Shown: positions 1 to 64,000 of the stretch, piece after piece
How positions within the stretch are numbered: the first letter of the stretch is position 1
Layout: each line of letters starts with the position of its first letter
Origin: Gammaproteobacteria bacterium
GTDB lineage: Bacteria > Pseudomonadota > Gammaproteobacteria > Steroidobacterales > XN24
NCBI GenBank assembly: GCA_024640085.1
Contig: JAHEFR010000014.1
Coordinates: forward strand, 1 to 64,000
Reading direction: 5' to 3'
DNA length: 64,000 nt
Position numbers and translations under genes: made by a program
The notes under the pieces: model-generated
Databases searched by the model: none
What the model was told of the DNA's origin: nothing
Seen by the model: the letters and a program-made list of their open reading frames with translations, nothing else

Positions 1-192
1 CAAAAATCCAGCGGAATGCCCTTGATTCTGGACCAGAAGTGACGTTCTGGAATGAGCTATTGGTATATCTAGTTCATGTAGTTACGTGACATTCATAACA
101 ATATTTCTAGAATGCTGTTTATGCAGGCCGTTCGGACACCGGAAATGTGAGGCCAGTCACAGTTCCGACAATCGAGAGTTGATTTTTGTTTT

Positions 193-229
193 TAATTAGA
201 GGACTGTCGGCCTTTCCTGAATCTAATTA
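193..229. repeat. Inverted repeat upstream of bactofilin gene
   Basis: An 8-bp perfect inverted repeat, TAATTAGA (193-200) and TCTAATTA (222-229), is separated by 21 nt. It is A+T-rich, unlike the surrounding DNA, and lies about 40 nt before the bactofilin start. It could be an operator or a leader hairpin; no regulator can be assigned. The rest of positions 1-268 shows no gene. Confidence 0.3.
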
Positions 230-268
230 TTAACATAACGCCAGCAGCAACGTGCGAGTGCAAAAGTC

Positions 269-853
269 ATGTTCGAACTCAACAAAAAGCGCAAGACGGA
301 GAGAGAGGAAATGGACGGCTCACGAGACGATACCCGTATGGAGGCTACCTCCGCCAACACCCATTCCCCGACCCCCAGCCGCCCGGCGATGAAGTCGGGA
401 TCGAGCGAAGCGGCCGTAATTGGCAAGTCGATCCAGATCGACGGCGATGTCCGGGGCGATGAAGATCTTCTGATTAACGGTGAGGTCCGCGGGACGATTG
501 ATCTGCCCAACAACAGTGTCACCATCGGCAGTGATGGCACCGTCCATGCCGATGTGAAGGCCAAGGTCATCTGTGTGGACGGCGCGGTTGACGGCAATCT
601 TTTCGCCACCGATCGAGTGAGCGTCCGCAGCTCCGCCCGGGTCAGTGCCAACATCAAGGCGCCACGGGTAAGCCTGGACGACGGCGCGCACTTCAAGGGA
701 TCCATCGAGATGGACGTGGAGCCTGCCAAGGAGAGGAGTGCGGCTCACTCATCGACGAAGGTCAGCCCGGCAACAGCGTCCAAGGCCAACGGCGAGTCCC
801 CGGTTTCTGGGCAGAAAGCCGCGTCCGACGAGCCGCCGCGCCCTGGCGCGTAG
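269..853 (+). CDS. Bactofilin family polymer-forming protein
   Basis: The product (194 aa) has a basic and acidic N-terminal tail (about 1-50), a central bactofilin core (about 50-150) and a disordered Ala/Ser/Pro tail. The core shows the short repeated hydrophobic/Gly units of a right-handed beta-helix, such as IQIDGDVRGDEDLLINGEV. Bactofilins self-assemble into non-nucleotide filaments at the inner membrane and act in cell shape or localisation of envelope enzymes; that role here is by family. The ATG at 269 gives the MF + Lys-rich N-terminus usual in the family but has a weak ribosome site. An in-frame ATG at 311 has a better one (GGAG at 298-301). No adjacent M23 peptidase is present, although one often accompanies bactofilins. 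Confidence 0.88.
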   Translation: MFELNKKRKTEREEMDGSRDDTRMEATSANTHSPTPSRPAMKSGSSEAAVIGKSIQIDGDVRGDEDLLINGEVRGTIDLPNNSVTIGSDGTVHADVKAKVICVDGAVDGNLFATDRVSVRSSARVSANIKAPRVSLDDGAHFKGSIEMDVEPAKERSAAHSSTKVSPATASKANGESPVSGQKAASDEPPRPGA

Positions 854-892
854 GCACCGTCCTGCCGCGGGTCGCAATTTCGGGGCCTTGAA

Positions 893-1510
893 ATGGGCGG
901 CTCCCATACTGGTGCCGCTGATCCAGGCGAGTCCGCCAACGCTGAGCCGCTGAATGCGCCCCTGTTCCGCTCCCTTGTGGAGCGGATGCAGGAGGGCGAG
1001 CGGGCTGTGATCCTGGACCTGGGTCCGGCACAGCCCTCGACCATCTCCCTGTTTGGTAAATTCCGGTGCCGGCTGGACATTGCCGATGTGGCCGAGAGCC
1101 TGTCCTCCCTCAATGAGGACGACCCGGGCCCAGAAGCACTCAGAAAGAAGGCCGAAAGTCTGCTTCCTGAACGCCGCGAGGAACCCACCGATCTGGTCCT
1201 GTGCTGGGACCTCCTCAACTATCTCAATCCGTCCGGCCTCAAGGCATTTATGTCCTGTATCGCAGAGCGTGGTCGACCGGGCATGCTCGCCCATGCGCTG
1301 ATCGCATATTCGGCCCCGAGCATGCCCGCGACACCCAACCGCTACGCGCCGACGAAGGACTGTCGGCTGAAGGTGCTGCCTACCACGAGCGAGAAAATCG
1401 ATTCACCCCGTCATACCCCGGAACTCCTCGGCCAGCGTATGCCGCGTTACCGAAGAGAACGCGCAATGCTTCTGCGGAACGGGATGCAGGAATATCTCTT
1501 CGTAATCTAG
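893..1510 (+). CDS. Uncharacterised methyltransferase-like protein
   Basis: This 205-aa protein is encoded 39 nt after the bactofilin gene on the same strand, so the two are probably co-transcribed. The segment AVILDLGPAQPSTISLF (about 37-54) followed by a strand carrying acidic residues (RLDIADVAESL), and a later DLVLCWDLLNYL stretch, resembles the SAM-binding core of a Rossmann-fold methyltransferase. The glycine-rich loop is not the classical E/DxGxGxG form, so activity is uncertain. The C-terminal 60 residues are basic. There is no signal peptide or membrane segment. The ATG at 893 has only a weak ribosome site. The assignment rests on fold-like pattern, not on a recognised family. Confidence 0.6.
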   Translation: MGGSHTGAADPGESANAEPLNAPLFRSLVERMQEGERAVILDLGPAQPSTISLFGKFRCRLDIADVAESLSSLNEDDPGPEALRKKAESLLPERREEPTDLVLCWDLLNYLNPSGLKAFMSCIAERGRPGMLAHALIAYSAPSMPATPNRYAPTKDCRLKVLPTTSEKIDSPRHTPELLGQRMPRYRRERAMLLRNGMQEYLFVI

Positions 1511-1742
1511 CATCCGTTCCCGTGCGCTTTGTGGGCGACCAGCCCTCCGCCACGGATTCTTGCTCTCGCGAGCCTATCTGAGACCTCGAAAGCCTACAGG
1601 CCCGGCATAACCGAATGGCTCTTTGCACGAAAAGGGCGAGGGCATGACAGTTAGCCGTGCGGCGGCGAGACGCCACATTAGGGGTACGCTCCGATACCGA
1701 CCGAGCCACCCGACATTATCCCCGGTACTGTCCGTTGGTTTC

Positions 1743-1790
1743 CCAAGCCAAGCAGGGTCAGAGCGAGTGTGCGGGCCGGCTTGGTTTTTC
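1743..1790 (+). terminator. Possible intrinsic terminator after 1510
   Basis: CCAAGCC (1743-1749) pairs with GGCTTGG (1778-1784), which is followed directly by TTTTTC. The 28-nt loop is long for an intrinsic terminator and the site is 230 nt past the upstream stop codon, so this is a weak call. Confidence 0.35.
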
Positions 1791-1918
1791 AATACTCTCG
1801 AGAAGGATGGGCGCATTGCGAAAAGTGGCAATTCGGCGAGCGCCCGCGTTGGCTCGATGACCCGGAGGAGAGGGAGCCGCCTGGCCAGCGGCGGCCGGGC
1901 CATATAAACGTGATTTAA

Positions 1919-1934
1919 CATAATATACATTATG
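1919..1934. promoter_or_regulatory. A+T-rich palindrome in convergent gap
   Basis: CATAAT-ATAC-ATTATG is a perfect 6+4+6 palindrome in a locally A+T-rich stretch (about 1905-1935). It resembles an operator or -10 region, but no gene starts just downstream. Confidence 0.3.
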
Positions 1935-2129
1935 CGCACATTTCCACGATTGCGCCGTTGGGACCGAAAACCCCCAATTCCTGCCTGTATCGAGGGTTTC
2001 TTGTGTTCTGGTGAATAGTGGAATCCGGTCATTACCCGGATGAACGCATTTGTTATCAGTTATTTGCAGCGCTTATCTCGGATTACTCTAGGAAAACCAT
2101 CGGGATTCAGTTCTCCACGCCGACCTACG

Positions 2130-4859
2130 CTACGTGATACGACTCATATCCCTGGACATCCTGTTTGCCTGGACCAGATTCAGGTTTCGGTATATCAAAG
2201 CTGCAATTCGTGGATATCGTCTGCGCAGCCCTTCCATGTGTTCAGTGGTGAACCGGAGAAGACGCACGTCCGTGACCGAATCGACACTGGCACTGCGGGT
2301 GCCCCCGAAGGCGCCGCCTTCGCCCATGACCGCCCCCCGGGTCATCCGGGAGAGTTCGATCTCCCGGCCCTCCCGCCTGACTGACGCCCTGAGTTCGCCG
2401 TCGAGCACCAGGAAGACCTCGTCGGTGGCTTTTGCGCCTTCCTCCAGGAGTCTGCGGCCGGCGGCGTAATCCCGGATGTCGCTCATCAAGGCAAATATCC
2501 GGGCCTGGGCCCTGTTCAGGCCCCGCAACAGGGGGATCGTCCTCTGGGGGTCGGGGCCGAGATCCAGCCGCAGCAGATCCCAAAGTGTCACGACCCGCAT
2601 GCCGGCACTCAGGGCCGGGGTCAACGTCAGGTCCATTAGCCACGCGACGGCGATCGTAAAGGCGGCCAGCGCCCCGAATTGCACCTGCGTTCGCAGTTCG
2701 CTGGTGGTCATCACCAGGAAGCTCAGAACGAGCACGAGCGACGTGTAGGTGACCGGGCGAATTACAGAGGCCAGCGCACGCTGGACGGCGGTCCCTTCCT
2801 GGCCGCTCGCTCTGGCCTCCATGTTGAAGCGAACCAGGAAATGAATGGTGTCGTCCACGGCGATACCGAGAGCGATACAGGCGATCAGGCTGGTGGTGGG
2901 ACTGAGGGTGATTCCGAGCAGTCCGAGGGTACCGAAGTAGACGCCAACGGCCAGGACGTTGGGGAAAAGCGCCATGAGGCCGATGCGCCAGGAGGTAAAT
3001 ACGGCTGCGAGGATCAGCAGCACGACGAAAAGAGCAACAGCAATGCTCAACAACTGGCCGGCTGCAATATCGGTGACGGTTCTCGTCATGAGCATGATGT
3101 TGCCCGTGACACGCGGTTCCAGCGGGTACGGCACCTGCTCCAGGCGCTGGCGCGTGCGCTCCGCCAACTTCGCAATCGCCCGGGTGTCATCTGCGTTAAT
3201 ACGTACCAGGATGCTGGTCATCCGGTAGGTGCCGTCCACGTACCCGTCCAGGTCCTCGCTGCCGCCGAACAGGAGCAGCTGCTTGGACAATTGCCGGTCA
3301 TCCGGGATGACGAAGAACTCTTTGTCTCCATCATGCAAGGTCTGATTAATGAGCTTGATATGGTCGACGAGCGACGTGGTGCTGCCGACTTCAGGCTGTT
3401 CGGCGAGCCACTCCTGCAGCGACGCCAGCATGGCCAGGTTGGCCGGCTCGACGAAGGTATCCTCTTCCGGCGACTCAATGACGATATAGAAGGAATTAGC
3501 GCCGCCGAACGCGGCGTTGATGCCCTCGAAGTCCTTGCGCACCCGCGTGTCCTGTTTGAAGCCGCCGATGTATTCCGTACCCACCTCGATCCGGCTGGTA
3601 CCAAGCAGCGCCACGGCAAGCAGCAGCAGCCCGGAGACAAGGATCTGGCGCCGCCGCCGGGTCGCAAATCTGACCAGGCTCAGGGCGGTGCGGGTAAATG
3701 CCGCGCTGCCATGGGTCGCCGTCTTACCTGGCAACGGCAGATAACACAGGACCGCCGGAATCATGGTCAGCACGACGAACACGGTAAGAGTGATACCGAC
3801 GAAAGACAGCAGAGAGAATTCGCGGATGGCCGTCAGGGAATTGAACAACAGGGCCAGCAGCCCGGCAGCCGTGGTGGCGCCGCTGATGACCAGGGGCATG
3901 CTCACTTGCTGCAGCACCTCCAGCACGACGTCCCGCCGGGTGAGATTCGAAGACTCGGCGGCCACGGTGTAGTACTCGGAGATCACGTGCATGCAATAGG
4001 CCATGCCCATGGTGATCACCAGCGGGGGCACCAGGGTGGTGACCACGTTGAGCGGGAGATCCAGCCACGCCAGCAAGGCCAGGGTCCAGATCAATGAAGT
4101 GACGATGGCTATCACTGGCAGGACCACCGCCCGGATGCTGCGGAAGGCCATAAACAGGACGGCCGATACAATCGCAATGATCGCAGGTACGGTAACGCGG
4201 AAGCTGTCCATCAGAGCCTTCGACAATGAGGCCTTGATGATCGGCGAGCCGCTCACCCATACGGTCGCGTCCCCGCCCTCCTCGTCTGCGATCGAGCGGA
4301 CGGCGGCGGCGATGCCCTTACCGATGAAGTCGCTGTCGTCGAGACCCTTGAAGTCGATGACCAGCGCGGACACTCGACCGTCCCGGGATACCAGTGTTCC
4401 CAGGTACATGGGGTTGTCCATGATGTCGGAGCGGAGCCGTTCCCTGACACCCGGATCGGTAAAATCCAGGTCACTGCCGCCGGTGAATTCGATCCCGAAC
4501 TCATCGGCCCGCAGTGATTTGGCTGTGGTGAGGGACAGCACATCATGGGCGCCGGGCAGCGCCTGCAGACGCCCCGTCATCCTATCGATCCGCGCCAGGT
4601 TGTCCGCACTGAAAGAGTCATCCGTGGCTAACGCGACTACCACGGATTCTTCGCTCCCGAAGATATGCCGGACCCGATCGTAGTAGACCCGCTCCGGATC
4701 GTCGGCCGACAGCAGTCGGCCCACCGACGGATCGACACTCAGCCTAATGCCGCCGCTTGGGCCACCCAGCAGTTGGGACAACGCGAGTACAGTGACAACC
4801 ATCAACCCGGCGAGCGTCAGTCCGGGATGATCGGCAATTGCTGTCAGCAGGCGATTCAC
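2130..4859 (-). CDS. RND/MMPL-family exporter with C-terminal cNMP-binding domain
   Basis: The 909-aa inner-membrane protein has the MMPL/HpnN-type RND layout: TM1 (about 14-32), a large periplasmic loop (35-225), a block of TM helices (226-375), TM7 (about 405-425), a second periplasmic loop (425-615), and a last TM block (615-770). Residues 786-909 form a cyclic-nucleotide-binding domain. Its phosphate-binding cassette GEGGAFGGTRSA (846-857) keeps the Glu and Arg that contact cyclic nucleotide. Family members export lipids or hydrophobic compounds using the proton gradient. The start is GTG at 4859, with GGAG 8 nt upstream. The gene lies 27 nt after a LolA-like gene, forming a common transporter/periplasmic partner pair. 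The cytosolic CNB domain suggests ligand-gated export; the ligand is unknown. Confidence 0.88.
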   Translation of the reverse strand: MNRLLTAIADHPGLTLAGLMVVTVLALSQLLGGPSGGIRLSVDPSVGRLLSADDPERVYYDRVRHIFGSEESVVVALATDDSFSADNLARIDRMTGRLQALPGAHDVLSLTTAKSLRADEFGIEFTGGSDLDFTDPGVRERLRSDIMDNPMYLGTLVSRDGRVSALVIDFKGLDDSDFIGKGIAAAVRSIADEEGGDATVWVSGSPIIKASLSKALMDSFRVTVPAIIAIVSAVLFMAFRSIRAVVLPVIAIVTSLIWTLALLAWLDLPLNVVTTLVPPLVITMGMAYCMHVISEYYTVAAESSNLTRRDVVLEVLQQVSMPLVISGATTAAGLLALLFNSLTAIREFSLLSFVGITLTVFVVLTMIPAVLCYLPLPGKTATHGSAAFTRTALSLVRFATRRRRQILVSGLLLLAVALLGTSRIEVGTEYIGGFKQDTRVRKDFEGINAAFGGANSFYIVIESPEEDTFVEPANLAMLASLQEWLAEQPEVGSTTSLVDHIKLINQTLHDGDKEFFVIPDDRQLSKQLLLFGGSEDLDGYVDGTYRMTSILVRINADDTRAIAKLAERTRQRLEQVPYPLEPRVTGNIMLMTRTVTDIAAGQLLSIAVALFVVLLILAAVFTSWRIGLMALFPNVLAVGVYFGTLGLLGITLSPTTSLIACIALGIAVDDTIHFLVRFNMEARASGQEGTAVQRALASVIRPVTYTSLVLVLSFLVMTTSELRTQVQFGALAAFTIAVAWLMDLTLTPALSAGMRVVTLWDLLRLDLGPDPQRTIPLLRGLNRAQARIFALMSDIRDYAAGRRLLEEGAKATDEVFLVLDGELRASVRREGREIELSRMTRGAVMGEGGAFGGTRSASVDSVTDVRLLRFTTEHMEGLRRRYPRIAALIYRNLNLVQANRMSRDMSRIT

Positions 4860-4886
4860 TCTGCCGGCTCCATGAATCCGGCCGGC

Positions 4887-5687
4887 TCAGTCTTTGTAAA
4901 ACTGCACGGTGTTGAAATAACGCCCCGATATGTCCTCGTCAAGGGAGATGTGCTTGACGTGAATCCAGCTGCTGGTCTCTTCTCCCACGTCGTTCATTTC
5001 CATGTCGTGCGCCGTCCACAGGCCGTTGACCTGGGCCACTGTCGTCGGATCCACCGTCAGGCGCTTGTGGAGTTGATCGCTGGAATCGAAGTACTCCGTC
5101 TGAAGCGCCACGCAATTCTCCTTATCGATGTAGGAGACGATACGGCTGTAGGCCGATTCTGAGCCGGGTTCAGTGACTTGTGCGACAACATACGTCGCCC
5201 GACCCGCCACCTCGGCGTCGGCAAGACGCTCCGATCCCAGGGTGTCCGAACTCATCTGCAGGAGCCGCAGATCCTCGTGGCTGAAGTCGGTACCCCAGAT
5301 GCTGTTGCTGCCGCCACCGACGATACGACGCGGGCGGACCAGAGCCGGGAGATACATGTAGACGACGTCCCTCGGCTTGTGTTCGATGACGAGATAGGCC
5401 GAGCCCTTGATGTCCTGAGGCCCGTCTATCCGGATCATCAGGCGCACGTGGCCTTCATCATCCTGCTTCCAGTGAAGGCGGGCGTCCATCACCTTCTCGT
5501 TGCCGGCCCGGTCCCGGGACTTGAGCTCTATGAACTGGATGCTGGTCTTTTCCGGAAAATTTCCCCGGGCGCACTCCCTTATTTCATCCGCCGTCGTCAA
5601 TTCGGCGACGGCGGATCCCGAACCGCATAGTAGAAGCATCACCGACAGCGCCAGAGAGCGCGCCACGAAATATTCCGACCGATTCAT
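4887..5687 (-). CDS. LolA-like outer-membrane lipoprotein-sorting protein
   Basis: The 266-aa protein begins with a Sec signal peptide (about 1-28, cleavage after SAVA). The mature part is of the LolA-like type often annotated 'outer membrane lipoprotein-sorting protein', including a MYLPALVRPRRI stretch and a GTDFSHEDLR motif typical of members paired with MMPL transporters. It probably carries a hydrophobic ligand in the periplasm for the exporter encoded 27 nt downstream. The reading frame is open back to 6062, but the ATG at 5687 is preferred because it has GGGGGAAGA directly upstream and starts the signal peptide. The precise substrate cannot be read from the sequence. Confidence 0.85.
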   Translation of the reverse strand: MNRSEYFVARSLALSVMLLLCGSGSAVAELTTADEIRECARGNFPEKTSIQFIELKSRDRAGNEKVMDARLHWKQDDEGHVRLMIRIDGPQDIKGSAYLVIEHKPRDVVYMYLPALVRPRRIVGGGSNSIWGTDFSHEDLRLLQMSSDTLGSERLADAEVAGRATYVVAQVTEPGSESAYSRIVSYIDKENCVALQTEYFDSSDQLHKRLTVDPTTVAQVNGLWTAHDMEMNDVGEETSSWIHVKHISLDEDISGRYFNTVQFYKD

Positions 5688-6155
5688 TCTTCCCCCTTCC
5701 CCTGCACATGCCGAGCCCACGGCGCCCGACCGTCCGCCGTCATGCGTCACTATTCTTCCTGCCCCATGGCGGATGCAGGAGCTTAACAAATGTCGTCTGT
5801 GGCGCGGCAGATATGTTCGCTCTCGACCGACCGTATGGAATTCCACATGTCGGCCCGACACCCTGCCAGGGGCCCCGACCGTGACCTGCGCCGGACGGGG
5901 CCGCTGCCGTCCGGATATCCGTGGCATTGGTGATCGGTCCCTGGGGATGATGCTTCGATTCCGAAATTGTGTCTCGCATATACTTGGGTCACACAACCGC
6001 TCATGTTTGCGAATGATCTGCAGGGTAGGCGCTGAGGTAACGTGAGAAAGTCCCTTCCCCACCGTTGCGGAGACTGGTGTGAATTCGGGAGCTTTTCGAT
6101 ATTTGTTCTTTAAAGATATAATAACTATTTGTTATTAAAGGTATTATTCGGATCA
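5688..6155. other. 468-nt divergent intergenic region
   Basis: This region separates the LolA-like/RND operon (minus) from copA (plus) and must carry both promoters. It contains a perfect 8-bp inverted repeat, CCGGACGG (5891-5898) and CCGTCCGG (5907-5914), without a following T-run. The copA-proximal 60 nt are strongly A+T-rich. No small gene is convincing. Confidence 0.5.
6117..6137 (+). promoter_or_regulatory. copA promoter -10 with overlapping palindrome
   Basis: A consensus -10, TATAAT (6117-6122), overlaps a perfect palindrome TAATAAC-TATTT-GTTATTA (6119-6137). The best -35 at 17-bp spacing is poor (TTTCGA, 6094-6099), as expected for a regulated promoter. The palindrome does not look like a CueR box, so another metal-responsive regulator is possible. 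Confidence 0.5.
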
Positions 6156-8498
6156 ATGGGCAACAATGCGGGTACCGGTGATGAAAATTCGAGCTGCTGT
6201 CACCCAGAGCATCGGCCCGAGCCCCCAAGGGACCGCGACAATCTAGCGGACGGGTTGGGTACAGGTTCGTGGATCTGCCCCATGTGCCCAGATGTCAAGG
6301 CGGACCAGCCGGGCCCGTGTCCTCATTGCGGCATGGCACTGGAGCCCGCGAACCCGGCGACCAGGCCCAGAGCGGCAATCCGCTGGACATGCCCCATGCA
6401 CCCGGAGGTGGTGCGCGACGGGCCCGGTGAATGCCCCATCTGCGGGATGGCCCTGGAACCAACGACGCCGGACACGGACGAGCAGGAGAATCCGGAACTG
6501 GCGGACATGCGACGCCGGTTCCTCGTCAGCACAATTCTGGCGGTTCCTGTCGTCCTGATCGCCATGGGCCGACCGCTCCTCGAGGCGATCTGGCCGGTCC
6601 CTCTGCAGGAGACCGGGATGAGATGGGCCCAGTTCATCCTGGCGACTCCCGTCGTGCTCTGGGCAGCCGCCCCGTTCTTCCAGCGGGCGTGGCGTTCGCT
6701 TAGAACCGGCAAATTCAACATGTTCACCCTGATCGGTCTGGGCGTCGGCGTGGCCTGGGTGTACAGCACGCTCGCCGTTATTGCGCCGGGGATGTTCCCG
6801 ACATCATTCCGCGACGATGCGGGCAATGTCCCGCTGTACTTCGAATCTGCCGCGGTGATCGTGGCGTTGGTGCTGCTCGGTCAGGTCCTGGAACTGCGTG
6901 CGCGTCACAAGACCGGTGGGGCGTTGCGTGCGCTGATGGACCTGACGCCCCCGGTGGCGATCCGTCTGACTGACTGCGGTCACGAAAAGACGATCCCCCT
7001 GGAGGACGTCAGGGAGAGCGATCGGCTGCGAGTGAAACCCGGGTCGAAAATACCGGTGGACGGCGAGGTGATCGAGGGGGCCAGCAGCGTCGATGAATCC
7101 ATGGTTACCGGGGAGCCGGTGCCGGTAGAAAAAGGTCCGGGAGACATCCTGGTGGGAGGCACCATCAACGGCAACGGTGCCCTGGTGATGCGGGCGTCCA
7201 AAGTCGGGTCGGACACCCTCCTCGCCCGTATTGTTCAGATGGTAGCCGAAGCCCAGCGGACCCGGGCGCCGGCCCAGAACCTCGCCGACCGGGTTGCCGG
7301 GGTGTTCGTTCCCGCGGTCATGGGTGCCGCCGTCCTCTCGCTGGCGATCTGGTGGCTGGCCGGTCCGGAGCCTCGCTTTGCCCACGGCATCCTGGCCGCT
7401 GTCTCGGTGCTGATCATCGCCTGCCCCTGCGCCCTGGGTCTTGCCACCCCCATGTCAATCACCGTGGCCATGGGCAGGGCCGCCGGTGCAGGCATCCTGT
7501 TCCGGGATGCGGCTGCCATCGAGAAGCTGCGTTCCATTCATACCCTTGCTTTCGACAAGACCGGGACCCTGACCGTGGGGCGCCCCAGGCTGGAGAAGGC
7601 GGTCGCAGCCCCGGGTCGGGACGAGGATGAATTGCTGCGGCTGGTCGCGAGCCTGGAGCGGGCCAGCGAACACCCGCTGGCGAATGCCGTGGTGGCAGCC
7701 GCCAAGGAACGAGGGCTTTCCCTCGGGGACGTGAAGGATTTCCAGTCTGTCACCGGGAAGGGCGTGACCGGACACGTGTCAGGACAGGAGGTGCTTGTCG
7801 GCAGCCCCGCATACCTGGCCGATCGCGGCATGGATTTGTCCGAAGCCTTGCAGGAACAGGCAGCGGAATTGCAGCAGGAAGGAAAGACCGTCGTGGCCGT
7901 AGGCGTGGACGGCGAGACGGCCGGTCTGCTGTGTATCGGTGATCCGATCAGGGATTCCGCCCGGGATGCGCTCGAGCGGCTGCGGGGAGAGGGCCTGAAG
8001 CTGGTCATGCTCACGGGCGACAACGAGGTCACCGCCCGGGCGGTGGCGCGGGAACTCGGCATCGACGAAGTCGTCGCCGGAGTCCTGCCTGAAGGGAAGC
8101 AAGAGGCGATCCGACGCCTGCAGCAGGGCAATGGCGGTGTGGCGATGGCTGGCGACGGGATCAATGACGCTCCGGCCCTGGCGGCGGCCGACGTCGGCAT
8201 CGCCATGGGCACCGGCACCGATGTCGCAATGGAGAGCGCCGATATTACCCTCGTGCGGGGCGATCTGGCGGGGATCGCCCGCGCCCGAGCCCTCAGCGAG
8301 GCCACCGTGGCGAATATCCGTCAGAATCTGTTCTTCGCGTTCTTCTACAACGCCGTGGGCGTACCGGTCGCGGCCGGCGTGCTCTATCCCGTGTTCGGCG
8401 TCATCCTGAGCCCGATGATCGCTGCGGCCGCGATGAGCGCCAGTTCGGTGTCGGTGATCAGCAACGCCCTCCGGCTGCGTTCGACTCGGCTGTTCTGA
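6156..8498 (+). CDS. copA: Cu+-exporting P1B-type ATPase
   Basis: The 780-aa protein pumps Cu+ out of the cytoplasm using ATP. It has two N-terminal Cys-rich heavy-metal-binding modules (about 39-64 and 77-102, pattern CPMxP...CPxCGM) instead of classical HMA domains. The catalytic core follows: TGE (318-320) in the actuator domain, the intramembrane metal site CPC (423-425), phosphorylated D467 in DKTGT, the nucleotide-site SEHP loop and the hinge GDGINDAP from 666. The last TM helices carry YN and MSASS, the P1B-1 (Cu+) signature. An in-frame TTG at 6129 lies inside the promoter palindrome, so the ATG at 6156 is preferred. No chaperone or regulator gene is adjacent. Confidence 0.95.
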
Positions 8499-8545
8499 CC
8501 GGAGGTTGCGGGGCCGCGACGAGGTCGACGGGCTCCGCTTCTGAA

Positions 8546-9058
8546 TCAGGCAGAGGTGCGTCGCCGCAACCTGGAGATAGCGGTCCCAAGCCCCAGCAGA
8601 AGGATGCCCAGGAGGCCAATCAGGGGCACCGGACCGGCCGTGTCGGGCAGGGTCTCAGGCATCGCCTCCAGGCTGACGGACTCCTCGATGACCTCGACCG
8701 GCAGCTCGTCGACCTCCATCGCGGGCCCGTCTTCCGGATTTGGCAGCGAAAGGACGATGACACGGCCCTCCGTGGTCTCCCGATAGTAAATGCGGATCTT
8801 CTGGCCGGCTTTGAGGTCCTGGATCCTGACCGGCTCGCCCTGGACCTTGATCGATGCGCCCCGAGGGATCCTGTAGGCCTGTCTGCCGCTGCCGTCATCA
8901 TGCCTCATCGTGAGCAGGGTGCCCCTGACGCTGACCACCTCGCCGGCCACCCGCTGGATGTCCGTCTTCTGAACGGTGACGACCTGGGCCTCCTGGGCAA
9001 CAGGCACGAATGACCATGCCAGCAGCGCGATGACGGTGACAGCCCGGAATAGTTTCAT
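8546..9058 (-). CDS. Secreted protein with LPDTAG/TM/Arg C-terminal sorting tail
   Basis: The 170-aa protein has an N-terminal signal peptide (about 1-22), a small beta-rich domain (about 25-100; VVSVRGTLLTMRHDDG, IKVQGEPVRIQDLKAGQKIRIYY) similar in pattern to small OB-like envelope domains, an acidic linker, then a classical tripartite sorting tail: LPDTAG (137-142), a hydrophobic helix, and RLRRR at the end. That tail is what a sortase cleaves. The gene lies 79 nt downstream of a class D sortase gene on the same strand, so it is very likely its dedicated substrate. The start at 9058 is supported by GGAGAGGAG just upstream. The function of the anchored domain is unknown. Confidence 0.8.
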   Translation of the reverse strand: MKLFRAVTVIALLAWSFVPVAQEAQVVTVQKTDIQRVAGEVVSVRGTLLTMRHDDGSGRQAYRIPRGASIKVQGEPVRIQDLKAGQKIRIYYRETTEGRVIVLSLPNPEDGPAMEVDELPVEVIEESVSLEAMPETLPDTAGPVPLIGLLGILLLGLGTAISRLRRRTSA

Positions 9059-9137
9059 GTTCTCCTCTCCTTCGGTGGACGCCGGCATCCGCTCCAGGGC
9101 GCCCGGGGGCGTCAGCGTATCGGTGAATAACAGTGCC

Positions 9138-9932
9138 CTAGATGATTTCCGATCCGGCCAGTGATGCCTTCACGATATACCGTTTCGGAGCGTGCCCCAC
9201 AAAGTAGAACGGGTAGCAGGTGACCAGCGTGATCATGCTGTCGTCCGAACCGGTCAAGACGTGGACGTCGTTCTTCTCGACGACATCGATGTCCGTGACC
9301 TGATACAGGAACCGCTCGCGCCACGTGACCAACTGGATTTCGTCACCGACGCTGATGTCCTTCAATACCCTGAAGAATCCATCCCGGTGACCGGCTATCC
9401 CTATGTTTCCCAGGCCACCGGGTCTCGCCGTGCCAGGGATCCGGCCCACCGCCCGGTTCAGGGTCAGCTCGTCGATGCCGTCGAGTACGGGCACCTGCAA
9501 CGCGAGGGTGGGGATGCGCAGTAGCGCCTGGGGCGCGTTCATGTCTATCGCGAGGCTCGCCTGGTAGTCCTCCACGCGTTTCGGCGACCAGAGGCTGTAG
9601 TCGTAATCGATGAATTCTGGCAGTGAGGGTGGCGGCAAGGCTGACCCGACTTCCATTCCCGAGGTTTCGTCACCCACCACCGGGAGCGTCGGTATCTCTG
9701 CAGCATCCCCGGCCTGTGCGTTACCGGCGGCGTCCCCCACCTGCCCGACTATGGCTACGCTGGCTGTCTGACTGGCACGCGCCGCCGCCATCGCCTGTCG
9801 CGCCGCCTCGAATGCCTGCAGATCCTGCCGTTGGCCGACCTCGCGGTGGATCTGCGCCGCGGCCCAGACAGTGATCAATGCCGCTCCCAGGCCGAGGCAG
9901 AGTCGTTGCATAACCTTCAACCGGTCAACCAA
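9138..9932 (-). CDS. Class D sortase
   Basis: The 264-aa membrane-anchored transpeptidase has an N-terminal TM segment (about 10-27), an Ala-rich linker and a C-terminal sortase beta-barrel. The catalytic residues are visible: H182 in AGHRDGFF, C239 in TLVTCYPF and R251 in APKRY. Sortases cut an LPxTG-type motif and link the protein to an amine acceptor. The neighbouring gene supplies such a motif (LPDTAG). The start is TTG at 9932 with GGAGG 8 nt upstream; an internal ATG at codon 8 is an alternative. Sortases of this type are known in some Gram-negative bacteria, but the acceptor there is poorly understood. Confidence 0.92.
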   Translation of the reverse strand: MVDRLKVMQRLCLGLGAALITVWAAAQIHREVGQRQDLQAFEAARQAMAAARASQTASVAIVGQVGDAAGNAQAGDAAEIPTLPVVGDETSGMEVGSALPPPSLPEFIDYDYSLWSPKRVEDYQASLAIDMNAPQALLRIPTLALQVPVLDGIDELTLNRAVGRIPGTARPGGLGNIGIAGHRDGFFRVLKDISVGDEIQLVTWRERFLYQVTDIDVVEKNDVHVLTGSDDSMITLVTCYPFYFVGHAPKRYIVKASLAGSEII

Positions 9933-9998
9933 TTCCGGATCCTCCCGATCTCCCCCCGATGATTCTAGCGGATACGCACCGTATGGGTATCTCCCGGC

Positions 9999-10271
9999 TC
10001 ATGCCGTCCACAACGACCAGACGCCGATCCCGATGAACCCGAGCCCGGCAATGATGGACAGGTGGCGGGGGCTGACAACCTGGGTCAGCAGGCCCCCCGC
10101 CATCACCCCGATGGCTGAGGTCAGTACCAGAGCCGTCGAGGCGCCGACGAAAACCAGCCACTTGTCAGCCGCACGGTCTGCGGCGAACAGCAGCGTGGCC
10201 AGTTGGGTCTTGTCGCCGAGTTCGGCGATGAATATCGTGCCGAAGACGATGGCCAGGGTTTTTATGTCCAC
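9999..10271 (-). CDS. Half-size TMEM165/GDT1 family transporter
   Basis: The 90-aa membrane protein has three predicted TM helices and one copy of the family motif ELGDKTQ (17-23). GDT1 proteins are Mn2+/Ca2+ exporters and usually contain two such units in one chain of about 190 residues; this one has a single unit and would have to dimerise. The start is GTG at 10271, with GGAG 8 nt upstream; the frame is open to 10334 but the extra residues are not membrane-like. It lies upstream of the sortase gene on the same strand. I see no yybP-ykoY-type Mn riboswitch upstream. Confidence 0.85.
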   Translation of the reverse strand: MDIKTLAIVFGTIFIAELGDKTQLATLLFAADRAADKWLVFVGASTALVLTSAIGVMAGGLLTQVVSPRHLSIIAGLGFIGIGVWSLWTA

Positions 10272-10438
10272 CGGTGTCTCTCCACTGAAATCGTTTCGTG
10301 CCAATCCGTCCTGCAGATTCGAGCGGCCCCTCAATCACGGCCCCGGCCGCCTTGTTTCGAGGTCCGTATCAGTTGCCCGGCAGCTGGACCGGATCGGCCA
10401 AGCAATGGGACCCGCGTCGGTCGCGGGCGGGGTCCGGC

Positions 10439-11137
10439 TCAGGGCCCGGCCAGACTCTCCTTGCGGGCGATCTCGTATGCCTCCTCGTCGGCGAACTTCC
10501 GCAGCGGATCCTCCGAACGCTTGTGCCAGTGCACGAACGCATCCATGCAGATACCGATGCGCCAGTCCCTGGCGGAGGGCGTGGGCATCGGCCGGTGCAG
10601 GAGATAAGACGGGAAGATCGTCAGACAACCCTCTATCGGGCGTACCGCCGCCATGTTTTCGCAGAAGATATTGGTCGGTTCCGGACGCTGAAACATCAAC
10701 AGGCCCTCGGTGGGGTCGCGGGTGGCGGGGACCTGGACGTAATAGCAGCCGCTCAGAGTGGCCGGGTGGTGGTGGTGCCAGGGTCCGTCCACCCAGTTCT
10801 CGTTTGTCTGGATCAGGACCCATCCCTGGATACAGTAGACGTCGAACGGGGCGTTCTTGGAATGCCCGTGACGGTGGGCCAGGATGCGTGTGCACGCCTC
10901 CACGAACTTGGCTTTCAGCACCCGCAGATATTCGATGTTCTCCAGGTTGGCGGGCGTAAACAGTTCTTCCCGGGTCTGGTAGCCGTAACCACTTCCGTGA
11001 CGCTGGAAATACCCTTGCCGCCAGAGTTCTCCCAGCTTTTCCTTGATCTCGCCATGGAAGCGGTGCATCTCCGGGACCGGGTAGCGCCAGGTCGGCGTGC
11101 CGAAGATCATGTTGGTCTGAAACTGGACGTTGCTCAT
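10439..11137 (-). CDS. Putative 2OG-Fe(II) oxygenase-like protein
   Basis: The 232-aa cytoplasmic protein matches the jelly-roll pattern of the putative 2OG-Fe(II) oxygenases near phage and bacterial prolyl hydroxylases. The HHHH cluster at 121-124 with LSGCYYVQ after it would hold the iron ligands, IFPSYLLHRP places the distal His at 181, and R193 in DWRIGIC would bind 2-oxoglutarate. The substrate is unknown. It is downstream of a TIR-like gene on the same strand (gap 91 nt). A second member of the same broad family is encoded at 54257-54928. Confidence 0.72.
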   Translation of the reverse strand: MSNVQFQTNMIFGTPTWRYPVPEMHRFHGEIKEKLGELWRQGYFQRHGSGYGYQTREELFTPANLENIEYLRVLKAKFVEACTRILAHRHGHSKNAPFDVYCIQGWVLIQTNENWVDGPWHHHHPATLSGCYYVQVPATRDPTEGLLMFQRPEPTNIFCENMAAVRPIEGCLTIFPSYLLHRPMPTPSARDWRIGICMDAFVHWHKRSEDPLRKFADEEAYEIARKESLAGP

Positions 11138-11228
11138 CGTGCGATCCTTTCCGCCCTGGCGTCACGCGGCCTGGTCCACGACGGGACCGAATTGCCCGGC
11201 CGGCACGCGCTTCCCGTTGTCGCCATTT

Positions 11229-11681
11229 TCAGGACAGGTCGAACTCGATGACGTCGAAACGTTTCGTGTCGTCGTGTCTGGCGGCCATCCGGATGGCGTC
11301 CTCGATGGTCCGGGAGTTCCAGCCAACCACGTGTTCGGCTTTCTCCTTCAATTCCGGGGGAGCGTCCTGGGGACCAAACGGTTCAACCAGAACGATCGGG
11401 ACGTGATGTGCCCCGGCGGCCTGGACCTGGAAATCCACCCACTGGCGCTGTGAATCGTACATCCCGGACAGTACGATCAGCACTTCCGCGGATTTCATCG
11501 CGTCCAGCACGCGGGTGCGCCTCTGGGCCACGGTTTCTCCTTCCGGCGACGCCTCGGGATCGCAGACGTTGGCGTAGAAGAAGTTCGTCGTGCTTTCCAG
11601 ATATTCGAACAGCCTGAGGTAGTCGTCGTCCTTTACCCAGCCGTGGCTCGGAAAGATCCGGAACGGTTTATTCTCAGACAC
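11229..11681 (-). CDS. Orphan TIR-like (MTH538/DUF1863-type) domain protein
   Basis: The 150-aa protein is a single TIR-like domain: strand 1 FRIFPSHGW (7-15), an acidic loop DDDYLRLFEYL, the segment LDAMKSAEVLIVLSG (59-73), and RQWVDFQVQAAG (79-90). In this family the last motif normally reads WVxxEI, with Glu as the NAD-cleaving residue; here Gln85 stands at that place, so NADase activity is doubtful. Related domains include ThsB of Thoeris defence, but no ThsA-like or other NAD effector is adjacent. The start is GTG with AGGAG 7 nt upstream. A binding or scaffold role is as likely as a defence role. Confidence 0.75.
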   Translation of the reverse strand: MSENKPFRIFPSHGWVKDDDYLRLFEYLESTTNFFYANVCDPEASPEGETVAQRRTRVLDAMKSAEVLIVLSGMYDSQRQWVDFQVQAAGAHHVPIVLVEPFGPQDAPPELKEKAEHVVGWNSRTIEDAIRMAARHDDTKRFDVIEFDLS

Positions 11682-11780
11682 TTGTTTACTCCTGTCGTCC
11701 GTTGACTACAGTTTAACCGACGCGGAAGCCAGCGACGAGGCTCCCGGACGCGTGTTAAATTCCCCCCTGCCTCGATTAAC

Positions 11781-12581
11781 ATGCTCCCAGAATCAGAGGG
11801 CGAAGGGCCTCCCGCCGATCTCTCGATGCGATTCCTCCTGTACAACATACGCTACGCAGCGGGCACCGGGCCCGGGTTCAATCTGCCTGTCCCGGGGGCC
11901 GGTTACCTGCGGGGCAACCGGGAGAACCTCCTCAACATCCGGGAGTTCATCAAGTCCGTAAACCCCGACATCGTCGGTCTGGTGGAGGTGGACACCGGCT
12001 CAATCCGGACGGGTATGGTCAACCAGGCGGAGATCATCGCCGGACACCTGGGCCACTACACGGTCTACGAGTCCAAGTATGGTGAAGAGTCCCTGAACAA
12101 TCGGCTGCCGATCGTTCGTAAACAGGGTAACGCCTTCCTCGCGGCTCCGCGTATCCACGGGGAACGTTTCCATTATTTCGCCACCGGCATCAAACGACTG
12201 ATCATCGAACTGGAACTGGAAGACGTCGCCATCTTCCTCGTCCATCTTTCCCTGAAATACCGCCACCGCCAGAGTCAGCTCCGCCGGCTTCATGAACTTG
12301 TACTCGCCACTGACAAGCCGGTGATCATCGCCGGCGATTTCAATACTTTCTGGGGAGAAGACGAACTCTACCTGTTCATGGAGGCCAGTGGCATGCGCAG
12401 CGCCAACGTGGAGAAGCGGCCCTCCTACCCCAGCCAGGCGCCTCGAAAGGAGCTGGATTTCATCCTCTACGGGCCGGGCGTCGAGATCCTTGACTTCCAG
12501 ATACCCAGGGTCTGCTTCTCGGATCATCTGCCGCTGATCTGCGATTTCCGGGTTTCCGGCTGCGCCGAACAGGCGGCCTGA
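11781..12581 (+). CDS. Endonuclease/exonuclease/phosphatase (EEP) family hydrolase
   Basis: The product (up to 266 aa) shows the EEP/DNase I-like signature: RFLLYNIRYA at the core's first strand, VGLVEVD (metal Glu), HLSLKYRHRQSQL, AGDFNTFWGEDE (Asp/Asn) and a terminal SDHLPLICDF carrying the catalytic His. Such enzymes are Mg2+-dependent phosphodiesterases acting on DNA, lipids or small phosphates; the substrate cannot be told here. There is no signal peptide. The start is uncertain: ATG 11781 and ATG 11826 (starting MRFLLYN) both lack strong ribosome sites, and the second fits the domain edge better. It is transcribed divergently from the TIR-like gene. Confidence 0.85.
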   Translation: MLPESEGEGPPADLSMRFLLYNIRYAAGTGPGFNLPVPGAGYLRGNRENLLNIREFIKSVNPDIVGLVEVDTGSIRTGMVNQAEIIAGHLGHYTVYESKYGEESLNNRLPIVRKQGNAFLAAPRIHGERFHYFATGIKRLIIELELEDVAIFLVHLSLKYRHRQSQLRRLHELVLATDKPVIIAGDFNTFWGEDELYLFMEASGMRSANVEKRPSYPSQAPRKELDFILYGPGVEILDFQIPRVCFSDHLPLICDFRVSGCAEQAA

Positions 12582-12632
12582 CACGATTTGTTGCGCCGCA
12601 CAGGCAAACTTTCTACGATTGGTATGAGAAGC

Positions 12633-12661
12633 GGTGCTCGGGGAGCCCGTCCCCGAGCACC
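12633..12661. repeat. Perfect 12-bp stem-loop before fadI
   Basis: GGTGCTCGGGGA (12633-12644) pairs perfectly with TCCCCGAGCACC (12650-12661) around a 5-nt loop. No T-run follows on the plus strand, so it is not a simple terminator. It could be a 3'-end stabilising hairpin of the upstream gene or a leader element of the fad operon. Confidence 0.5.
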
Positions 12662-12731
12662 ATAGCCGAGGCCGCGCCCCGGACCCGCGACCGCCCGCCC
12701 GGACCCGGTCGGGGACGCAAAGGAGCATCAC

Positions 12732-14042
12732 ATGGAACGCACCCGCAGCCCTTACGGCAGCGAGCCAGTCTACGTAGTCGACGGAGCCAGGACACCCTTC
12801 CTGAAGGCCCGCGGCAAACCCGGGCCTTTCAGTGCCTCGGACCTTGCCGTCGCGGCGGGCAGGCCCCTGCTCGCCCGACAGAAATTCGCCCCCACGGACA
12901 TCGATGAGGTCATCCTGGGATGCGCGATGCCAAGCCCCGACGAGGCGAATATCGGCCGCATCGTCGCGCTGAGATTGGGATGCGGAGACAAGGTCCCGGG
13001 CTGGACGGTCATGCGAAACTGCGCATCCGCCATGCAGGCGCTGGATTCGGGGGCCCGCAATATCGCCCTCGGCGATTCGGACCTGGTCCTGGCGGGCGGC
13101 ACCGAATCCATGAGCCGCGCGCCGCTGCTGCTGAACGATGACATGGTCAACTGGCTCGCCGGCCTCAACAGCGCCAAGACGCCGTTGGCCAAGATCAAGC
13201 AGTTCTCCCGCCTGCGGCCCGGGCACCTGTCACCGGTTATCGCCCTGCTGAAGGGGCTGACCGACCCGGTGGTCGGACTCAATATGGGGCAGACCTGCGA
13301 GGTAATATCCCATCGCTTCGGTATCGACCGGGCCCGGATGGACGCTTTCGCTGTCCGCAGCCACAAGCGACTGGCGAAAGCTTTCGATGACGGCCTCATG
13401 GACGAGGTGGAGGCGACCTTCGAGCCCTCGGGCAAGGTCCACACCGAAGACGACGGCCTGCGGAGGGATTCGGACGAGGCGAAGCTCGCGACCCTGAAAC
13501 CATTCTTCGACCGCAAGGTAGGTCTCGTCACCCCGGGCAACAGTTCGCAGGTCACCGATGGCGCGGCTCTGCTGGTTCTGGCCAGCGCGCGGGCTGTAGA
13601 AGCTCACGATCTGCCGATACTTGGCCGGATCGTCGACTGTCAATGGGCAGCCCTGGACCCGGCCCAGATGGGACTGGGGCCGGTACACGCCTCTACCCCC
13701 ATCCTGCAGCGGCACCAGATGGAACTCAATGACGTCGATTTCTGGGAGATCAATGAAGCATTCGCTGGCCAGGTCCTGGCCTGCCTGGCTGCCTGGGAGA
13801 CCGAGGAATACTGCCGCGAGGAACTGGGGCTCGATGCGGCCATGGGGGCACTCGACCAGGAGCGCCTGAACATCGATGGTGGTGCGGTAGCGACAGGACA
13901 CCCTGTAGGTGCGAGCGGTGCCCGGATCGTGCTGCACGCACTGAAGGTCCTCGAGAGAACCGGTGCCGATCGGGCGATGGCCACCCTCTGTATCGGTGGC
14001 GGCCAGGGTGGTGCCATGCTCGTGGCCGGGGGAGCGGAGTAA
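12732..14042 (+). CDS. fadI: Acetyl-CoA C-acyltransferase (thiolase) FadI-type
   Basis: The 436-aa thiolase performs the last step of beta-oxidation, cleaving 3-ketoacyl-CoA with CoA. It has the acyl-enzyme Cys97 (RNCASAMQ), INEAFAGQ, GHPVGASGARI with His390, and the second catalytic Cys420 in CIGGGQGG. Its length equals that of E. coli FadI. AAAGGAG before the ATG is a good ribosome site. The fadJ-like gene starts 4 nt after its stop, so the two form an operon and probably a complex. It could equally be called a generic acetyl-CoA acetyltransferase; the partner gene favours the FadI name. Confidence 0.9.
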   Translation: MERTRSPYGSEPVYVVDGARTPFLKARGKPGPFSASDLAVAAGRPLLARQKFAPTDIDEVILGCAMPSPDEANIGRIVALRLGCGDKVPGWTVMRNCASAMQALDSGARNIALGDSDLVLAGGTESMSRAPLLLNDDMVNWLAGLNSAKTPLAKIKQFSRLRPGHLSPVIALLKGLTDPVVGLNMGQTCEVISHRFGIDRARMDAFAVRSHKRLAKAFDDGLMDEVEATFEPSGKVHTEDDGLRRDSDEAKLATLKPFFDRKVGLVTPGNSSQVTDGAALLVLASARAVEAHDLPILGRIVDCQWAALDPAQMGLGPVHASTPILQRHQMELNDVDFWEINEAFAGQVLACLAAWETEEYCREELGLDAAMGALDQERLNIDGGAVATGHPVGASGARIVLHALKVLERTGADRAMATLCIGGGQGGAMLVAGGAE

Positions 14043-14046
14043 TCAC

Positions 14047-16077
14047 ATGAATCAGAAAACCCGCAAATCAAATTGGTCCTGGTCGCTGGATGAGGACGGC
14101 GTCGGTTGGCTGAAACTGGACAAGCAGGGGGCGAGCACCAATGTCCTGTCCACCGAGGTCATGGCCGACCTGCATGACAGCCTGGGTGAGATCGAGGCGG
14201 CTTCGCCGAAGGCCGTGGTGGTGCTTTCGGGCAAGAGGAACGGATTCATCGCCGGTGCGGACATCAAGGAATTCACCTCCCTGGAGAGCCCGGAGGAGGC
14301 CTTTGACCTGGTACGCAAGGGTCAGCACGTGCTGGACCGGCTCGAGGCCCTCCCCTGCCCCACCATTGCGCTGATCAACGGGTTCGCCCTCGGTGGCGGC
14401 CTTGAACTGGCGCTGGCCTGCCGGCACCGGATCTCGGTAGACGACCCCAAGACGGTGATGGGGCTGCCGGAGGTCAAGCTGGGTATCCACCCGGGTTTCG
14501 GCGGCACGGTTCGCTCCATCGCACTGGTCGGCGTTTTCGCCGCCATGGACATGATGCTTACCGGCAGGAACATTCGCCCCCGACAGGCCTATCGCATGGG
14601 CCTGGTCGACCAGATCGTACCGGCGCGCCACCTTGAGCGCGCCGGTCGCATGATGGCGCTCAGTCCGCCCTCGCCGCGCCGGCCCGGGCTGCGGGAGCGG
14701 TTGCTGGGCCTCGGCCCGGTACGCGGGCTGGTGGCAAAGATTCTCGACAAGCAGGTGGGGAAGAAGGCCCGCAGGGATCACTACCCGGCACCCTACGCCA
14801 TCATCGACCTGTGGCGGAGGCACGGTGACGATCCTGCCGGGATGTACGTGGCGGAGGCGCGGTCCATCGCCCAGTTGATGTGCTCGCCCACTTCCCGGAG
14901 CCTGGTCCGGGTATTCCTGCTCCAAGACAAGATGAAGGCGCTTGGGGCAGGCAAGAAGTTCGATTTTCGCCATGTCCACGTCGTGGGCGCGGGGGTCATG
15001 GGAGGCGACATCGCCGCCTGGTGTGCGCTGCGGGGCCTCAGCGTGACCCTCGAGGACCGGGCGCCGGAGTACATCGGGCCGGCCATCGCGCGGGCCAGCA
15101 AGCTGTTCAAGAGGAAGCTCCGCGAGCCAAGGCTGGTGCAGGCAGCCATGGACCGGCTGATACCCGATATGGACGGTACCGGCGTACCCAAGGCCGACGT
15201 GGTGATCGAGGCGATCTTCGAGAATGCGGAAGCCAAACGGGAGCTCTATGGCCGTCTGGAACCACGGATGAAGCCGGACGCAGTGCTGGCGACCAACACC
15301 TCCAGTATCCGTTTGGAGGAGCTGTGTGACGGACTGAAGGATCCACACCGTCTGATCGGTCTGCATTTCTTCAACCCGGTCGCCATGATGCCCCTGGTAG
15401 AAGTGATCCGCACGGCGGAGACCCGGGATCAGGACCTCGATCGGGGCGTCGCTTTCGCCCGCCGGATAGACCGCCTGCCGCTGCCCTGCCTCAGCTCGCC
15501 GGGCTTTGTCGTGAACCGAGTGTTGATGCCCTACATGATGGAAGCCCTGGTGGTGGCGCAGGAGGGCGTGCCACTGCCGGTGATCGATCGAGCTGCCCGG
15601 GCGTTCGGCATGCCCATGGGGCCCGTGGAGCTGGCGGACACCGTCGGACTGGATGTGGCCCATCACGTGGCCAAAATCCTCGGCGAGGCCTACGGGTTCC
15701 CGATGCCGGAGGAGCTCGAAAGGATGGTCGAGCGGAAGAAACTTGGACGCAAGACCGGCGAGGGATTCTACGTCTGGAAGGACGGCAAGCCGGTCAAGGG
15801 CAAGAGCGATCAGCCAGTGCCGCCAGGGCTGGCGGACCGGTTACTGATGCCAATGGTGAACGAGGCCGTCGCCGTGTACCGCGACCGTGTCGTTGATGAC
15901 CTCGACCTGCTCGATGCAGGGGTCATTTTCGGGACCGGCTTCGCGCCTTTCCGCGGTGGCCCGATCAACTACGCGCGCAATCGCGGCATAGAAGAGGTCC
16001 GGCGCTGCCTGGCCGACCTGGAGAAAAAACACGGCGCCAGGTTCCGGGCGGACGAGGGCTGGGATCAGATCGCCTGA
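14047..16077 (+). CDS. fadJ: Bifunctional enoyl-CoA hydratase/3-hydroxyacyl-CoA dehydrogenase
   Basis: The 676-aa protein joins a crotonase domain (about 1-190) and a 3-hydroxyacyl-CoA dehydrogenase (about 305-676). The crotonase part has FIAGADIKEF (oxyanion hole), GGGLELALACRHRI and LPEVKLGIHPGFGG with the two catalytic Glu residues. The dehydrogenase shows the NAD-binding GAGVMGG (314-320), TNTSSI and LHFFNPVAMMPLVEV with the catalytic His. It carries out steps two and three of beta-oxidation and channels to the thiolase encoded upstream. The frame is open from 13963, but the ATG at 14047 has GGAG 8 nt upstream and follows the fadI stop directly. Confidence 0.93.
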   Translation: MNQKTRKSNWSWSLDEDGVGWLKLDKQGASTNVLSTEVMADLHDSLGEIEAASPKAVVVLSGKRNGFIAGADIKEFTSLESPEEAFDLVRKGQHVLDRLEALPCPTIALINGFALGGGLELALACRHRISVDDPKTVMGLPEVKLGIHPGFGGTVRSIALVGVFAAMDMMLTGRNIRPRQAYRMGLVDQIVPARHLERAGRMMALSPPSPRRPGLRERLLGLGPVRGLVAKILDKQVGKKARRDHYPAPYAIIDLWRRHGDDPAGMYVAEARSIAQLMCSPTSRSLVRVFLLQDKMKALGAGKKFDFRHVHVVGAGVMGGDIAAWCALRGLSVTLEDRAPEYIGPAIARASKLFKRKLREPRLVQAAMDRLIPDMDGTGVPKADVVIEAIFENAEAKRELYGRLEPRMKPDAVLATNTSSIRLEELCDGLKDPHRLIGLHFFNPVAMMPLVEVIRTAETRDQDLDRGVAFARRIDRLPLPCLSSPGFVVNRVLMPYMMEALVVAQEGVPLPVIDRAARAFGMPMGPVELADTVGLDVAHHVAKILGEAYGFPMPEELERMVERKKLGRKTGEGFYVWKDGKPVKGKSDQPVPPGLADRLLMPMVNEAVAVYRDRVVDDLDLLDAGVIFGTGFAPFRGGPINYARNRGIEEVRRCLADLEKKHGARFRADEGWDQIA

Positions 16078-16206
16078 GACGGGCGGGCCCGCCGTCGGAG
16101 TCGCTGAACTGCGGCTGCGTTGTGTTACCATTTTTCTCTTTCAGGGCTGTGTCCTCGCGCAATGCAATACGATCGGGCACCGAACAAAGGTCCACGGGTG
16201 AGTGGG

Positions 16207-17298
16207 ATGCCAAAGAAGCCGATTGACCCGGTCCAGCTGAAGCCATTGTCCCCTCTCGACGGTCTCAAGGCCGAGAATCTGAAGGCCTTGGCGCGCAAGA
16301 CCGTGATCGAGGAGATCACGGGCGGCCGCCATATATTCCAGAAGGGAGACAAGGAGAGGAAATCTATCTACATCCTCTCCGGCGAGGTCGAATTGCGGGA
16401 CGACGACGAGGTGATCGCCATCATCCACGGTGGCTCCAAGGAGGCGCGGTCCCCCATTGCCCCGATCATCCCGCGGCGGGTGAGCGCCCGGGCTCGTGGC
16501 AGGGTCGAGTTCATTTCGGTGGATTCGGATCTCGTGGACGTGATGCTGACCTGGGACCAGACCGGATCATACGAGGTCGGTGAACTCCGTGGCCAGGTCA
16601 TGGCCGAGGCTGGTGACTGGATGACTACGCTGCTCCAGACCAAGGCTTTCCATCGTATCCCCGCGGCCAACATCCAGGCCATCTTCATGCGCATGGAACA
16701 GGTCAATTTCAAGGCCGGGGACCTGGTGATCAAGCAGGGAGACGAAGGGGACTACTTCTACGTCGTGACCGATGGCAGATGCGTGGTCACCCGAGAGACA
16801 CCACTCAATCGCGACGGCATCAAGCTGGCCGAACTGAACGTCGGCGATACGTTTGGGGAAGAGGCCCTGATCGCGGAGTCCACTCGCAACGCCACAGTGA
16901 CAATGCTGACCGACGGTTCCCTGATGCGACTGGCGAAGGACGACTTCCAGACGCTGATGAACGAGCCCATGTTGCAGTGGGTGGACTTCGATAAGGCAAC
17001 GGACATCATCGGTGGTGGCGGGAAGTGGCTGGACGTCCGCCTGCCGAGCGAGTTCGAGAACTTCCACCAGCCGGACGCCATCAATATCCCGCTTTATTTC
17101 ATCCGGCTCAAACTGAAGGCGCTGGATACGGCAACCCCGTACGTGGTCTGTTGCGATACCGGCCGACGCAGTTCGGCCGCCGCATACATACTCAGCGAGC
17201 GGGGTTTCGATGCAAGCGTGTTGACAGGCGGTCTGAATCAGTTGGCCGGGCGTGCCCCCCAGGTCAAGGAGGCGGACGAGGAGTCGCCGGAGACTTGA
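16207..17298 (+). CDS. Double cyclic-nucleotide-binding domain protein with rhodanese domain
   Basis: The 363-aa soluble protein has two CNB-type domains and a C-terminal rhodanese domain. The first (about 10-110) lacks the phosphate-binding cassette and looks degenerate. The second (about 150-262) keeps FGEEALIAESTRNA (216-229), with E218 and R227 placed to bind cyclic nucleotide. The rhodanese domain (about 265-345) has the active-site loop CDTGRR with C316. It may couple cNMP sensing to sulfur transfer, but the partners are unknown. The start is uncertain: ATG 16207, GTG 16198 and ATG 16162 are in frame and none has a strong ribosome site. Confidence 0.85.
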   Translation: MPKKPIDPVQLKPLSPLDGLKAENLKALARKTVIEEITGGRHIFQKGDKERKSIYILSGEVELRDDDEVIAIIHGGSKEARSPIAPIIPRRVSARARGRVEFISVDSDLVDVMLTWDQTGSYEVGELRGQVMAEAGDWMTTLLQTKAFHRIPAANIQAIFMRMEQVNFKAGDLVIKQGDEGDYFYVVTDGRCVVTRETPLNRDGIKLAELNVGDTFGEEALIAESTRNATVTMLTDGSLMRLAKDDFQTLMNEPMLQWVDFDKATDIIGGGGKWLDVRLPSEFENFHQPDAINIPLYFIRLKLKALDTATPYVVCCDTGRRSSAAAYILSERGFDASVLTGGLNQLAGRAPQVKEADEESPET

Positions 17299-17313
17299 GA
17301 CCCGCGTGGTCCC

Positions 17314-17655
17314 TCACATCGTGTGAGTGGGCTTGTCCCCTCCCAGGGCACCGGCCAGGTAGGTTTCGATCTTACGCTGGGTGGCCCCCCGGTCCTGCTC
17401 GCTGAACTGTACGCCGATGCCCGCCGTGCGCTTCCCCTGAGCGCCCTTGGGCGTAATCCAGATCACCCGTCCAGCAACGGGCAGCTTTTCGTCTTCTCCC
17501 ATCAGGTTCAGCAGCATGAAGACTTCATCCCCGAGGCGGTACTGGCTGTTGGTGGGGATGAACAACCCTCCGTTCCGCACGAATGGCATATAGGCCAGGT
17601 ACAGGGCGCTCTTGTCCTTGATCGTCAGCGTCAGCAAGCCAGGCTTGTTCGTCAA
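17314..17655 (-). CDS. pilZ: PilZ domain protein (type IV pilus PilZ)
   Basis: The 113-aa single-domain protein matches the pilus-type PilZ. It has GGLFIPTNSQYRLGDEVFMLL and AGRVIWITPKGAQGKRTAGIGVQF, but not the RxxxR...DxSxxG set needed for c-di-GMP binding. Such proteins help type IV pilus assembly through PilB and FimX. It is the last gene of the fab-holB operon, in the conserved gammaproteobacterial position after holB. The start is TTG at 17655 with GAGGAG upstream. It converges with the CNB-rhodanese gene, leaving 15 nt between stops. Confidence 0.93.
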   Translation of the reverse strand: MTNKPGLLTLTIKDKSALYLAYMPFVRNGGLFIPTNSQYRLGDEVFMLLNLMGEDEKLPVAGRVIWITPKGAQGKRTAGIGVQFSEQDRGATQRKIETYLAGALGGDKPTHTM

Positions 17656-17668
17656 CGTTACGGTCTCC

Positions 17669-18595
17669 TCAGATACCCTGTAGCCGGGTGGCCCACGGGA
17701 TAAGCAGGTTTTCCAGCGCCATCTGCAAGTTCAGGGCGCCATCCATCCGCCGGGCGGATCCCTGAACTTCGTCCAGATACAAGAAAAGCTGCTCCAAGGG
17801 TAAGACTTCGCTCAGGTTTTGCAAGCTATCATTCGTGCGTTCCGTCCACCGGCCGTGCCGGCGGATCAGGGACACGACGAATCCGTTCAGCCAGGCCAGT
17901 GTGATGCCAGGATCCATCTTGCTCCACTGGGCCGCCGTCTTGACAGGATCCCTGCGACCGGCTGCGATCTCGGCAAGATCCTCCCTGAACCGGCGGTCCA
18001 GTTCATCCATGCCCTCCTCCGCAGCCTGGAGTGCCGCCAGCGGCGCACCGGCGACGATGGCCAGCAGGGGTTCCCAGTCCCTTTCCGGGTCCCGCTGCTC
18101 GAGCCAGCGGATGGCTGTCTCCGCCGGCGGTACCGCGAACCGCAACCGCTGACAGCGACTTGCCACGGTAGCCGGGAGAGTATCGAGGCGCGACCGGACG
18201 AGGATCAGCATGGTGTCGTCGGTCGGCTCTTCCAGGGTCTTCAAGAGGCTGTTGGCCGCATTCACGTTCATGCGCTCGGCCGGGTCGATGATCGCGACCT
18301 TGTAGCCGGAGGCGTAGCTGGTCATGGCAAGCTCGGCGCACAGATCCCGGACCTGCTCGACGACGATCTGCTTTTTGCCCTCTGGAAGAGAAAGTATCTT
18401 CAAGTCCGGGTGAAACTGGCCGCGGTCGGGATCGAGTTCATCCCGTTCCAGGACGACGGCCGCCAGTCGTCTCGCGAACTGACTCTTGCCGAGACCTCGG
18501 GGACCCTCAAGCAGGAGTGCGTGAGGAAGGCGCCCGATGGTCCGGGCCCGCTCGATGGCGGCCCAATGCTTGTCGTGCCAGGGAAAAGTATCCAA
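17669..18595 (-). CDS. holB: DNA polymerase III subunit delta'
   Basis: The 308-aa clamp-loader subunit has an AAA+ fold with a P-loop GPRGLGKS (31-38), the HPD motif (62-64), a sensor segment KVAIIDPAERMNVNAANSLLKTLEEP and the SRC motif (SRCQRLRF). It works with delta, tau/gamma and the beta clamp at the replication fork. Unlike E. coli delta', the region between the P-loop and HPD has no zinc-binding Cys cluster and is shorter. The start is TTG at 18595, 11 nt past the tmk stop, in an A+T-rich patch without a clear ribosome site; translational coupling to tmk is likely. Confidence 0.92.
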   Translation of the reverse strand: MDTFPWHDKHWAAIERARTIGRLPHALLLEGPRGLGKSQFARRLAAVVLERDELDPDRGQFHPDLKILSLPEGKKQIVVEQVRDLCAELAMTSYASGYKVAIIDPAERMNVNAANSLLKTLEEPTDDTMLILVRSRLDTLPATVASRCQRLRFAVPPAETAIRWLEQRDPERDWEPLLAIVAGAPLAALQAAEEGMDELDRRFREDLAEIAAGRRDPVKTAAQWSKMDPGITLAWLNGFVVSLIRRHGRWTERTNDSLQNLSEVLPLEQLFLYLDEVQGSARRMDGALNLQMALENLLIPWATRLQGI

Positions 18596-18606
18596 AAGTT
18601 ATATGC

Positions 18607-19224
18607 TTACAGCATTCTCTTAATACATATTCTTAATTCATCCTGAACCTCGGGCAGCGTCCGCGCCGCGTCCACGACCACAAAACGGTCAGCAAACCGC
18701 TCGGCACGGGCAAGATAGGCAGCCCTGACTCGCCGGAAGAAATCCACTCGCTCTTTCTCGAAACGATCGGAAGGCCCGCGCGCCCCGGCCCTGGCAAGGC
18801 CGATTTCGGGGTCGGCGTCCAGGAGAATGGTCAGATCAGGCTGCAGCCCATCGTGGACCCAGGCCTCCAGCGTCTCGATCCGGTCGACCGGCTGACCGCG
18901 TCCGCCGCCCTGATACGCAAACGTCGCGTCGGTGAAGCGGTCGCAGACCACCCAACTCCCCTGATCCAGCGCCGGCCGGATACGGTTGGCCAGGTGCAGG
19001 CTGCGCCCCGAGAACATGATGAGAAGCTCCGCCAGGGCGGGAACCGCCTCGTCCTCACGGTGGAGCACGATCTGCCGCAGCTGCTCGGCCAACGGAGTAC
19101 CGCCCGGCTCCCGGGTCACCAGCAGCTTGTGCCCAGCTGCGCGAATAAGCCCTGCGACAAACTCCAGGTTCGTTGACTTGCCTACACCCTCGATGCCCTC
19201 GAGCGTGATGAATCGTCCCTGCAC
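18607..19224 (-). CDS. tmk: Thymidylate kinase
   Basis: This enzyme phosphorylates dTMP to dTDP in DNA precursor synthesis. It has a P-loop EGIEGVGKST near the N-terminus, the DRF motif (CDRFTDATFAYQGGGRG) and a LID-region segment ARGPSDRFE. The length is normal (205 aa). An in-frame TTG at 19233 overlaps the mltG stop, but the AGGA just before it is too close; GTG at 19224 has that AGGA 9 nt upstream and gives the usual MxGRFITLEG start, so I prefer it. It lies between mltG and holB, the conserved order. Confidence 0.94.
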   Translation of the reverse strand: MQGRFITLEGIEGVGKSTNLEFVAGLIRAAGHKLLVTREPGGTPLAEQLRQIVLHREDEAVPALAELLIMFSGRSLHLANRIRPALDQGSWVVCDRFTDATFAYQGGGRGQPVDRIETLEAWVHDGLQPDLTILLDADPEIGLARAGARGPSDRFEKERVDFFRRVRAAYLARAERFADRFVVVDAARTLPEVQDELRICIKRML

Positions 19225-19229
19225 CTTGC

Positions 19230-20243
19230 TCAATCCTTCCGTTCCCGCAGTCGCGCGAGGTATCTGGCGACTGCCCGATTATGCTCCTCCAGCGTGGCGG
19301 AGAAGTAATGGCTGCCGTCGCCTTCCCCGGTCGCTACGAAATAGAGCGTGTCCTCGTCCACGGGGTGGACTGCTGCGATCAGGGCATCCCGGCCCGGTAG
19401 CGCGATGGGGGTCGGCGGCAGTCCGGATCGCGTATAGGAATTGTACGGACCATCCCGGTTCAGGTCCGCCTTGCGGAGATTGCCGTCGAAATCGGAACCG
19501 AGCCCGTAGATGACCGTCGGGTCGGTCTGCAGCCGCATTCCCCGTTTGAGCCTGCGCACGAACACACCCGAGATCCGTGGCCGCTCGTCGGCCAGGGCAG
19601 TTTCCTTCTCTACGATCGAGGCCAGGATCAGAGCCTCGTAGGGGGTCGCCAGCGGGAGCCCTTCCGCCCGGTCTGCCCAGGCCATGGCCAGGGCTTCCTC
19701 CATCGCTCTCGCCGCCATGGCCATCAGGGCGATATCTTCCGTCCCGCGCGGGAAGTGGTAGGTATCCGGCAGCAACCAGCCTTCCGGCGACGCCGTCGGC
19801 AGATCCAGGCGCCGGGCGATTTCCTCGTCGGACATCTCCCGGGTGACGACGGTGACAGCCGGCGTAGCGCGGATCGCTTCAGCCGCTTGTCTGAAGGTCC
19901 GTCCCTCGATGACGGTCACACTGTGCAACAACACCTCTCCACTGACGAGCTGATCCAGGAGACCGGCGGGGTTCTGCCCCGGTTCGATCCGATATTCCCC
20001 CGCCTTGATACGCCCGGCGGCCGATTTCCAGCGCCCGTACCAGGCGAAGATTCGTGGATGCGTCAGGAGGCCGCGATCCGCCAGGTCCGTGGCCACGCCG
20101 TTCAGCCCGCGCCCCGACGGGATCTCGATCACTACCGGCTCTGTCACCGGCATCGGTTCCTCCAGATAACGGGACGCATACGACAGTATCGCGGCGGCCG
20201 TCACGACGAGCGCCAGGAGAATCCCGATCAGAATCCTGCTCAC
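19230..20243 (-). CDS. mltG: Endolytic transglycosylase MltG
   Basis: The 337-aa inner-membrane enzyme cuts nascent peptidoglycan glycan strands and so sets their length. It has an N-terminal TM helix (about 3-22), a LysM-like region and the YceG catalytic domain with SIVEKET (catalytic Glu near 212-214), MRLQTDPTVIYG and NSYTRSGLPPTPI. The frame is open to 20321, but the GTG at 20243 overlaps the pabC stop as GTGA and starts right at the TM helix. The order pabC-mltG-tmk-holB is standard in gammaproteobacteria. Confidence 0.94.
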   Translation of the reverse strand: MSRILIGILLALVVTAAAILSYASRYLEEPMPVTEPVVIEIPSGRGLNGVATDLADRGLLTHPRIFAWYGRWKSAAGRIKAGEYRIEPGQNPAGLLDQLVSGEVLLHSVTVIEGRTFRQAAEAIRATPAVTVVTREMSDEEIARRLDLPTASPEGWLLPDTYHFPRGTEDIALMAMAARAMEEALAMAWADRAEGLPLATPYEALILASIVEKETALADERPRISGVFVRRLKRGMRLQTDPTVIYGLGSDFDGNLRKADLNRDGPYNSYTRSGLPPTPIALPGRDALIAAVHPVDEDTLYFVATGEGDGSHYFSATLEEHNRAVARYLARLRERKD

Positions 20244-21070
20244 GGCGCCCACGCGGGGACCCTGTCGGCCGCCACCGCGACCATGAGCCGCCGGCCGATT
20301 GCGCCGGGACTCCGGCGCCAACGGAGGCTATCTATCCGGTTGACCGGCCATACGCCGATCACTGCGTTCGTCAACAACACCTCGTCGGCGCGCTCCAGAT
20401 CCCCGAGCATGACGGGTTCCTCGCGGACCTCGACCCCGATGGCCTCGGCCGTTTCCAGAACGAGGGACCGCATCACGCCCGCCACCCCGGACATCTCCAG
20501 CCTGGGGGTGGACAGGACCCCGTCCCGGGCGAGGAGCAGGTTGCACCGGGTCCCCTCGATGACATGGCCGTGTTCGTCGAGCATCAGACCCTCGGCGCAG
20601 TCTCCCTGAAGCTCGCTGCTGGCGAGAACCTGCTCCAGGCGACCCAGGTGCTTGATCCCCGCCGTCGCGGAGCTACGTCCGATCCTGGTCGAGCAGATCT
20701 GTATCGAGACGCCATCGGTGTAGTTCTCGCGCGGGATCTCCGGCAGCGGGAAGGCTTCGATCATCACGCGCGGTTCCGGATCCTGCGGCGGACGATAGCC
20801 CCGCGCACCGGCGCCGCGGGTGACGATGATCTTGACCACCCCGCCACCCGCAGCGGCGGCGATGCTGGTCGACTGTGCGGCCAGCCTTTCGCGATCGGGA
20901 ATCGGCATGTGCAGCCGGTGACAATCCGCAAGGAGCCTGTCAAGATGCCGCTCGAGCAAGGGCAGTCTGCCTCCTTCGGCCCGCATGGTCTCGAACAGTC
21001 CGTCGCCGTAGGTGAGGCCGCGCTCGTCCATGAGGATGCGGGTGTCCCGGCCCGGATCGACAGGCTTCAC
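20240..21070 (-). CDS. pabC: Aminodeoxychorismate lyase
   Basis: The 276-aa PLP enzyme (fold IV) converts 4-amino-4-deoxychorismate to p-aminobenzoate for folate. It has DERGLTYGDGLFETM near the N-terminus, the PLP lysine in GIKHLGRLEQVLA, and the family's EGTRCNLLLARDG segment. The start is GTG at 21070, overlapping the pabB stop by 4 nt (GTGA). It sits directly after pabB, the preceding step of the same pathway. Confidence 0.93.
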   Translation of the reverse strand: MKPVDPGRDTRILMDERGLTYGDGLFETMRAEGGRLPLLERHLDRLLADCHRLHMPIPDRERLAAQSTSIAAAAGGGVVKIIVTRGAGARGYRPPQDPEPRVMIEAFPLPEIPRENYTDGVSIQICSTRIGRSSATAGIKHLGRLEQVLASSELQGDCAEGLMLDEHGHVIEGTRCNLLLARDGVLSTPRLEMSGVAGVMRSLVLETAEAIGVEVREEPVMLGDLERADEVLLTNAVIGVWPVNRIDSLRWRRSPGAIGRRLMVAVAADRVPAWAP

Positions 21071-22455
21071 GATGCAGCTCCGGTCAGAGCGATACGTAAC
21101 CCACGGGCCTTGGCCCGGGTCTCCTCCAGTTCAGCTGCGGGATCGGAATCGGCCACAATGCCTCCGCCCGCCCGGAACCGAACTTCCCGGCCTGCGACCT
21201 GCAGGGTTCTGATTAGAATATTGACGTCCAGGCTCCCGTCCCGATTGAGGTAGCCGAAGGATCCCGTATAGGCGCCGCGGGGCTCCGGCTCCAGTTCGTC
21301 AATGATCTCCATGCAGCGTACCTTGGGGCAACCCGTAATGGTGCCCCCGGGGAACACCGCCCTCAGGGCTTCGCCGGGCAGCACTTCTGGACGGAGTCGT
21401 CCGCGGACATTGGAGACAATGTGGTGCACATGGGCGTAGCTTTCTACCACCATCAGTTCGTTGACCTCCACTGTCCCCGTCTGACAGACCCTGCCCAGGT
21501 CGTTCCTTTCGAGATCGATCAGCATCACGTGCTCAGCGCGCTCCTTGGGGTGGCCGATCAGCTCGGAGGACAGGCGTCGGTCCGAGGCGCTGTCGAGGCC
21601 CCGCGGCCGCGTCCCGGCGATGGGGCGGGTCTGGGCGATGCCCCCGCGGACCTGCAGCAACCGTTCGGGCGAGGAACTCAGGACGGCCTGATCGCGCCAA
21701 TGCATGGCGCCGGCGAAGGGCCCCGGATTGCCCGACCGCAGTCGCCCGTAAATCTCCGCCGGGGTCACACCGGGACGAACACTCCCTCGCCAAAGTCGCG
21801 ACAGGTTTGCCTGGAAGATATCGCCGTCCCGTATGTAGTCCTTCACCTGGGCGATGGCGTCGAGGTATCTTTTCGGGTCATCCTCGTCCAGAAAGCCCTC
21901 CAGCAGCGTCCCGTCCGGATCGCGCAGAGCTTGCGCCGCCGCCATCGATTCCAGGTCATGCTGCATGTCGTCCAGGCAGCCCTCGCTGTCCGGCTCGGCG
22001 AACAGCCAGGCGACACGCTCGCGGTGATCGACCTGCAGAGCGGAGCGCACCCGGCTCGCCAGGGCCACCGGGAGTCCGGCGGAAGGCTCCAGGGCCAGGG
22101 TTGGTTCGACCTGGTCGGCGAACTCGTAGGCGAGGAAGATGAACCACCCGCCCCGGAACGGCCGCTCCGAAGCCGGCAACTCCAGGTGCTCGTGTTGCCA
22201 CCAGCCGTTCAGACAGGCGAGGAAATCATGGCCGCCGCGGGCGGCTCCCTGGCCGTGCAGTCTGCCGTCGTGGTCCAGCACCAGCGAGTCTTCCGGAAAG
22301 GCGAACAGCACATCGAACCGACCTTGGGCAGTCCCGGAGGCCGCGCTCTCGAGCAGATAGGGATATCGCTCGGGCGCCCACTGATGGAGACGGAAAGCGA
22401 GATCGGGCCGATACGGCACCGGTCGGAGACACTCTGTCTCGATGTGGCCTGACAT
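21067..22455 (-). CDS. pabB: Aminodeoxychorismate synthase component I
   Basis: The 462-aa enzyme uses chorismate and ammonia (from the PabA amidotransferase) to make aminodeoxychorismate. The C-terminal chorismate-binding domain carries IFQANLSRLW, PIAGTRPRG, ELIGHPKERAEHVMLIDLERNDLGRVC and GGTITGCPKVRCMEIIDELEP. Anthranilate synthase component I is related, but the pabC neighbour and fab context decide the name. The frame is open to 22719; the ATG at 22455 with GAAGG upstream gives the standard length. pabA is not in the window. Confidence 0.93.
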   Translation of the reverse strand: MSGHIETECLRPVPYRPDLAFRLHQWAPERYPYLLESAASGTAQGRFDVLFAFPEDSLVLDHDGRLHGQGAARGGHDFLACLNGWWQHEHLELPASERPFRGGWFIFLAYEFADQVEPTLALEPSAGLPVALASRVRSALQVDHRERVAWLFAEPDSEGCLDDMQHDLESMAAAQALRDPDGTLLEGFLDEDDPKRYLDAIAQVKDYIRDGDIFQANLSRLWRGSVRPGVTPAEIYGRLRSGNPGPFAGAMHWRDQAVLSSSPERLLQVRGGIAQTRPIAGTRPRGLDSASDRRLSSELIGHPKERAEHVMLIDLERNDLGRVCQTGTVEVNELMVVESYAHVHHIVSNVRGRLRPEVLPGEALRAVFPGGTITGCPKVRCMEIIDELEPEPRGAYTGSFGYLNRDGSLDVNILIRTLQVAGREVRFRAGGGIVADSDPAAELEETRAKARGLRIALTGAAS

Positions 22456-22601
22456 CCTAGCCTTCAAATCGCACGATGACTCCGGGGCTCGGGAGATTTC
22501 CATGCGCCCCTGGCGCCGGCCCATATCGAGAGTCGCATCAACCGCCACCACGTGAACCGTGGGACAGCCGTGACCTGTCGGGCGCCACGGGATTCCGGAA
22601 C

Positions 22602-23849
22602 TCAGTCGAAGGCGCGAAACACCAGGGTGCCGTTGGTCCCGCCAAAACCGAAGGAATTGGACAGGGCTACCCGGATCTTCATCTCCCGGGCCTCGTTGGG
22701 CACGTAGTCCAGGTCGCACTCAGGATCAGGCGTGTCGTAATTGGTGGTGGGCGGGGCGACCCCGTCCCTGATCGCGAGGATCGAGAAGATCGCTTCCACC
22801 GCACCGGCGGCGCCCATCAAATGACCGGTCGTCGACTTGGTCGAACTGACCGCAAGGGTAGAGGCGCGATGACCGAAGGCCGAGTGAATGGCCACGGTCT
22901 CCGCCTTGTCGCCCAGCGGCGTCGAGGTGCCGTGGGCGTTCACATAGTCCACGTCTTCCGGACCCAGTCCGGCGTCGTGCATGGCATTCTGCATGCACAG
23001 GCACGCGCCTTCCCCCGAGGCCATGGGGGCGGTGATGTGATGGGCATCGCCGCTCATGCCGAATCCCACGAGTTCGGCGTAGATGGTGGCGCCCCGCTTG
23101 CGGGCATGCTCGAGATCCTCGACAACCAGCGCCCCGGCGCCGTCGCTGAGCACGAATCCATCCCGCTCGAGATCGAACGGGCGGCTGGCCCGGGTCGGGT
23201 CGTCGTTGCGGGTCGAGAGCGCCTTGGCGGAACAGAATCCTCCAAGGCCGAGTTGAGTGGTGGCCATCTCGGAGCCTCCCGCTACCATGATGTCGGCGTC
23301 TCCGTAGGCGATGCAGCGGGCGGCCACGCCAATATTGTGCGTGGCGGTAGTGCAGGCGGTCACGATCGACAGGTTCGGGCCGCGGATGCCATAGCCGATC
23401 GAGACATGGCCTGCCACCATGTTGATGATGCTGCCGGGGATGAAGAATGGCGATATCCGGCGCGGAGAGCGGCCCGATTCCAGAAGCCTGGTGAAGTTGG
23501 CCTCGATGGTCTCGAGCCCGCCGATACCGGACCCGAAGGCAATACCGATCCTGGGAGAGTTGTCGTCGGTGACCTCGAACCCCGAGTCCGTGATGGCCTT
23601 TCTGCAGGCGGCGATGCCGTAATGCATGAACGCGTCCATCTTGCGAGCGTCCTTGGCGGCCACGAAATCGGTGGCTTCGAAATCATGGACACATCCGCCG
23701 ATGCGGGTCGAGTACTGGCTGCAATCGAACCGCGTAATGGGCCCGATGCCGCTGCGGCCGTTGAGCACGTTATCCCAAGCGGTTGGGACCTCGTTTCCCA
23801 CCGGGGAAATGATGCCGAGTCCCGTGACGACGACGCGACGCTTTGACAA
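22602..23849 (-). CDS. fabF: 3-oxoacyl-ACP synthase II
   Basis: The 415-aa condensing enzyme elongates acyl-ACP with malonyl-ACP in type II fatty acid synthesis. The catalytic triad is visible: C166 in [10 protein letters not shown], His in [14 protein letters not shown] and His in [14 protein letters not shown]. The C-terminal [14 protein letters not shown] is typical. The start is TTG with GAGG 8 nt upstream. A terminator hairpin lies between acpP and this gene, so it is probably expressed less than acpP. Confidence 0.96.
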
Positions 23850-23866
23850 TCCACCTACCTCTGAAG

Positions 23867-23898
23867 AAAAAAAGTCAGACCCGTGGCGCGGGTCCGAC
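23867..23898 (-). terminator. Intrinsic terminator/attenuator between acpP and fabF
   Basis: On the minus strand a 10-bp stem (GTCGGACCCG with CGGGTCTGAC, one G-U pair; plus-strand arms 23889-23898 and 23874-23883) with a 5-nt loop is followed by seven T (23867-23873). It lies after acpP and 17 nt before the fabF start, so it would end part of the transcription and give excess acpP mRNA. Confidence 0.85.
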
Positions 23899-23926
23899 CG
23901 ACTGGACGCGCCTGGACGCGCCGGCG

Positions 23927-24169
23927 TCAGTTATCTCCTGAGCGCTCCTTGATGTAGTCAATGGCCTGCTGCACGGTAGTGATCTTCTCGGCCTCTTCAT
24001 CAGGGATTTCGCACTCGAAAGCCTCTTCCAGGGCCATCACCAGCTCCACCGTATCGAGGGAGTCGGCGCCCAGATCATCGACGAAGGATGCCTCGGCGGT
24101 AACTTCTTCCTCTTTTACCCCCAATTGCTCCGCAACGATGTTCTTGACCTGTTCTTCGATGCTGCTCAT
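23927..24169 (-). CDS. acpP: Acyl carrier protein
   Basis: The 80-aa acidic protein carries the growing acyl chain on a phosphopantetheine arm at S37 in the [10 protein letters not shown] motif. Its four-helix layout and length are canonical. It lies between fabG and fabF; the 160-nt gap on its fabG side contains an A+T-rich stretch (around 24240-24275, with TTGACC and TACAAT on the minus strand at poor spacing) that may hold an extra promoter. A strong terminator follows the gene. Confidence 0.98.
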
Positions 24170-24329
24170 TGCTTGTCTGTCCTCAAGAAGCGGATATCGT
24201 GGATGGCCCGTCCCGACGGGCCGGGTCGAACCTCAGTCGGTATTGTATTGAATAACCGACGGTCAATCTATAACGGGGCTCGGTCGGCGGAAGCCGGTCC
24301 TGGCCGGAACGGCCCAGGCAGGGGCCCTG

Positions 24330-25082
24330 TCAGTCCATGTACATGCCGCCGTTCACGCTGATGGTCTCTCCCGTGATGTAGGCGGCGGCTGGCGAGGCCA
24401 GGAAGGCCACGGCGCCGGCGATATCCGCCGGCGTCCCGAGTCTCGCCAACGGGATCTGGCTCGCCAGGGATGCCCGCTGTCCCTCGTCCAGGTCCCGGGT
24501 CATATCAGTCTCGATGAAGCCCGGCGCCACTGTGTTGACGGTGATGTTCCGTGAACCCACCTCTCTGGCCAGCGACCTGGTAAATCCCACCATGCCCGCC
24601 TTCGATGCACAGTAGTTTCCCTGGCCGGCATTGCCCATCTGACCGACCACCGAGCCGATGTTGATGATGCGGCCGCCGCGGGCCTTCATCATCCCCCTGA
24701 GGCAGGCCTTGGACGTCCGGTAGACGGAGGTCAAGTTGGTGTCAATGACCTGGTCCCACTCAGCGTCTTTCATCCGCAGGAGGAGATTGTCGCGCGTGAT
24801 GCCCGCGTTGTTGACCAGTATTGTGACGGGCCCTTCCCGTGCCGCGATATCCTTGACAAGAGTCTCGACGGCCCCGGCGTCGGCCACGTCCAGTACGGCT
24901 CCGCGCCCGTCGATACCCGCCGTGCTCAGAGCCTCGCTGATGCCCTCCGCGCCGGCGGGCGTCGTCGCAGTGCCAATGACTACCGCGCCACGCTCGCCCA
25001 GCGCCAGTGCGATGGCGCGCCCGATGCCCCTTGATGCGCCGGTCACAAGCGCGATCTGATCTTTTAGGTCACTGCTGGTCAT
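24330..25082 (-). CDS. fabG: 3-oxoacyl-ACP reductase
   Basis: The 250-aa short-chain dehydrogenase reduces 3-oxoacyl-ACP with NADPH. It shows TGASRGIG (14-21), NNAGITRDNLLLRM, the catalytic Ser/Tyr/Lys in GSVVGQMGNAGQGNYCASKAG, and APGFIETDMT. The ATG overlaps the fabD stop by 4 nt (ATGA). Sequence and place in the fab operon make this FabG rather than another SDR. Confidence 0.97.
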   Translation of the reverse strand: MTSSDLKDQIALVTGASRGIGRAIALALGERGAVVIGTATTPAGAEGISEALSTAGIDGRGAVLDVADAGAVETLVKDIAAREGPVTILVNNAGITRDNLLLRMKDAEWDQVIDTNLTSVYRTSKACLRGMMKARGGRIINIGSVVGQMGNAGQGNYCASKAGMVGFTRSLAREVGSRNITVNTVAPGFIETDMTRDLDEGQRASLASQIPLARLGTPADIAGAVAFLASPAAAYITGETISVNGGMYMD

Positions 25083-26026
25083 CCGATTTTCTCCGTCTGA
25101 ATGATCGCAAGGGCTGATTCGAGCGACGCGCGATCGTGGCAGGCCACAGCCTGCAGGCCGCGGTCGGTCCGGCGCACCAGTCCGGTCAGTACCTTGCCGG
25201 GTCCCATTTCAATGAAGAGTCCTGCACCGACATCGCGCATCGCGAGGATGCACTGGGACCAGCGCACGGGCTCGCATAGCTGTTGGATGAGTACGGACCG
25301 GACCTGGTCTGCATCGTCCCGGGACCGCGCGTCCACGTTGTGGAACACGGGTATCGTCCCGGGCCTGATCTCCACCTCCCCCAGGCGCAGCGCGAGTTTC
25401 TCGGCCGCGCTATTCATCAGGGCGCAATGGGACGGCACGGAAACGTCAAGCAGGACTGCCCGCCGGGCCCCGAGGCCGTTGGCAGCCGCCAGGGCCCTTG
25501 TCACGGCAGCGCTCTGGCCAGCGATCACGACCTGCCCCGGGCAGTTGTAATTGATCGGCGCGACCACGTCGCCCTGGGCCCCCGTCGCGCAGGCCTGGGC
25601 CACCTGCTCGTCATCCAGGCCCAGGATGGCTGCCATGGCGCCCTCCCCGGCCGGGACGGCTTGCTGCATCAGCTGACCGCGGTATCGGACGAGCGAAATT
25701 GCCTCGGGGAAATCCAGCCGGCCGGCACAGACCAGTGCCGTGTATTCGCCGAGGCTGTGACCCGCCATGGCTACCGGCGCCGGTCCTCCACGGGCCTGCC
25801 ATGCCCGGAAGACCGCCACGCCCGCAGCCAGCATCGCTGGCTGGGTGTTCTCGGTGAGTCCCAGCTCGGACTCCGGGCCGCCCTGCGTAAGCAGCCAGAG
25901 GTCGAATCCGAGGGCCTCAGAGGCCTCGGCGAACGTCTGCCTGACCACGGGGTCCTGCTCCGCCAGATCGGCCAGCATGCCGACCGACTGGGAGCCCTGT
26001 CCCGGAAAGATGACTGCGAATGACAT
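25079..26026 (-). CDS. fabD: Malonyl-CoA:ACP transacylase
   Basis: The 315-aa enzyme loads malonyl groups onto ACP. It has PGQGSQSVGM at the N-terminus, the nucleophile S91 in GHSLGEY, an Arg in the LVRYRGQLMQ segment and a catalytic His in PSHCALM. It is followed by fabG with a 4-nt overlap. No fabH or plsX is in the window; upstream on the same strand is the rhombosortase gene, 66 nt away, which is an unusual first gene for this operon. Confidence 0.96.
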   Translation of the reverse strand: MSFAVIFPGQGSQSVGMLADLAEQDPVVRQTFAEASEALGFDLWLLTQGGPESELGLTENTQPAMLAAGVAVFRAWQARGGPAPVAMAGHSLGEYTALVCAGRLDFPEAISLVRYRGQLMQQAVPAGEGAMAAILGLDDEQVAQACATGAQGDVVAPINYNCPGQVVIAGQSAAVTRALAAANGLGARRAVLLDVSVPSHCALMNSAAEKLALRLGEVEIRPGTIPVFHNVDARSRDDADQVRSVLIQQLCEPVRWSQCILAMRDVGAGLFIEMGPGKVLTGLVRRTDRGLQAVACHDRASLESALAIIQTEKIG

Positions 26027-26092
26027 GATATCCGGGTCCCCTTCGTCCGCGGGCGCGAGCGCCCGGTGAAATCCTGCCCTGAAAGTCGCGGA

Positions 26093-26719
26093 TTATAGCG
26101 GCGCGGACCGCCGGCGCAGCGTTGCCAGCAACGTTCCGGCCGCGGCCCCGCCTAAGGCCCCCCACAGGTGGGCCTCCTCTATGACGTCGCCGCCCGACAG
26201 CTCCGCAGTAAAAGGCAGCGTGCCGAGAAACGATTCCCATGCCAGCTTCAGAACCACCGCGGCCAGCATGATCGTTGCCACCCGGGGAGCCCTCCGCAGC
26301 AGCAGGATTGCAGCGGCGACCACCAGTCCGTGGAGTACACCGGACAGACCGACATACCAGGCGACCGGGGGTCGGGAGAACCACAGACCAAGATCGACCG
26401 ATCCCGCCGCGACCAGCGCCACCATCGACCAGCGGCTCCAGCTCAGCATTGGCCGGAAGCCGATCACGACAAGCCCGAGAGCCGCCAGATTCAGCACTGC
26501 GTGCCCCCAGCCGAGATGCACCAGATGGCCGGTCACCAGACGCCACATTTGTCCGGTGGCGATCTGCTCGCGGTCGAATCGCAACAGCACCCTTACCGGC
26601 TCGCCTCCGGCTTCAAGCCCGAGCACGACGCCGGCCAGCACAGCAAAGACGACGAGGTCAGGCCAGACTCCATGTCGGGCGCCCTCGGGCCATTGGGCGG
26701 GGGGCAATCCTGATATCAT
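26093..26719 (-). CDS. rrtA: Rhombosortase (rhomboid-type GlyGly-CTERM processing protease)
   Basis: The 208-aa multi-TM intramembrane serine protease has the rhomboid features GHLVHLGWGHAVLNL (64-78), the catalytic Ser126 in GLSGVLHG and His184 in EEAHLWGALGG. Its short length and exact motif forms point to rhombosortase, which cleaves GlyGly-CTERM tails of proteins that leave by T2SS. This fits the neighbouring gspG-N cluster, from which it is divergently transcribed (48-nt gap). The frame is open to 27256 but those residues are antisense to gspG; ATG 26719 is the sensible start. No GlyGly-CTERM substrate is seen in this window. Confidence 0.85.
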   Translation of the reverse strand: MISGLPPAQWPEGARHGVWPDLVVFAVLAGVVLGLEAGGEPVRVLLRFDREQIATGQMWRLVTGHLVHLGWGHAVLNLAALGLVVIGFRPMLSWSRWSMVALVAAGSVDLGLWFSRPPVAWYVGLSGVLHGLVVAAAILLLRRAPRVATIMLAAVVLKLAWESFLGTLPFTAELSGGDVIEEAHLWGALGGAAAGTLLATLRRRSAPL

Positions 26720-26767
26720 TACCGCAGATATGCACAGCTCCGCCGCGGATGCCGCGCGGATATCAAA

Positions 26768-27241
26768 ATGAGTGACAGAAAAGGCATGAAAATCGCGAAC
26801 AGTATCGCAGATCATCGGGCGGCCCGCGAAGCCGGGTTTACGCTGATCGAGATCATGGTAGTCGTCGTTATCCTTGGCATCCTCGCCGCCCTGGTGGCGC
26901 CGAATGTGATCAGCCGCATCGACGACGCCCAGATCAATCGCGCCAAGCAGGACATACGGGCCGTGGAGAGCGCGCTGCACCTGTATCGGCTCGACAACTT
27001 CAGATATCCCACCACCGACCAGGGCCTGGAGGCTCTCGTCAGCCAGCCAGCGGATCCGTCCATCCGTAACTGGCGGGCTGGCGGCTATCTGGACAAGATC
27101 CCCGTCGACCCATGGGGAACGCCCTATCAGTATCTCCAGCCGGGACAGAACGGAGAATTCGACGTATTCACCCTCGGCGCCGACGAGCAGCCGGGTGGCG
27201 AGGGCATCAACGGCGACATCGGAAACTGGAACATCGACTGA
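26768..27241 (+). CDS. gspG: T2SS major pseudopilin GspG
   Basis: The 157-aa prepilin-like protein forms the T2SS pseudopilus. The prepilin peptidase site is G23/F24 in REAGFTLIEIMVVVVIL, with Glu at +5. The C-terminal part has YPTTDQGLEALV, DPWGTPYQY and FTLGADEQPGG, which hold the conserved fold and Ca2+ site. It is the first gene of the gspG-N cluster. The start at 26768 is one of two ATGs; the second (26786) would give a shorter leader but its ribosome site is too close. Confidence 0.96.
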   Translation: MSDRKGMKIANSIADHRAAREAGFTLIEIMVVVVILGILAALVAPNVISRIDDAQINRAKQDIRAVESALHLYRLDNFRYPTTDQGLEALVSQPADPSIRNWRAGGYLDKIPVDPWGTPYQYLQPGQNGEFDVFTLGADEQPGGEGINGDIGNWNID

Positions 27242-27786
27242 TCCACGGGTCCGCAATCCTCGAGCCGAGGCGCACAGGTGGCTTCACCCTCCTGGAGTTG
27301 CTGGTGGTGCTCGTCATCCTCGCGATCATGGCTGCCACCGCCGTGCTGTCGATCGGTACGCTCGGTCGGGACGAGGAGATTGAGCGCGAGGCCCGTCGCC
27401 TGACAGCCCTGCTCCAACTTGCTACAGAGGAATCCATATTCCAGGGTCGGGACCTTGGGCTGTACGTGGAAGAGGATCGCTACCGGTTCTACTCCTGGTC
27501 TCGCGATTCACTGGTGTGGGAAGGATTGCAGCGTGACTCCAGCTTCCGCGAGCGCACACTGCCGGAGGGTCTGCTGCTGAGTCTTCGCGTCGAGGAGCAG
27601 GACGTGGACCTCACGACCGCCGCAACCGAAACCGAGATCGTACCCCAGGTGGCGATCTTCTCCAGTGGCGAAATGACGCCCTTCGCGCTGACCATCGAGC
27701 GTCAGTTCTCGGACGTCCGTTTCACGATCCGGGGAGAGGCCGACGGTATCGTCCGGATAGCGGAAGGGGATGATGACGCGATTTGA
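27238..27786 (+). CDS. gspH: T2SS minor pseudopilin GspH
   Basis: The product has the prepilin motif RRTGGFTLLELLVVLVIL with cleavage before the Phe and Glu at +5, then a C-terminal domain typical of GspH (VEEDRYRFYSWSRDSLVWEGL). It is a minor pseudopilin near the pseudopilus tip. No ATG, GTG or TTG lies in frame between the gspG stop and the cleavage site. The only in-frame conventional start is ATG 27112, inside gspG, which would give an implausible 58-residue leader. CTG at 27238, overlapping the gspG end, would give a normal leader and is used here. The start is therefore uncertain, though the gene itself is not. Confidence 0.87.
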   Translation: MIHGSAILEPRRTGGFTLLELLVVLVILAIMAATAVLSIGTLGRDEEIEREARRLTALLQLATEESIFQGRDLGLYVEEDRYRFYSWSRDSLVWEGLQRDSSFRERTLPEGLLLSLRVEEQDVDLTTAATETEIVPQVAIFSSGEMTPFALTIERQFSDVRFTIRGEADGIVRIAEGDDDAI

Positions 27787-28342
27787 GAAAGAAAGGTCCG
27801 TAGCACCCGGCTTCACATTGCTCGAAGTCGTCGTAGCATTGGCCGTCGTAGCACTGGGGATCATCGCTGCGTTCAACCTCATCGTGCAGATCAGTGCCGG
27901 TTCTCTCCACATGAAGGAGAAGACCTTCGCCGGCTGGATCGCTTCGAACGAGATCACCCGACTGAGGCTGAGTGGAGATTTTCCCGGCGTCAGCCAGTTC
28001 GACGGCGACGTGGAGTTCGCCGGCTCGACCTACCGATGGCGAGCGACGGTTTCCGAAACCGGAGTCGATGATCTCCGGCGCATCGACATGGACGTTGCCT
28101 ATGTGGACGATCCCGGCACTGTGATCGGGCGTTCGGTGGGATTCGTCTCCCCGCCCGTCCAGCCGCGTCTCGGCGGATCCACCTGGGCTGAGGGCGGAGG
28201 CGAGGGTCCGGGAGCGGCTGAGGACACCGGGGGCGATTCCCAAGGTGATGCTCGGAGCGATTTGCAGGGCGATTCCCAGGGTGATTCTCAGGAAGGGCAG
28301 ACAGACGACGGCGGTCAGACCCAGCAGGGCGGCGACCAGTGA
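27770..28342 (+). CDS. gspI: T2SS minor pseudopilin GspI with extended tail
   Basis: The 190-aa protein has the prepilin site G14/F15 in VAPGFTLLEVVVALAVVALG with Glu at +5. GspI initiates the tip complex with GspJ and GspK. The globular part ends near residue 140, where family members usually stop (about 120-130 aa). The remaining 50 residues are a Gly/Asp/Gln/Ser-rich low-complexity tail with repeated GDSQ units. It overlaps the gspH end by 17 nt. Confidence 0.92.
   Translation: MMTRFEKERSVAPGFTLLEVVVALAVVALGIIAAFNLIVQISAGSLHMKEKTFAGWIASNEITRLRLSGDFPGVSQFDGDVEFAGSTYRWRATVSETGVDDLRRIDMDVAYVDDPGTVIGRSVGFVSPPVQPRLGGSTWAEGGGEGPGAAEDTGGDSQGDARSDLQGDSQGDSQEGQTDDGGQTQQGGDQ
28232..28292 (+). repeat. 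Imperfect tandem repeat inside gspI
   Basis: Units of about 12 nt resembling GGCGATTCCCAG recur within 28232-28292 and encode the GDSQ-type residues of the GspI tail. They are imperfect, so slippage is limited but possible. Confidence 0.6.
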
Positions 28343-28959
28343 CGCCGAGACCCTCCCCGGGTGGCCAGGAAGGATTCACCCTGCTGGAGATCCTGGTTGC
28401 AATGGCCATCTTCTCCATCGTGGCCTATATGGCCTACGGCGGCTTCGCGGCCGTTCTGAAACAACAGCAGATCGTCGATGCCTCATCGGCCCGCCTGCGG
28501 GCGGTCCAGTTCTCCGTTCGCCAATTGGCGAACGATTTCGCCCAACTTCAGCCGCGACCGGTCCGGGAGGAGCTGGGCGAAGGTTGGCGGGGGGCGCTGC
28601 TCGCCGGGGGTCGTGAGCTGCAGGCGGCGGAACTGACCCGGGCAGGCTGGCCCAATCCACTCGGCCGGCCCAGGCCGACGTTGCAACGTGTCGCCTACCG
28701 GGTCGAGGACGGAATCCTGATCCGGAGCTACTGGCCCGTCCTCGATCGCCTGCTCGAGGAGGAGCCGGTAGAGACCGAACTGGTGGACGGCGTGATCGAG
28801 CTTCGATTCCGTTTCCTCGGCACCGGGGCCGAATGGGTCGAGGAATGGCCGGCCCCGGATGCCGACGGCAACCCTCGCCTGATCCCCAGGGCGGTGGAGA
28901 TCACGATGGAACTGGAAGACTGGGGCGAGATCGTTCGCCTGGTCGAGGTCGCCGGATGA
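28339..28959 (+). CDS. gspJ: T2SS minor pseudopilin GspJ
   Basis: The 206-aa protein has the prepilin site G12/F13 in QEGFTLLEILVAMAIFSIV with Glu at +5 and the GspJ-like segment RQLANDFAQLQPRPVRE. It forms the pseudopilus tip complex with GspI and GspK. The GTG start overlaps the gspI stop (GTGA). Confidence 0.95.
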   Translation: MTPRPSPGGQEGFTLLEILVAMAIFSIVAYMAYGGFAAVLKQQQIVDASSARLRAVQFSVRQLANDFAQLQPRPVREELGEGWRGALLAGGRELQAAELTRAGWPNPLGRPRPTLQRVAYRVEDGILIRSYWPVLDRLLEEEPVETELVDGVIELRFRFLGTGAEWVEEWPAPDADGNPRLIPRAVEITMELEDWGEIVRLVEVAG

Positions 28960-29891
28960 GGCTGTCGGCAGGTAACGTCGGCGGCGGACAGCGGGGTGTG
29001 GCGCTGATCACGGCGATGCTGATCGTGGCACTGGCCACCATGCTGACCGGCGCTGCCGTGTGGAACTTCCATCTGAATCAGCGGCGCACCGAGGCGCTAA
29101 TCTACACCGACCTGGAAATCAACTATGCTCTCGGCGCCGAAGCCTGGGCGGGTCGCATCCTGATCGAGGACGCCGAAGACGGAAATGTGGATCACCCCGA
29201 CGAGGTCTGGGCTACGAACCTGCCGCCCCTGCCCATCGACGGAGGTTCAGTGGACGGCGCGCTCATCGATCTCCAGGGCCGGTTCAATCTCAACAACCTG
29301 GTGGACACAGACGGCAATACGGACCCCGTCGCAGTGGAACAGATGGAGCGCCTGCTGGCGGCCCTTGAACTCGATCCCCGATGGGCGGCGCTGCTGGCTG
29401 ACTGGATCGATTCAGATATCGACCCGAATTTTCCTGACGGCGCCGAAGACTCCACCTACTTGAGCCAGGTACCGCCCTACCGCCCTCCCAATACGCTCAT
29501 CACCAGCGCCAGTGAGCTTCTGGCTCTGCCTGAAATGGATATCGATACCTATCGTGCCCTGCTGCCGTATGTGTGCGCCCTTCCCGCCGGTACTGCCATC
29601 AACGTCAACACGGCATCCATCCCGGTACTGATGTCGCTGTCGGAGAGTCTCTCGGCGTCGGACGCGGCCAGCATCCTGGAGGATCGCCCGGACGACGGCT
29701 ACGAAAGCGTTGCCGAACTGGTCGACGTCTTGCCGCCGGACGTTTCCGCGCCGCTGACGGTGGGCAGCCGGTATTTCCGGCTGGGCGTCCGGGTCAATAT
29801 TGGCAGTACCGAAATCACCATGTACAGTCTGCTGGAACGCGAGGGGTCCAGCGAAGTCAGGACTCTGCTTCGCAGTCTTGGAACCGAGTGA
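28956..29891 (+). CDS. gspK: T2SS minor pseudopilin GspK
   Basis: The 311-aa protein is the largest tip pseudopilin. The cleavage site is G14/V15 in QRGVALITAMLIVALA; the +5 Glu is absent, as is normal for GspK. The segments LIDLQGRFNLNNL and INVNTASIPVLMSLSE are characteristic. The frame is open from 28833; ATG 28956 overlaps the gspJ stop (ATGA) and is chosen. Confidence 0.95.
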   Translation: MRLSAGNVGGGQRGVALITAMLIVALATMLTGAAVWNFHLNQRRTEALIYTDLEINYALGAEAWAGRILIEDAEDGNVDHPDEVWATNLPPLPIDGGSVDGALIDLQGRFNLNNLVDTDGNTDPVAVEQMERLLAALELDPRWAALLADWIDSDIDPNFPDGAEDSTYLSQVPPYRPPNTLITSASELLALPEMDIDTYRALLPYVCALPAGTAINVNTASIPVLMSLSESLSASDAASILEDRPDDGYESVAELVDVLPPDVSAPLTVGSRYFRLGVRVNIGSTEITMYSLLEREGSSEVRTLLRSLGTE

Positions 29892-29893
29892 GA

Positions 29894-31135
29894 ATGGCCG
29901 AAATATTTGTTGTCCGTCTCTCCGATGACCATGAGCCTACCTGGGCCGTGGCAGAGACTACGGGCCAGCTCACCGGCAGCACCGGTCGCTGTCCCCTGGA
30001 AGACCTGCCGGCTCTGGCCGGGCAACGCAAAATCGTGGTGCTCGTGCCTTCCCAGAAGGTCCTGCTGACTGCCGCCAATCTTCCGATCCGCAACCCGGTC
30101 AAGCTGCGCCAGGCACTGCCCTACGCTCTCGAGGAGCAGGTTGCGGAGGATCTGGACAAACTCCATTTCGCTGCCGGCCGACGAGATCCGGACGGATCGG
30201 TGCCGGTCGCCATCGTGCGCCGTCGCGACCTGGATGCGTGGCTGACCTCGATCCGTGCCGTCGGCCTGGAGCCGTCGGCCGTTCACGCCGAGCAGGAAGT
30301 GATGCCCTCCTCGCCGACGGCCACGGTGTGGCTGATAGAAGGCGACACCTGTCTCGTCCGCCGTCCCGGGCAGCAGCCGATCGCGGTGGAGGGTACCTCC
30401 GTAGAGGATTTCCTGCTGTTCGGCGATCCGCGGGAAGGGGCTGCGGAAACGCCCGCCCACCTGACGGTCTACCTCGGGCCCGAGGAGCAGTCTCGTTACG
30501 GGGCCGCCCTGGACGCACTGCGCGACCAGTTGACCAGCCTGGACATCCAGATGTTGCCTGGCGGCGCTACCGCGCACCTGGCATCCGGGGTGACCAGGAC
30601 CTCCGGCGTGAATCTCCTGCAAGGGGATTACGGGCCCAGGACCGGGTTGGAGAAATTGTGGCGCCCGTGGCGGGCCGCAGCCGTCCTTCTGGTGGCCCTG
30701 GTCGGTGTAATGATCGTCCGTGACGTGGCCGAGCTGGTGAGTCTGAAAAGCGTCGATACCGAACTCGACGGCGAGATGAACGCGGTCTTCCGGGAGGCCA
30801 TGCCGGACGTACAGCGGATCGTCAATCACCGCAGACAGATGGAAAGCCGGCTGTCCGCCGTCAGGGCAAGCCGGGGCGTGTCGGACGCCCCCTTCCTCAA
30901 GTCTCTGGAAGCCCTTAGCCGCGCGGTGGGTACGGCGCCCGGTACCCGGGTGGAGTCTCTCAGCTTCCGCAACGGCGTGATGGAAGTGAAGGTCGCGGCG
31001 CCGAGCGTCGACAGCCTGGACGCCATCCAGCGTTCGATCCAGAGTGCGGGCTCCCTGAATGCATCGATCCTGTCCGCGAATCCGCGAGGGTCAGAAGTGG
31101 AAGGCAGAATCCAGCTGACGGAGTCCGGCGCGTGA
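29894..31135 (+). CDS. gspL: T2SS assembly protein GspL
   Basis: The 413-aa inner-membrane protein has a cytoplasmic actin-like domain (about 1-235; LPSQKVLLTAANLP, LRQALPYALEEQVAEDL), one TM helix near 260 (AAAVLLVALVGVMIV) and a periplasmic ferredoxin-like domain. GspL recruits the GspE ATPase to the platform and pairs with GspM. GTG at 29888 overlaps the gspK stop and ATG 29894 is two codons later; either may be the start. Confidence 0.94.
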   Translation: MAEIFVVRLSDDHEPTWAVAETTGQLTGSTGRCPLEDLPALAGQRKIVVLVPSQKVLLTAANLPIRNPVKLRQALPYALEEQVAEDLDKLHFAAGRRDPDGSVPVAIVRRRDLDAWLTSIRAVGLEPSAVHAEQEVMPSSPTATVWLIEGDTCLVRRPGQQPIAVEGTSVEDFLLFGDPREGAAETPAHLTVYLGPEEQSRYGAALDALRDQLTSLDIQMLPGGATAHLASGVTRTSGVNLLQGDYGPRTGLEKLWRPWRAAAVLLVALVGVMIVRDVAELVSLKSVDTELDGEMNAVFREAMPDVQRIVNHRRQMESRLSAVRASRGVSDAPFLKSLEALSRAVGTAPGTRVESLSFRNGVMEVKVAAPSVDSLDAIQRSIQSAGSLNASILSANPRGSEVEGRIQLTESGA

Positions 31136-31614
31136 GGGACTGGTTCGACAGCCTGGCTCCCCGGGAGCGCGTCCTCGTTTCGGCGGGCGCCGTTGTCGTC
31201 GCCCTGGTGTTGTTCTGGGCTATCGTCCTCGCACCGCTGTCCTCGAAAGTCCGGCAGTTATCCGACCGCGTAGAGAGCAAGAAGGCTACCCTCGCCTGGA
31301 TGTCGGAGGCGTCCGCGGAAATCGGTGCCGCCGGCGCCGTGGCGGCGGGCGCCGGCGATCCCGACCAGTCTCTGGTAGTAGTCATCGACCGCACTGCCCG
31401 GCAGTCCGGGCTGGGGGAGGCGATCACCCGCAACCAGCCCGTCGGAGAGGACGGCATCCGGGTGAGGATGGAGGGTGCGGGTTTCGACACTGTGACCCAG
31501 TGGCTGAGCCAGCTCCAGACCACCCACGGTCTTTCCCTCGAGGCGGCAACGTTTGAGCGGGGAGCGGTCAACGGTACGGTAATCGCCAGTATTACGCTGA
31601 GGCAGCCAAGCTGA
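31132..31614 (+). CDS. gspM: T2SS assembly protein GspM
   Basis: The 160-aa protein has a short cytoplasmic tail with LAPRERVLV, one TM helix (about 18-36) and a periplasmic ferredoxin-like domain ending in LEAATFERG...ASITLRQ. It stabilises GspL. The GTG start overlaps the gspL stop by 4 nt. Confidence 0.94.
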   Translation: MRDWFDSLAPRERVLVSAGAVVVALVLFWAIVLAPLSSKVRQLSDRVESKKATLAWMSEASAEIGAAGAVAAGAGDPDQSLVVVIDRTARQSGLGEAITRNQPVGEDGIRVRMEGAGFDTVTQWLSQLQTTHGLSLEAATFERGAVNGTVIASITLRQPS

Positions 31615-32357
31615 TGCGCTCCCCCGTCCGCCTGGCCGCGCTTGGCGCGCTGCTGCTCTTGCTGTTCCTGATCGCCCTGTGGCCGGCGCGCGTCGCAGTG
31701 GGCTGGCTGGTGCCGGATGGCGCCACCTTGTCCGGAGTGAGCGGTACGGTTTGGGACGGTGAGGCGGCACGAGTCCGGATCGGGGTGATGGATGTTGGCC
31801 GCCTGCGCTGGGAAGCCCGGCCCCTGTCATTCCTCACACTGAGGCCGACCTGGCAACTCGAGGCTTCCCGGCCTGACGGGTTCGCCAGAGGGACGGTGAC
31901 GATCATGGGCGCCTCCGGGATACGCGTATCCGGGCTCGACCTGGGAGCTACGCTCGATGCGCTCGGCACATGGATAGATCTCGCGGGTACCCGGGGGAAT
32001 CTCAGCGCTCGGGTGGACGAGCTGAGCCTAGAGTCGGGTCGGATCGCCACCCTGTCGGGAACCGTGAATCTGGACTCGATCCAGCCGCTTGGCCTGCGAG
32101 ACGTCGATCTGGGAGCATTTCAGATCATCGTTCCGCCGGACCAGACCGGTCCGTTCTCCGGCTCGGTGGCCGCGGTATCCGGCCCGCTGGTCCTGCAGAA
32201 CGCGCGAGTCGATGTCCAGCCCGACGGCCGTTTCCTTGTCGAGGGCCTGGTGGCCGCCAAGCCGGATGCCCCGGACATGATCGTCCAGGGGCTCCAGTTC
32301 CTGGGCCAGACGGATGCCAACGGTTTCCGCCCCTTCCGTCAGGAAGGCGCGCTCTGA
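31614..32357 (+). CDS. gspN: T2SS protein GspN
   Basis: The 247-aa protein has one N-terminal TM helix (about 7-25) and a periplasmic beta-rich domain with LSGVSGTVWDGEA, the pattern of GspN/PulN. GspN is present in only some T2SS loci and its role is not settled. The start ATG overlaps the gspM stop by 1 nt (TGATG). Its 3' end overlaps the convergent addA end by 19 nt. gspC, D, E and F are not in the window. Confidence 0.92.
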   Translation: MRSPVRLAALGALLLLLFLIALWPARVAVGWLVPDGATLSGVSGTVWDGEAARVRIGVMDVGRLRWEARPLSFLTLRPTWQLEASRPDGFARGTVTIMGASGIRVSGLDLGATLDALGTWIDLAGTRGNLSARVDELSLESGRIATLSGTVNLDSIQPLGLRDVDLGAFQIIVPPDQTGPFSGSVAAVSGPLVLQNARVDVQPDGRFLVEGLVAAKPDAPDMIVQGLQFLGQTDANGFRPFRQEGAL

Positions 32358-35300
32358 TCCTCTCGGACCCGCCAGGACCGCAGGACCCCGTGTAGCGGAA
32401 AATACAGGCCCAGGGTGAGGTCGGAAATCTCATCCATGCCCGCGGCCAGCCTGCCGTACCGCTCTAGCTGCGCCCGGTACCGCTCCACTTCCCGATCCAG
32501 GAATCCCTCGAGATCCCCACCGCTGTGCTCGCCGGTCTTGTAATCGATAACCCAGGCCGTCCCGTCCGCCTCCACCAGGTATCGGTCAATCACTCCGTGC
32601 ACGACCTGTCCCTGGTCCAGCCCGGCAACCGGGTATTCCGATCTGGCCTGGCGGTGCTCGGACGAAAGGATCCAGCGTCCGCGCTGGTCGCCGAGCATCG
32701 TCGTCAGGGCTCGCGAAGCTTTTTCCACGGCCCCGCGGACCAGGGGCGACTCCAGTCCCTCCTCTTCCATCAGGGTCCGCAATTGCGCGTCGACCGTGGC
32801 CACACGATCGGCGGGCCAATGCTCCACGCCCTCGGCGGCGATTCGCTCCAGCCACTGATGGACGACGCGACCGACGGCCCTGCTCGTGCGTCCAGCCCAG
32901 GAGAATTCGACGTCGCCGGATTCTGGCTCGCCGCTCCAGGAGGGCGGCAACCAGACGACGGGCCCGGGCGCCTCTGCCGCGCGCCAGTCAAGTGGCAGCC
33001 GATGGATGACGGGCTCGGGATCTTTCGGGACCGGTAGCCTGGAATCTCCGGTCTCCGTCGTCCGGGCCAGCGCAGTCAGGAAGTCCTCGCGGCACGAGTC
33101 CCAGAGCAATTCCAGGAAGGTGCCGCGCCGTGGGGAACGTGGCTCGCGTTCTCCATCCTTCTCGGCAAATCCCAACGACGCGAAAAGATGGAGTTGGCGC
33201 CTGGCGCGGGTGGCGGCGACATACAGAAGTCGCCCGAGTTCGTAGTCGCGCTTCTTGTCCTCCTGCCGTTTCAGGAACAGGTGAAGCGGGTCTCGCTCGC
33301 CCCCCCGTTCCTCGATGGTCGCGAGCAGCAGATCTGCCGGCCCACCTGCCTGCGGCACTTCCAGCCAGTGGAGCAACTGGGGATCGCCCCGCCCGGTGGC
33401 CCGGTGCAGCCCGGGGAGCAGAACAAAGTCGAATTCCAGCCCCTTGGCCTTGTGGACCGTCATCAATTGCAGCTCCGGCCACGCCCGTGGGTCCGGAGCG
33501 CTGAACAAGTCCTTCAGGGCGGTATCCAGCTCCGCCGGGTCCTCTAACTCATAGCCCGTCTGCAGGTTTCTCAGGGTGTGCAGGAAACTCTCGGCATTAT
33601 CCACGGCGGCGGCGTTATCCAGAGACGCCGGTCCCCCGAGGGCCAACCAGGCACCCTCCACCCGGCGGTGCAGGGGTCGCCGTCCCTGCTCGGCCAGCGC
33701 CCGGGTCATGACGCCGGCGAATCGCTCCAGCCGGACCTGCCCGTCCCGACTCATGCCGGCCGTTGCGGCCGGGTCGAGGATGCGCTCCCAAAGAGTGGTC
33801 CGGCCATCGCCGGCCACCGTCTCCATGTCGTCCAGGGTCAGGCCGCACCACGGCGCCCGCAGGCAGGCCAGCCAGGCAGTCCGGTCGGCCGGATGACTGA
33901 TGGCACGGGCAAGGGCCGTCAGGTCCTGAATCACCGGCCGCTCTACCAGTCGCTCGATCTCCACGGCCTGGTAGCGGAGTCCCGAAGCCTTGAGCATAGG
34001 CGCAATGTGCCGGAGATGATCCCGCGATCTGACCAGCACGGCGATATTGCTGGTCGGATCCCGCCTGCGGATGTCCTCGACGACCGCGCACACCCGCTCG
34101 GCTTCTCCGGTGCCGCCGTTGTCCTCGAAGGCATGGACACATACGGGTTCCAACAGGTCAGGTCCGTGCCGGGCCCGGGCGCTGGAGAACGGTACGGCCC
34201 CGAGTCGGGAATCCTCGAACGCAGGCATCACCGAAGCAAAGGTCCGGTTGGTCCAGTCCACGATACCCTGGCGGGACCGGAAGTTGACCTGTAGCGAGAG
34301 GCTCTCCACCGGTACCTCGTTGATCCGGCCTCTGCGGCGGATATCGAGGAACAATCCGACCTCGGCCTCCCGGAAACCGTAGACGGATTGCATCGGGTCC
34401 CCGACGAAGAACACGCTGCGGCCGTCTCCGGATTCCCAGCCGGTGGTGAGGCGGTCGAGAAGTTCGAGCTGCGTTGCGGAGGTGTCCTGGAATTCGTCGA
34501 CCAGCAGGTGCCTGATCCGGTAGTCCAGCGCCAGCGCCAGGTCGGTGGGTTCCCCGTCACAGACCAGGGCATCTCGCGCCGAGGTCGCCACGGCCACATA
34601 GTCGCTCTTGCCGCGTTGCCTGATCACGATCTCGAGTTCGGCGGCGCACCGCACCAGGAGCCTGAGCATCTGACGGAGGGCAGTCCACTGGGCGTCCGCG
34701 TAACGGTGTCCGGGCAGCAGGCGGATCTCCCCCAGAAGTTCCCTGAACCGGGTCTGGTCCTGCAGCCCCTCCAGCAGGTCGAGCATCTCCGATTTCTCCA
34801 GACTACCGGCCGGGAATCCCTGGGCCACGGTGACAGTCTTCCTCCAGCCACCGCTTGCGGTGAGCAGCAGGTCCGTCAGCCCCTTCCAGACCGATACTGC
34901 CGCAGCCTCGGCGCCAGGCCAGGCCGCAATGCCGGCACAGTCCCGGATCGTCGAATCGACCCCGCGGCTTTCCAGATTCCTGGCGGCGAAATCGGCCAGG
35001 GGCGGTAATCCGGTCAACAGCGCAGGCGGACAGATAGATGTCACGGTGGCCAACACTGACTCGATCTGGCGACGGATGCTGCCCTCGAGCCAGAGGCGGC
35101 TGTCATCGTCGTCCATCGCCATCGGGCCGCCGACGCGGTAAAGCCACTGGTCCCGCCGCGCCAGAAGATCCACCAACATCCGCTCGGCCCGGTCGAAACG
35201 ATTGTCCAGGTGAGCAAGAATATCCCGGGCCGCGGCGCCGAACGGCCCATCGTCTCCTGCCGCTTCCAGGGCCCGGCGCGCCGCTTCGCGGTACAAGAGC

Positions 35301-35737
35301 TTAGGACGATCAGCGACAGACAAGGATCCGCCAGCGCCGGACAGCACAGGGAGCTGCCGGCTCAGCACGGCATGAAACGCATCGATGGTCAGCACCCGCA
35401 GCCTCGACGGCGAGGACATCACCTGCCAGCCGAGCTCCGCATCACGGGCTCGCGCGGCGCGGGCCAGGCGCCAGGTCTCGGCCTTGTGGGGCTCCTCCGG
35501 CATATCGCCTGAGGCACTCTCGAGCGCCGTCAGGATCCGGTCGCGCATCTGGCCGGCAGCCTTGCGCGTGAAAGTGATCGCAAGAATTTCCTCGGGCCGG
35601 TCGACGATTGACAGGAGGGCCAGGAATCGCTGCGTGAGCAACTCGGTCTTGCCGGACCCTGCCGGGGCCTGGACGATGAAGCTTGCCTCCACGTCCAGGG
35701 CGCGTTGCCTGGCGCCACTGTCGATGGGCTCAACCAT
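32339..35737 (-). CDS. addA: AddA-type UvrD-like helicase/exonuclease
   Basis: The 1132-aa protein unwinds and degrades DNA ends for recombinational repair. It has a UvrD-like P-loop APAGSGKTE (24-32), ITFTRKAAGQMRDRI (motif Ia), LLVDEFQDTSATQ (motif II), SVFFVGDPMQSVYGFREAEV (motif III) and LMTVHKAKGLEFDFVLLPGL (motif V). The C-terminal nuclease domain has VHGVIDRYL and WVIDYKTG. It pairs with the AddB-like protein encoded upstream; the ATG at 35737 overlaps that stop by 8 nt (ATGGTTGA). The frame is open to 35839 but the overlap start fits best. Confidence 0.92.
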   Translation of the reverse strand: MVEPIDSGARQRALDVEASFIVQAPAGSGKTELLTQRFLALLSIVDRPEEILAITFTRKAAGQMRDRILTALESASGDMPEEPHKAETWRLARAARARDAELGWQVMSSPSRLRVLTIDAFHAVLSRQLPVLSGAGGSLSVADRPKLLYREAARRALEAAGDDGPFGAAARDILAHLDNRFDRAERMLVDLLARRDQWLYRVGGPMAMDDDDSRLWLEGSIRRQIESVLATVTSICPPALLTGLPPLADFAARNLESRGVDSTIRDCAGIAAWPGAEAAAVSVWKGLTDLLLTASGGWRKTVTVAQGFPAGSLEKSEMLDLLEGLQDQTRFRELLGEIRLLPGHRYADAQWTALRQMLRLLVRCAAELEIVIRQRGKSDYVAVATSARDALVCDGEPTDLALALDYRIRHLLVDEFQDTSATQLELLDRLTTGWESGDGRSVFFVGDPMQSVYGFREAEVGLFLDIRRRGRINEVPVESLSLQVNFRSRQGIVDWTNRTFASVMPAFEDSRLGAVPFSSARARHGPDLLEPVCVHAFEDNGGTGEAERVCAVVEDIRRRDPTSNIAVLVRSRDHLRHIAPMLKASGLRYQAVEIERLVERPVIQDLTALARAISHPADRTAWLACLRAPWCGLTLDDMETVAGDGRTTLWERILDPAATAGMSRDGQVRLERFAGVMTRALAEQGRRPLHRRVEGAWLALGGPASLDNAAAVDNAESFLHTLRNLQTGYELEDPAELDTALKDLFSAPDPRAWPELQLMTVHKAKGLEFDFVLLPGLHRATGRGDPQLLHWLEVPQAGGPADLLLATIEERGGERDPLHLFLKRQEDKKRDYELGRLLYVAATRARRQLHLFASLGFAEKDGEREPRSPRRGTFLELLWDSCREDFLTALARTTETGDSRLPVPKDPEPVIHRLPLDWRAAEAPGPVVWLPPSWSGEPESGDVEFSWAGRTSRAVGRVVHQWLERIAAEGVEHWPADRVATVDAQLRTLMEEEGLESPLVRGAVEKASRALTTMLGDQRGRWILSSEHRQARSEYPVAGLDQGQVVHGVIDRYLVEADGTAWVIDYKTGEHSGGDLEGFLDREVERYRAQLERYGRLAAGMDEISDLTLGLYFPLHGVLRSWRVREDQSAPS

Positions 35738-38429
35738 CTTCAGGTCCGCCGGTGAGCGCGAGTTCGTGGCGCCGGCAGAGGGAGGCGAGGTCGCAGTATC
35801 GGCAATCCTCGGAAATGCGACGGGGATCCACCCGTGCATCGCCAGCGGCGAAGTCGCGCACCAGTGCGGCGAGTCCTCGCCGCCAGACCATCCTCAACTC
35901 CTCCCATGAAGCGGCTCCGTCCGGCGGTCTCTTCAGCCCTTCTACCCCGAGGATCCCGGTACTGGATACGTCCGCGGCCGCGTATCCGCTGTAGCCCTCT
36001 TCCCCTACCCGGAGGCAGCCGTAGGCGATGCCGACGACGTCACCGTCTGCCGCAATCAATGCGTAGAAGGGAAGCTGGGGATCCCGCGGTCTCTCCCCTT
36101 GCCAGTCACGTACGCTGACGCTTCCGGTCTTGTAGTCGATCAGCAGCAGCGAACCGCCTGGGAGCCGGTCCACACGGTCCATCCTCAGGGCAAACCCCAC
36201 GCCTTCAAATTCCGGTGTCGTGCAGCTTTCAATGGCCGCAACGGTGAACGGATCCCGCGCCAGGTCCTGCGCCAGCAAAGTCTCAATCCGCGCCGACGCG
36301 CGCCGGCGCTCCAGGGTGACCAGGGCCCGTCCGAAATCTCCCTCTCGGGTCAGCACCTGCCGGCATGCACGATCCGCTACTCCCTCTATCATCGCGCACA
36401 GTTCATCGTGCTCCAGACCGGCAGGCACAGCGCTATCCATCCATTCCTGCCACAGCCATTGAAGCGCCAGATGGGCAATCCGGCCGCTGTCGGCGGGGCT
36501 GACACCCGGGCCCGGTTGCTCCAGGGACCTGGCGTCAAGCCGGGATCTCGCCTGGGCCTGGAACGGACAGGCGGATTGCCAGCGGACGACGGCGCTGCCA
36601 CCACGGGCGCGTTGCCCCGCCGGCCAGGGGCGCAAGCGAAAATCCGCCAGCCGTTCGGTGGTCGCGCTGCCGACCGCACGACGGGCAATACTGCTCCAGT
36701 GCTCTTCTGGCTTATCGGCGGCCCGGATGCCCGCGAGCATCGGGCTCGGCCGCATCGGCTCGTCGTCGATCTGGACGGGCCAGCTGAAGATCACTTCATC
36801 CGATGAACCGAGGAGTCCCGCCAAACGTCTGTTACAAAACTCCAGCTCCACCTCGGGACAGGAACGCGGCATCCGGCAGGCTCGCTGGAGGGAGGCGGGT
36901 ATGAGAGCATTCGGGCGCACCGGACGCGGCCAGGCGAGGTGGTGCATGCCCGAGGCCCAGAGGGCGTCGAAAGACAGACCGGGAGTCTCCAACAGGCCCA
37001 AAATCTGCACTGGTGCTTCCGTGGACTCGGGCTGGAACGTGGTTTCCGCGACCAGGCGGGTGAGCATGTCCAGGCAGGCCCGCCCGCCCATATGGCCCGA
37101 AACCTGACTTGTCGACGCCAGCACCGACAGGGTCTGGCGCCACTTGTTCACGCACTGGAATTCCGCCGAATCCAGTGCCCTCTCGCCGGGCCAGCCGAGG
37201 ATGTTCAGTATCTCTCCGAACGATACGGCCCAGCGATCCGCGGGGGCCTGGTCCGGCAATCGCTGACAGAATTCCTCAAGTCGGTGCAGTCGCTCGAGCA
37301 GGTCGGGGCACGATGGCCGCCTCGGGTCCGACGGCCTGGCCAGAATCCGGACCAGGCCGGCGGTGTCGGTCCGGTAGATGGCCCGCTCTCTGAGCCACGC
37401 GTCGAGGAGGCCCCTGCGTGGCAGTTCAGCCGCGGCTCCGCCGACGAACGGCGATCGCAATATCAGGCCCAGATCCGAAAAAACGGCGTCCCCCAGCGAC
37501 AATGCCAGCATGCGCAGGGCCGCATCCACGACCGGCCACTCGGACAGGCCGAGGCCCAGAGACACATCCCAGGCGCGACCATGATGGAGGGCGCCGGGCA
37601 TGACTCGTCCGGGGGTCAGGATGTCGTCAAAAATTTCCTCCAAATCGTCCCTTCGCTGCTCCAGGTCAGCCACCACGACGCCGACTGTTGCCTCTGGGCG
37701 GGCTTCCAGCCACGATCTGGCCGCCATCGCCGCCTGCTGGAGTTCCGACAGCGGATCATGGCACTGGCGGATGCGCGCCATGGCCTCGCGTCGTGGCCCC
37801 GGTGCCTGCTCCACACGGACGCCGGCAGCGTCGAATGCACCGACCAGGGCTGACTGGGCAGGCGTCAATTCATCGAAGCCGGCGAGTACCAGGCGGTCGG
37901 CTCCAAGGGAGACAAGGCGCCCGCTGCCAGCGACTATCGCCTGACGCTCGCCACGGGTACACCAGCCCTGGTCCCTGAGCCGCTCTTCGACCCGGCGCAC
38001 AATGTTGAGAAACTGGCGGGTCTCTGTTCCGGCCGCCCGGGACAGATTCTCTCGGGAGATCCGGTATTCGGCGACGAGGCTCCAGGCCCGCTGGGCCTCG
38101 CGGGCGATCTCTCGTGGCAGGAGCAGCCGGTCCAGGGACTCGGCCTGGCCACGCAACGCGTCTTCCCAGATCAGCCTCTCCTGTTCGTCCGATAGCGCCC
38201 GTGACCAGGGCCGTCCGCGCTCGTGCTCCCGCAGTCGCTTCCAGCAGCGATCAACCCAGGCTTCCCAAGGCAGTACGTCGAGAGGCCGCCACGCGGTTTT
38301 GCCCTCCGCAACCTGGCGTCGATCGTGATCCTGGCGGATATGGCGAGACAGACGGCGGGTTGAGGTGACCACCGTCGCCGAATCGCCCACGGGAGGGGCA
38401 TCCTCTTCCGTTATAGATATAGAAGTCAC
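35730..38429 (-). CDS. addB: AddB-like PD-(D/E)XK nuclease subunit
   Basis: The 899-aa protein resembles the AddB-like 'probable DNA repair protein' of proteobacteria. It starts with TSTRRLSRHIRQD, lacks a clear P-loop, and ends in a PD-(D/E)XK nuclease domain with DRVDRLPGG and LLLIDYKTG. A Cys in the SACPFQAQAR segment with CRYCDLASLC near the C-terminus would hold a 4Fe-4S cluster, as in AddB. It acts with AddA at double-strand breaks. The start is GTG at 38429 behind an A+T-rich leader without an obvious ribosome site. Confidence 0.88.
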   Translation of the reverse strand: MTSISITEEDAPPVGDSATVVTSTRRLSRHIRQDHDRRQVAEGKTAWRPLDVLPWEAWVDRCWKRLREHERGRPWSRALSDEQERLIWEDALRGQAESLDRLLLPREIAREAQRAWSLVAEYRISRENLSRAAGTETRQFLNIVRRVEERLRDQGWCTRGERQAIVAGSGRLVSLGADRLVLAGFDELTPAQSALVGAFDAAGVRVEQAPGPRREAMARIRQCHDPLSELQQAAMAARSWLEARPEATVGVVVADLEQRRDDLEEIFDDILTPGRVMPGALHHGRAWDVSLGLGLSEWPVVDAALRMLALSLGDAVFSDLGLILRSPFVGGAAAELPRRGLLDAWLRERAIYRTDTAGLVRILARPSDPRRPSCPDLLERLHRLEEFCQRLPDQAPADRWAVSFGEILNILGWPGERALDSAEFQCVNKWRQTLSVLASTSQVSGHMGGRACLDMLTRLVAETTFQPESTEAPVQILGLLETPGLSFDALWASGMHHLAWPRPVRPNALIPASLQRACRMPRSCPEVELEFCNRRLAGLLGSSDEVIFSWPVQIDDEPMRPSPMLAGIRAADKPEEHWSSIARRAVGSATTERLADFRLRPWPAGQRARGGSAVVRWQSACPFQAQARSRLDARSLEQPGPGVSPADSGRIAHLALQWLWQEWMDSAVPAGLEHDELCAMIEGVADRACRQVLTREGDFGRALVTLERRRASARIETLLAQDLARDPFTVAAIESCTTPEFEGVGFALRMDRVDRLPGGSLLLIDYKTGSVSVRDWQGERPRDPQLPFYALIAADGDVVGIAYGCLRVGEEGYSGYAAADVSSTGILGVEGLKRPPDGAASWEELRMVWRRGLAALVRDFAAGDARVDPRRISEDCRYCDLASLCRRHELALTGGPEDG

Positions 38430-38545
38430 AATTGTTTATTAATCATATGAATAGCAAACTTAATTAAAGTGCTTTATTCACTATCTACGCTCTGCTGCCG
38501 GATCGGGACCACCCCTTCCCTTTGCCGGCACCGGTCGCTGTCCAT

Positions 38546-40735
38546 TCATACCTTCGTATTGCGGGCCGCCGTGATCCTCTGTGCCAGGCTCCTGACCCTG
38601 TCCGCTGCCAGCCAGTCTTCCAGGTCAGCCGCCAGCTTTCGCTGCCAGTTGGGGTGCTCGTTGCTGGTGCCGGGAACGTTGACAGGATCCTCCATGTACA
38701 GCCAATCCTCGGCCTGCAGGACCATCAGGCGAGCGCGACTCCTGGCGAGATAGACCTGTATCGCCTCCGCCAGCGCTGGCGAGAAGGCCCCGCCCTGCTG
38801 TTGCTCCCGGTCTTGATGCAACGGGTACAGGCCGGCATCGTCCAGCGCCTGGAGGATGGCGCGGCGTTGCCATATCCGCGCGGCGAGAGTCTGTGCCCTG
38901 CAGGCGTCGTCAGGATACAGTCCCAGCCGCGACCTAAGTTCGATATCCGACCCTTTCCAGAAGCTGGCCAGCGGCGGGAGATCGTGGGTAGACACGGCGG
39001 CAAGCGCCTGGTCGGGATAGTTGCCCGGACGGCGCGGCGTCCCGTCCGCATCGTGCTCGAAATAGAACACGCGGTAAGAATAGACACCGTAATCGGACAT
39101 GGCGTGGCGGATCGGCTCCGGTACGGTACCCAGGTCCTCGCCGATCACCAGGCACTGATGGCGGTGACTCTCCAGCGCGAGGATGCCCATCATGGCTTCC
39201 AGGTCATAGTAGACATACGCGCCCTCGGCCGACCGGCGCCCTGCCGGAACCCACCACAGGCGGAGGAGCAGCATCACGTGATCGATTCGCAAGGCGCCGC
39301 CGCGCCCCATGTTCGCCCGCAGCAGATCGATGAAAGGCTGGTAACCTCGCTCCCTGAGCACATCCGGGCGCATGGGAGGGATGCCCCAGTCCTGGCCCTG
39401 CAGGGCCAGCGGGTCCGGTGGGGCGCCGATCGTGGCGCCCTGGCTGTACAGGGTCTGATCCGCCCAGGCCTCCGCGCCGCCGCCATTCACGCCCACGGCC
39501 AGGTCTCGATAGATGCCGACCTTCATACCGCGATCACGGGCCGCGCCCTCGGCTGCGGAGAGTTGATCTTCGGCAAGCCACTGCAGGTACATGTGATAGA
39601 GGACCTCGTCACGATGCCCGGCCGAAAACGTGCTGACTGTCTCGCTCTCCGGATCGCGGTACGCGGCCGGCCACGCCTGCCATCCCCCCGGTCGTCCCGC
39701 GGTGCTGAAATGGGCCTGCAAGGCAGAAAAGGTCGCCAGGCGTTGCAGGGCCTCTCCACGCGTCTCCCTGAACCGCTCGAATGCGAGTTGCCGCTCCGTC
39801 GACGCCCCGGTCCGGAAGGCATCGAAAAGAAGGCGGAGTACCTCGTCCTTGGTGCTGAAGACCTCTCCATAGTCCACCAACTCCGAGGCCCTGAGGGCGG
39901 CGAGCCGCGCCTGGAAGACAGGACTGGCCACTCGCTCCCGGGCCAGGCCGCAGGCCTCGTACTCCGGCACAGCCTCGGGATCCAGGTAAAGGGGATTCAG
40001 GAACTGGCGGCTGGACGGGCTGTATGGGCTGTTCAGATCGGGATCGACAGGGAACAGGGCGTGGAGAGGATTGAGGCCGACCACGTCGGCACCGAGCGTC
40101 GCCACGCGGCCCACCAGGTCGATCAGGTCGGTGAAATCCCCGATCCCCCAGTTCCGTCGGGACCTGACGCCGTAGAGCTGGACCGCCAGCCCCCAGAGCC
40201 GCTCGCCACGGCTTAACGGCTCCGGTTCATAGCATTTCGGCGGCGCCACGACTAACCGACAGACGTCGAGAGGTTGTCCTTCCCCGGTCTCGAGCCTGAG
40301 CCGGTGATAGCCGATGGGCAGGTCTTCGGGGAGCGGCAGGGCGAGCCGGCTGAAATGCATGCCGTCAAGCTCCGTTTCCTCGAGGATCTGCAGGTCTCGG
40401 GGTCGCACACGCCCGTCGACGGAGCCGCCTCCTTCGAATTCGACGTGCCAGGCCAGATTCGCCAGAAGTGGGCGGAGTACGTTGATGGCAACACGGTTGT
40501 CCCGGGACGGCCGGATGACCACGGCCGCGGGCAGTACGCGGCGCCAGCGGGCCTCGGCCAGTCGCCGGGCCTGGTCGCCGAGGGCGGTCGGATCACCGCA
40601 CGTGTGCCCGAAAGCCGCCAGGATGGCTTTCAGACTGGAGTCGGGCACCCGGCAATGCTGGCCCCGATAATCCACATACTCCCGCTCGATGCCGCGGCTC
40701 CGACGCAGCCATTCGAGCAGGTGGGGATCGCTCAT
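38546..40735 (-). CDS. malQ: 4-alpha-glucanotransferase (amylomaltase)
   Basis: The 729-aa enzyme transfers glucan segments between maltodextrins (GH77). It has GLAVQLYGVRSRRNWGIGDFTDL, LNPLHALFPVDPDLNSPYSPSSR, MGRGGALRIDHVMLLLRLWW (nucleophile Asp), IGEDLGTVPEPI (acid/base Glu) and STHDLPPLASFWKG. The N-terminal 150 residues form the extension seen in the E. coli type. ATG 40735 has GGAGG 7 nt upstream. An upstream small ORF stops in the same TGATG, suggesting coupling. It supplies the maltodextrin side of the glycogen genes to the right. Confidence 0.96.
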   Translation of the reverse strand: MSDPHLLEWLRRSRGIEREYVDYRGQHCRVPDSSLKAILAAFGHTCGDPTALGDQARRLAEARWRRVLPAAVVIRPSRDNRVAINVLRPLLANLAWHVEFEGGGSVDGRVRPRDLQILEETELDGMHFSRLALPLPEDLPIGYHRLRLETGEGQPLDVCRLVVAPPKCYEPEPLSRGERLWGLAVQLYGVRSRRNWGIGDFTDLIDLVGRVATLGADVVGLNPLHALFPVDPDLNSPYSPSSRQFLNPLYLDPEAVPEYEACGLARERVASPVFQARLAALRASELVDYGEVFSTKDEVLRLLFDAFRTGASTERQLAFERFRETRGEALQRLATFSALQAHFSTAGRPGGWQAWPAAYRDPESETVSTFSAGHRDEVLYHMYLQWLAEDQLSAAEGAARDRGMKVGIYRDLAVGVNGGGAEAWADQTLYSQGATIGAPPDPLALQGQDWGIPPMRPDVLRERGYQPFIDLLRANMGRGGALRIDHVMLLLRLWWVPAGRRSAEGAYVYYDLEAMMGILALESHRHQCLVIGEDLGTVPEPIRHAMSDYGVYSYRVFYFEHDADGTPRRPGNYPDQALAAVSTHDLPPLASFWKGSDIELRSRLGLYPDDACRAQTLAARIWQRRAILQALDDAGLYPLHQDREQQQGGAFSPALAEAIQVYLARSRARLMVLQAEDWLYMEDPVNVPGTSNEHPNWQRKLAADLEDWLAADRVRSLAQRITAARNTKV

Positions 40736-41010
40736 CAAAAAACCTCCGCAGGACACTGCTGAAATCGGATCGTGCCACCGGTCGTCGCCCCGGGGATCGG
40801 CCTGCCCTCCGCGGACAAGAATCCCAGATACCTGCCAGTCAAATGTTCCGCGCCGTCTGCCCCAAGGATACCGGGGAGTTCGACCGGGCGTAGCGCCGGC
40901 CAGCGGCGGCGCCCGTCACCGGAATGAATGGCTCCATCTTCCCACCGCCGTCCTCGCAGGCACGCATTTTGACGCGTTGGAGTCGTCCGTGCCCGCCCCC
41001 TGAGAGTCAT
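40735..41010 (-). CDS. Small hypothetical ORF coupled to malQ
   Basis: A 91-codon ORF ends at the TGATG that also starts malQ. The first 35 residues are Arg-rich and unconvincing. The second half (LPGILGADGAEHLTGRYLGFLSAEG...) looks like folded protein. An AGG two bases before the ATG is a poor ribosome site. It may be a small gene, or the remaining 3' end of a longer lost gene of the operon. I do not recognise the family. Confidence 0.35.
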   Translation of the reverse strand: MTLRGRARTTPTRQNACLRGRRWEDGAIHSGDGRRRWPALRPVELPGILGADGAEHLTGRYLGFLSAEGRPIPGATTGGTIRFQQCPAEVF

Positions 41011-41118
41011 GACCTGCTATAGTCGCCCGGACTCCCAGACACAGCGTTTTTAGCAGATCGCAACCGTACCGTAAAACCACACCGCAGCTATCACCATCCG
41101 ACAGTCACCCGCCGACAC

Positions 41119-42975
41119 ATGAATCGACAGAACGGAACTCGGGCGGCCCGCTCGCGACGGTATGTCTACCTGTCCTACGTCCTGCTCCCGTTCATCTTAG
41201 TGGGCATTCTTGAAGGGATTCTCCGTCTGACGAACGTAGGCACCCGGACGCCATTGTTCGTGGCGGCCCCGGCGACCGGGTATCTGCAACCGAACGAGGC
41301 GGTGATCAAGCGATTCTTCTTCCGCCCCGACGAAGCCCCCCAGGTCAGGCCCACGGCCACGTATTTCCTTGAGACCAAGCCGGAAGACGGGATCCGAATC
41401 GTGGTCCAGGGTGCCTCGACAGCGGCCGGCTTCCCCTTCGGCAGGGCTGCTTCCCCGGGCGCCATGCTCCGGCAGCGTCTGCAACGAGGGTTCCCCGAGC
41501 GGACCGTGGAAGTCATCGACACCGCCATACCTGCCGTGAACAGTTTCGCGCTCCTGAATTTCGCCGATGAGATCGTCGATATCGAGCCGGACGCGGTGGT
41601 CATCTACGTCGGCCACAATGAATTTCTCGGCATCCTGGGGGTGGGTTCCGCTCTTGGTACCGGCCTTTCGCCCGAGCTCAACCGTCTTGTGCTCGATCTG
41701 AGACGGTTTAATCTGGTGGAAGCGGGATTCCAGGTCTATGGTGCCGCCGCAGCGGCCAGCAGGAAGGGCACCGGCACACTGATGGAGCAGATGGCAGGGC
41801 AGAAAGAAATCCCCTATGGCAGTCAGTGGTTCGCCGAGGGACATCGCCAGTTCAGAGAGAACCTGACGCTGCTCCTGGAGACGTACCGGCGCCACAGGAT
41901 ACCGGTGTTCATCGGTACGCTGGCATCGAACGAAAAGGACCAGCCCCCGTTCATCCCCACTGATCTGACCATGAGTGTCGCCACGCCATGGAACGACGCG
42001 CGCCGGTCGTTCGTGGCCGCCATGGCGACGGGAGACGGCGGCGCCGCGACGATGGAGGCAAGCCAGCTGGTCAAACTGGCCCCGGAAAATGCCATGAGTT
42101 GGTATCTGCAGGGGAAAGCCGAGTTGCTGAAAGACAGGTCCGCAGAGGCGCGGCACGCCTTCCTCAAGGCCAAGGACCTGGACCAGCTCCGCTTTAGGGC
42201 GCCGGAGAGTTTTAACGACATCGTCAGGTCGGCTGCCCTGGAAAATGACGCCACTCTGGTTGACGTCCAGCAGGCCCTGGCCCTCGCTTCTCCGGATCGC
42301 GTCATTGGTGGCGAGACGATGCTCGACCATCTGCACCCGGACGTTGAGGGCTATTTCCTCATGGCAGATGCGTTCTTCAACGCTCTCGTCGGCTCCGGGT
42401 CCCTTGGCGAGCCTTCGGGAGACGTGGACCCGGACACCGCCCGGAGCGATATCCCCGTGACGGAGATCGACCGGCTGGTCGGACGGTGGCGGATCGAGCG
42501 TTCGCTCCACGGCTGGCCGTTCGCCGAGTCGGGGCAACCCTACTCACCGCCGGCGCCGAAGAACAAGATCCAGGGGATCGCGCGGGCATGGTACGAGGGG
42601 CGAGTGTCCTGGGACGAAGCGATGAGCCAGGCGCTTGACGTTTATGTCGCCGAAATGAATACCGGCGAGATCATCCGGGTCGCAACGGGGCTCGCGATGG
42701 CATATCCATACCGGCCGGCGCCCGCGTATCTGGCGGGCTCCACCCTTCTCACCGCCGGCGATCCGGAACGGGCGCTGCCGTTCCTGCAGCGGGCAAGCGA
42801 ACTCGAGCCGGACGACACCGGCTACCTTTTCACTCTTGCAGAGGCTTTCGCTGCTGCCGGGCGGACAGCCGATGCGCTGGTCGTGCTCGACCGCGTCCTT
42901 AAGATCGACCCCGGTGATTCACGGGCCCCCGTTCTCAAGGGTACGTTACGTCCGGGATCGGCCACGGGGGACTGA
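41119..42975 (+). CDS. Membrane-anchored SGNH hydrolase with TPR repeats
   Basis: The 618-aa protein has one N-terminal TM helix (about 17-36) and an SGNH/GDSL hydrolase domain. The catalytic blocks are visible: VQGASTAAG with S100, YVGHNEF with N167, and DHLHP with D403/H406. Between the blocks (about 280-370) and after the domain (about 540-610) are TPR-like helices (LKDRSAEARHAFLKAKDL, ALPFLQRASELEPDD). Such enzymes are usually esterases or acetyl-transfer enzymes on envelope polysaccharides; no substrate can be named. It is divergent from malQ and convergent with glgX. Confidence 0.85.
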   Translation: MNRQNGTRAARSRRYVYLSYVLLPFILVGILEGILRLTNVGTRTPLFVAAPATGYLQPNEAVIKRFFFRPDEAPQVRPTATYFLETKPEDGIRIVVQGASTAAGFPFGRAASPGAMLRQRLQRGFPERTVEVIDTAIPAVNSFALLNFADEIVDIEPDAVVIYVGHNEFLGILGVGSALGTGLSPELNRLVLDLRRFNLVEAGFQVYGAAAAASRKGTGTLMEQMAGQKEIPYGSQWFAEGHRQFRENLTLLLETYRRHRIPVFIGTLASNEKDQPPFIPTDLTMSVATPWNDARRSFVAAMATGDGGAATMEASQLVKLAPENAMSWYLQGKAELLKDRSAEARHAFLKAKDLDQLRFRAPESFNDIVRSAALENDATLVDVQQALALASPDRVIGGETMLDHLHPDVEGYFLMADAFFNALVGSGSLGEPSGDVDPDTARSDIPVTEIDRLVGRWRIERSLHGWPFAESGQPYSPPAPKNKIQGIARAWYEGRVSWDEAMSQALDVYVAEMNTGEIIRVATGLAMAYPYRPAPAYLAGSTLLTAGDPERALPFLQRASELEPDDTGYLFTLAEAFAAAGRTADALVVLDRVLKIDPGDSRAPVLKGTLRPGSATGD

Positions 42976-43034
42976 AAGGATCGTCCCGGGCGCCGTCCGG
43001 AATCGCGGCTTTGCGAAACGCGACCTGGCGCGTC

Positions 43035-45164
43035 TCAGCCGGGTTCTCCAAGGAGCGCCAGGCATTGCGCGCCGAGGGGGTAGGCCTGACCGATCCCGTA
43101 TGCGTCGTCGGGGAAGGCCGCAGTCTCCATGCCGGTGTCCAGGACGACTGCCCAGGCTTCGCTCGCGATGGGCGCCGGTAGCGTGAAATCGACCGGCCCG
43201 TTTCCTGCATTGAATAGCAGCAGGAAGCTGCCGCCCGGTTCCCTGTCGTCGGGATCCCGGTGATCCGGATCGACACCGGTCCGATCCAGTAACACGCCAA
43301 GTGTCCTGCGATCGGGATCGCGCCAGTCGACCTCCGACATCTCCGCCCCATTCTCCTTCAGCCAGGTCACGTCCTTGAGTCTGGACTCCGGGTGAGCGAC
43401 CCCCCTGAGGAACGAGATACGCCGGAACACCGGATTCTCGCGGCGGATTCGGGTCAGCAACGCGACCAGCCGGATGGTCCCCGAGTCCTGTTGTCTCAGG
43501 TCCCAGTCGACCCAGGAGAGGTCGTTGTCCTGGCAATAGGCGTTGTTATTGCCATGCTGCGTGCGGCCGAATTCATCGCCGGCCATCAGCATTGGGACGC
43601 CCTGTGAAAGCATCGTGGTCGCGAGGAGGTTGTGCCTGTGCCGCCTGCGTGTCGCGAGCACCTGCTTGTCCTCGGTCTCGCCCTCCACTCCGCAGTTCCA
43701 GCTCACGTTGTGGTGATGGCCGTCGCGGTTGGCTTCCAGGTTGCCTTCGTTGTGTTTGTGCTGATAGCTGACCAGGTCCCGGAGCGTGAACCCGTCGTGG
43801 CAGGCAGCGTAGTTGATCGTCGCCGTCGGCTGGCGTCCGGGACTTCGGAAGAAGTCGCTGGAGCCTGCGATGCGCTCGGCGAATCCGGACACCATGTCCG
43901 GGTCTCCCCGCCAGAATCCGCGCACCGTTTCCCGGTAGCGGTCGTTCCATTCCGCCCAGGGAGGCGGGAACTGCCCCAGCCGGTACCCCTCGGGCCCCAG
44001 GTCCCAGGGCTCCGCGATCAGCTTGACCCCGCTGAGGACCGGGTCCTGGTGGAGGGCGGAGAAGAACCCGCCCCGGCGGTCGAACAGCGCGCCGCGGCGG
44101 CCCAGCGTCGTCGCCAGGTCGAAGCGGAATCCGTCCACGCCCATTTCCGTAGTCCAGAACCTGAGGCAGTCCATCACCATGCGCAGCACGTCCGGTTGGG
44201 AGACGTCGAGGCTGTTGCCGCAGCCGGAAAAGTTGATCGCTCTTCGGAGGTCGGCCGGGTCCAGCAGGTAATAGCACAGGCTGTCGATGCCGCGGAAGCT
44301 GAGTGTGGGCCCGGCCTCGCTGCCCTCGGCGGTGTGATTGAAGACCACGTCCAGGATGACCTCGATGCCTGCCCCGTGCAGGGCATCCACCATCTGGCGG
44401 AACTCGGTCACCGGGTCTGACACAGCATAGCCGGGGTGAGGCGCGAACATGGCGAGCGGGTTGTAGCCCCAGTAATTGCTGAGACCCATCGCAACGAGGC
44501 GCTGTTCCGACACGAAGGCCTGGCAGGGGAGCAGTTCCACTGCGGTGACGCCCAGGGAGCGGAGGTACTCCATCACTGGCGGCTGCGCCAGTCCGAGGTA
44601 GGTGCCCCGGTAGGGATCGGGGACGTCCGGGTGCAGTCGGGTGAATCCCTTCACGTGCAGTTCGTAGATAACCGTCTCGTTCCATGGGTTCCGCGGCCTG
44701 GCTCGCCCGGGACGTGCCTGGTCCAGGTCCACCACGACGCACTTCTGGACAAACGGTGCGCTATCGCGGCCGTCCGCGCCGCCCTCCTCGTCGGCGCCGA
44801 TCCCGTAGCCGAAGACTTCCGGCGCCCATTTGAGTTCACCGATGATCGAGATCGCGTAGGGATCCAGCAACAGCTTGCTGGGGTTGAAACGGTGTCCTTG
44901 CCGGGGACTGTACGGGCCATGAACGCGGTAGCCGTAAGCCTGTCCGGCGCCGAGACCGGGGACGAATCCGTGCCAGACGTCCCCCGATTTGCCCGGCAGC
45001 CTCAACACCGCGGTCTCGATCGTCCCGCAGACGTCGAACAGGCAGAGGTCGACCGCCTCCGCATGGCGGGAGAACAGGGCGAAGTTGACGCCGCCGTCCA
45101 CGCATCGGGCCCCCAGGGGGGCGGGACGACCGGCTTGGATTTCCATGTGCGGATCGGTGCTCAT
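43035..45164 (-). CDS. glgX: Glycogen debranching enzyme GlgX
   Basis: The 709-aa GH13 isoamylase-type enzyme hydrolyses alpha-1,6 branches of phosphorylase-limit dextrin. It has an N-terminal CBM48 domain, VIYELHVKGFTRLHPDVP, ILDVVFNHTAEG, GVDGFRFDLATTLGR (nucleophile Asp), LIAEPWDLGPEGYRLG (acid/base Glu) and NYAACHDGFTL (transition-state Asp). The frame is open to a GTG at 45209; ATG 45164 or ATG 45146 fits the usual N-terminus, and I use 45164. It is the third gene of the glgP-glgB-glgX run. Confidence 0.95.
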   Translation of the reverse strand: MSTDPHMEIQAGRPAPLGARCVDGGVNFALFSRHAEAVDLCLFDVCGTIETAVLRLPGKSGDVWHGFVPGLGAGQAYGYRVHGPYSPRQGHRFNPSKLLLDPYAISIIGELKWAPEVFGYGIGADEEGGADGRDSAPFVQKCVVVDLDQARPGRARPRNPWNETVIYELHVKGFTRLHPDVPDPYRGTYLGLAQPPVMEYLRSLGVTAVELLPCQAFVSEQRLVAMGLSNYWGYNPLAMFAPHPGYAVSDPVTEFRQMVDALHGAGIEVILDVVFNHTAEGSEAGPTLSFRGIDSLCYYLLDPADLRRAINFSGCGNSLDVSQPDVLRMVMDCLRFWTTEMGVDGFRFDLATTLGRRGALFDRRGGFFSALHQDPVLSGVKLIAEPWDLGPEGYRLGQFPPPWAEWNDRYRETVRGFWRGDPDMVSGFAERIAGSSDFFRSPGRQPTATINYAACHDGFTLRDLVSYQHKHNEGNLEANRDGHHHNVSWNCGVEGETEDKQVLATRRRHRHNLLATTMLSQGVPMLMAGDEFGRTQHGNNNAYCQDNDLSWVDWDLRQQDSGTIRLVALLTRIRRENPVFRRISFLRGVAHPESRLKDVTWLKENGAEMSEVDWRDPDRRTLGVLLDRTGVDPDHRDPDDREPGGSFLLLFNAGNGPVDFTLPAPIASEAWAVVLDTGMETAAFPDDAYGIGQAYPLGAQCLALLGEPG

Positions 45165-45318
45165 CTCAGACGGCGCTGCTCCCCGCTGGTCCGACCGGTT
45201 CTCCTGCACGCCGTTTCCGCCGGCGTCGGGGAAGACCTGTGAATCGTATCGTCGTCGGCGCTCCGCAGTCCAAGGAGGCGGTCACGGTTTGGTGGTCGTG
45301 ACTGCGTCCCGGGGAAAC

Positions 45319-47520
45319 TCAGGAGGCCTTCTTCAGCATCACGGCGGACAGGGGTGGCAGCACGAGACAGAGGGATGCGGGCAGCCCATGGGCCGGCATC
45401 TCGTCTGCGTCGAGCCCGCCGGCATTGCCGCAGTTGCTGCCGCCGTAGGCCTCCGCGTCGGTGTTCAGTACTTCCCGGAAGCGACCTGCCTGCGGCATTC
45501 CGACCCGGTATCCACTGCGAACGACCGGTGTCATGTTGCAGACGACCGCCACGTAGTCGGATCGGTCGCGGGCGAAGCGCATGAACGAAATGACACTCTG
45601 CTCGGCGTCGGCATGATCGATCCACTGGAATCCGGCCGGCGAATAGTCCTCCTCGTACAGCGCCGGCTCCGACCGGTAGAGGCGATTGAGGTCGCCGACC
45701 AGTCGTTGCAGGCCCCGATGGCTCGGGTCCCCGGTGAGATACCAGTCGAGTTGCGCGTCGTGGTTCCACTCCCTTATCTGCCCGAACTCTCCGCCCATGA
45801 AAACCATCTTCTTGCCGGGGTGGGCGTAAAGATAAGCGTACAGGAGGCGCAGGTTCGCGTGCTTCTGCCACTCGTCCCCCGGCATCCTGCCAAACAGCGT
45901 GCCCTTGCCGTGGACGACCTCGTCGTGGGACAGGGGCAGGATGAAGTGCTCGTCGAAGGCGTACATCATGCTGAAGGTCAGGTCGCCGTGATGGTACTTG
46001 CGGTACAGGGGATCCTTAGTCATGTAATTCAGGGTGTCGTGCATCCAGCCCATGTTCCACTTGAATCCGAACCCCAGGCCGCCGTCGTAGACCGGCCGCG
46101 AGACCTTGGGCCAGGCCGTGGATTCCTCTGCGATGGTCATTACGCCGGGATGTTCGCGATGCAGGGTCACGTTCAGCTCACGGATGAACTCGATGGCCTC
46201 GAGGTTCTCGTTACCTCCATAGATGTTCGGCAGCCATTCCCCCGTGTTGCGGGAGTAATCCAGATAGAGCATCGAGGCCACGGCATCCACCCTGAGACCG
46301 TCGGCGTGGTATTCCTCGATCCAGAACAAGGCACTGCTGATCAGGAAATCACGGACGAAGTGACGGCCATAGTCATAGATGCAGGTATTCCAGTCGGGGT
46401 GCCATCCTCGCCGGGGATCGGGATGCTCGTAGAGGGCGGTACCGTCGAAGCGGGCCAGGCCGTGCTCGTCCCCCGGGAAATGGGCCGGGACCCAGTCCAG
46501 AATCACGCCGATTCCTTTGCGGTGACACTGGTCTACGAAGTACTTGAATTCGTCAGGCGCGCCGTAGCGGCTGGTGGGCGCGAACATCGCCGTCGGCTGA
46601 TAGCCCCACGACCCGAGGAAGGGATGCTCCATGACCGGCAGCAGCTCCACGTGCGTGTAACCCATCTGTTGCAGGTAGGGGATCAGGTGCTCGGCCAGTT
46701 CCCGATAGCTCAGGTGCCTCCCGTCCGCGTGCCGGCGCCAGGATCCGGGATGCAATTCGTAGATGGAGATGGGCGTATCGGCGCGGTAGCCGCTGCCGTC
46801 CCTCGCCTCGCACCATGTCGCGTCGCCCCAGTCGTATGATTGCCGGTCGAGCACGATGGAGGCGTTCCCGGGGGGTTGCTCGCAGTAAAAGGCAAACGGG
46901 TCTGACTTGACGGGCAGGAGCTGGCGGTCCGAACTCTTGATCTCGAACTTGTACAGGGCGCCGGCCTCCAGGTCCGGGACAAACAGGCGCCAGATCCCCT
47001 CGAAGCTGCTCTGCAGCGGATGCCGGCGACCGTCCCATGAATTGAAGTCGCCGACGACGCTGACAGCCCGGGCCGAGGGAGCATAGACCGAGAACAGGAC
47101 CCCACGGGCCGACTTGCCGCCATCGCCGGCGAGGGTGATAAGGGCGGCGCCGAGGTTGTCATGGAGTCGGATCGCTTCGGGCTGATGGCTGGCGAAGGTG
47201 CCGGATCGGAACTGATAGGGATCCAGATCGTCGTGGACCTGCCCGTGTCGGGTCACCCGCAACTTGTAAGGGAAGAGCTTGCGCCGTCTTGGCCAGGCGG
47301 CGGTGAACAGGTCCGTGTCTCCGAATCTCTCCAAGAGGCCGAGGCTCTTACGGCGCGCGGTATCGACCACCTCGACCTGCTCGGTGTCCGGCAGCCATGC
47401 CCTCAGGATCAGCCCCGGTCCGTCGTCCCTGGCGTGGAGACCCAGAGTCTCGAACGGGACCGCGCACTGCGCCGCGGCCAGATCCGCCAGCGGACGGTCG
47501 CCCTCGTCATCCGTCGCCAT
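45319..47520 (-). CDS. glgB: 1,4-alpha-glucan branching enzyme
   Basis: The 733-aa GH13 enzyme makes alpha-1,6 branches in glycogen. It carries two N-terminal beta domains (about 1-220, with [17 protein letters not shown]), the catalytic barrel with [48 protein letters not shown] (nucleophile Asp), [10 protein letters not shown] (Glu) and [12 protein letters not shown] (Asp), and a C-terminal beta domain. Its length is that of the E. coli form. The gene starts 41 nt after glgP and precedes glgX. Confidence 0.97.
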
Positions 47521-47561
47521 GCTTGCCTCCCTTCCGGCTCGCCGCTGACTCCGTCCCGGGG

Positions 47562-50054
47562 TCAGCCGATCGGCTGGATGTTCCAGATATTCTCAGCATA
47601 GTCCCGGACGGCCCGATCGCTCGAGAACTTGCCGATGCGCGCGGTGTTGACGATGGCCTTGCGGGTCCACTCCTCCGGCCGGCCAAAGGCCTCGTCGACC
47701 CTGGTCTGGGCGTCCACATAGGCGAGGTAATCGGCCAGCACCAGAAAGTGCTCGCCGTCATTGAGCAGGCGATCCACCAGCGGCGTGAATCGCCTCAGGT
47801 CCCCCGGAGAAAACGCGCCGCCGCCGATGTCCTGGAGCACGGTGGCCAGTTCCGGGTTGCCGCGGAGGATCTCGATCGGGTAGTAGCCCTCGGCGCGTCG
47901 CTGCCGCGCCTGGTCCGCTGTCAGCCCGAAGATGAAAATATTGTCCTCGCCGACCTCCTCGAGGATCTCGACATTGGCGCCATCCAGCGTGCCGATTGTC
48001 AGGGCCCCGTTCAGGGCGAGCTTCATGTTGCCGGTCCCGGATGCCTCCATGCCGGCAGTCGAAATCTGCTCCGAGAGATCGGCTGCCGGGATGATGGTCT
48101 CCGCCCGGGACACGTTGTAGTTCGGTAAAAAAACGAGCTTGAGCAGATGGCTGGTGCGGGTGTCGTGGTTGATGACCGAGGCCACGTTGTTGACGAGCTG
48201 CACGATCGACTTGGCCACATGGTAGCCCGCCGCCGCCTTGCCGGAGATGATCACCGTCCTCGGCACCCACCCGGCGTCCGGGTTCTCGCGGATGCGGTTG
48301 TAGCGTGTCACAACGTGCAGCAGGTTGAGCATCTGCCGCTTGTATTCGTGGATGCGCTTGATCTGGACGTCGAACAGCGATTCGGTGTCCACGAGGATCC
48401 CGGTCTCGTGCTGGATGATGTCCGCGAGGCGCCGCTTGTTCTCCGACTTGACGGCGGCGAACCGCGCGACGAACTCCTCGTCGCCGGTGAGTTCCTCGAC
48501 CAGCCGCAGACGCTCCAGGCAGTTCTCCCAGTCCCGTCCGATGCGATCCGTGATCAGCGCGGTGAGGCCGGGGTTGGCTACCTTGAGCCAGCGCCTGGGC
48601 GTGACGCCGTTGGTGACGTTGACGAACTTGTCCGGATAGAACTCGTCGAAGTCCCTGAAGATGGTCTGGCGCATGAGGCCGGAATGGAGTTCGGCGACGC
48701 CATTCACCCTGCCGCTGCCGACCGCCGCCAGCCAGGCCATCCTCACCTGCCGGCCGTCGGTCCCGGATTCGTCTATCAGGGACATGCGCCGCCGGCGCTC
48801 GCCGTCATGGGGATAGCGCTGATTGACCTGATCCAGGAAGTCCCGGTTGATGCCGTAGATGATCTCGAGATGCCTGGGCACGACGCGTTCGAGCAAGCGC
48901 ACCGGCCAGGTTTCCAGGGCTTCGGGCAGCAGCGTGTGGTTGGTGTAGTTGAAGGTCCGGCGAGTCAGCTCCCAGGCCTGTCGCCAGGCCATCCCGTGCT
49001 CGTCGCACATGAGACGCATCAGCTCCGGGATCGCCAGCGCCGGATGGGTGTCGTTGAGCTGGATGGTCACTTTTTCGGGGAGTTGCTCCAGGGCAAAGCC
49101 GGTCTCCAGGTGCTCGCGCAGGACGTCCTGCAGGCTTGCACTACAGAAGAAATACTCCTGCTTGATCCGCAGCAGCTTGCCCTCCTCGGTGGAATCTTCG
49201 GGATAGAGCACGTAGCTGATCGACTCCGCTCCGCACTTGCCCGCCAGGGCACCACTGAAATCGCCCCGGTTGAAACGATCCAGGTCGATCTCCTTTTCGT
49301 CCCGCGCCCCCCACAGCCGCAGGTGATTCACGGTCCTGCCGTTGTTGCCGGGGATCGGCGTGTCGTAGGCCACCGCCTCCACGACCTGAGCGTCCCGCCA
49401 TTCGTATCGGACGTCCCCCGACTCGTCCCGGTAGGCGATGCAGTGACCGCCGATCGGGACCCGGTAACGGATGTCCTCGCGCTTGATCTCCCACAGGTTG
49501 CGCCGGGTCAGCCAGCGGTTCGGCCGCTCGATCTGTTCGCCGTCGGGCCCGATCTCCTGCTTGAACAAGCCGTAGTCGTAGCGGATGCCGTAACCGAACC
49601 CCGCTAGGTCAAGGGTCGCCATGGAGTCCAGGAAACACGCCGCCAGTCGCCCCAGCCCGCCGTTGCCGAGGCCCGCATCTCCCTCGAGCATAGCCACGTC
49701 CTCGAGGCTGTCGCCCACCTCCTTGATCAGGTCCCTGAGCTCGTGATCGAGGTCCAGGTTCACTGCGGCGTTGGTCATCCCCCGCCCCGTGAGGAATTCC
49801 AGGGAGAGATAGACGACCCGCCTGGACCCGTTGCGGCGGATCCTGTCCTGGGTATCGTGCCAGCGGGACAGGAGCCGGTCCCTGAGCACCAGGCACAGGG
49901 CGCAATACCAGTCGTACCGGGTAGCGGTCTGGGGGTCCTTGCCGATGGAATAGGCCAGCTTGGTGGCAATCGAGCGCTTGAAACCGTCCCGATCGGTGCG
50001 CAACTCAGCGAGTTGAAACGGCCGAAACCCGAGATCGACGGGATCCACTGCCAT
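47562..50054 (-). CDS. glgP: Glycogen/alpha-glucan phosphorylase
   Basis: The 830-aa PLP enzyme releases glucose 1-phosphate from glycogen chain ends. It has [67 protein letters not shown], and the PLP lysine K678 in [12 protein letters not shown]. The frame is open to 50189; the ATG at 50054 with GGAG 8 nt upstream gives the standard length. It is the first gene of the glgP-glgB-glgX run, divergent from the AsmA-like gene. Confidence 0.97.
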
Positions 50055-50284
50055 TGGTACTTCTCCCTGAAAAGTGTCTTGTCCGGCGGGCCCGGCTACC
50101 GTCGCCATTGCATGGATGTCGCGGCGCGGCAGAGAATGGGTACGGAGGATATCAAATTGCTGGCATCGGGAGCATCGGGGCCTTGACAAGGGCCCCCCCG
50201 GGCTGCCGGTTTCTAGATTTGCAGGCGCCGTCGTGAGTTATCATCCTCGCGGGACCAGCGGTCTCCGAAGGCACCAAGCACACC

Positions 50285-53200
50285 GTGAAACGACTTTTCG
50301 TCATCATCATTCTCGCCCTCCTCCTTGTCGCCGCGGTGTTACTGGGCGCCTACGCCTATCTGAGCGCCCAGGATGCCGAAAAGATACGTCGCACGGCGGA
50401 GGCGGATCTCGAATCCGTGCTGGGTCGGGACGTGGCCCTGAAAGGTCCCCTGACGGTGACCCTGTCGCCCCTGCCGACTATCACCATATCCGACGTCACC
50501 ATCGGCAATGCCTCCTGGGGATCGAAACCGCAGATGCTGACGGTGAAGGAACTCCAGCTGATCCCTGATCTGACGCGGTTGCTGTTCGGCAGGGTCGAAC
50601 TCCGCCAGGTCCGCATCAGCGGGGCGCAGCTGTTCCTCGAGAACGGCCCGGATGGCCAGGGCAACTGGCAATTCAAACCGTCCGGCGCGACCCCGAAGGG
50701 GAAGCTGCCGGTGCGGATCCTCTCCGTGACCATCGACGACCTCCACGTTGCCTACCTGAATCCCGCCGCCGGGATGACCCGGGAGATCGTGCTTGACCGG
50801 CTACGGCTGGGGTCTGATGGCGGTCGCGACGGGATACGGCTGGAGATCCACGGGCAGGTGCTCAAGCAGGCGCTGGCCGTGGACGGGCACCTGGGCCGGT
50901 TCTCGGACCTGATGGAAGGCCGGCCCTTCCCCGTGAACCTCCGGGCGTCGGTCGGTCAGACGTCGCTCACCATTGCCGGCCAGATCGACGACCCGGATTT
51001 CCGGGATTACAACGGCATCCATCTGCATTTCGACGCGACCGGCCAGCACCCGGTCGTGCTGATGGGCTGGACCCACATCAACATGCCCCCCCTGCAGAGT
51101 TTCTCGATCTCCAGCGACCTGGAAGGCAAGGATGGAAAACTGGCCGCCCGGAACCTCAAATCCCATCTCGCCGCGGCGGGCTATGACATGCAGTTCTCGG
51201 GCTCGGTGGACGACCTGCCCGGTCTCGAGGGCCTGGCGATCGACTTCAAGGGCACCGGGGACACCATCACCCAAGTCATGCCCTGGTCGGACCAGCCGTT
51301 CACGGCCACGGGTAAATTCTCGGTGGACGGCCGGCTCAGCGGCTCCATGGCGAACCCGAGGCTCGATTCGGTGAAGATGTCCGGCCAGTTTCCGGGAGTG
51401 ATGATGTCGCTCGCTGGCTCGGTCACGGAGTTTCACGAGGGCGGCCGCGTCGACGCCGCGATCCATTTCACAGGCACGGGCCTCGGCGACGTCGGGCAGC
51501 GCCTGCACGTGACTATCCCCGATATCGACGAGCTGGATCTCGATGGGCGGCTCTCGGGCACCCTGATCGCGCCGGCACTGGACGACATCAGGGGCACATT
51601 GACCGAGGGCAGCCTCAAGGCGATGGTTTCCGGCTCCATCCCGAAGCTGATCCCGACCGAGGACGTGGAACTCGATTTCGACCTGGGCGGGCGTGACTTC
51701 TCCGATCTCGGCGAGTTGATCGGGGTAAAGGGACTGCCTTCCACCCACAGCGCCACCGCTACCGGACAGGTCCGGGGGAGCGCCGGGAATATCAGGATCA
51801 TCATCAAGGACGGCCACCTGAAGAGACAGGACGGGACGGCCTTGTCCGCCACTGGCGACATCGCCGGGATCGGCGCCGGGACCACCCCGAGGCTGGACCT
51901 GGCGATGCGACTCACCGGCACGAACGTGAAGACACTGGACACGACCGCCGGATCGCCCATCCCCGATACCCAGTCCTACGACATCGCCGGCAGACTGACG
52001 GGGCCCGCTACGGCGCCTGACCTGGTGGACGTCGACGCCAGGGCCGGCGTGGACGACGTGACCGTCATCGTGAAAGGCCAGTTTCCGGATGTGTTGAAAT
52101 TCCAGCAGATGGACGTCAGCGTCGATGTCGAAGGCCTCGACCTTGCGGCGCTCGGGAAGAAGGTGGGACAGACGTGGCCACCTTCGAAGTCATTCAGTTT
52201 CACCGGCCGGGTTCACGAGGATGTCCAGCATCCCAGGGTCGACAGCCTGATCGGCAGGCTGGTCACGGAGCAGGCCGAGGTCAGCTTTTCGGGCCAGGTG
52301 GACGATGTCCTGGCGGGCGCGGGCTTTGATCTCGAGGTCGAGGCCAAGGCGGACAGCCTGTCGGCCTTCTTCCCGCTCGGCGGTCACGTTTGGGATGCGC
52401 TCGGGGAGAGCAGCGCCAGGTTTTCGATCGGCGGCGACGCCACCAAATTCCACGTCGAGCTGGCCGAGATGCACGCCGGGAAGTCCTCGTTTACCGGGGC
52501 GTTCACCTATTCGAAGGCGGCGCCCGAGCAGCCCCAGAGGATCGAGGGGGCATTCCGCCAGAGCGTCCTTGACCTTACTCCGTGGCTGACCGGGAGCGAC
52601 GCAAGCGCAAGCGGCATCTCGGCCGGGAAGACAGCCAAGTCGCCTCCTGCCGCGCCGTTCTTTCCTCCGACTCCCTTCGATCTCGGCTGGATACGGGATC
52701 TCGAACTGGACGTGGACCTGAGCGCCATCGAATTGACGGCCGGCAAGGATAGTCTGGACCTGGTCAACGGTAAACTCGACCTGACCGGCGGCTCCCTGAC
52801 TCTCGATCCCATGACACTGAACTATGAAGGCGCGAGCATCGACGGCGCCCTCTCTCTCGACGGCAGCGCGACGCCGCGCCTGAATCTGCAGGCCAGAACC
52901 AAAAACCTGAACTTCGGGCAACTGGCCCGGCGAGCGGGATTGTCGGACGATGCCGAAGGCCTGATCGACATGAAGCTCGATCTCGAGGCGAGCGGTAGGT
53001 CGGCACACGAGATGGCCTCGACGGCGAGCGGCCAGGTGGCCATGTTGATGACCGGAGGATTCCTCGGCGGTAAGGAATTGCCGCTCCATTTCGGCGAGAT
53101 CTTTGTGCATCTGATGCCGTGGGTCAAGGAACAGAACGGTATCGTCATCAAGTGCGGGATGCTGGATCTCCCCCTCCGCAGCGGCGTTGCGGCATTGCAG

Positions 53201-53521
53201 TTGTTCGTCCTGGACACGAAGAGCATGCTGATGCGAGGCGAGGGAAAGATCGACCTCAACAAGGAAACCTACGACCTGCTCCTGATCCCGCGGGCCAAGC
53301 ACGCCCGAGCCCTGGCCCACAAGGTGGACGTGAGGATCGTCGGCAAGCTTGGCCACCCCGAAATCCGCTATGACGCTGCCGCCGCCGGGCTTAACGCCCT
53401 GGAAGCCGCGGGGCGGTTTGCCCTGCTCGGACCGGCAGGCCTTTTCGTCAACCCGGAGATGTTCAAAAACCAGCGCCAGGAATGTGCCGAGAGCCTGGAA
53501 CAGGTACAGACCATCAAATAG
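50285..53521 (+). CDS. AsmA family envelope protein
   Basis: The 1078-aa protein has one N-terminal TM helix (about 4-24) and a very long periplasmic beta-rich part with AsmA-type N-terminal sequence (LGRDVALKGPLTVTLSPLPTITI) and the C-terminal AsmA domain (MKLDLEASGRSAHEMASTASGQV, FGEIFVHL). AsmA-like proteins are thought to form hydrophobic grooves that move phospholipids between the two membranes; that role here is inferred from the family. The start is GTG at 50285 with a modest GAAGG upstream. It is followed 76 nt later by mlaC. Confidence 0.92.
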   Translation: MKRLFVIIILALLLVAAVLLGAYAYLSAQDAEKIRRTAEADLESVLGRDVALKGPLTVTLSPLPTITISDVTIGNASWGSKPQMLTVKELQLIPDLTRLLFGRVELRQVRISGAQLFLENGPDGQGNWQFKPSGATPKGKLPVRILSVTIDDLHVAYLNPAAGMTREIVLDRLRLGSDGGRDGIRLEIHGQVLKQALAVDGHLGRFSDLMEGRPFPVNLRASVGQTSLTIAGQIDDPDFRDYNGIHLHFDATGQHPVVLMGWTHINMPPLQSFSISSDLEGKDGKLAARNLKSHLAAAGYDMQFSGSVDDLPGLEGLAIDFKGTGDTITQVMPWSDQPFTATGKFSVDGRLSGSMANPRLDSVKMSGQFPGVMMSLAGSVTEFHEGGRVDAAIHFTGTGLGDVGQRLHVTIPDIDELDLDGRLSGTLIAPALDDIRGTLTEGSLKAMVSGSIPKLIPTEDVELDFDLGGRDFSDLGELIGVKGLPSTHSATATGQVRGSAGNIRIIIKDGHLKRQDGTALSATGDIAGIGAGTTPRLDLAMRLTGTNVKTLDTTAGSPIPDTQSYDIAGRLTGPATAPDLVDVDARAGVDDVTVIVKGQFPDVLKFQQMDVSVDVEGLDLAALGKKVGQTWPPSKSFSFTGRVHEDVQHPRVDSLIGRLVTEQAEVSFSGQVDDVLAGAGFDLEVEAKADSLSAFFPLGGHVWDALGESSARFSIGGDATKFHVELAEMHAGKSSFTGAFTYSKAAPEQPQRIEGAFRQSVLDLTPWLTGSDASASGISAGKTAKSPPAAPFFPPTPFDLGWIRDLELDVDLSAIELTAGKDSLDLVNGKLDLTGGSLTLDPMTLNYEGASIDGALSLDGSATPRLNLQARTKNLNFGQLARRAGLSDDAEGLIDMKLDLEASGRSAHEMASTASGQVAMLMTGGFLGGKELPLHFGEIFVHLMPWVKEQNGIVIKCGMLDLPLRSGVAALQLFVLDTKSMLMRGEGKIDLNKETYDLLLIPRAKHARALAHKVDVRIVGKLGHPEIRYDAAAAGLNALEAAGRFALLGPAGLFVNPEMFKNQRQECAESLEQVQTIK

Positions 53522-53597
53522 GTGGCGACGGAGCCCGGGGCCGAGAATTTATGGTTTAATCTGCCGCCCCCACCGACGTTTTCCAAGGGAGCACAGT

Positions 53598-54200
53598 TTG
53601 ATCCGCGCCATCGCCATCCTGACGGGCCTGACTGCGGTCCTGGCCCAGGGGCCGGCCGCGGCCCAGCCCGGGCCCACGCCTCACCAGGTGATCCAGTCCA
53701 CCGCCGATGACCTGCTGGTGGTGATGCGCGCCCGCCGCAGCCAGCTGGAGAACGATCCGGAAGCCCTGTACGAGGTGGTGGACGACGTGCTGCGCCCCCA
53801 CTTCGATATCGCCTACGCGGGACGGCTGGTCATGGGAAAATACTGGCCCCGGTCCACGCCTGAACAACGTCAGCGATTCATCGATGCCCTGTACGACTCC
53901 CTGGTGCGCCGCTACGCCCGTGGCCTGCTCGACTACGAAGACGACACAGTCAGGGTCCTGCCGCATCCCGGTCTCATCGAACTCAATGAAGATTTCGTCA
54001 CCGTAAAGACCGAGGTCAGGACGACCACGGGAACGACCGTGCCGGTGGACTACCGTACCCGCTGGACCGATGGCGGCTGGAAGGTCTTCGACGTCATTAT
54101 CGAGGGTCTGTCCTACGTCTCCCACTACCGCGACCTAATGGGCGAAGACATGCGCCAGAATGGCATCGACGCCGTGATCGAGGAGCTGGAGGCAAGCTGA
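53598..54200 (+). CDS. mlaC: Phospholipid-binding protein MlaC
   Basis: The 200-aa periplasmic protein starts with a signal peptide (about 1-20) and has the MlaC/Tgt2 pattern: VVDDVLRPHFDIAYAGRLVMGKYW, FIDALYDSLVRRYARGLLDY, VDYRTRWTDGGWKVFDVIIEGLSYVSHYRD. MlaC carries phospholipid between the MlaA outer-membrane complex and the MlaFEDB ABC transporter. The start is TTG at 53598 with GGGAG 6 nt upstream. mlaF, E, D and B are absent from the window; mlaA lies 2.4 kb downstream. Confidence 0.92.
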   Translation: MIRAIAILTGLTAVLAQGPAAAQPGPTPHQVIQSTADDLLVVMRARRSQLENDPEALYEVVDDVLRPHFDIAYAGRLVMGKYWPRSTPEQRQRFIDALYDSLVRRYARGLLDYEDDTVRVLPHPGLIELNEDFVTVKTEVRTTTGTTVPVDYRTRWTDGGWKVFDVIIEGLSYVSHYRDLMGEDMRQNGIDAVIEELEAS

Positions 54201-54256
54201 GCAGACCGCGGGGCCCCCTCGCAGCGTATCCCTCGCCGCCGTCCCGCAAGATCCTT

Positions 54257-54928
54257 TCAGTCCGGGGTCACCTGCAGGTTGCCCCGCCAGTTCGGCGCAC
54301 TCATCTCCGACACGAAGGGCTTGAACATGACGTTGAAGGCGACGCTGATCCGCTCGCCCCGGGACCGGTTGTCGTCCACCGAATGGTAGAGCCAGGCCGG
54401 GAACATGATCAGCGAGCCGGGCCTGATCTCCATGGTCATCTTCTGGGAGTTGGCCGGTGCGGGGCTGTCCGACGGTGGCACTACGACGCCGGCCTGGGGC
54501 CGGGGATCGAAGAAGTTGATGGTGTTGCCGCCGGCAGGCGCGGTCACGTAATAGACGCCGCTGATGTAGTTGTTGGGGTGTGCATGCGGCCGGTGCTTCG
54601 AGCCCTGGAAACCCACGTTGGCCCAGCAGCCGGTGATGCAGATGTCCTGGTAGCGGATCTTGTCGGCCTTAAGCACATGCCGGCAGAGCCCCAGCACCAC
54701 ATCGCTAAATTCGTCCAGCTCGGGGAGCGTGTGCAGACGCTGGTCAGTCTGCCACTTGCCCTCGGCCCGCAGATCGGTCCGGTTCCGGCGGGCCTGCTCG
54801 ATCAGTGTCGTGAAGGTGCCGTTGATCCGCTCCGAGATCTCGGGCTTGAGCTGGGTAGCCCATACCACCGTCGGGAAGATGGGCAGGGCCGAGAAGGCGT
54901 CGATCTTCGTTTCAATCGGTGCAGTCAC
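54257..54928 (-). CDS. Putative 2OG-Fe(II) oxygenase
   Basis: The 223-aa protein has the TIGR02466-type pattern: PHAHPNNYISGVYYV with H115/H117, NFFDPRP, GSLIMFPAWLYHSVDDN with H182, and GERISVAFN with R193. Together these give the iron triad and the 2OG-binding Arg. The substrate is unknown. The start is GTG with GAGG 8 nt upstream. It sits opposite to mlaC and the hydrolase gene, so it is probably unrelated to lipid trafficking. Confidence 0.85.
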   Translation of the reverse strand: MTAPIETKIDAFSALPIFPTVVWATQLKPEISERINGTFTTLIEQARRNRTDLRAEGKWQTDQRLHTLPELDEFSDVVLGLCRHVLKADKIRYQDICITGCWANVGFQGSKHRPHAHPNNYISGVYYVTAPAGGNTINFFDPRPQAGVVVPPSDSPAPANSQKMTMEIRPGSLIMFPAWLYHSVDDNRSRGERISVAFNVMFKPFVSEMSAPNWRGNLQVTPD

Positions 54929-55205
54929 AGCGGGTACCTCGGGTTCCGATCACGATTCTGCGGTGTTTGCCCGGCCCGGACAACGCCGTGACCGCACTTT
55001 CCGGGGCTCCGCCGCCCTCGGGAGGGGCAGAGAGTGTATCCCGCGGCACCGGCGCCCGGCGTCGCTCCCCGGGCTCCTCGGTACAGCTTCCGGCGTCGCC
55101 GCCGGAGGGCCGACGCCCTTGTCCAGGCGGCACCGGCCATCGTCGAACACCTCACGTACTTGTCGACTCCGACGGATAGCGGGCGGCACGGAAATGCGCT
55201 ATCGT

Positions 55206-55226
55206 TGCAACGCCCTACGCGTTGCA
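55206..55226. promoter_or_regulatory. 21-bp palindrome before hydrolase-mlaA operon
   Basis: TGCAACGC-CCTAC-GCGTTGCA is a perfect 8+5+8 inverted repeat about 54 nt before the GTG start at 55280. Its size suits a dimeric regulator (TetR or LacI type). The rest of the 351-nt gap (54929-55279) shows no gene. Confidence 0.45.
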
Positions 55227-55279
55227 CGTGGGCGCATTACACGTCGAAAGCGACGCAAAAAACATCCCTGGGAGGCATC

Positions 55280-56587
55280 GTGAAAATCCCCGCCCTATTT
55301 CTCACTCCGCTTCTGGCGTTGGCGGCAGGCACCGCCATGGCGGCCACCGAGGACGGCTACGGGTACCCGGACCTCGATGCCTTCGCGGCAACGGTCATCC
55401 AGACGCCGGACGAACTGAGGCCGAATCTCAAGCTAAAGGGATACCCCTACAAGCTCTATAACCTCCGGGTGTTCCCCGAGCGGCCCAAAGTAAAGTACAT
55501 GTGGTACGCCAACAAGCTGCCTTATCTGGTATTCGCGCAGAAGGGTCCGGCGCCCCTGATCTTCGTCATCGCCGGTACCGGCAGCAGCTATCACGGTCCT
55601 CACATGAGCACCCTGTATGCATCGTTCTACAAGGCCGGGTTCCACGTCGTGGGGCTACCGTCCCCGACCTCGCTTCCGTTCATGGTGGCAGCGTCGTCGA
55701 CCGGCGTGCCGGGGCTGCTGGATTCGGACGCGGAAGATCTCTACCGGGTCATGACCATGGCTTGGCAGCAGCAGCTCAGCAAGAAGCTGGATGTCACCGA
55801 TTTCTACGTCACCGGCTACAGCCTGGGCGCCGCGCAGACCGCCTATGTCGTCAAGCTGGACGAGGAGAAGAAGGTCTTCAACTTCAAGAAAGGCCTGATG
55901 ATCAACCCGCCGGTCAACCTCTACAACTCGGCCCTGCTGCTGGATGGCTATCTGCGCAACAACGTCACCACCGGCGACGAGATGATCGCGTACTGGAACA
56001 GGCTCACCAAGGTCATGGGCGAGGAGTATGCGGAGACCCAGGGTGTCGTGAACCTGGGCCCGGACTTTCTCTACGAGGTATACAGGAAGCGCCGTCCGGA
56101 CGATGAGAACCTGCAGATCCTGATCGGTCTGGCCTTCGCCATCACGGCCCAGAACATGGTCACGGTGGGCGACGTGATGACCCAGTCGGGTTACATTGTC
56201 CCGGTGGGGACCACGGCGAGTATCACAGCCGACGTCACCGATTACTACATCGTGTCGGCCCGCACCCCGTTCCGCCTGTATTTCCAGGGCCTGCTCATGC
56301 CCTATTACCAGCGCTCGAACCCGGACATTACCGAGGACGACCTGGTCAACCGGGCATCCCTGTACAACATCGAGGAGTGGCTTCGACACACCGACAAGAT
56401 CGGCCTGAGCCACAACGCAGACGACATCATCATGGGGCCAGGTGAAATCGAGTGGCTCGAGCAGGTGATGGGCGACCGGGCGAAGATCTGGCCCCGTGGC
56501 GGCCACTGCGGAAACATGGCCTACAAGGAGAACGTGGACCACATGCTCGCCTTCTTCGGTGCTTCGCTGCCGGAGGACGGGAAATGA
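55280..56587 (+). CDS. Secreted alpha/beta-hydrolase
   Basis: The 435-aa protein starts with a signal peptide (cleavage after GTAMA, about 21) and has an alpha/beta-hydrolase fold: FVIAGTGSSYHGPH (oxyanion region), the nucleophile S181 in GYSLGAAQ and His409 in RGGHCGN. Such periplasmic enzymes may act as esterases or lipases. The frame is open to 55034; the GTG at 55280 with GGGAGG upstream is chosen. Its stop overlaps the mlaA start (ATGA), so the two are tightly coupled, suggesting a role with outer-membrane lipid. Confidence 0.88.
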   Translation: MKIPALFLTPLLALAAGTAMAATEDGYGYPDLDAFAATVIQTPDELRPNLKLKGYPYKLYNLRVFPERPKVKYMWYANKLPYLVFAQKGPAPLIFVIAGTGSSYHGPHMSTLYASFYKAGFHVVGLPSPTSLPFMVAASSTGVPGLLDSDAEDLYRVMTMAWQQQLSKKLDVTDFYVTGYSLGAAQTAYVVKLDEEKKVFNFKKGLMINPPVNLYNSALLLDGYLRNNVTTGDEMIAYWNRLTKVMGEEYAETQGVVNLGPDFLYEVYRKRRPDDENLQILIGLAFAITAQNMVTVGDVMTQSGYIVPVGTTASITADVTDYYIVSARTPFRLYFQGLLMPYYQRSNPDITEDDLVNRASLYNIEEWLRHTDKIGLSHNADDIIMGPGEIEWLEQVMGDRAKIWPRGGHCGNMAYKENVDHMLAFFGASLPEDGK

Positions 56588-57348
56588 GCATCACAATCCG
56601 CATCGCCACGATGGTGACCGTCTCATCCATCCTCCTGCTGACCGGCTGCGCGGCAAGCCATCCTCAGCAGGGGGCGGAGCCCGCCAAGCGTCAGCTTTCC
56701 GACGTCCTGGATCCGAACGACAGTGTTCTGGTCAAGGAGGTCAACGACCCTTGGCAAGGCTACAACCGCAGGATGTACGACCTGAACGCCCGCTTCGACC
56801 GGTATATCTTCAATCCGGTGGCCGAAGGCTACAAGCGGACCTTGCCGAAGTTCATGCGCAGCGGCATCCACAACTTCATGCAGAACATCCGCGAGATCCT
56901 CAACATCTACAATGCCGCCCTGCAGTTCCGTTTCCGGACCGCAGGCAGGAGCACAGGCCGATTCCTCGTCAATTCGACGGTCGGCATTGGCGGACTGCTG
57001 GATCCGGCCACGGAGATGGGGCTCTACTACCAGAAAGAGGACTTCGGCCAGACCCTCGGCGTCTGGGGCGTGGGTCCCGGCCCGTACTTCGTCCTCCCCC
57101 TGCTGGGGCCGTCGACGGTGCGTGACGCCTTTGGCTTCGGCGTGGACTACGCGGTCTGGTATTACGTGGATCTGTTCGGGTACCGCAACTGGTCGTCGGA
57201 GCAGCCGCTGATATGGCCGACGCTGCTGTATGCCATCGACACCCGGGCCAACGTCAATTTCCGCTACTACGAGATGGGGAGCATATACGAGTATCTGTAC
57301 GTGCGGCAGTTGTACCTGGAGTTCCGCAAGTTCGAGATCGAACGCTGA
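56584..57348 (+). CDS. mlaA: Outer-membrane lipoprotein MlaA
   Basis: The 254-aa lipoprotein has a lipobox LLTGC with Cys22 and the MlaA (VacJ) signature: DPWQGYNRRMYDLNARFDRY, FMQNIREILNIYNAALQ, STVGIGGLLDPATEMG, QTLGVWGVGPGPYFVLPLLGPS. MlaA removes misplaced phospholipid from the outer leaflet of the outer membrane and hands it to MlaC. The ATG overlaps the hydrolase stop. A terminator follows. Confidence 0.95.
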   Translation: MSITIRIATMVTVSSILLLTGCAASHPQQGAEPAKRQLSDVLDPNDSVLVKEVNDPWQGYNRRMYDLNARFDRYIFNPVAEGYKRTLPKFMRSGIHNFMQNIREILNIYNAALQFRFRTAGRSTGRFLVNSTVGIGGLLDPATEMGLYYQKEDFGQTLGVWGVGPGPYFVLPLLGPSTVRDAFGFGVDYAVWYYVDLFGYRNWSSEQPLIWPTLLYAIDTRANVNFRYYEMGSIYEYLYVRQLYLEFRKFEIER

Positions 57349-57375
57349 TCCGGGCTCGGACAATCATGCTGAAAT

Positions 57376-57401
57376 GGGCCGGACTTCCGGCCCGTTTCTT
57401 T
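57376..57401 (+). terminator. Intrinsic terminator after mlaA
   Basis: GGGCCGG (57376-57382), loop ACTT, CCGGCCC (57387-57393), then GTTTCTTT. It lies 28 nt after the mlaA stop and ends the hydrolase-mlaA unit. Confidence 0.85.
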
Positions 57402-57536
57402 CCCGGGCTGAGGTTTGGTGCCGCCTCGGGGTCTTGCGGCCGGTTGACTCACGGGGAAAATAGACCCTGCGTCTAGACCGAGCCCGAGTCCGTGGCCCCG
57501 GGCCGAAAATCCACCGTCCATGAGAGCAGATTCCAG

Positions 57537-58799
57537 ATGCATGTCCTGATCGTCGGCGCCGGCCTGATGGGAACCACCACCGCATGGTATCTGGGCCGAC
57601 ACGGCGTCGAGGTCACTGTCGTGGATCGGGCCGAGGCGGCGGCGATGGAGACGAGCTTCGCCAATGCCGGCATGCTGACCCCCAGCATGGCCGATCCGTG
57701 GAATGCCCCCGGCACTCTGTCCAGGCTGATCCGCTGGCTCGGCCGCGAGGACGCGCCCATGCTGCTGCGGCCCCATGCTATCCCGTCCCTGGCCGGCTGG
57801 GGCCTGAAGTTCCTGGTCAATGCCCGCGAAAGCACGTTCCGACGCAACACGCTGAAGAACGTCACCCTGGCCAACTATTCCCTGGATTTGCTCAGGGACC
57901 TCGGGACCGAACTGGAGCTGAGCTACGACCACACGGCCGGCGGCACCCTCCGAGCCTGCCGGGATCAGGCGTCGCTGGATCACGCGGCGTCCCTGGCGGA
58001 GTTCCTTGCCCCCCGCGGGGTCGAGTTCCGCGTGCTCGATCGCCAGGGTGTCGTGGCAACGGAGCCCGCCCTGGGTCCGGTGTCCGGCAAGATCATCGGT
58101 GGTGTGCACTATCCCGGCGACGAATCCGGGGACGCCCACATGCTCTGCCGATCTCTGAGCCGGGTCGCCAGACAGCAGGGGGTACGGTTCCGGTTCGGGA
58201 CGGTGGTGACCGGATTACGGCTCGAGGCCGGCCGGATCGCCGCCGTCGAGACTGGCGCCGGACCGATCGAGGCGGATGTATTCGTACTGGCTGCCGGCAG
58301 CTTCACGCCGCTGCTCGGACGACCGCTGGGCCTGAAGATCCCGGTCCGGCCGGTCAAGGGATACTCGATCACGGCACCGCGGGGCGACTGGCCGGAGGGG
58401 CCGCGAATCCCGGTAGCGGATGACCACCTGCACGCGGCGGTGACTCCGCTGGGAGGTCGCATCCGCGTGGCGGGCACGGCGGAGTTCACCGGCTACGACG
58501 ATACCGTGACTCCCTCCCGGATCGCCAACCTGATGGGGCTGCTGGAGCGGATCTACCCGGAATACGCTGCTAGGATGGATCGGAATGCGATCGAGCCCTG
58601 GTGCGGGTTCCGACCGGTGTGTGTGGACGGTGTGCCCATCCTCGGAGAGACGCCGGTCGCCGACAACCTTTATCTCAACACCGGCCAGGGGCACCTCGGC
58701 TGGACCATGGCCGCCGGGTCCGGCAAGGCCGTGGCGGACCTGATCTGCGGACAGGTTCCCGCGATCCCGATTATCGATTATCGAATCGACCGGTTTTGA
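57537..58799 (+). CDS. dadA: D-amino acid dehydrogenase
   Basis: The 420-aa FAD enzyme oxidises D-amino acids (D-alanine first) to 2-oxo acids. It has the dinucleotide-binding MHVLIVGAGLMGTTTAWYL, METSFANAGMLTPS typical of DadA, and the C-terminal FAD segment LYLNTGQGHLGWTMAAGSGKAVADL. The frame is open to 57492; ATG 57537 starts right at the FAD motif. An alanine racemase (dadX) is not adjacent. It converges with the gene at 58812. Confidence 0.9.
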   Translation: MHVLIVGAGLMGTTTAWYLGRHGVEVTVVDRAEAAAMETSFANAGMLTPSMADPWNAPGTLSRLIRWLGREDAPMLLRPHAIPSLAGWGLKFLVNARESTFRRNTLKNVTLANYSLDLLRDLGTELELSYDHTAGGTLRACRDQASLDHAASLAEFLAPRGVEFRVLDRQGVVATEPALGPVSGKIIGGVHYPGDESGDAHMLCRSLSRVARQQGVRFRFGTVVTGLRLEAGRIAAVETGAGPIEADVFVLAAGSFTPLLGRPLGLKIPVRPVKGYSITAPRGDWPEGPRIPVADDHLHAAVTPLGGRIRVAGTAEFTGYDDTVTPSRIANLMGLLERIYPEYAARMDRNAIEPWCGFRPVCVDGVPILGETPVADNLYLNTGQGHLGWTMAAGSGKAVADLICGQVPAIPIIDYRIDRF

Positions 58800-58811
58800 A
58801 GAGCGCCCGGT

Positions 58812-59336
58812 CTACTTGATAACAGGCGCATCGCGGCCGTCCCACCGGCACGACCCCTTGTACTTGTCCTCGCCGGGCTTCCGGATCATCAGCCGTGATA
58901 CCCAAACCCCCGCACCGGCGTCGAATTCCGTGTCACCAAAATCCCCTACCTCGTAACCGTTGGCCAGCGCCGCGGCCTTGCAAGCCTGCACCACATCCAG
59001 CTTGGAGTATTTCCTGGACATGACGCTCTGACCGTTATCCGCGACGGTGAGACGTGGTGTGCCCTGACCGGTCCATTCGCAGCGCGCCTTGAACTTCTCG
59101 CCGTTCCCCTGGAGGTTCATCTTTGTGATCCACGCGCCGCGAGTCTTGTCGAAGCCGACGTCGCCGAAGTCACCGACCGAGAAACCGTCCTGCTGGGCGT
59201 AAGCCTTGCAGGTCTTCTTCAGATGATTGGAGGATACGTTCGGGCGCTTGTCCGCGTCGCTTCCGGCCGCGGCGATCGTCCAGAGGGAAACGGCGATTAT
59301 CGTCAGCAGCCATCGTGACAACATTATCGTTCGCAT
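58812..59336 (-). CDS. Secreted protein with duplicated 65-residue domain
   Basis: The 174-aa protein has an N-terminal signal peptide (about 1-25) and two similar units. Unit 1 includes CKAYAQQDGFSVGDFGDVGFD and unit 2 CKAAALANGYEVGDFGDTEFD; each ends with a second Cys (KARCEW and KGSCRW). The paired Cys in each unit suggests one disulfide per repeat and a periplasmic or outer location. The ATG at 59336 has GGA upstream. I do not recognise the family. Confidence 0.72.
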   Translation of the reverse strand: MRTIMLSRWLLTIIAVSLWTIAAAGSDADKRPNVSSNHLKKTCKAYAQQDGFSVGDFGDVGFDKTRGAWITKMNLQGNGEKFKARCEWTGQGTPRLTVADNGQSVMSRKYSKLDVVQACKAAALANGYEVGDFGDTEFDAGAGVWVSRLMIRKPGEDKYKGSCRWDGRDAPVIK

Positions 59337-59626
59337 GGTTGTATCCAGCGCTCCAGGAACCAGAGGGTCCCAGGGAAAATAATGCAATCACTGCGGCCTT
59401 GGCAAACCCGGCCGGTATTCCTCACTATCATCCGCCGGAGATTTACAATAGCGCCTCGGGCCTGCTTCCTGGTTAGGCGGGCTCACGCGCGCAGAGTCCC
59501 GTGCCGCCGTAACCGGCATTCGATCGATGCGCCGGACGCGCCAGGCCGACCGGCGCGGTGCAACCACAGAAGCGGCGAAGATCACGGAGTGGTCAAATTT
59601 CCCTTCGGTTGTATAGGAGTGATGGT

Positions 59627-60444
59627 ATGAACGGGAGGCCCTAGCAGAAAGCTGCCGGCGCAGTTGCAGTGCTTGGTCTTGTCCTCGCTTTCGACGCCCC
59701 TGCGCACGCGGATCAGAGCACTGCAGATCTCGCCAGGGCGGCCCAAAACCCCGTTGCGAAGCTGATCAGCGTGCCGTTCCAGGACGACATTAACTTCGAC
59801 GTCGGTCCAGACGAAGACACACAAAAAATGTACTGAATATCCAGCCTGGCGTCCCCGTCACCCTGAACGACAATTGGAACCTGATCACGCGGACCATCAT
59901 GCCGGTGATTTCCCAGCCGGCATTCTCCCCCGACGGGAGCCGCACCAACGGATTGGGCGATATCCAGTTCACCGCCTTCCTGTCGCCAGCCGAGGGCAAG
60001 GGCCTGATCTGGGGCGCGGGGCCCGTCGTCCAGCTACCTACCAATACGGACAGTGACCTGGGCAACGACCGCTGGGGCCTCGGGCCGGCCGTCGTGGTGC
60101 TCCGAATGGATGGCCACTGGGTATATGGCGCGCTCGTCAATAATATCTGGTCGGTCAGCAGCAATGATGATCCGAGCTACAACAACTTCCTGCTCCAGCC
60201 CTTCATCAACTACAACTTCAAGGATGGGCTCTATCTGACGACCTCTCCGGTGATCACGGCGGACTGGAAGGCCGACAGCGACCAGCGCTGGACCGTCCCG
60301 CTTGGCGGCGGCATCGGCAAGATTGTCCGCTTCGGGAAGTTACCCGTGAATCTCCCGACCCAGGCTTTCTACAATGTCGAGAAGCCGGAATTCGGCCCTC
60401 AATGGACCCTGCGTCTGCAGGTGCAACTGATGTTCCCGAAATAG
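59627..60444 (+). pseudogene. Broken neuromedin U-like outer-membrane transporter gene
   Basis: The original protein (about 270 aa) looks like the outer-membrane 'neuromedin U'/transporter family: signal peptide, DLARAAQNPVAKLISVPFQ, NDNWNLITRTIMPVISQP, GLIWGAGPVVQLPT and the C-terminal LRLQVQLMFPK. Two lesions are visible. An amber TAG (59642-59644) follows five codons after a well-placed GGAG and ATG. A one-base loss (or two-base gain) in a run of six A (59823-59828) shifts the frame, giving a TGA at 59834. After the run, the frame resumes as NVLNIQP. Sequencing error could explain the A-run but not both. Confidence 0.82.
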
Positions 60445-60871
60445 TCGCCGAGACACGCTGCAAGCCGGCGGCGGAGAGTCCGGCGCCGACCACGTTCCCT
60501 CACGGCGGAGGTCAAGCGACGAACGCCGGGAGGCTCCAGACAGAAAGCAGTACGACTCTGCTGCGCTCCCAGGAATCCGCATCGACGAGGAGCCCGCCCA
60601 ACCATTCGCCGTTGGCATCAGCGGCGATCTGGTCTGAGGAGACTACCGCGTCGATGTCTTCTATGCGGTCCCGGAAATTCTGATGTTCGGCGACGACATC
60701 CTGTCGGTGGCCACAAACAAGTATCGGCTTGAGATGTTCCTGCAAGTCCAGGCGGGTCTCGATGTCCCGTGAGCAATTCACATCTCGCCGGGGCCCAGTA
60801 GACTTGTGGTGGCCTCGACAGGCAGACACTCGTCTATGTTCAATCGCAGGCGGGCGCAGTGATGTGAATCC
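60445..60871 (+). other. 427-nt region with possible gene remnant
   Basis: No intact gene is seen. The plus frame ending at TGA 60770-60772 encodes a protein-like stretch ([20 protein letters not shown]...[14 protein letters not shown]) interrupted by a TGA at 60635-60637. This could be the 3' end of a decayed gene, consistent with the adjacent pseudogene. The family is not recognised. Confidence 0.25.
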
Positions 60872-60897
60872 AAAAAAATGGCCGCCCGAGGGCGGCC
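60872..60897 (-). terminator. Intrinsic terminator of tRNA-Pro
   Basis: GGCCGCCC (60880-60887) and GGGCGGCC (60890-60897) form a perfect stem. On the minus strand it is followed by A and then seven T (60872-60878). It lies 29 nt past the tRNA 3' end. Confidence 0.9.
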
Positions 60898-60926
60898 GAT
60901 TTCCTTTCTTCTTTTCAGTTATTCAG

Positions 60927-61003
<77 letters not shown>

Positions 61004-61093
61004 ACCGCGTCTGAGACCTTGCTATCCGTCGAGCCGCCGGTTGCGGAGGCCGCGTAGCATACCCCATGGGCGGGACTGGATAAAGCCACAAGC

Positions 61094-61450
61094 CTAGCGT
61101 CGCAGAATCTTGAGCACCTCCTCGAGTTCCATGCGGATCTGCTTGACGATCTGCTGGCTCTGGCTGATGTCCTCGCGGGCTTCGTCGCCAGTGAGCCGCT
61201 GTCTCGCGCCACCGATGGTGAAACCCTCCTCGTACAGCAGGCTTCGGATCTGCCGGATGATCAACACGTCGCGGCGCTGGTAGTAGCGCCGGTTGCCACG
61301 CCGCTTCACCGGTTTCAGCTGCGGGAATTCCTGTTCCCAATAGCGCAGCACGTGCGGCTTGACGCCGCACAGGTCGCTGACTTCGCCTATCGTGAAATAC
61401 CGTTTGCCCGGTATGGGCGGCAGCTCACTGTTGTTTCCCGGTTCCAGCAT
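61094..61450 (-). CDS. MerR family transcriptional regulator
   Basis: The 118-aa protein has the MerR winged helix: [45 protein letters not shown] (about 18-62), then a coiled segment and a short C-terminal helix. It lacks metal-binding cysteines, and its ligand is unknown. It is the conserved neighbour of ihfA in gammaproteobacteria. Its ATG lies 26 nt inside the end of ihfA, so the two are co-transcribed. Confidence 0.93.
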
Positions 61451-61730
61451 AAGCCTCTACTCGCGCCTTCAGCTTCTGACCCGGACGAAATGTCACCACG
61501 CGACGCGCGCTAATGGGAATCTCCTCGCCGGTTTTTGGATTGCGGCCAGGCCGCTCGTTCTTGTCGCGAAGATCGAAGTTTCCGAATCCCGAAAGCTTTA
61601 CCTGCTCCCCCCTCGCAAGCGACGCACGCAACTCCTCGAAGAACAGGTCCACGAGCTCACGCGCTTCCCGCTTGTTGAGTCCCAGTTCGTTAAAAAGGGC
61701 TTCGGCCATTTCCGCCTTGGTAAGTGCCAT
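61425..61730 (-). CDS. ihfA: Integration host factor subunit alpha
   Basis: The 101-aa DNA-bending protein has the IHF alpha pattern: [68 protein letters not shown]. It forms a heterodimer with IHF beta to organise the nucleoid and assist recombination and transcription. The start is 2 nt after the pheT stop, so it depends on pheT transcription or an internal promoter. Confidence 0.98.
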
Positions 61731-61732
61731 GA

Positions 61733-64000
61733 TCAGTCTCTTATTTTGGCTTTTAGATTCCGCTCCAGGCGGCTGATCACCGCTTGCACGACACCGTCTA
61801 CGTCGTCGTCGGTAAGAGTGCGCGAAGATTCCTGTAAAATCAAGCCAAAAGCAACGCTTTTTAGACCGGAATCTATTCGGTCGCCCCGGTAAACGTCGAA
61901 AATCCGCACCTCTCGAAGCAGATCTCCGGCTGCCTTTTTTACCTCTTTTATCAATGATTCCGAGGAGATACGCTCCTCGAGGGCCACCGCCAGATCCCGC
62001 CTGACGGCAGGGAACCGGGAGATATTGCGGTACTCGGGAATAACCGCTTCTGATGTGATATCCATATCTATTTCAAACAGATATGGCGCAATGCTTATGT
62101 CAAATAGAACTTGATGCTTCGGATGCAGTGCGCCGATCCATCCCACGTCCACCTCGCCGCGCCGTATCCGTGCCGCCTGCCCCGGGTGCAGGGCAGGATG
62201 CTCATCCGGGATGAAGCAAAATTGCTCCGGCGCACCGGTCAGCGCCAGCATCGCCTCCAGGTCTCCCTTGAGGTCGAAGAGGTCGCAGGCCGTCCGGTCT
62301 GCGCTCCACTGCTCAGGCCATCGCGGTCCCGCCATCAGGCCGGCCAGGGATCCGATCTGGCGGATCTCCCCGGCCTCGTGGCAGAAACGCAGGCCCGATT
62401 CGAAAATCCGTGCCCTCTCCTGCTGGCGGCTGAGATTCTGCCTGAGCACGCCGAGCAGGCCCGGCCACAGGGAGACCCGCATGTGAGACAGGTCCGATGA
62501 AATCGGATTCGCCAGGCGGATCGGCTCGGTCTCCGGAAATAACGGCGATTGCAGTCTCTCGTCCACGAAGCTGTAGGTGATGACCTCCTGGTAACCGCGG
62601 TCGATGAGTGTCCGGGCCATGCGGGTGGCCGGGACGACGGTCTCGGACACGGGGGTGAACAGGGTGTCTCCACGGACGGGAGTCTCGGGGATGGCGTCGT
62701 AGCCATGGACCCGGGCGACCTCCTCGATGAGGTCCTCCTCGATGGCAATATCGAAACGCCACGACGGCGGCGTCACGATCCAGCCGTCGTCGCCCTCGGT
62801 CACTGTCATGCCGAGGCTCTCCAGGATCCATACGACCTCCCGGTCTGCTACCTCGGCGCCAGTGACGGCGGCCAGGCGCGCCCGGCGCAGCGCGACGGGT
62901 GGACGGACCGGTATCTTCGACTCGTCGGCGACCTCTATCACCGGTCCCACCCGGCCTCCGGCGATCGCCGTCAGCAACTCGGTCGCCCGCTCCACGGCGC
63001 GGCGCTGGCCCCGGGGATCCACGCCGCGCTCGAATCGCAATGAGGCGTCGGTGTGCAGACCCAGACGGCGGGCGCGGCCGCTGATGATGGCAGGATTGAA
63101 GAAAGCGACCTCGAAAAAGACATTCACCGTCTCCTCGCTCACGCCCGACGTATCGCCCCCCATGATTCCGGCCAGCGCCCGGGGCCCGCCGTGATCGGCG
63201 ATGACCAGCATGTCGTCGTCCAGTGTCACTTCCCGTCCGTCCAGGAGGATCAACTTTTCGCGCCTGTCCGCCCAGCGGACGATGATGCCCTCTTCCAGCG
63301 TGTCCAGGTCGAACCCGTGCAGCGGCTGGCCGAACTCAATCATCACGTAATTGGTCACGTCCACCACCGGCGAGATGGGACGCAGGCCGCTGCGGCGGAG
63401 CTTCTCCTTCATCCACAGCGGCGTCTCCGCTGCCGGGTCGATGCCGCGTATCACCCGACCGCAGAATCGCGGGCAGGCCTCCGGCGCGCGGACCTCGACA
63501 GGCAGCGTGTCATCGCATGACGGGACGATAGCGGGGAGATCCGGCCACGAGAGTTCCTTGCGGCTCTTGACGGCCGTCTCCCGGGCGATGCCGAGGACAC
63601 TGAAGCAGTCGCCGCGATTCGGCGTCAGGTCCACGTCGATAACGATATCGTCCAGGGAGAGGTAGTCACGCAGATCGGCGCCTACCGGCGCGTCCGCGGG
63701 CAGGGCCATGATGCCGTCGGCATCGCCGCCGAGCCCCAGTTCGATTTCCGAACACAGCATGCCCCGGGACTCCATGCCCCTGAGTGCCGCCTTGCGGATC
63801 TTCGTCCCGCCGGGCAGCCGGGCGCCGACCAGGGCTGTCGGCGACTTCATGCCCTCGACGACATTGGGGGCGCCGCACACGATCTGCAGCGGTTTGCTCC
63901 CGCCCACATCCACGATGCACACCGAAAGCTTCCGGGCATCGGGATGGGCCACGCAACTGGTCACCTGCCCGACGACGACCTTTTCGAACGCCGGCGCCAC
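61733..64000 (-). CDS. pheT: Phenylalanine--tRNA ligase beta subunit (5'-partial)
   Basis: The visible 755 residues lack about 40 N-terminal residues; the gene runs off the right end of the window. They include the tRNA-binding EMAP-like domain ([40 protein letters not shown]), the B3/4 editing domain, [18 protein letters not shown], the B5 domain and the C-terminal anticodon-binding FDX-ACB domain ([14 protein letters not shown]). It charges tRNA-Phe with PheS. Its context with ihfA and MerR is conserved. Confidence 0.97.

Follow-up and report, generated by a model that had tools for sequence, protein, structure and literature searches.

Sortases are the textbook wall enzymes of Gram-positive bacteria, and Gram-negative peptidoglycan normally carries meso-diaminopimelate, the residue that serves as acceptor in Bacillus. 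The class D sortase of B. subtilis, YhcS, immobilises YfkN (LPDTA) and YhcR (LPDTS) (PMC3222306, PMC12445088). In B. anthracis, SrtC, which acts on BasH and BasI and which PMC12445088 places in class D, cleaves LPNTA at the Thr-Ala bond, the nucleophile being the m-Dpm of crossbridges (PMC3297441). For Gram-negative bacteria, a dedicated sortase with an adjacent LPXTG target, and no further target in the genome, has been published for class GN (PMC3237569, citing earlier work), where the TIGR03784 sortase is paired with the vWA/VIT target TIGR03788. Other C-terminal sorting systems, namely rhombosortase/GlyGly-CTERM, exosortase/PEP-CTERM and myxosortase/MYXO-CTERM, also use a motif, a helix and a basic end; rhombosortase lies near its target in most sole-target genomes (PMC3237569), and the Gram-negative rhombosortase and myxosortase send proteins to the surface, not to peptidoglycan (PMC6219818, PMC11980579). 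L,D-transpeptidases and sortase are given as the two classes of protein-to-peptidoglycan enzymes in PMC8263019; L,D-transpeptidases do this in Gram-negatives, and in the relevant passages Firmicutes are the only group for which sortase is named. The table of a 2025 review enters the sortase as 'Not known' in what appears to be the E. coli column (PMC12445088).

We analysed a stretch of 64,000 nucleotides from a gammaproteobacterial genome (the window), on which an earlier note, made from the letters alone, had described a Gram-negative class D sortase followed by one dedicated substrate. The features are collected in the table below; other loci and genomes bear our own L and G numbers. No paper on this sortase/substrate pair was found in the literature searched, which was thin on subscription journals, and the pair may be published elsewhere.

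Table. Features of the sortase locus and of its surroundings in the window
Feature	Position	Strand	Basis and remarks
Substrate, 170 aa	8546..9058	-	ORF; signal-peptide-like N-terminus, OB-like barrel (predicted), acidic unstructured linker, C-terminal sorting tail
Sorting tail LPDTAGPVPLIGLLGILLLGLGTAISRLRRRTSA: motif, hydrophobic helix, basic end	8549..8650	-	Tail profile match 8555-8650
79-nt gap from sortase stop to substrate ATG, with GGAGAGGAG before the ATG	9059..9137	-	ORF coordinates
Class D-like sortase, 264 aa	9138..9932	-	TTG start at 9932; PF04203 and NCBIfam NF058671/NF033746 best matches
Short GDT1/UPF0016 protein, 111 aa	9999-10334	-	One matched stretch; 66 nt upstream of the sortase
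TIR-like protein resembling Thoeris ThsB	11229-11681	-	PF08937 27.1 bits (cut-off 21.2); PADLOC ThsB1 34.4 bits
MMPL-family transporter with C-terminal cyclic-nucleotide-binding domain	2130-4859	-	Single frame
LolA-like protein	4887-6062	-	Just upstream of the MMPL transporter

Judged by its domain, the window gene is a true sortase. PF04203 scored 91.1 bits, above its gathering cut-off of 26.6, and the catalytic residues His182, Cys239 and Arg251 reported in the earlier note are in place when numbered from the TTG at 9932. This His/Cys/Arg triad is kept in 80 of 80 aligned sortases, i.e. the window sequence and 79 of the 80 loci (L055 left out) retained as the best of at least 573 relatives. 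The N-terminal segment is hydrophobic by eye, and the solved chains closest by sequence are 2ln7 and 4d70, which we take to be class D sortase structures. A PF04203 search of the 3.19-Mb genome returned a single sortase, on contig 43. BamA/YaeT is present in the same genome (750 bits, cut-off 297), so the host is diderm, which supports the description of the pair as Gram-negative.

The assignment to class D stands as the nearest class rather than as a membership. NF058671 (LPxTATN-specific SrtD) is the best single model for the window sortase, with 127.7 bits against a cut-off of 140, followed by the class D model NF033746 with 119.4 bits against 165, both below the curated cut-offs; the GN, E and C models gave 85, 77 and 69.7 bits. 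All 80 scanned sortases match both class D models at E ≤ 0.001, and they match the GN, E and C models as well; NF058671 reaches an E of 6.1e-45 at best, as against 5.2e-28 for GN and E. The likeness to the Gram-positive class D systems lies in these best scores, in the closest solved chains and in the LPxTA motif, the window LPDTA being the motif of B. subtilis YfkN. The window system differs from them by its diderm host, the missed cut-offs, the small OB-like substrates and a tail conserved as xLPLxGLLG. The sorting signal that accompanies the LPxTATN sortases, NF058670, weakly matches 12 of the 58 tail proteins described below, but the window tail reads LPDTAGP and not LPxTATN.

The pair also resembles class GN in being Gram-negative and in joining an enzyme to a single adjacent target (PMC3237569), and class GN target tails, e.g. 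FAPTASPAPL and FPATATSA, resemble the window tail. However, the class GN model stayed at 85 bits with a cut-off of 158.25, a vWA/VIT domain is absent from the window substrate by Pfam and NCBIfam, and most class GN targets that pass the cut-off have open frames near 700 aa in length, compared to 170 aa here. The sole TIGR03788 match in the own genome lies on another contig, with 39.4 bits and a cut-off of 551.65. Class GN and window-type systems coexist in three related genomes (G002, G034 and G056), and a quick tree of the two groups, built without class A-F references, separated 89 sortases of the window type from 19 that we had ourselves labelled GN, with a branch support of 100. The window pair is therefore distinct from class GN pairs. 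G056 (L007/L116, L027 and L030) carries two window-type pairs, each with its own substrate, in addition to a class GN pair. Rhombosortase, exosortase and myxosortase are unrelated membrane enzymes with other motifs, whereas the window enzyme is a sortase; the MYXO-CTERM and PFE-CTERM models remained below their cut-offs on the window tail (11.1 bits for 20 and 11.8 for 24).

In the earlier note, a small secreted protein begins 79 nt after the sortase, its C-terminus made up of LPDTAG, a hydrophobic helix and RLRRR, and reading of the two minus-strand frames agrees on each point when the substrate starts at the ATG at 9058. The ORF list gives a longer frame from an ATG at 9088. The shorter one is preferred because the Shine-Dalgarno-like stretch GGAGAGGAG lies directly 5' of it and because the open frame of the nearest relative, L003, opens one codon before the corresponding Met; the ATG at 9058 is thus the most likely start on sequence grounds. 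The tail matches the nine-tail profile A1, of which it is itself a member, with an E of 2.1e-12. Columns L1, P2, T4, P9 and R29 are invariant in the nine tails, and the motif of these close relatives carries T-A in eight and T-G in one. The conservation extends beyond the cut site into the helix (xLPLxGLLG), and the resulting signature LPxT[AG]S-x-LPLxGLLG is usable to detect further such proteins. TIGR01167 (LPXTG_anchor) gave 13.0 bits on the window tail, under its cut-off of 15.9, and 16.0 bits in another scan; it was rejected for counting substrates as it is unspecific, with matches in 14 of 14 control genomes, nine of them over the cut-off. Two LPXTG_anchor matches that outscored the window tail (L141 and L142) were discarded, the frames read there not ending in a sorting tail.

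The substrate domain, called unrecognised in the earlier note, indeed reaches no Pfam or NCBIfam cut-off, but it can now be given a probable fold and be aligned with two other substrate types. In the AlphaFold2 model, a barrel at about residues 41-100 (ten-residue pLDDT means of 83-97) is followed by a linker without structure (about 107-141) and by a helix at the C-terminus, and a barrel is also predicted with high confidence for the two-cysteine relative L112. The PDB fold matches of both models are weak (Foldseek E > 0.04, VIA Z < 6), and many are to what we presume to be OB-fold proteins, such as CusF, eIF5A, proteasomal ATPase N-domains and molybdate-binding domains. We therefore restrict the label to OB-like, for a small barrel that is confidently predicted. 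Profile comparison with the tail columns removed and the signal peptides kept related the window type to the two-cysteine type (probability 99.2, E 1.4e-19) and to the double-domain type (98.8, E 5.4e-17), the latter found mostly in Acidobacteriota loci. Domains were scanned in 58 tail proteins, i.e. those of the window, L041 and 56 A1-positive loci among the best 80 of at least 573. The commonest matches at E ≤ 0.1, PF00746 and TIGR01167 with 23 members each, cover the anchor motif only. By eye, no OB-like domain was evident in L091 (445 aa), in L121 or in L119, whose 97 aa are almost entirely linker.

The L119 protein (5494-5784 of its locus, plus strand; 97 aa by the chosen start) adjoins a sortase labelled Deltaproteobacteria. 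Its N-terminus ends in ..AALAC and is followed by a Pro/Glu/Val linker and an LPKTAS tail. If its Cys were lipidated, the protein would be like a Braun-lipoprotein tether, the lipobox being non-canonical.

A copper or metal role was considered for the window substrate and set aside. The CusF family PF11604 gave 12.3 bits with a cut-off of 27, and CusF 2vb2, as a fold match (Z 5.3, rmsd 2.7 over 56 residues), shares its rank with many further chains. The substrate gene does adjoin one for a P-type ATPase with heavy-metal-binding domains, but this vicinity simply reflects a gene order common to G001 and G004.

In these two genomes, the order ATPase, substrate, sortase, GDT1, 2OG oxygenase, TIR protein, nuclease-like protein and thiolase is kept. 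The identity to the window genes is 57 and 49% for the sortase and 58 and 69% for the substrate (the 69% over 95 residues), lower than the 78-90% of the 2OG, nuclease-like and thiolase genes; GDT1 and the ATPase, with 57-67%, are no better kept than the pair. Against L031 and L032, the sortase, substrate, GDT1 and ATPase of block 8546-11681 show 49-69% identity, and the TIR-like protein gene is syntenic in G001 and G004. As to further conserved partners, four of the 30 largest neighbour clusters were read by eye as antisense frames, histidine kinases, response regulators and MscS-like proteins; many further clusters are common only to close relatives.

The earlier note would have taken a tail not conserved beside the sortase in relatives as refuting the pair; tails do stand there, and the pair withstands this check. 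Among 59 related genomes, the own genome included, the window sortase found a match at E ≤ 0.001 in 25. The match is close (best E ≤ 7.1e-38) in nine, own included, and the other 16 genomes, with E ≥ 2.5e-20, fall on the tree side labelled GN. Reading of the frames placed a tail protein next to the close sortase in eight of the nine genomes, with two such pairs in G056; in the ninth, G009, the sortase lies 209 nt from the contig end. At E ≤ 0.01, profile A1 detected a tail in 10 of the 59 genomes, which are these eight and two of the 50 others. The co-occurrence of tail and sortase has a one-sided Fisher p of 1.8e-7, to be read with the facts that the nine tails of A1 come from these eight genomes and that the genomes are akin; the evidential weight therefore lies on the scarcity of the tail in the other 50. 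The two additional matches were rejected as window-type tails: the one in G006 is a class GN vWA target beside a GN sortase (L132), and the one in G033 (L131) was not recovered as a sorting tail and was taken as chance. In a wider sample of 274 genomes of the class Gammaproteobacteria, profile A9, which includes the window sequence, detected a sortase at E ≤ 1e-15 in 37, with more than 110 bits only in the own genome. The tail profile A10 at E ≤ 0.001 was found in two, the own genome, both of whose tails are members of A10, and G144, where tail and sortase lie on one contig about 1.4 kb apart.

A scan of genome contigs extended the linkage to other phyla. It gave at least 573 confirmed sortase relatives among at least 591 candidates, and the best 80 were kept. 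The 79 of these placed in the tree comprise 42 Acidobacteriota, 34 Pseudomonadota, two Myxococcota and one without a label, the named genera among the best 80 including Parahaliea, Seongchinamella, Granulicella and Edaphobacter. A C-terminal tail protein is present in 67 of these 80 loci by a 30-tail profile (≥ 17 bits) built largely from loci later searched with it, and in 56 by the independent A1 at ≥ 20 bits; in the A1 ranking, a tail protein at 13.6 bits is followed by an unrelated frame at 8.8 bits. Again among the best 80 of at least 573, 57 of the 67 tail proteins share the strand of the sortase and have their end 500-857 nt downstream of its stop, and the remaining ten are directly upstream on the same strand (6), 1.9 kb upstream (1) or on the opposite strand (3). 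In 13 of the 80 loci, the DNA fetched around the sortase held no tail protein. The contig of L045 ends inside the likely substrate, and those of L070 and L085 stop 398 and 531 nt after the sortase. L116 lies on the L007 contig (G056) at zero tree distance and is not independent of it. Tail and sortase thus stay linked across phyla. In L088, L090 and L097, three loci without an LPxTA protein that form one small Acidobacteriota clade (Holophagae/Thermoanaerobaculales), the next sequence after the sortase is that of an L,D-transpeptidase (YkuD, YkuD_2), of which L090 has only a fragment.

The claim of a single dedicated substrate does not hold, a second tail protein being encoded on another contig. 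Counting tails recognisable to a profile, A1 found two good ones in the own genome, with E values of 2.1e-12 and 1.6e-7 and a next best of 0.76. A10 found the same two, the second at 3.7e-12, followed by 0.06; this second tail is absent from A1 but a member of A10. The second protein, L041, lies on contig 37, apart from the sole PF04203 sortase, and its tail MPTTASPLPLIGLAGGLFVMLGGLAGYLRRRG carries the motif MPTTAS. Close homologues in G001 (L134) and G004 (L135), with 69 and 49% identity, are likewise away from the sortase, while two-cysteine-type proteins with 25 and 24% identity to L041 adjoin the sortase in G002 and G022. As G000, G001 (about 80% complete) and G004 have one close sortase each, one enzyme probably serves two substrates, the second in trans.

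Considering these data and the Bacillus precedents, we propose, with a probability of about 0.6, that the sortase cuts the substrate and joins it to an amine, probably that of meso-diaminopimelate in peptidoglycan. The sequences themselves give the catalytic residues, the tail, the linkage, the conservation and the predicted fold; from export to the final place and role of the OB-like domain, we infer the following course. Sec would export the substrate, the OB-like domain folding in the periplasm, and the hydrophobic tail with its arginines would retain it in the inner membrane. The sortase, held by its N-terminal helix, would cut LPDTA between Thr and Ala, Cys239 with His182 and Arg251 forming a thioester from which the substrate would be passed to the amine. 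The likeliest acceptor would be meso-diaminopimelate of lipid II or peptidoglycan, through its free side-chain amine, and the product would be an OB-like domain attached to the thin periplasmic wall by a flexible acidic linker some 37 residues long. The second tail protein would probably be handled by the same sortase. The cut LPDT/AG and the joining of Thr to meso-diaminopimelate follow the YhcS and SrtC precedents, and since the class D cut-offs are missed, taking the acceptor over from Bacillus is an argument by analogy. The 13 loci without a tail protein and the different-looking L091, L119 and L121 proteins also speak against the proposal, as does the delivery to the surface by rhombosortase and myxosortase. 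The L,D-transpeptidase sequences behind the L088, L090 and L097 sortases are a lead that also points toward peptidoglycan, of limited weight because they belong to one small clade.

It is unlikely, though worth serious attention, that the substrate is instead joined to an amine lipid, e.g. phosphatidylethanolamine, and could thereby be moved to the outer membrane or to the cell surface, in line with what has been proposed for GlyGly-CTERM proteins. In Vibrio, rhombosortase cuts VesB, and the protein carries glycerophosphoethanolamine ahead of its secretion (PMC6219818); the surface is also where MYXO-CTERM proteins arrive (PMC11980579), and the conservation past the cut into the helix (xLPLxGLLG) could mean a membrane-tuned reaction. 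However, the window enzyme has a true sortase domain, nearest to class D, one Bacillus member of which uses the m-Dpm of peptidoglycan (PMC3297441), and no secretion gene was recognised among the four neighbour clusters read.

Sortases without an acceptor can hydrolyse, and the substrate might then be released into the periplasm; or the substrates might be polymerised in a pilin-like manner, pilus assembly by sortase D being mentioned in PMC12445088. We consider either outcome improbable. Lysine occupies no invariant column in the seven window-type or the 21 two-cysteine-type substrates, so no shared polymerising lysine is seen, which argues against pilus assembly. That the neighbours are unrelated, with the tail a plain membrane anchor and LPDTAG a chance match, is very improbable and already disfavoured by the linkage: LPXTG-like models are unspecific when used alone, but tail and sortase are kept together across phyla and the A10 tail is confined to two of the 274 genomes.

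Returning to attachment to the wall, the broader proposition, that a sortase system widespread among diderms attaches OB-like domains covalently to periplasmic peptidoglycan in Gammaproteobacteria and Acidobacteriota, one enzyme being able to serve substrates in cis and in trans, seems to us possible, at somewhat less than even odds. Similar gene pairs are present in many other diderm bacteria, and the pair bears on the function of a sortase under an outer membrane. This compact pair makes the question of the acceptor directly testable, since an acceptor is predicted, the substrate is small and foldable, the second substrate, encoded in trans, offers an internal control, and some relatives belong to named genera. 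If the proposal is true, it would add a sortase route of wall attachment in Gram-negatives, beside the L,D-transpeptidases that serve Braun lipoprotein and outer-membrane barrels.
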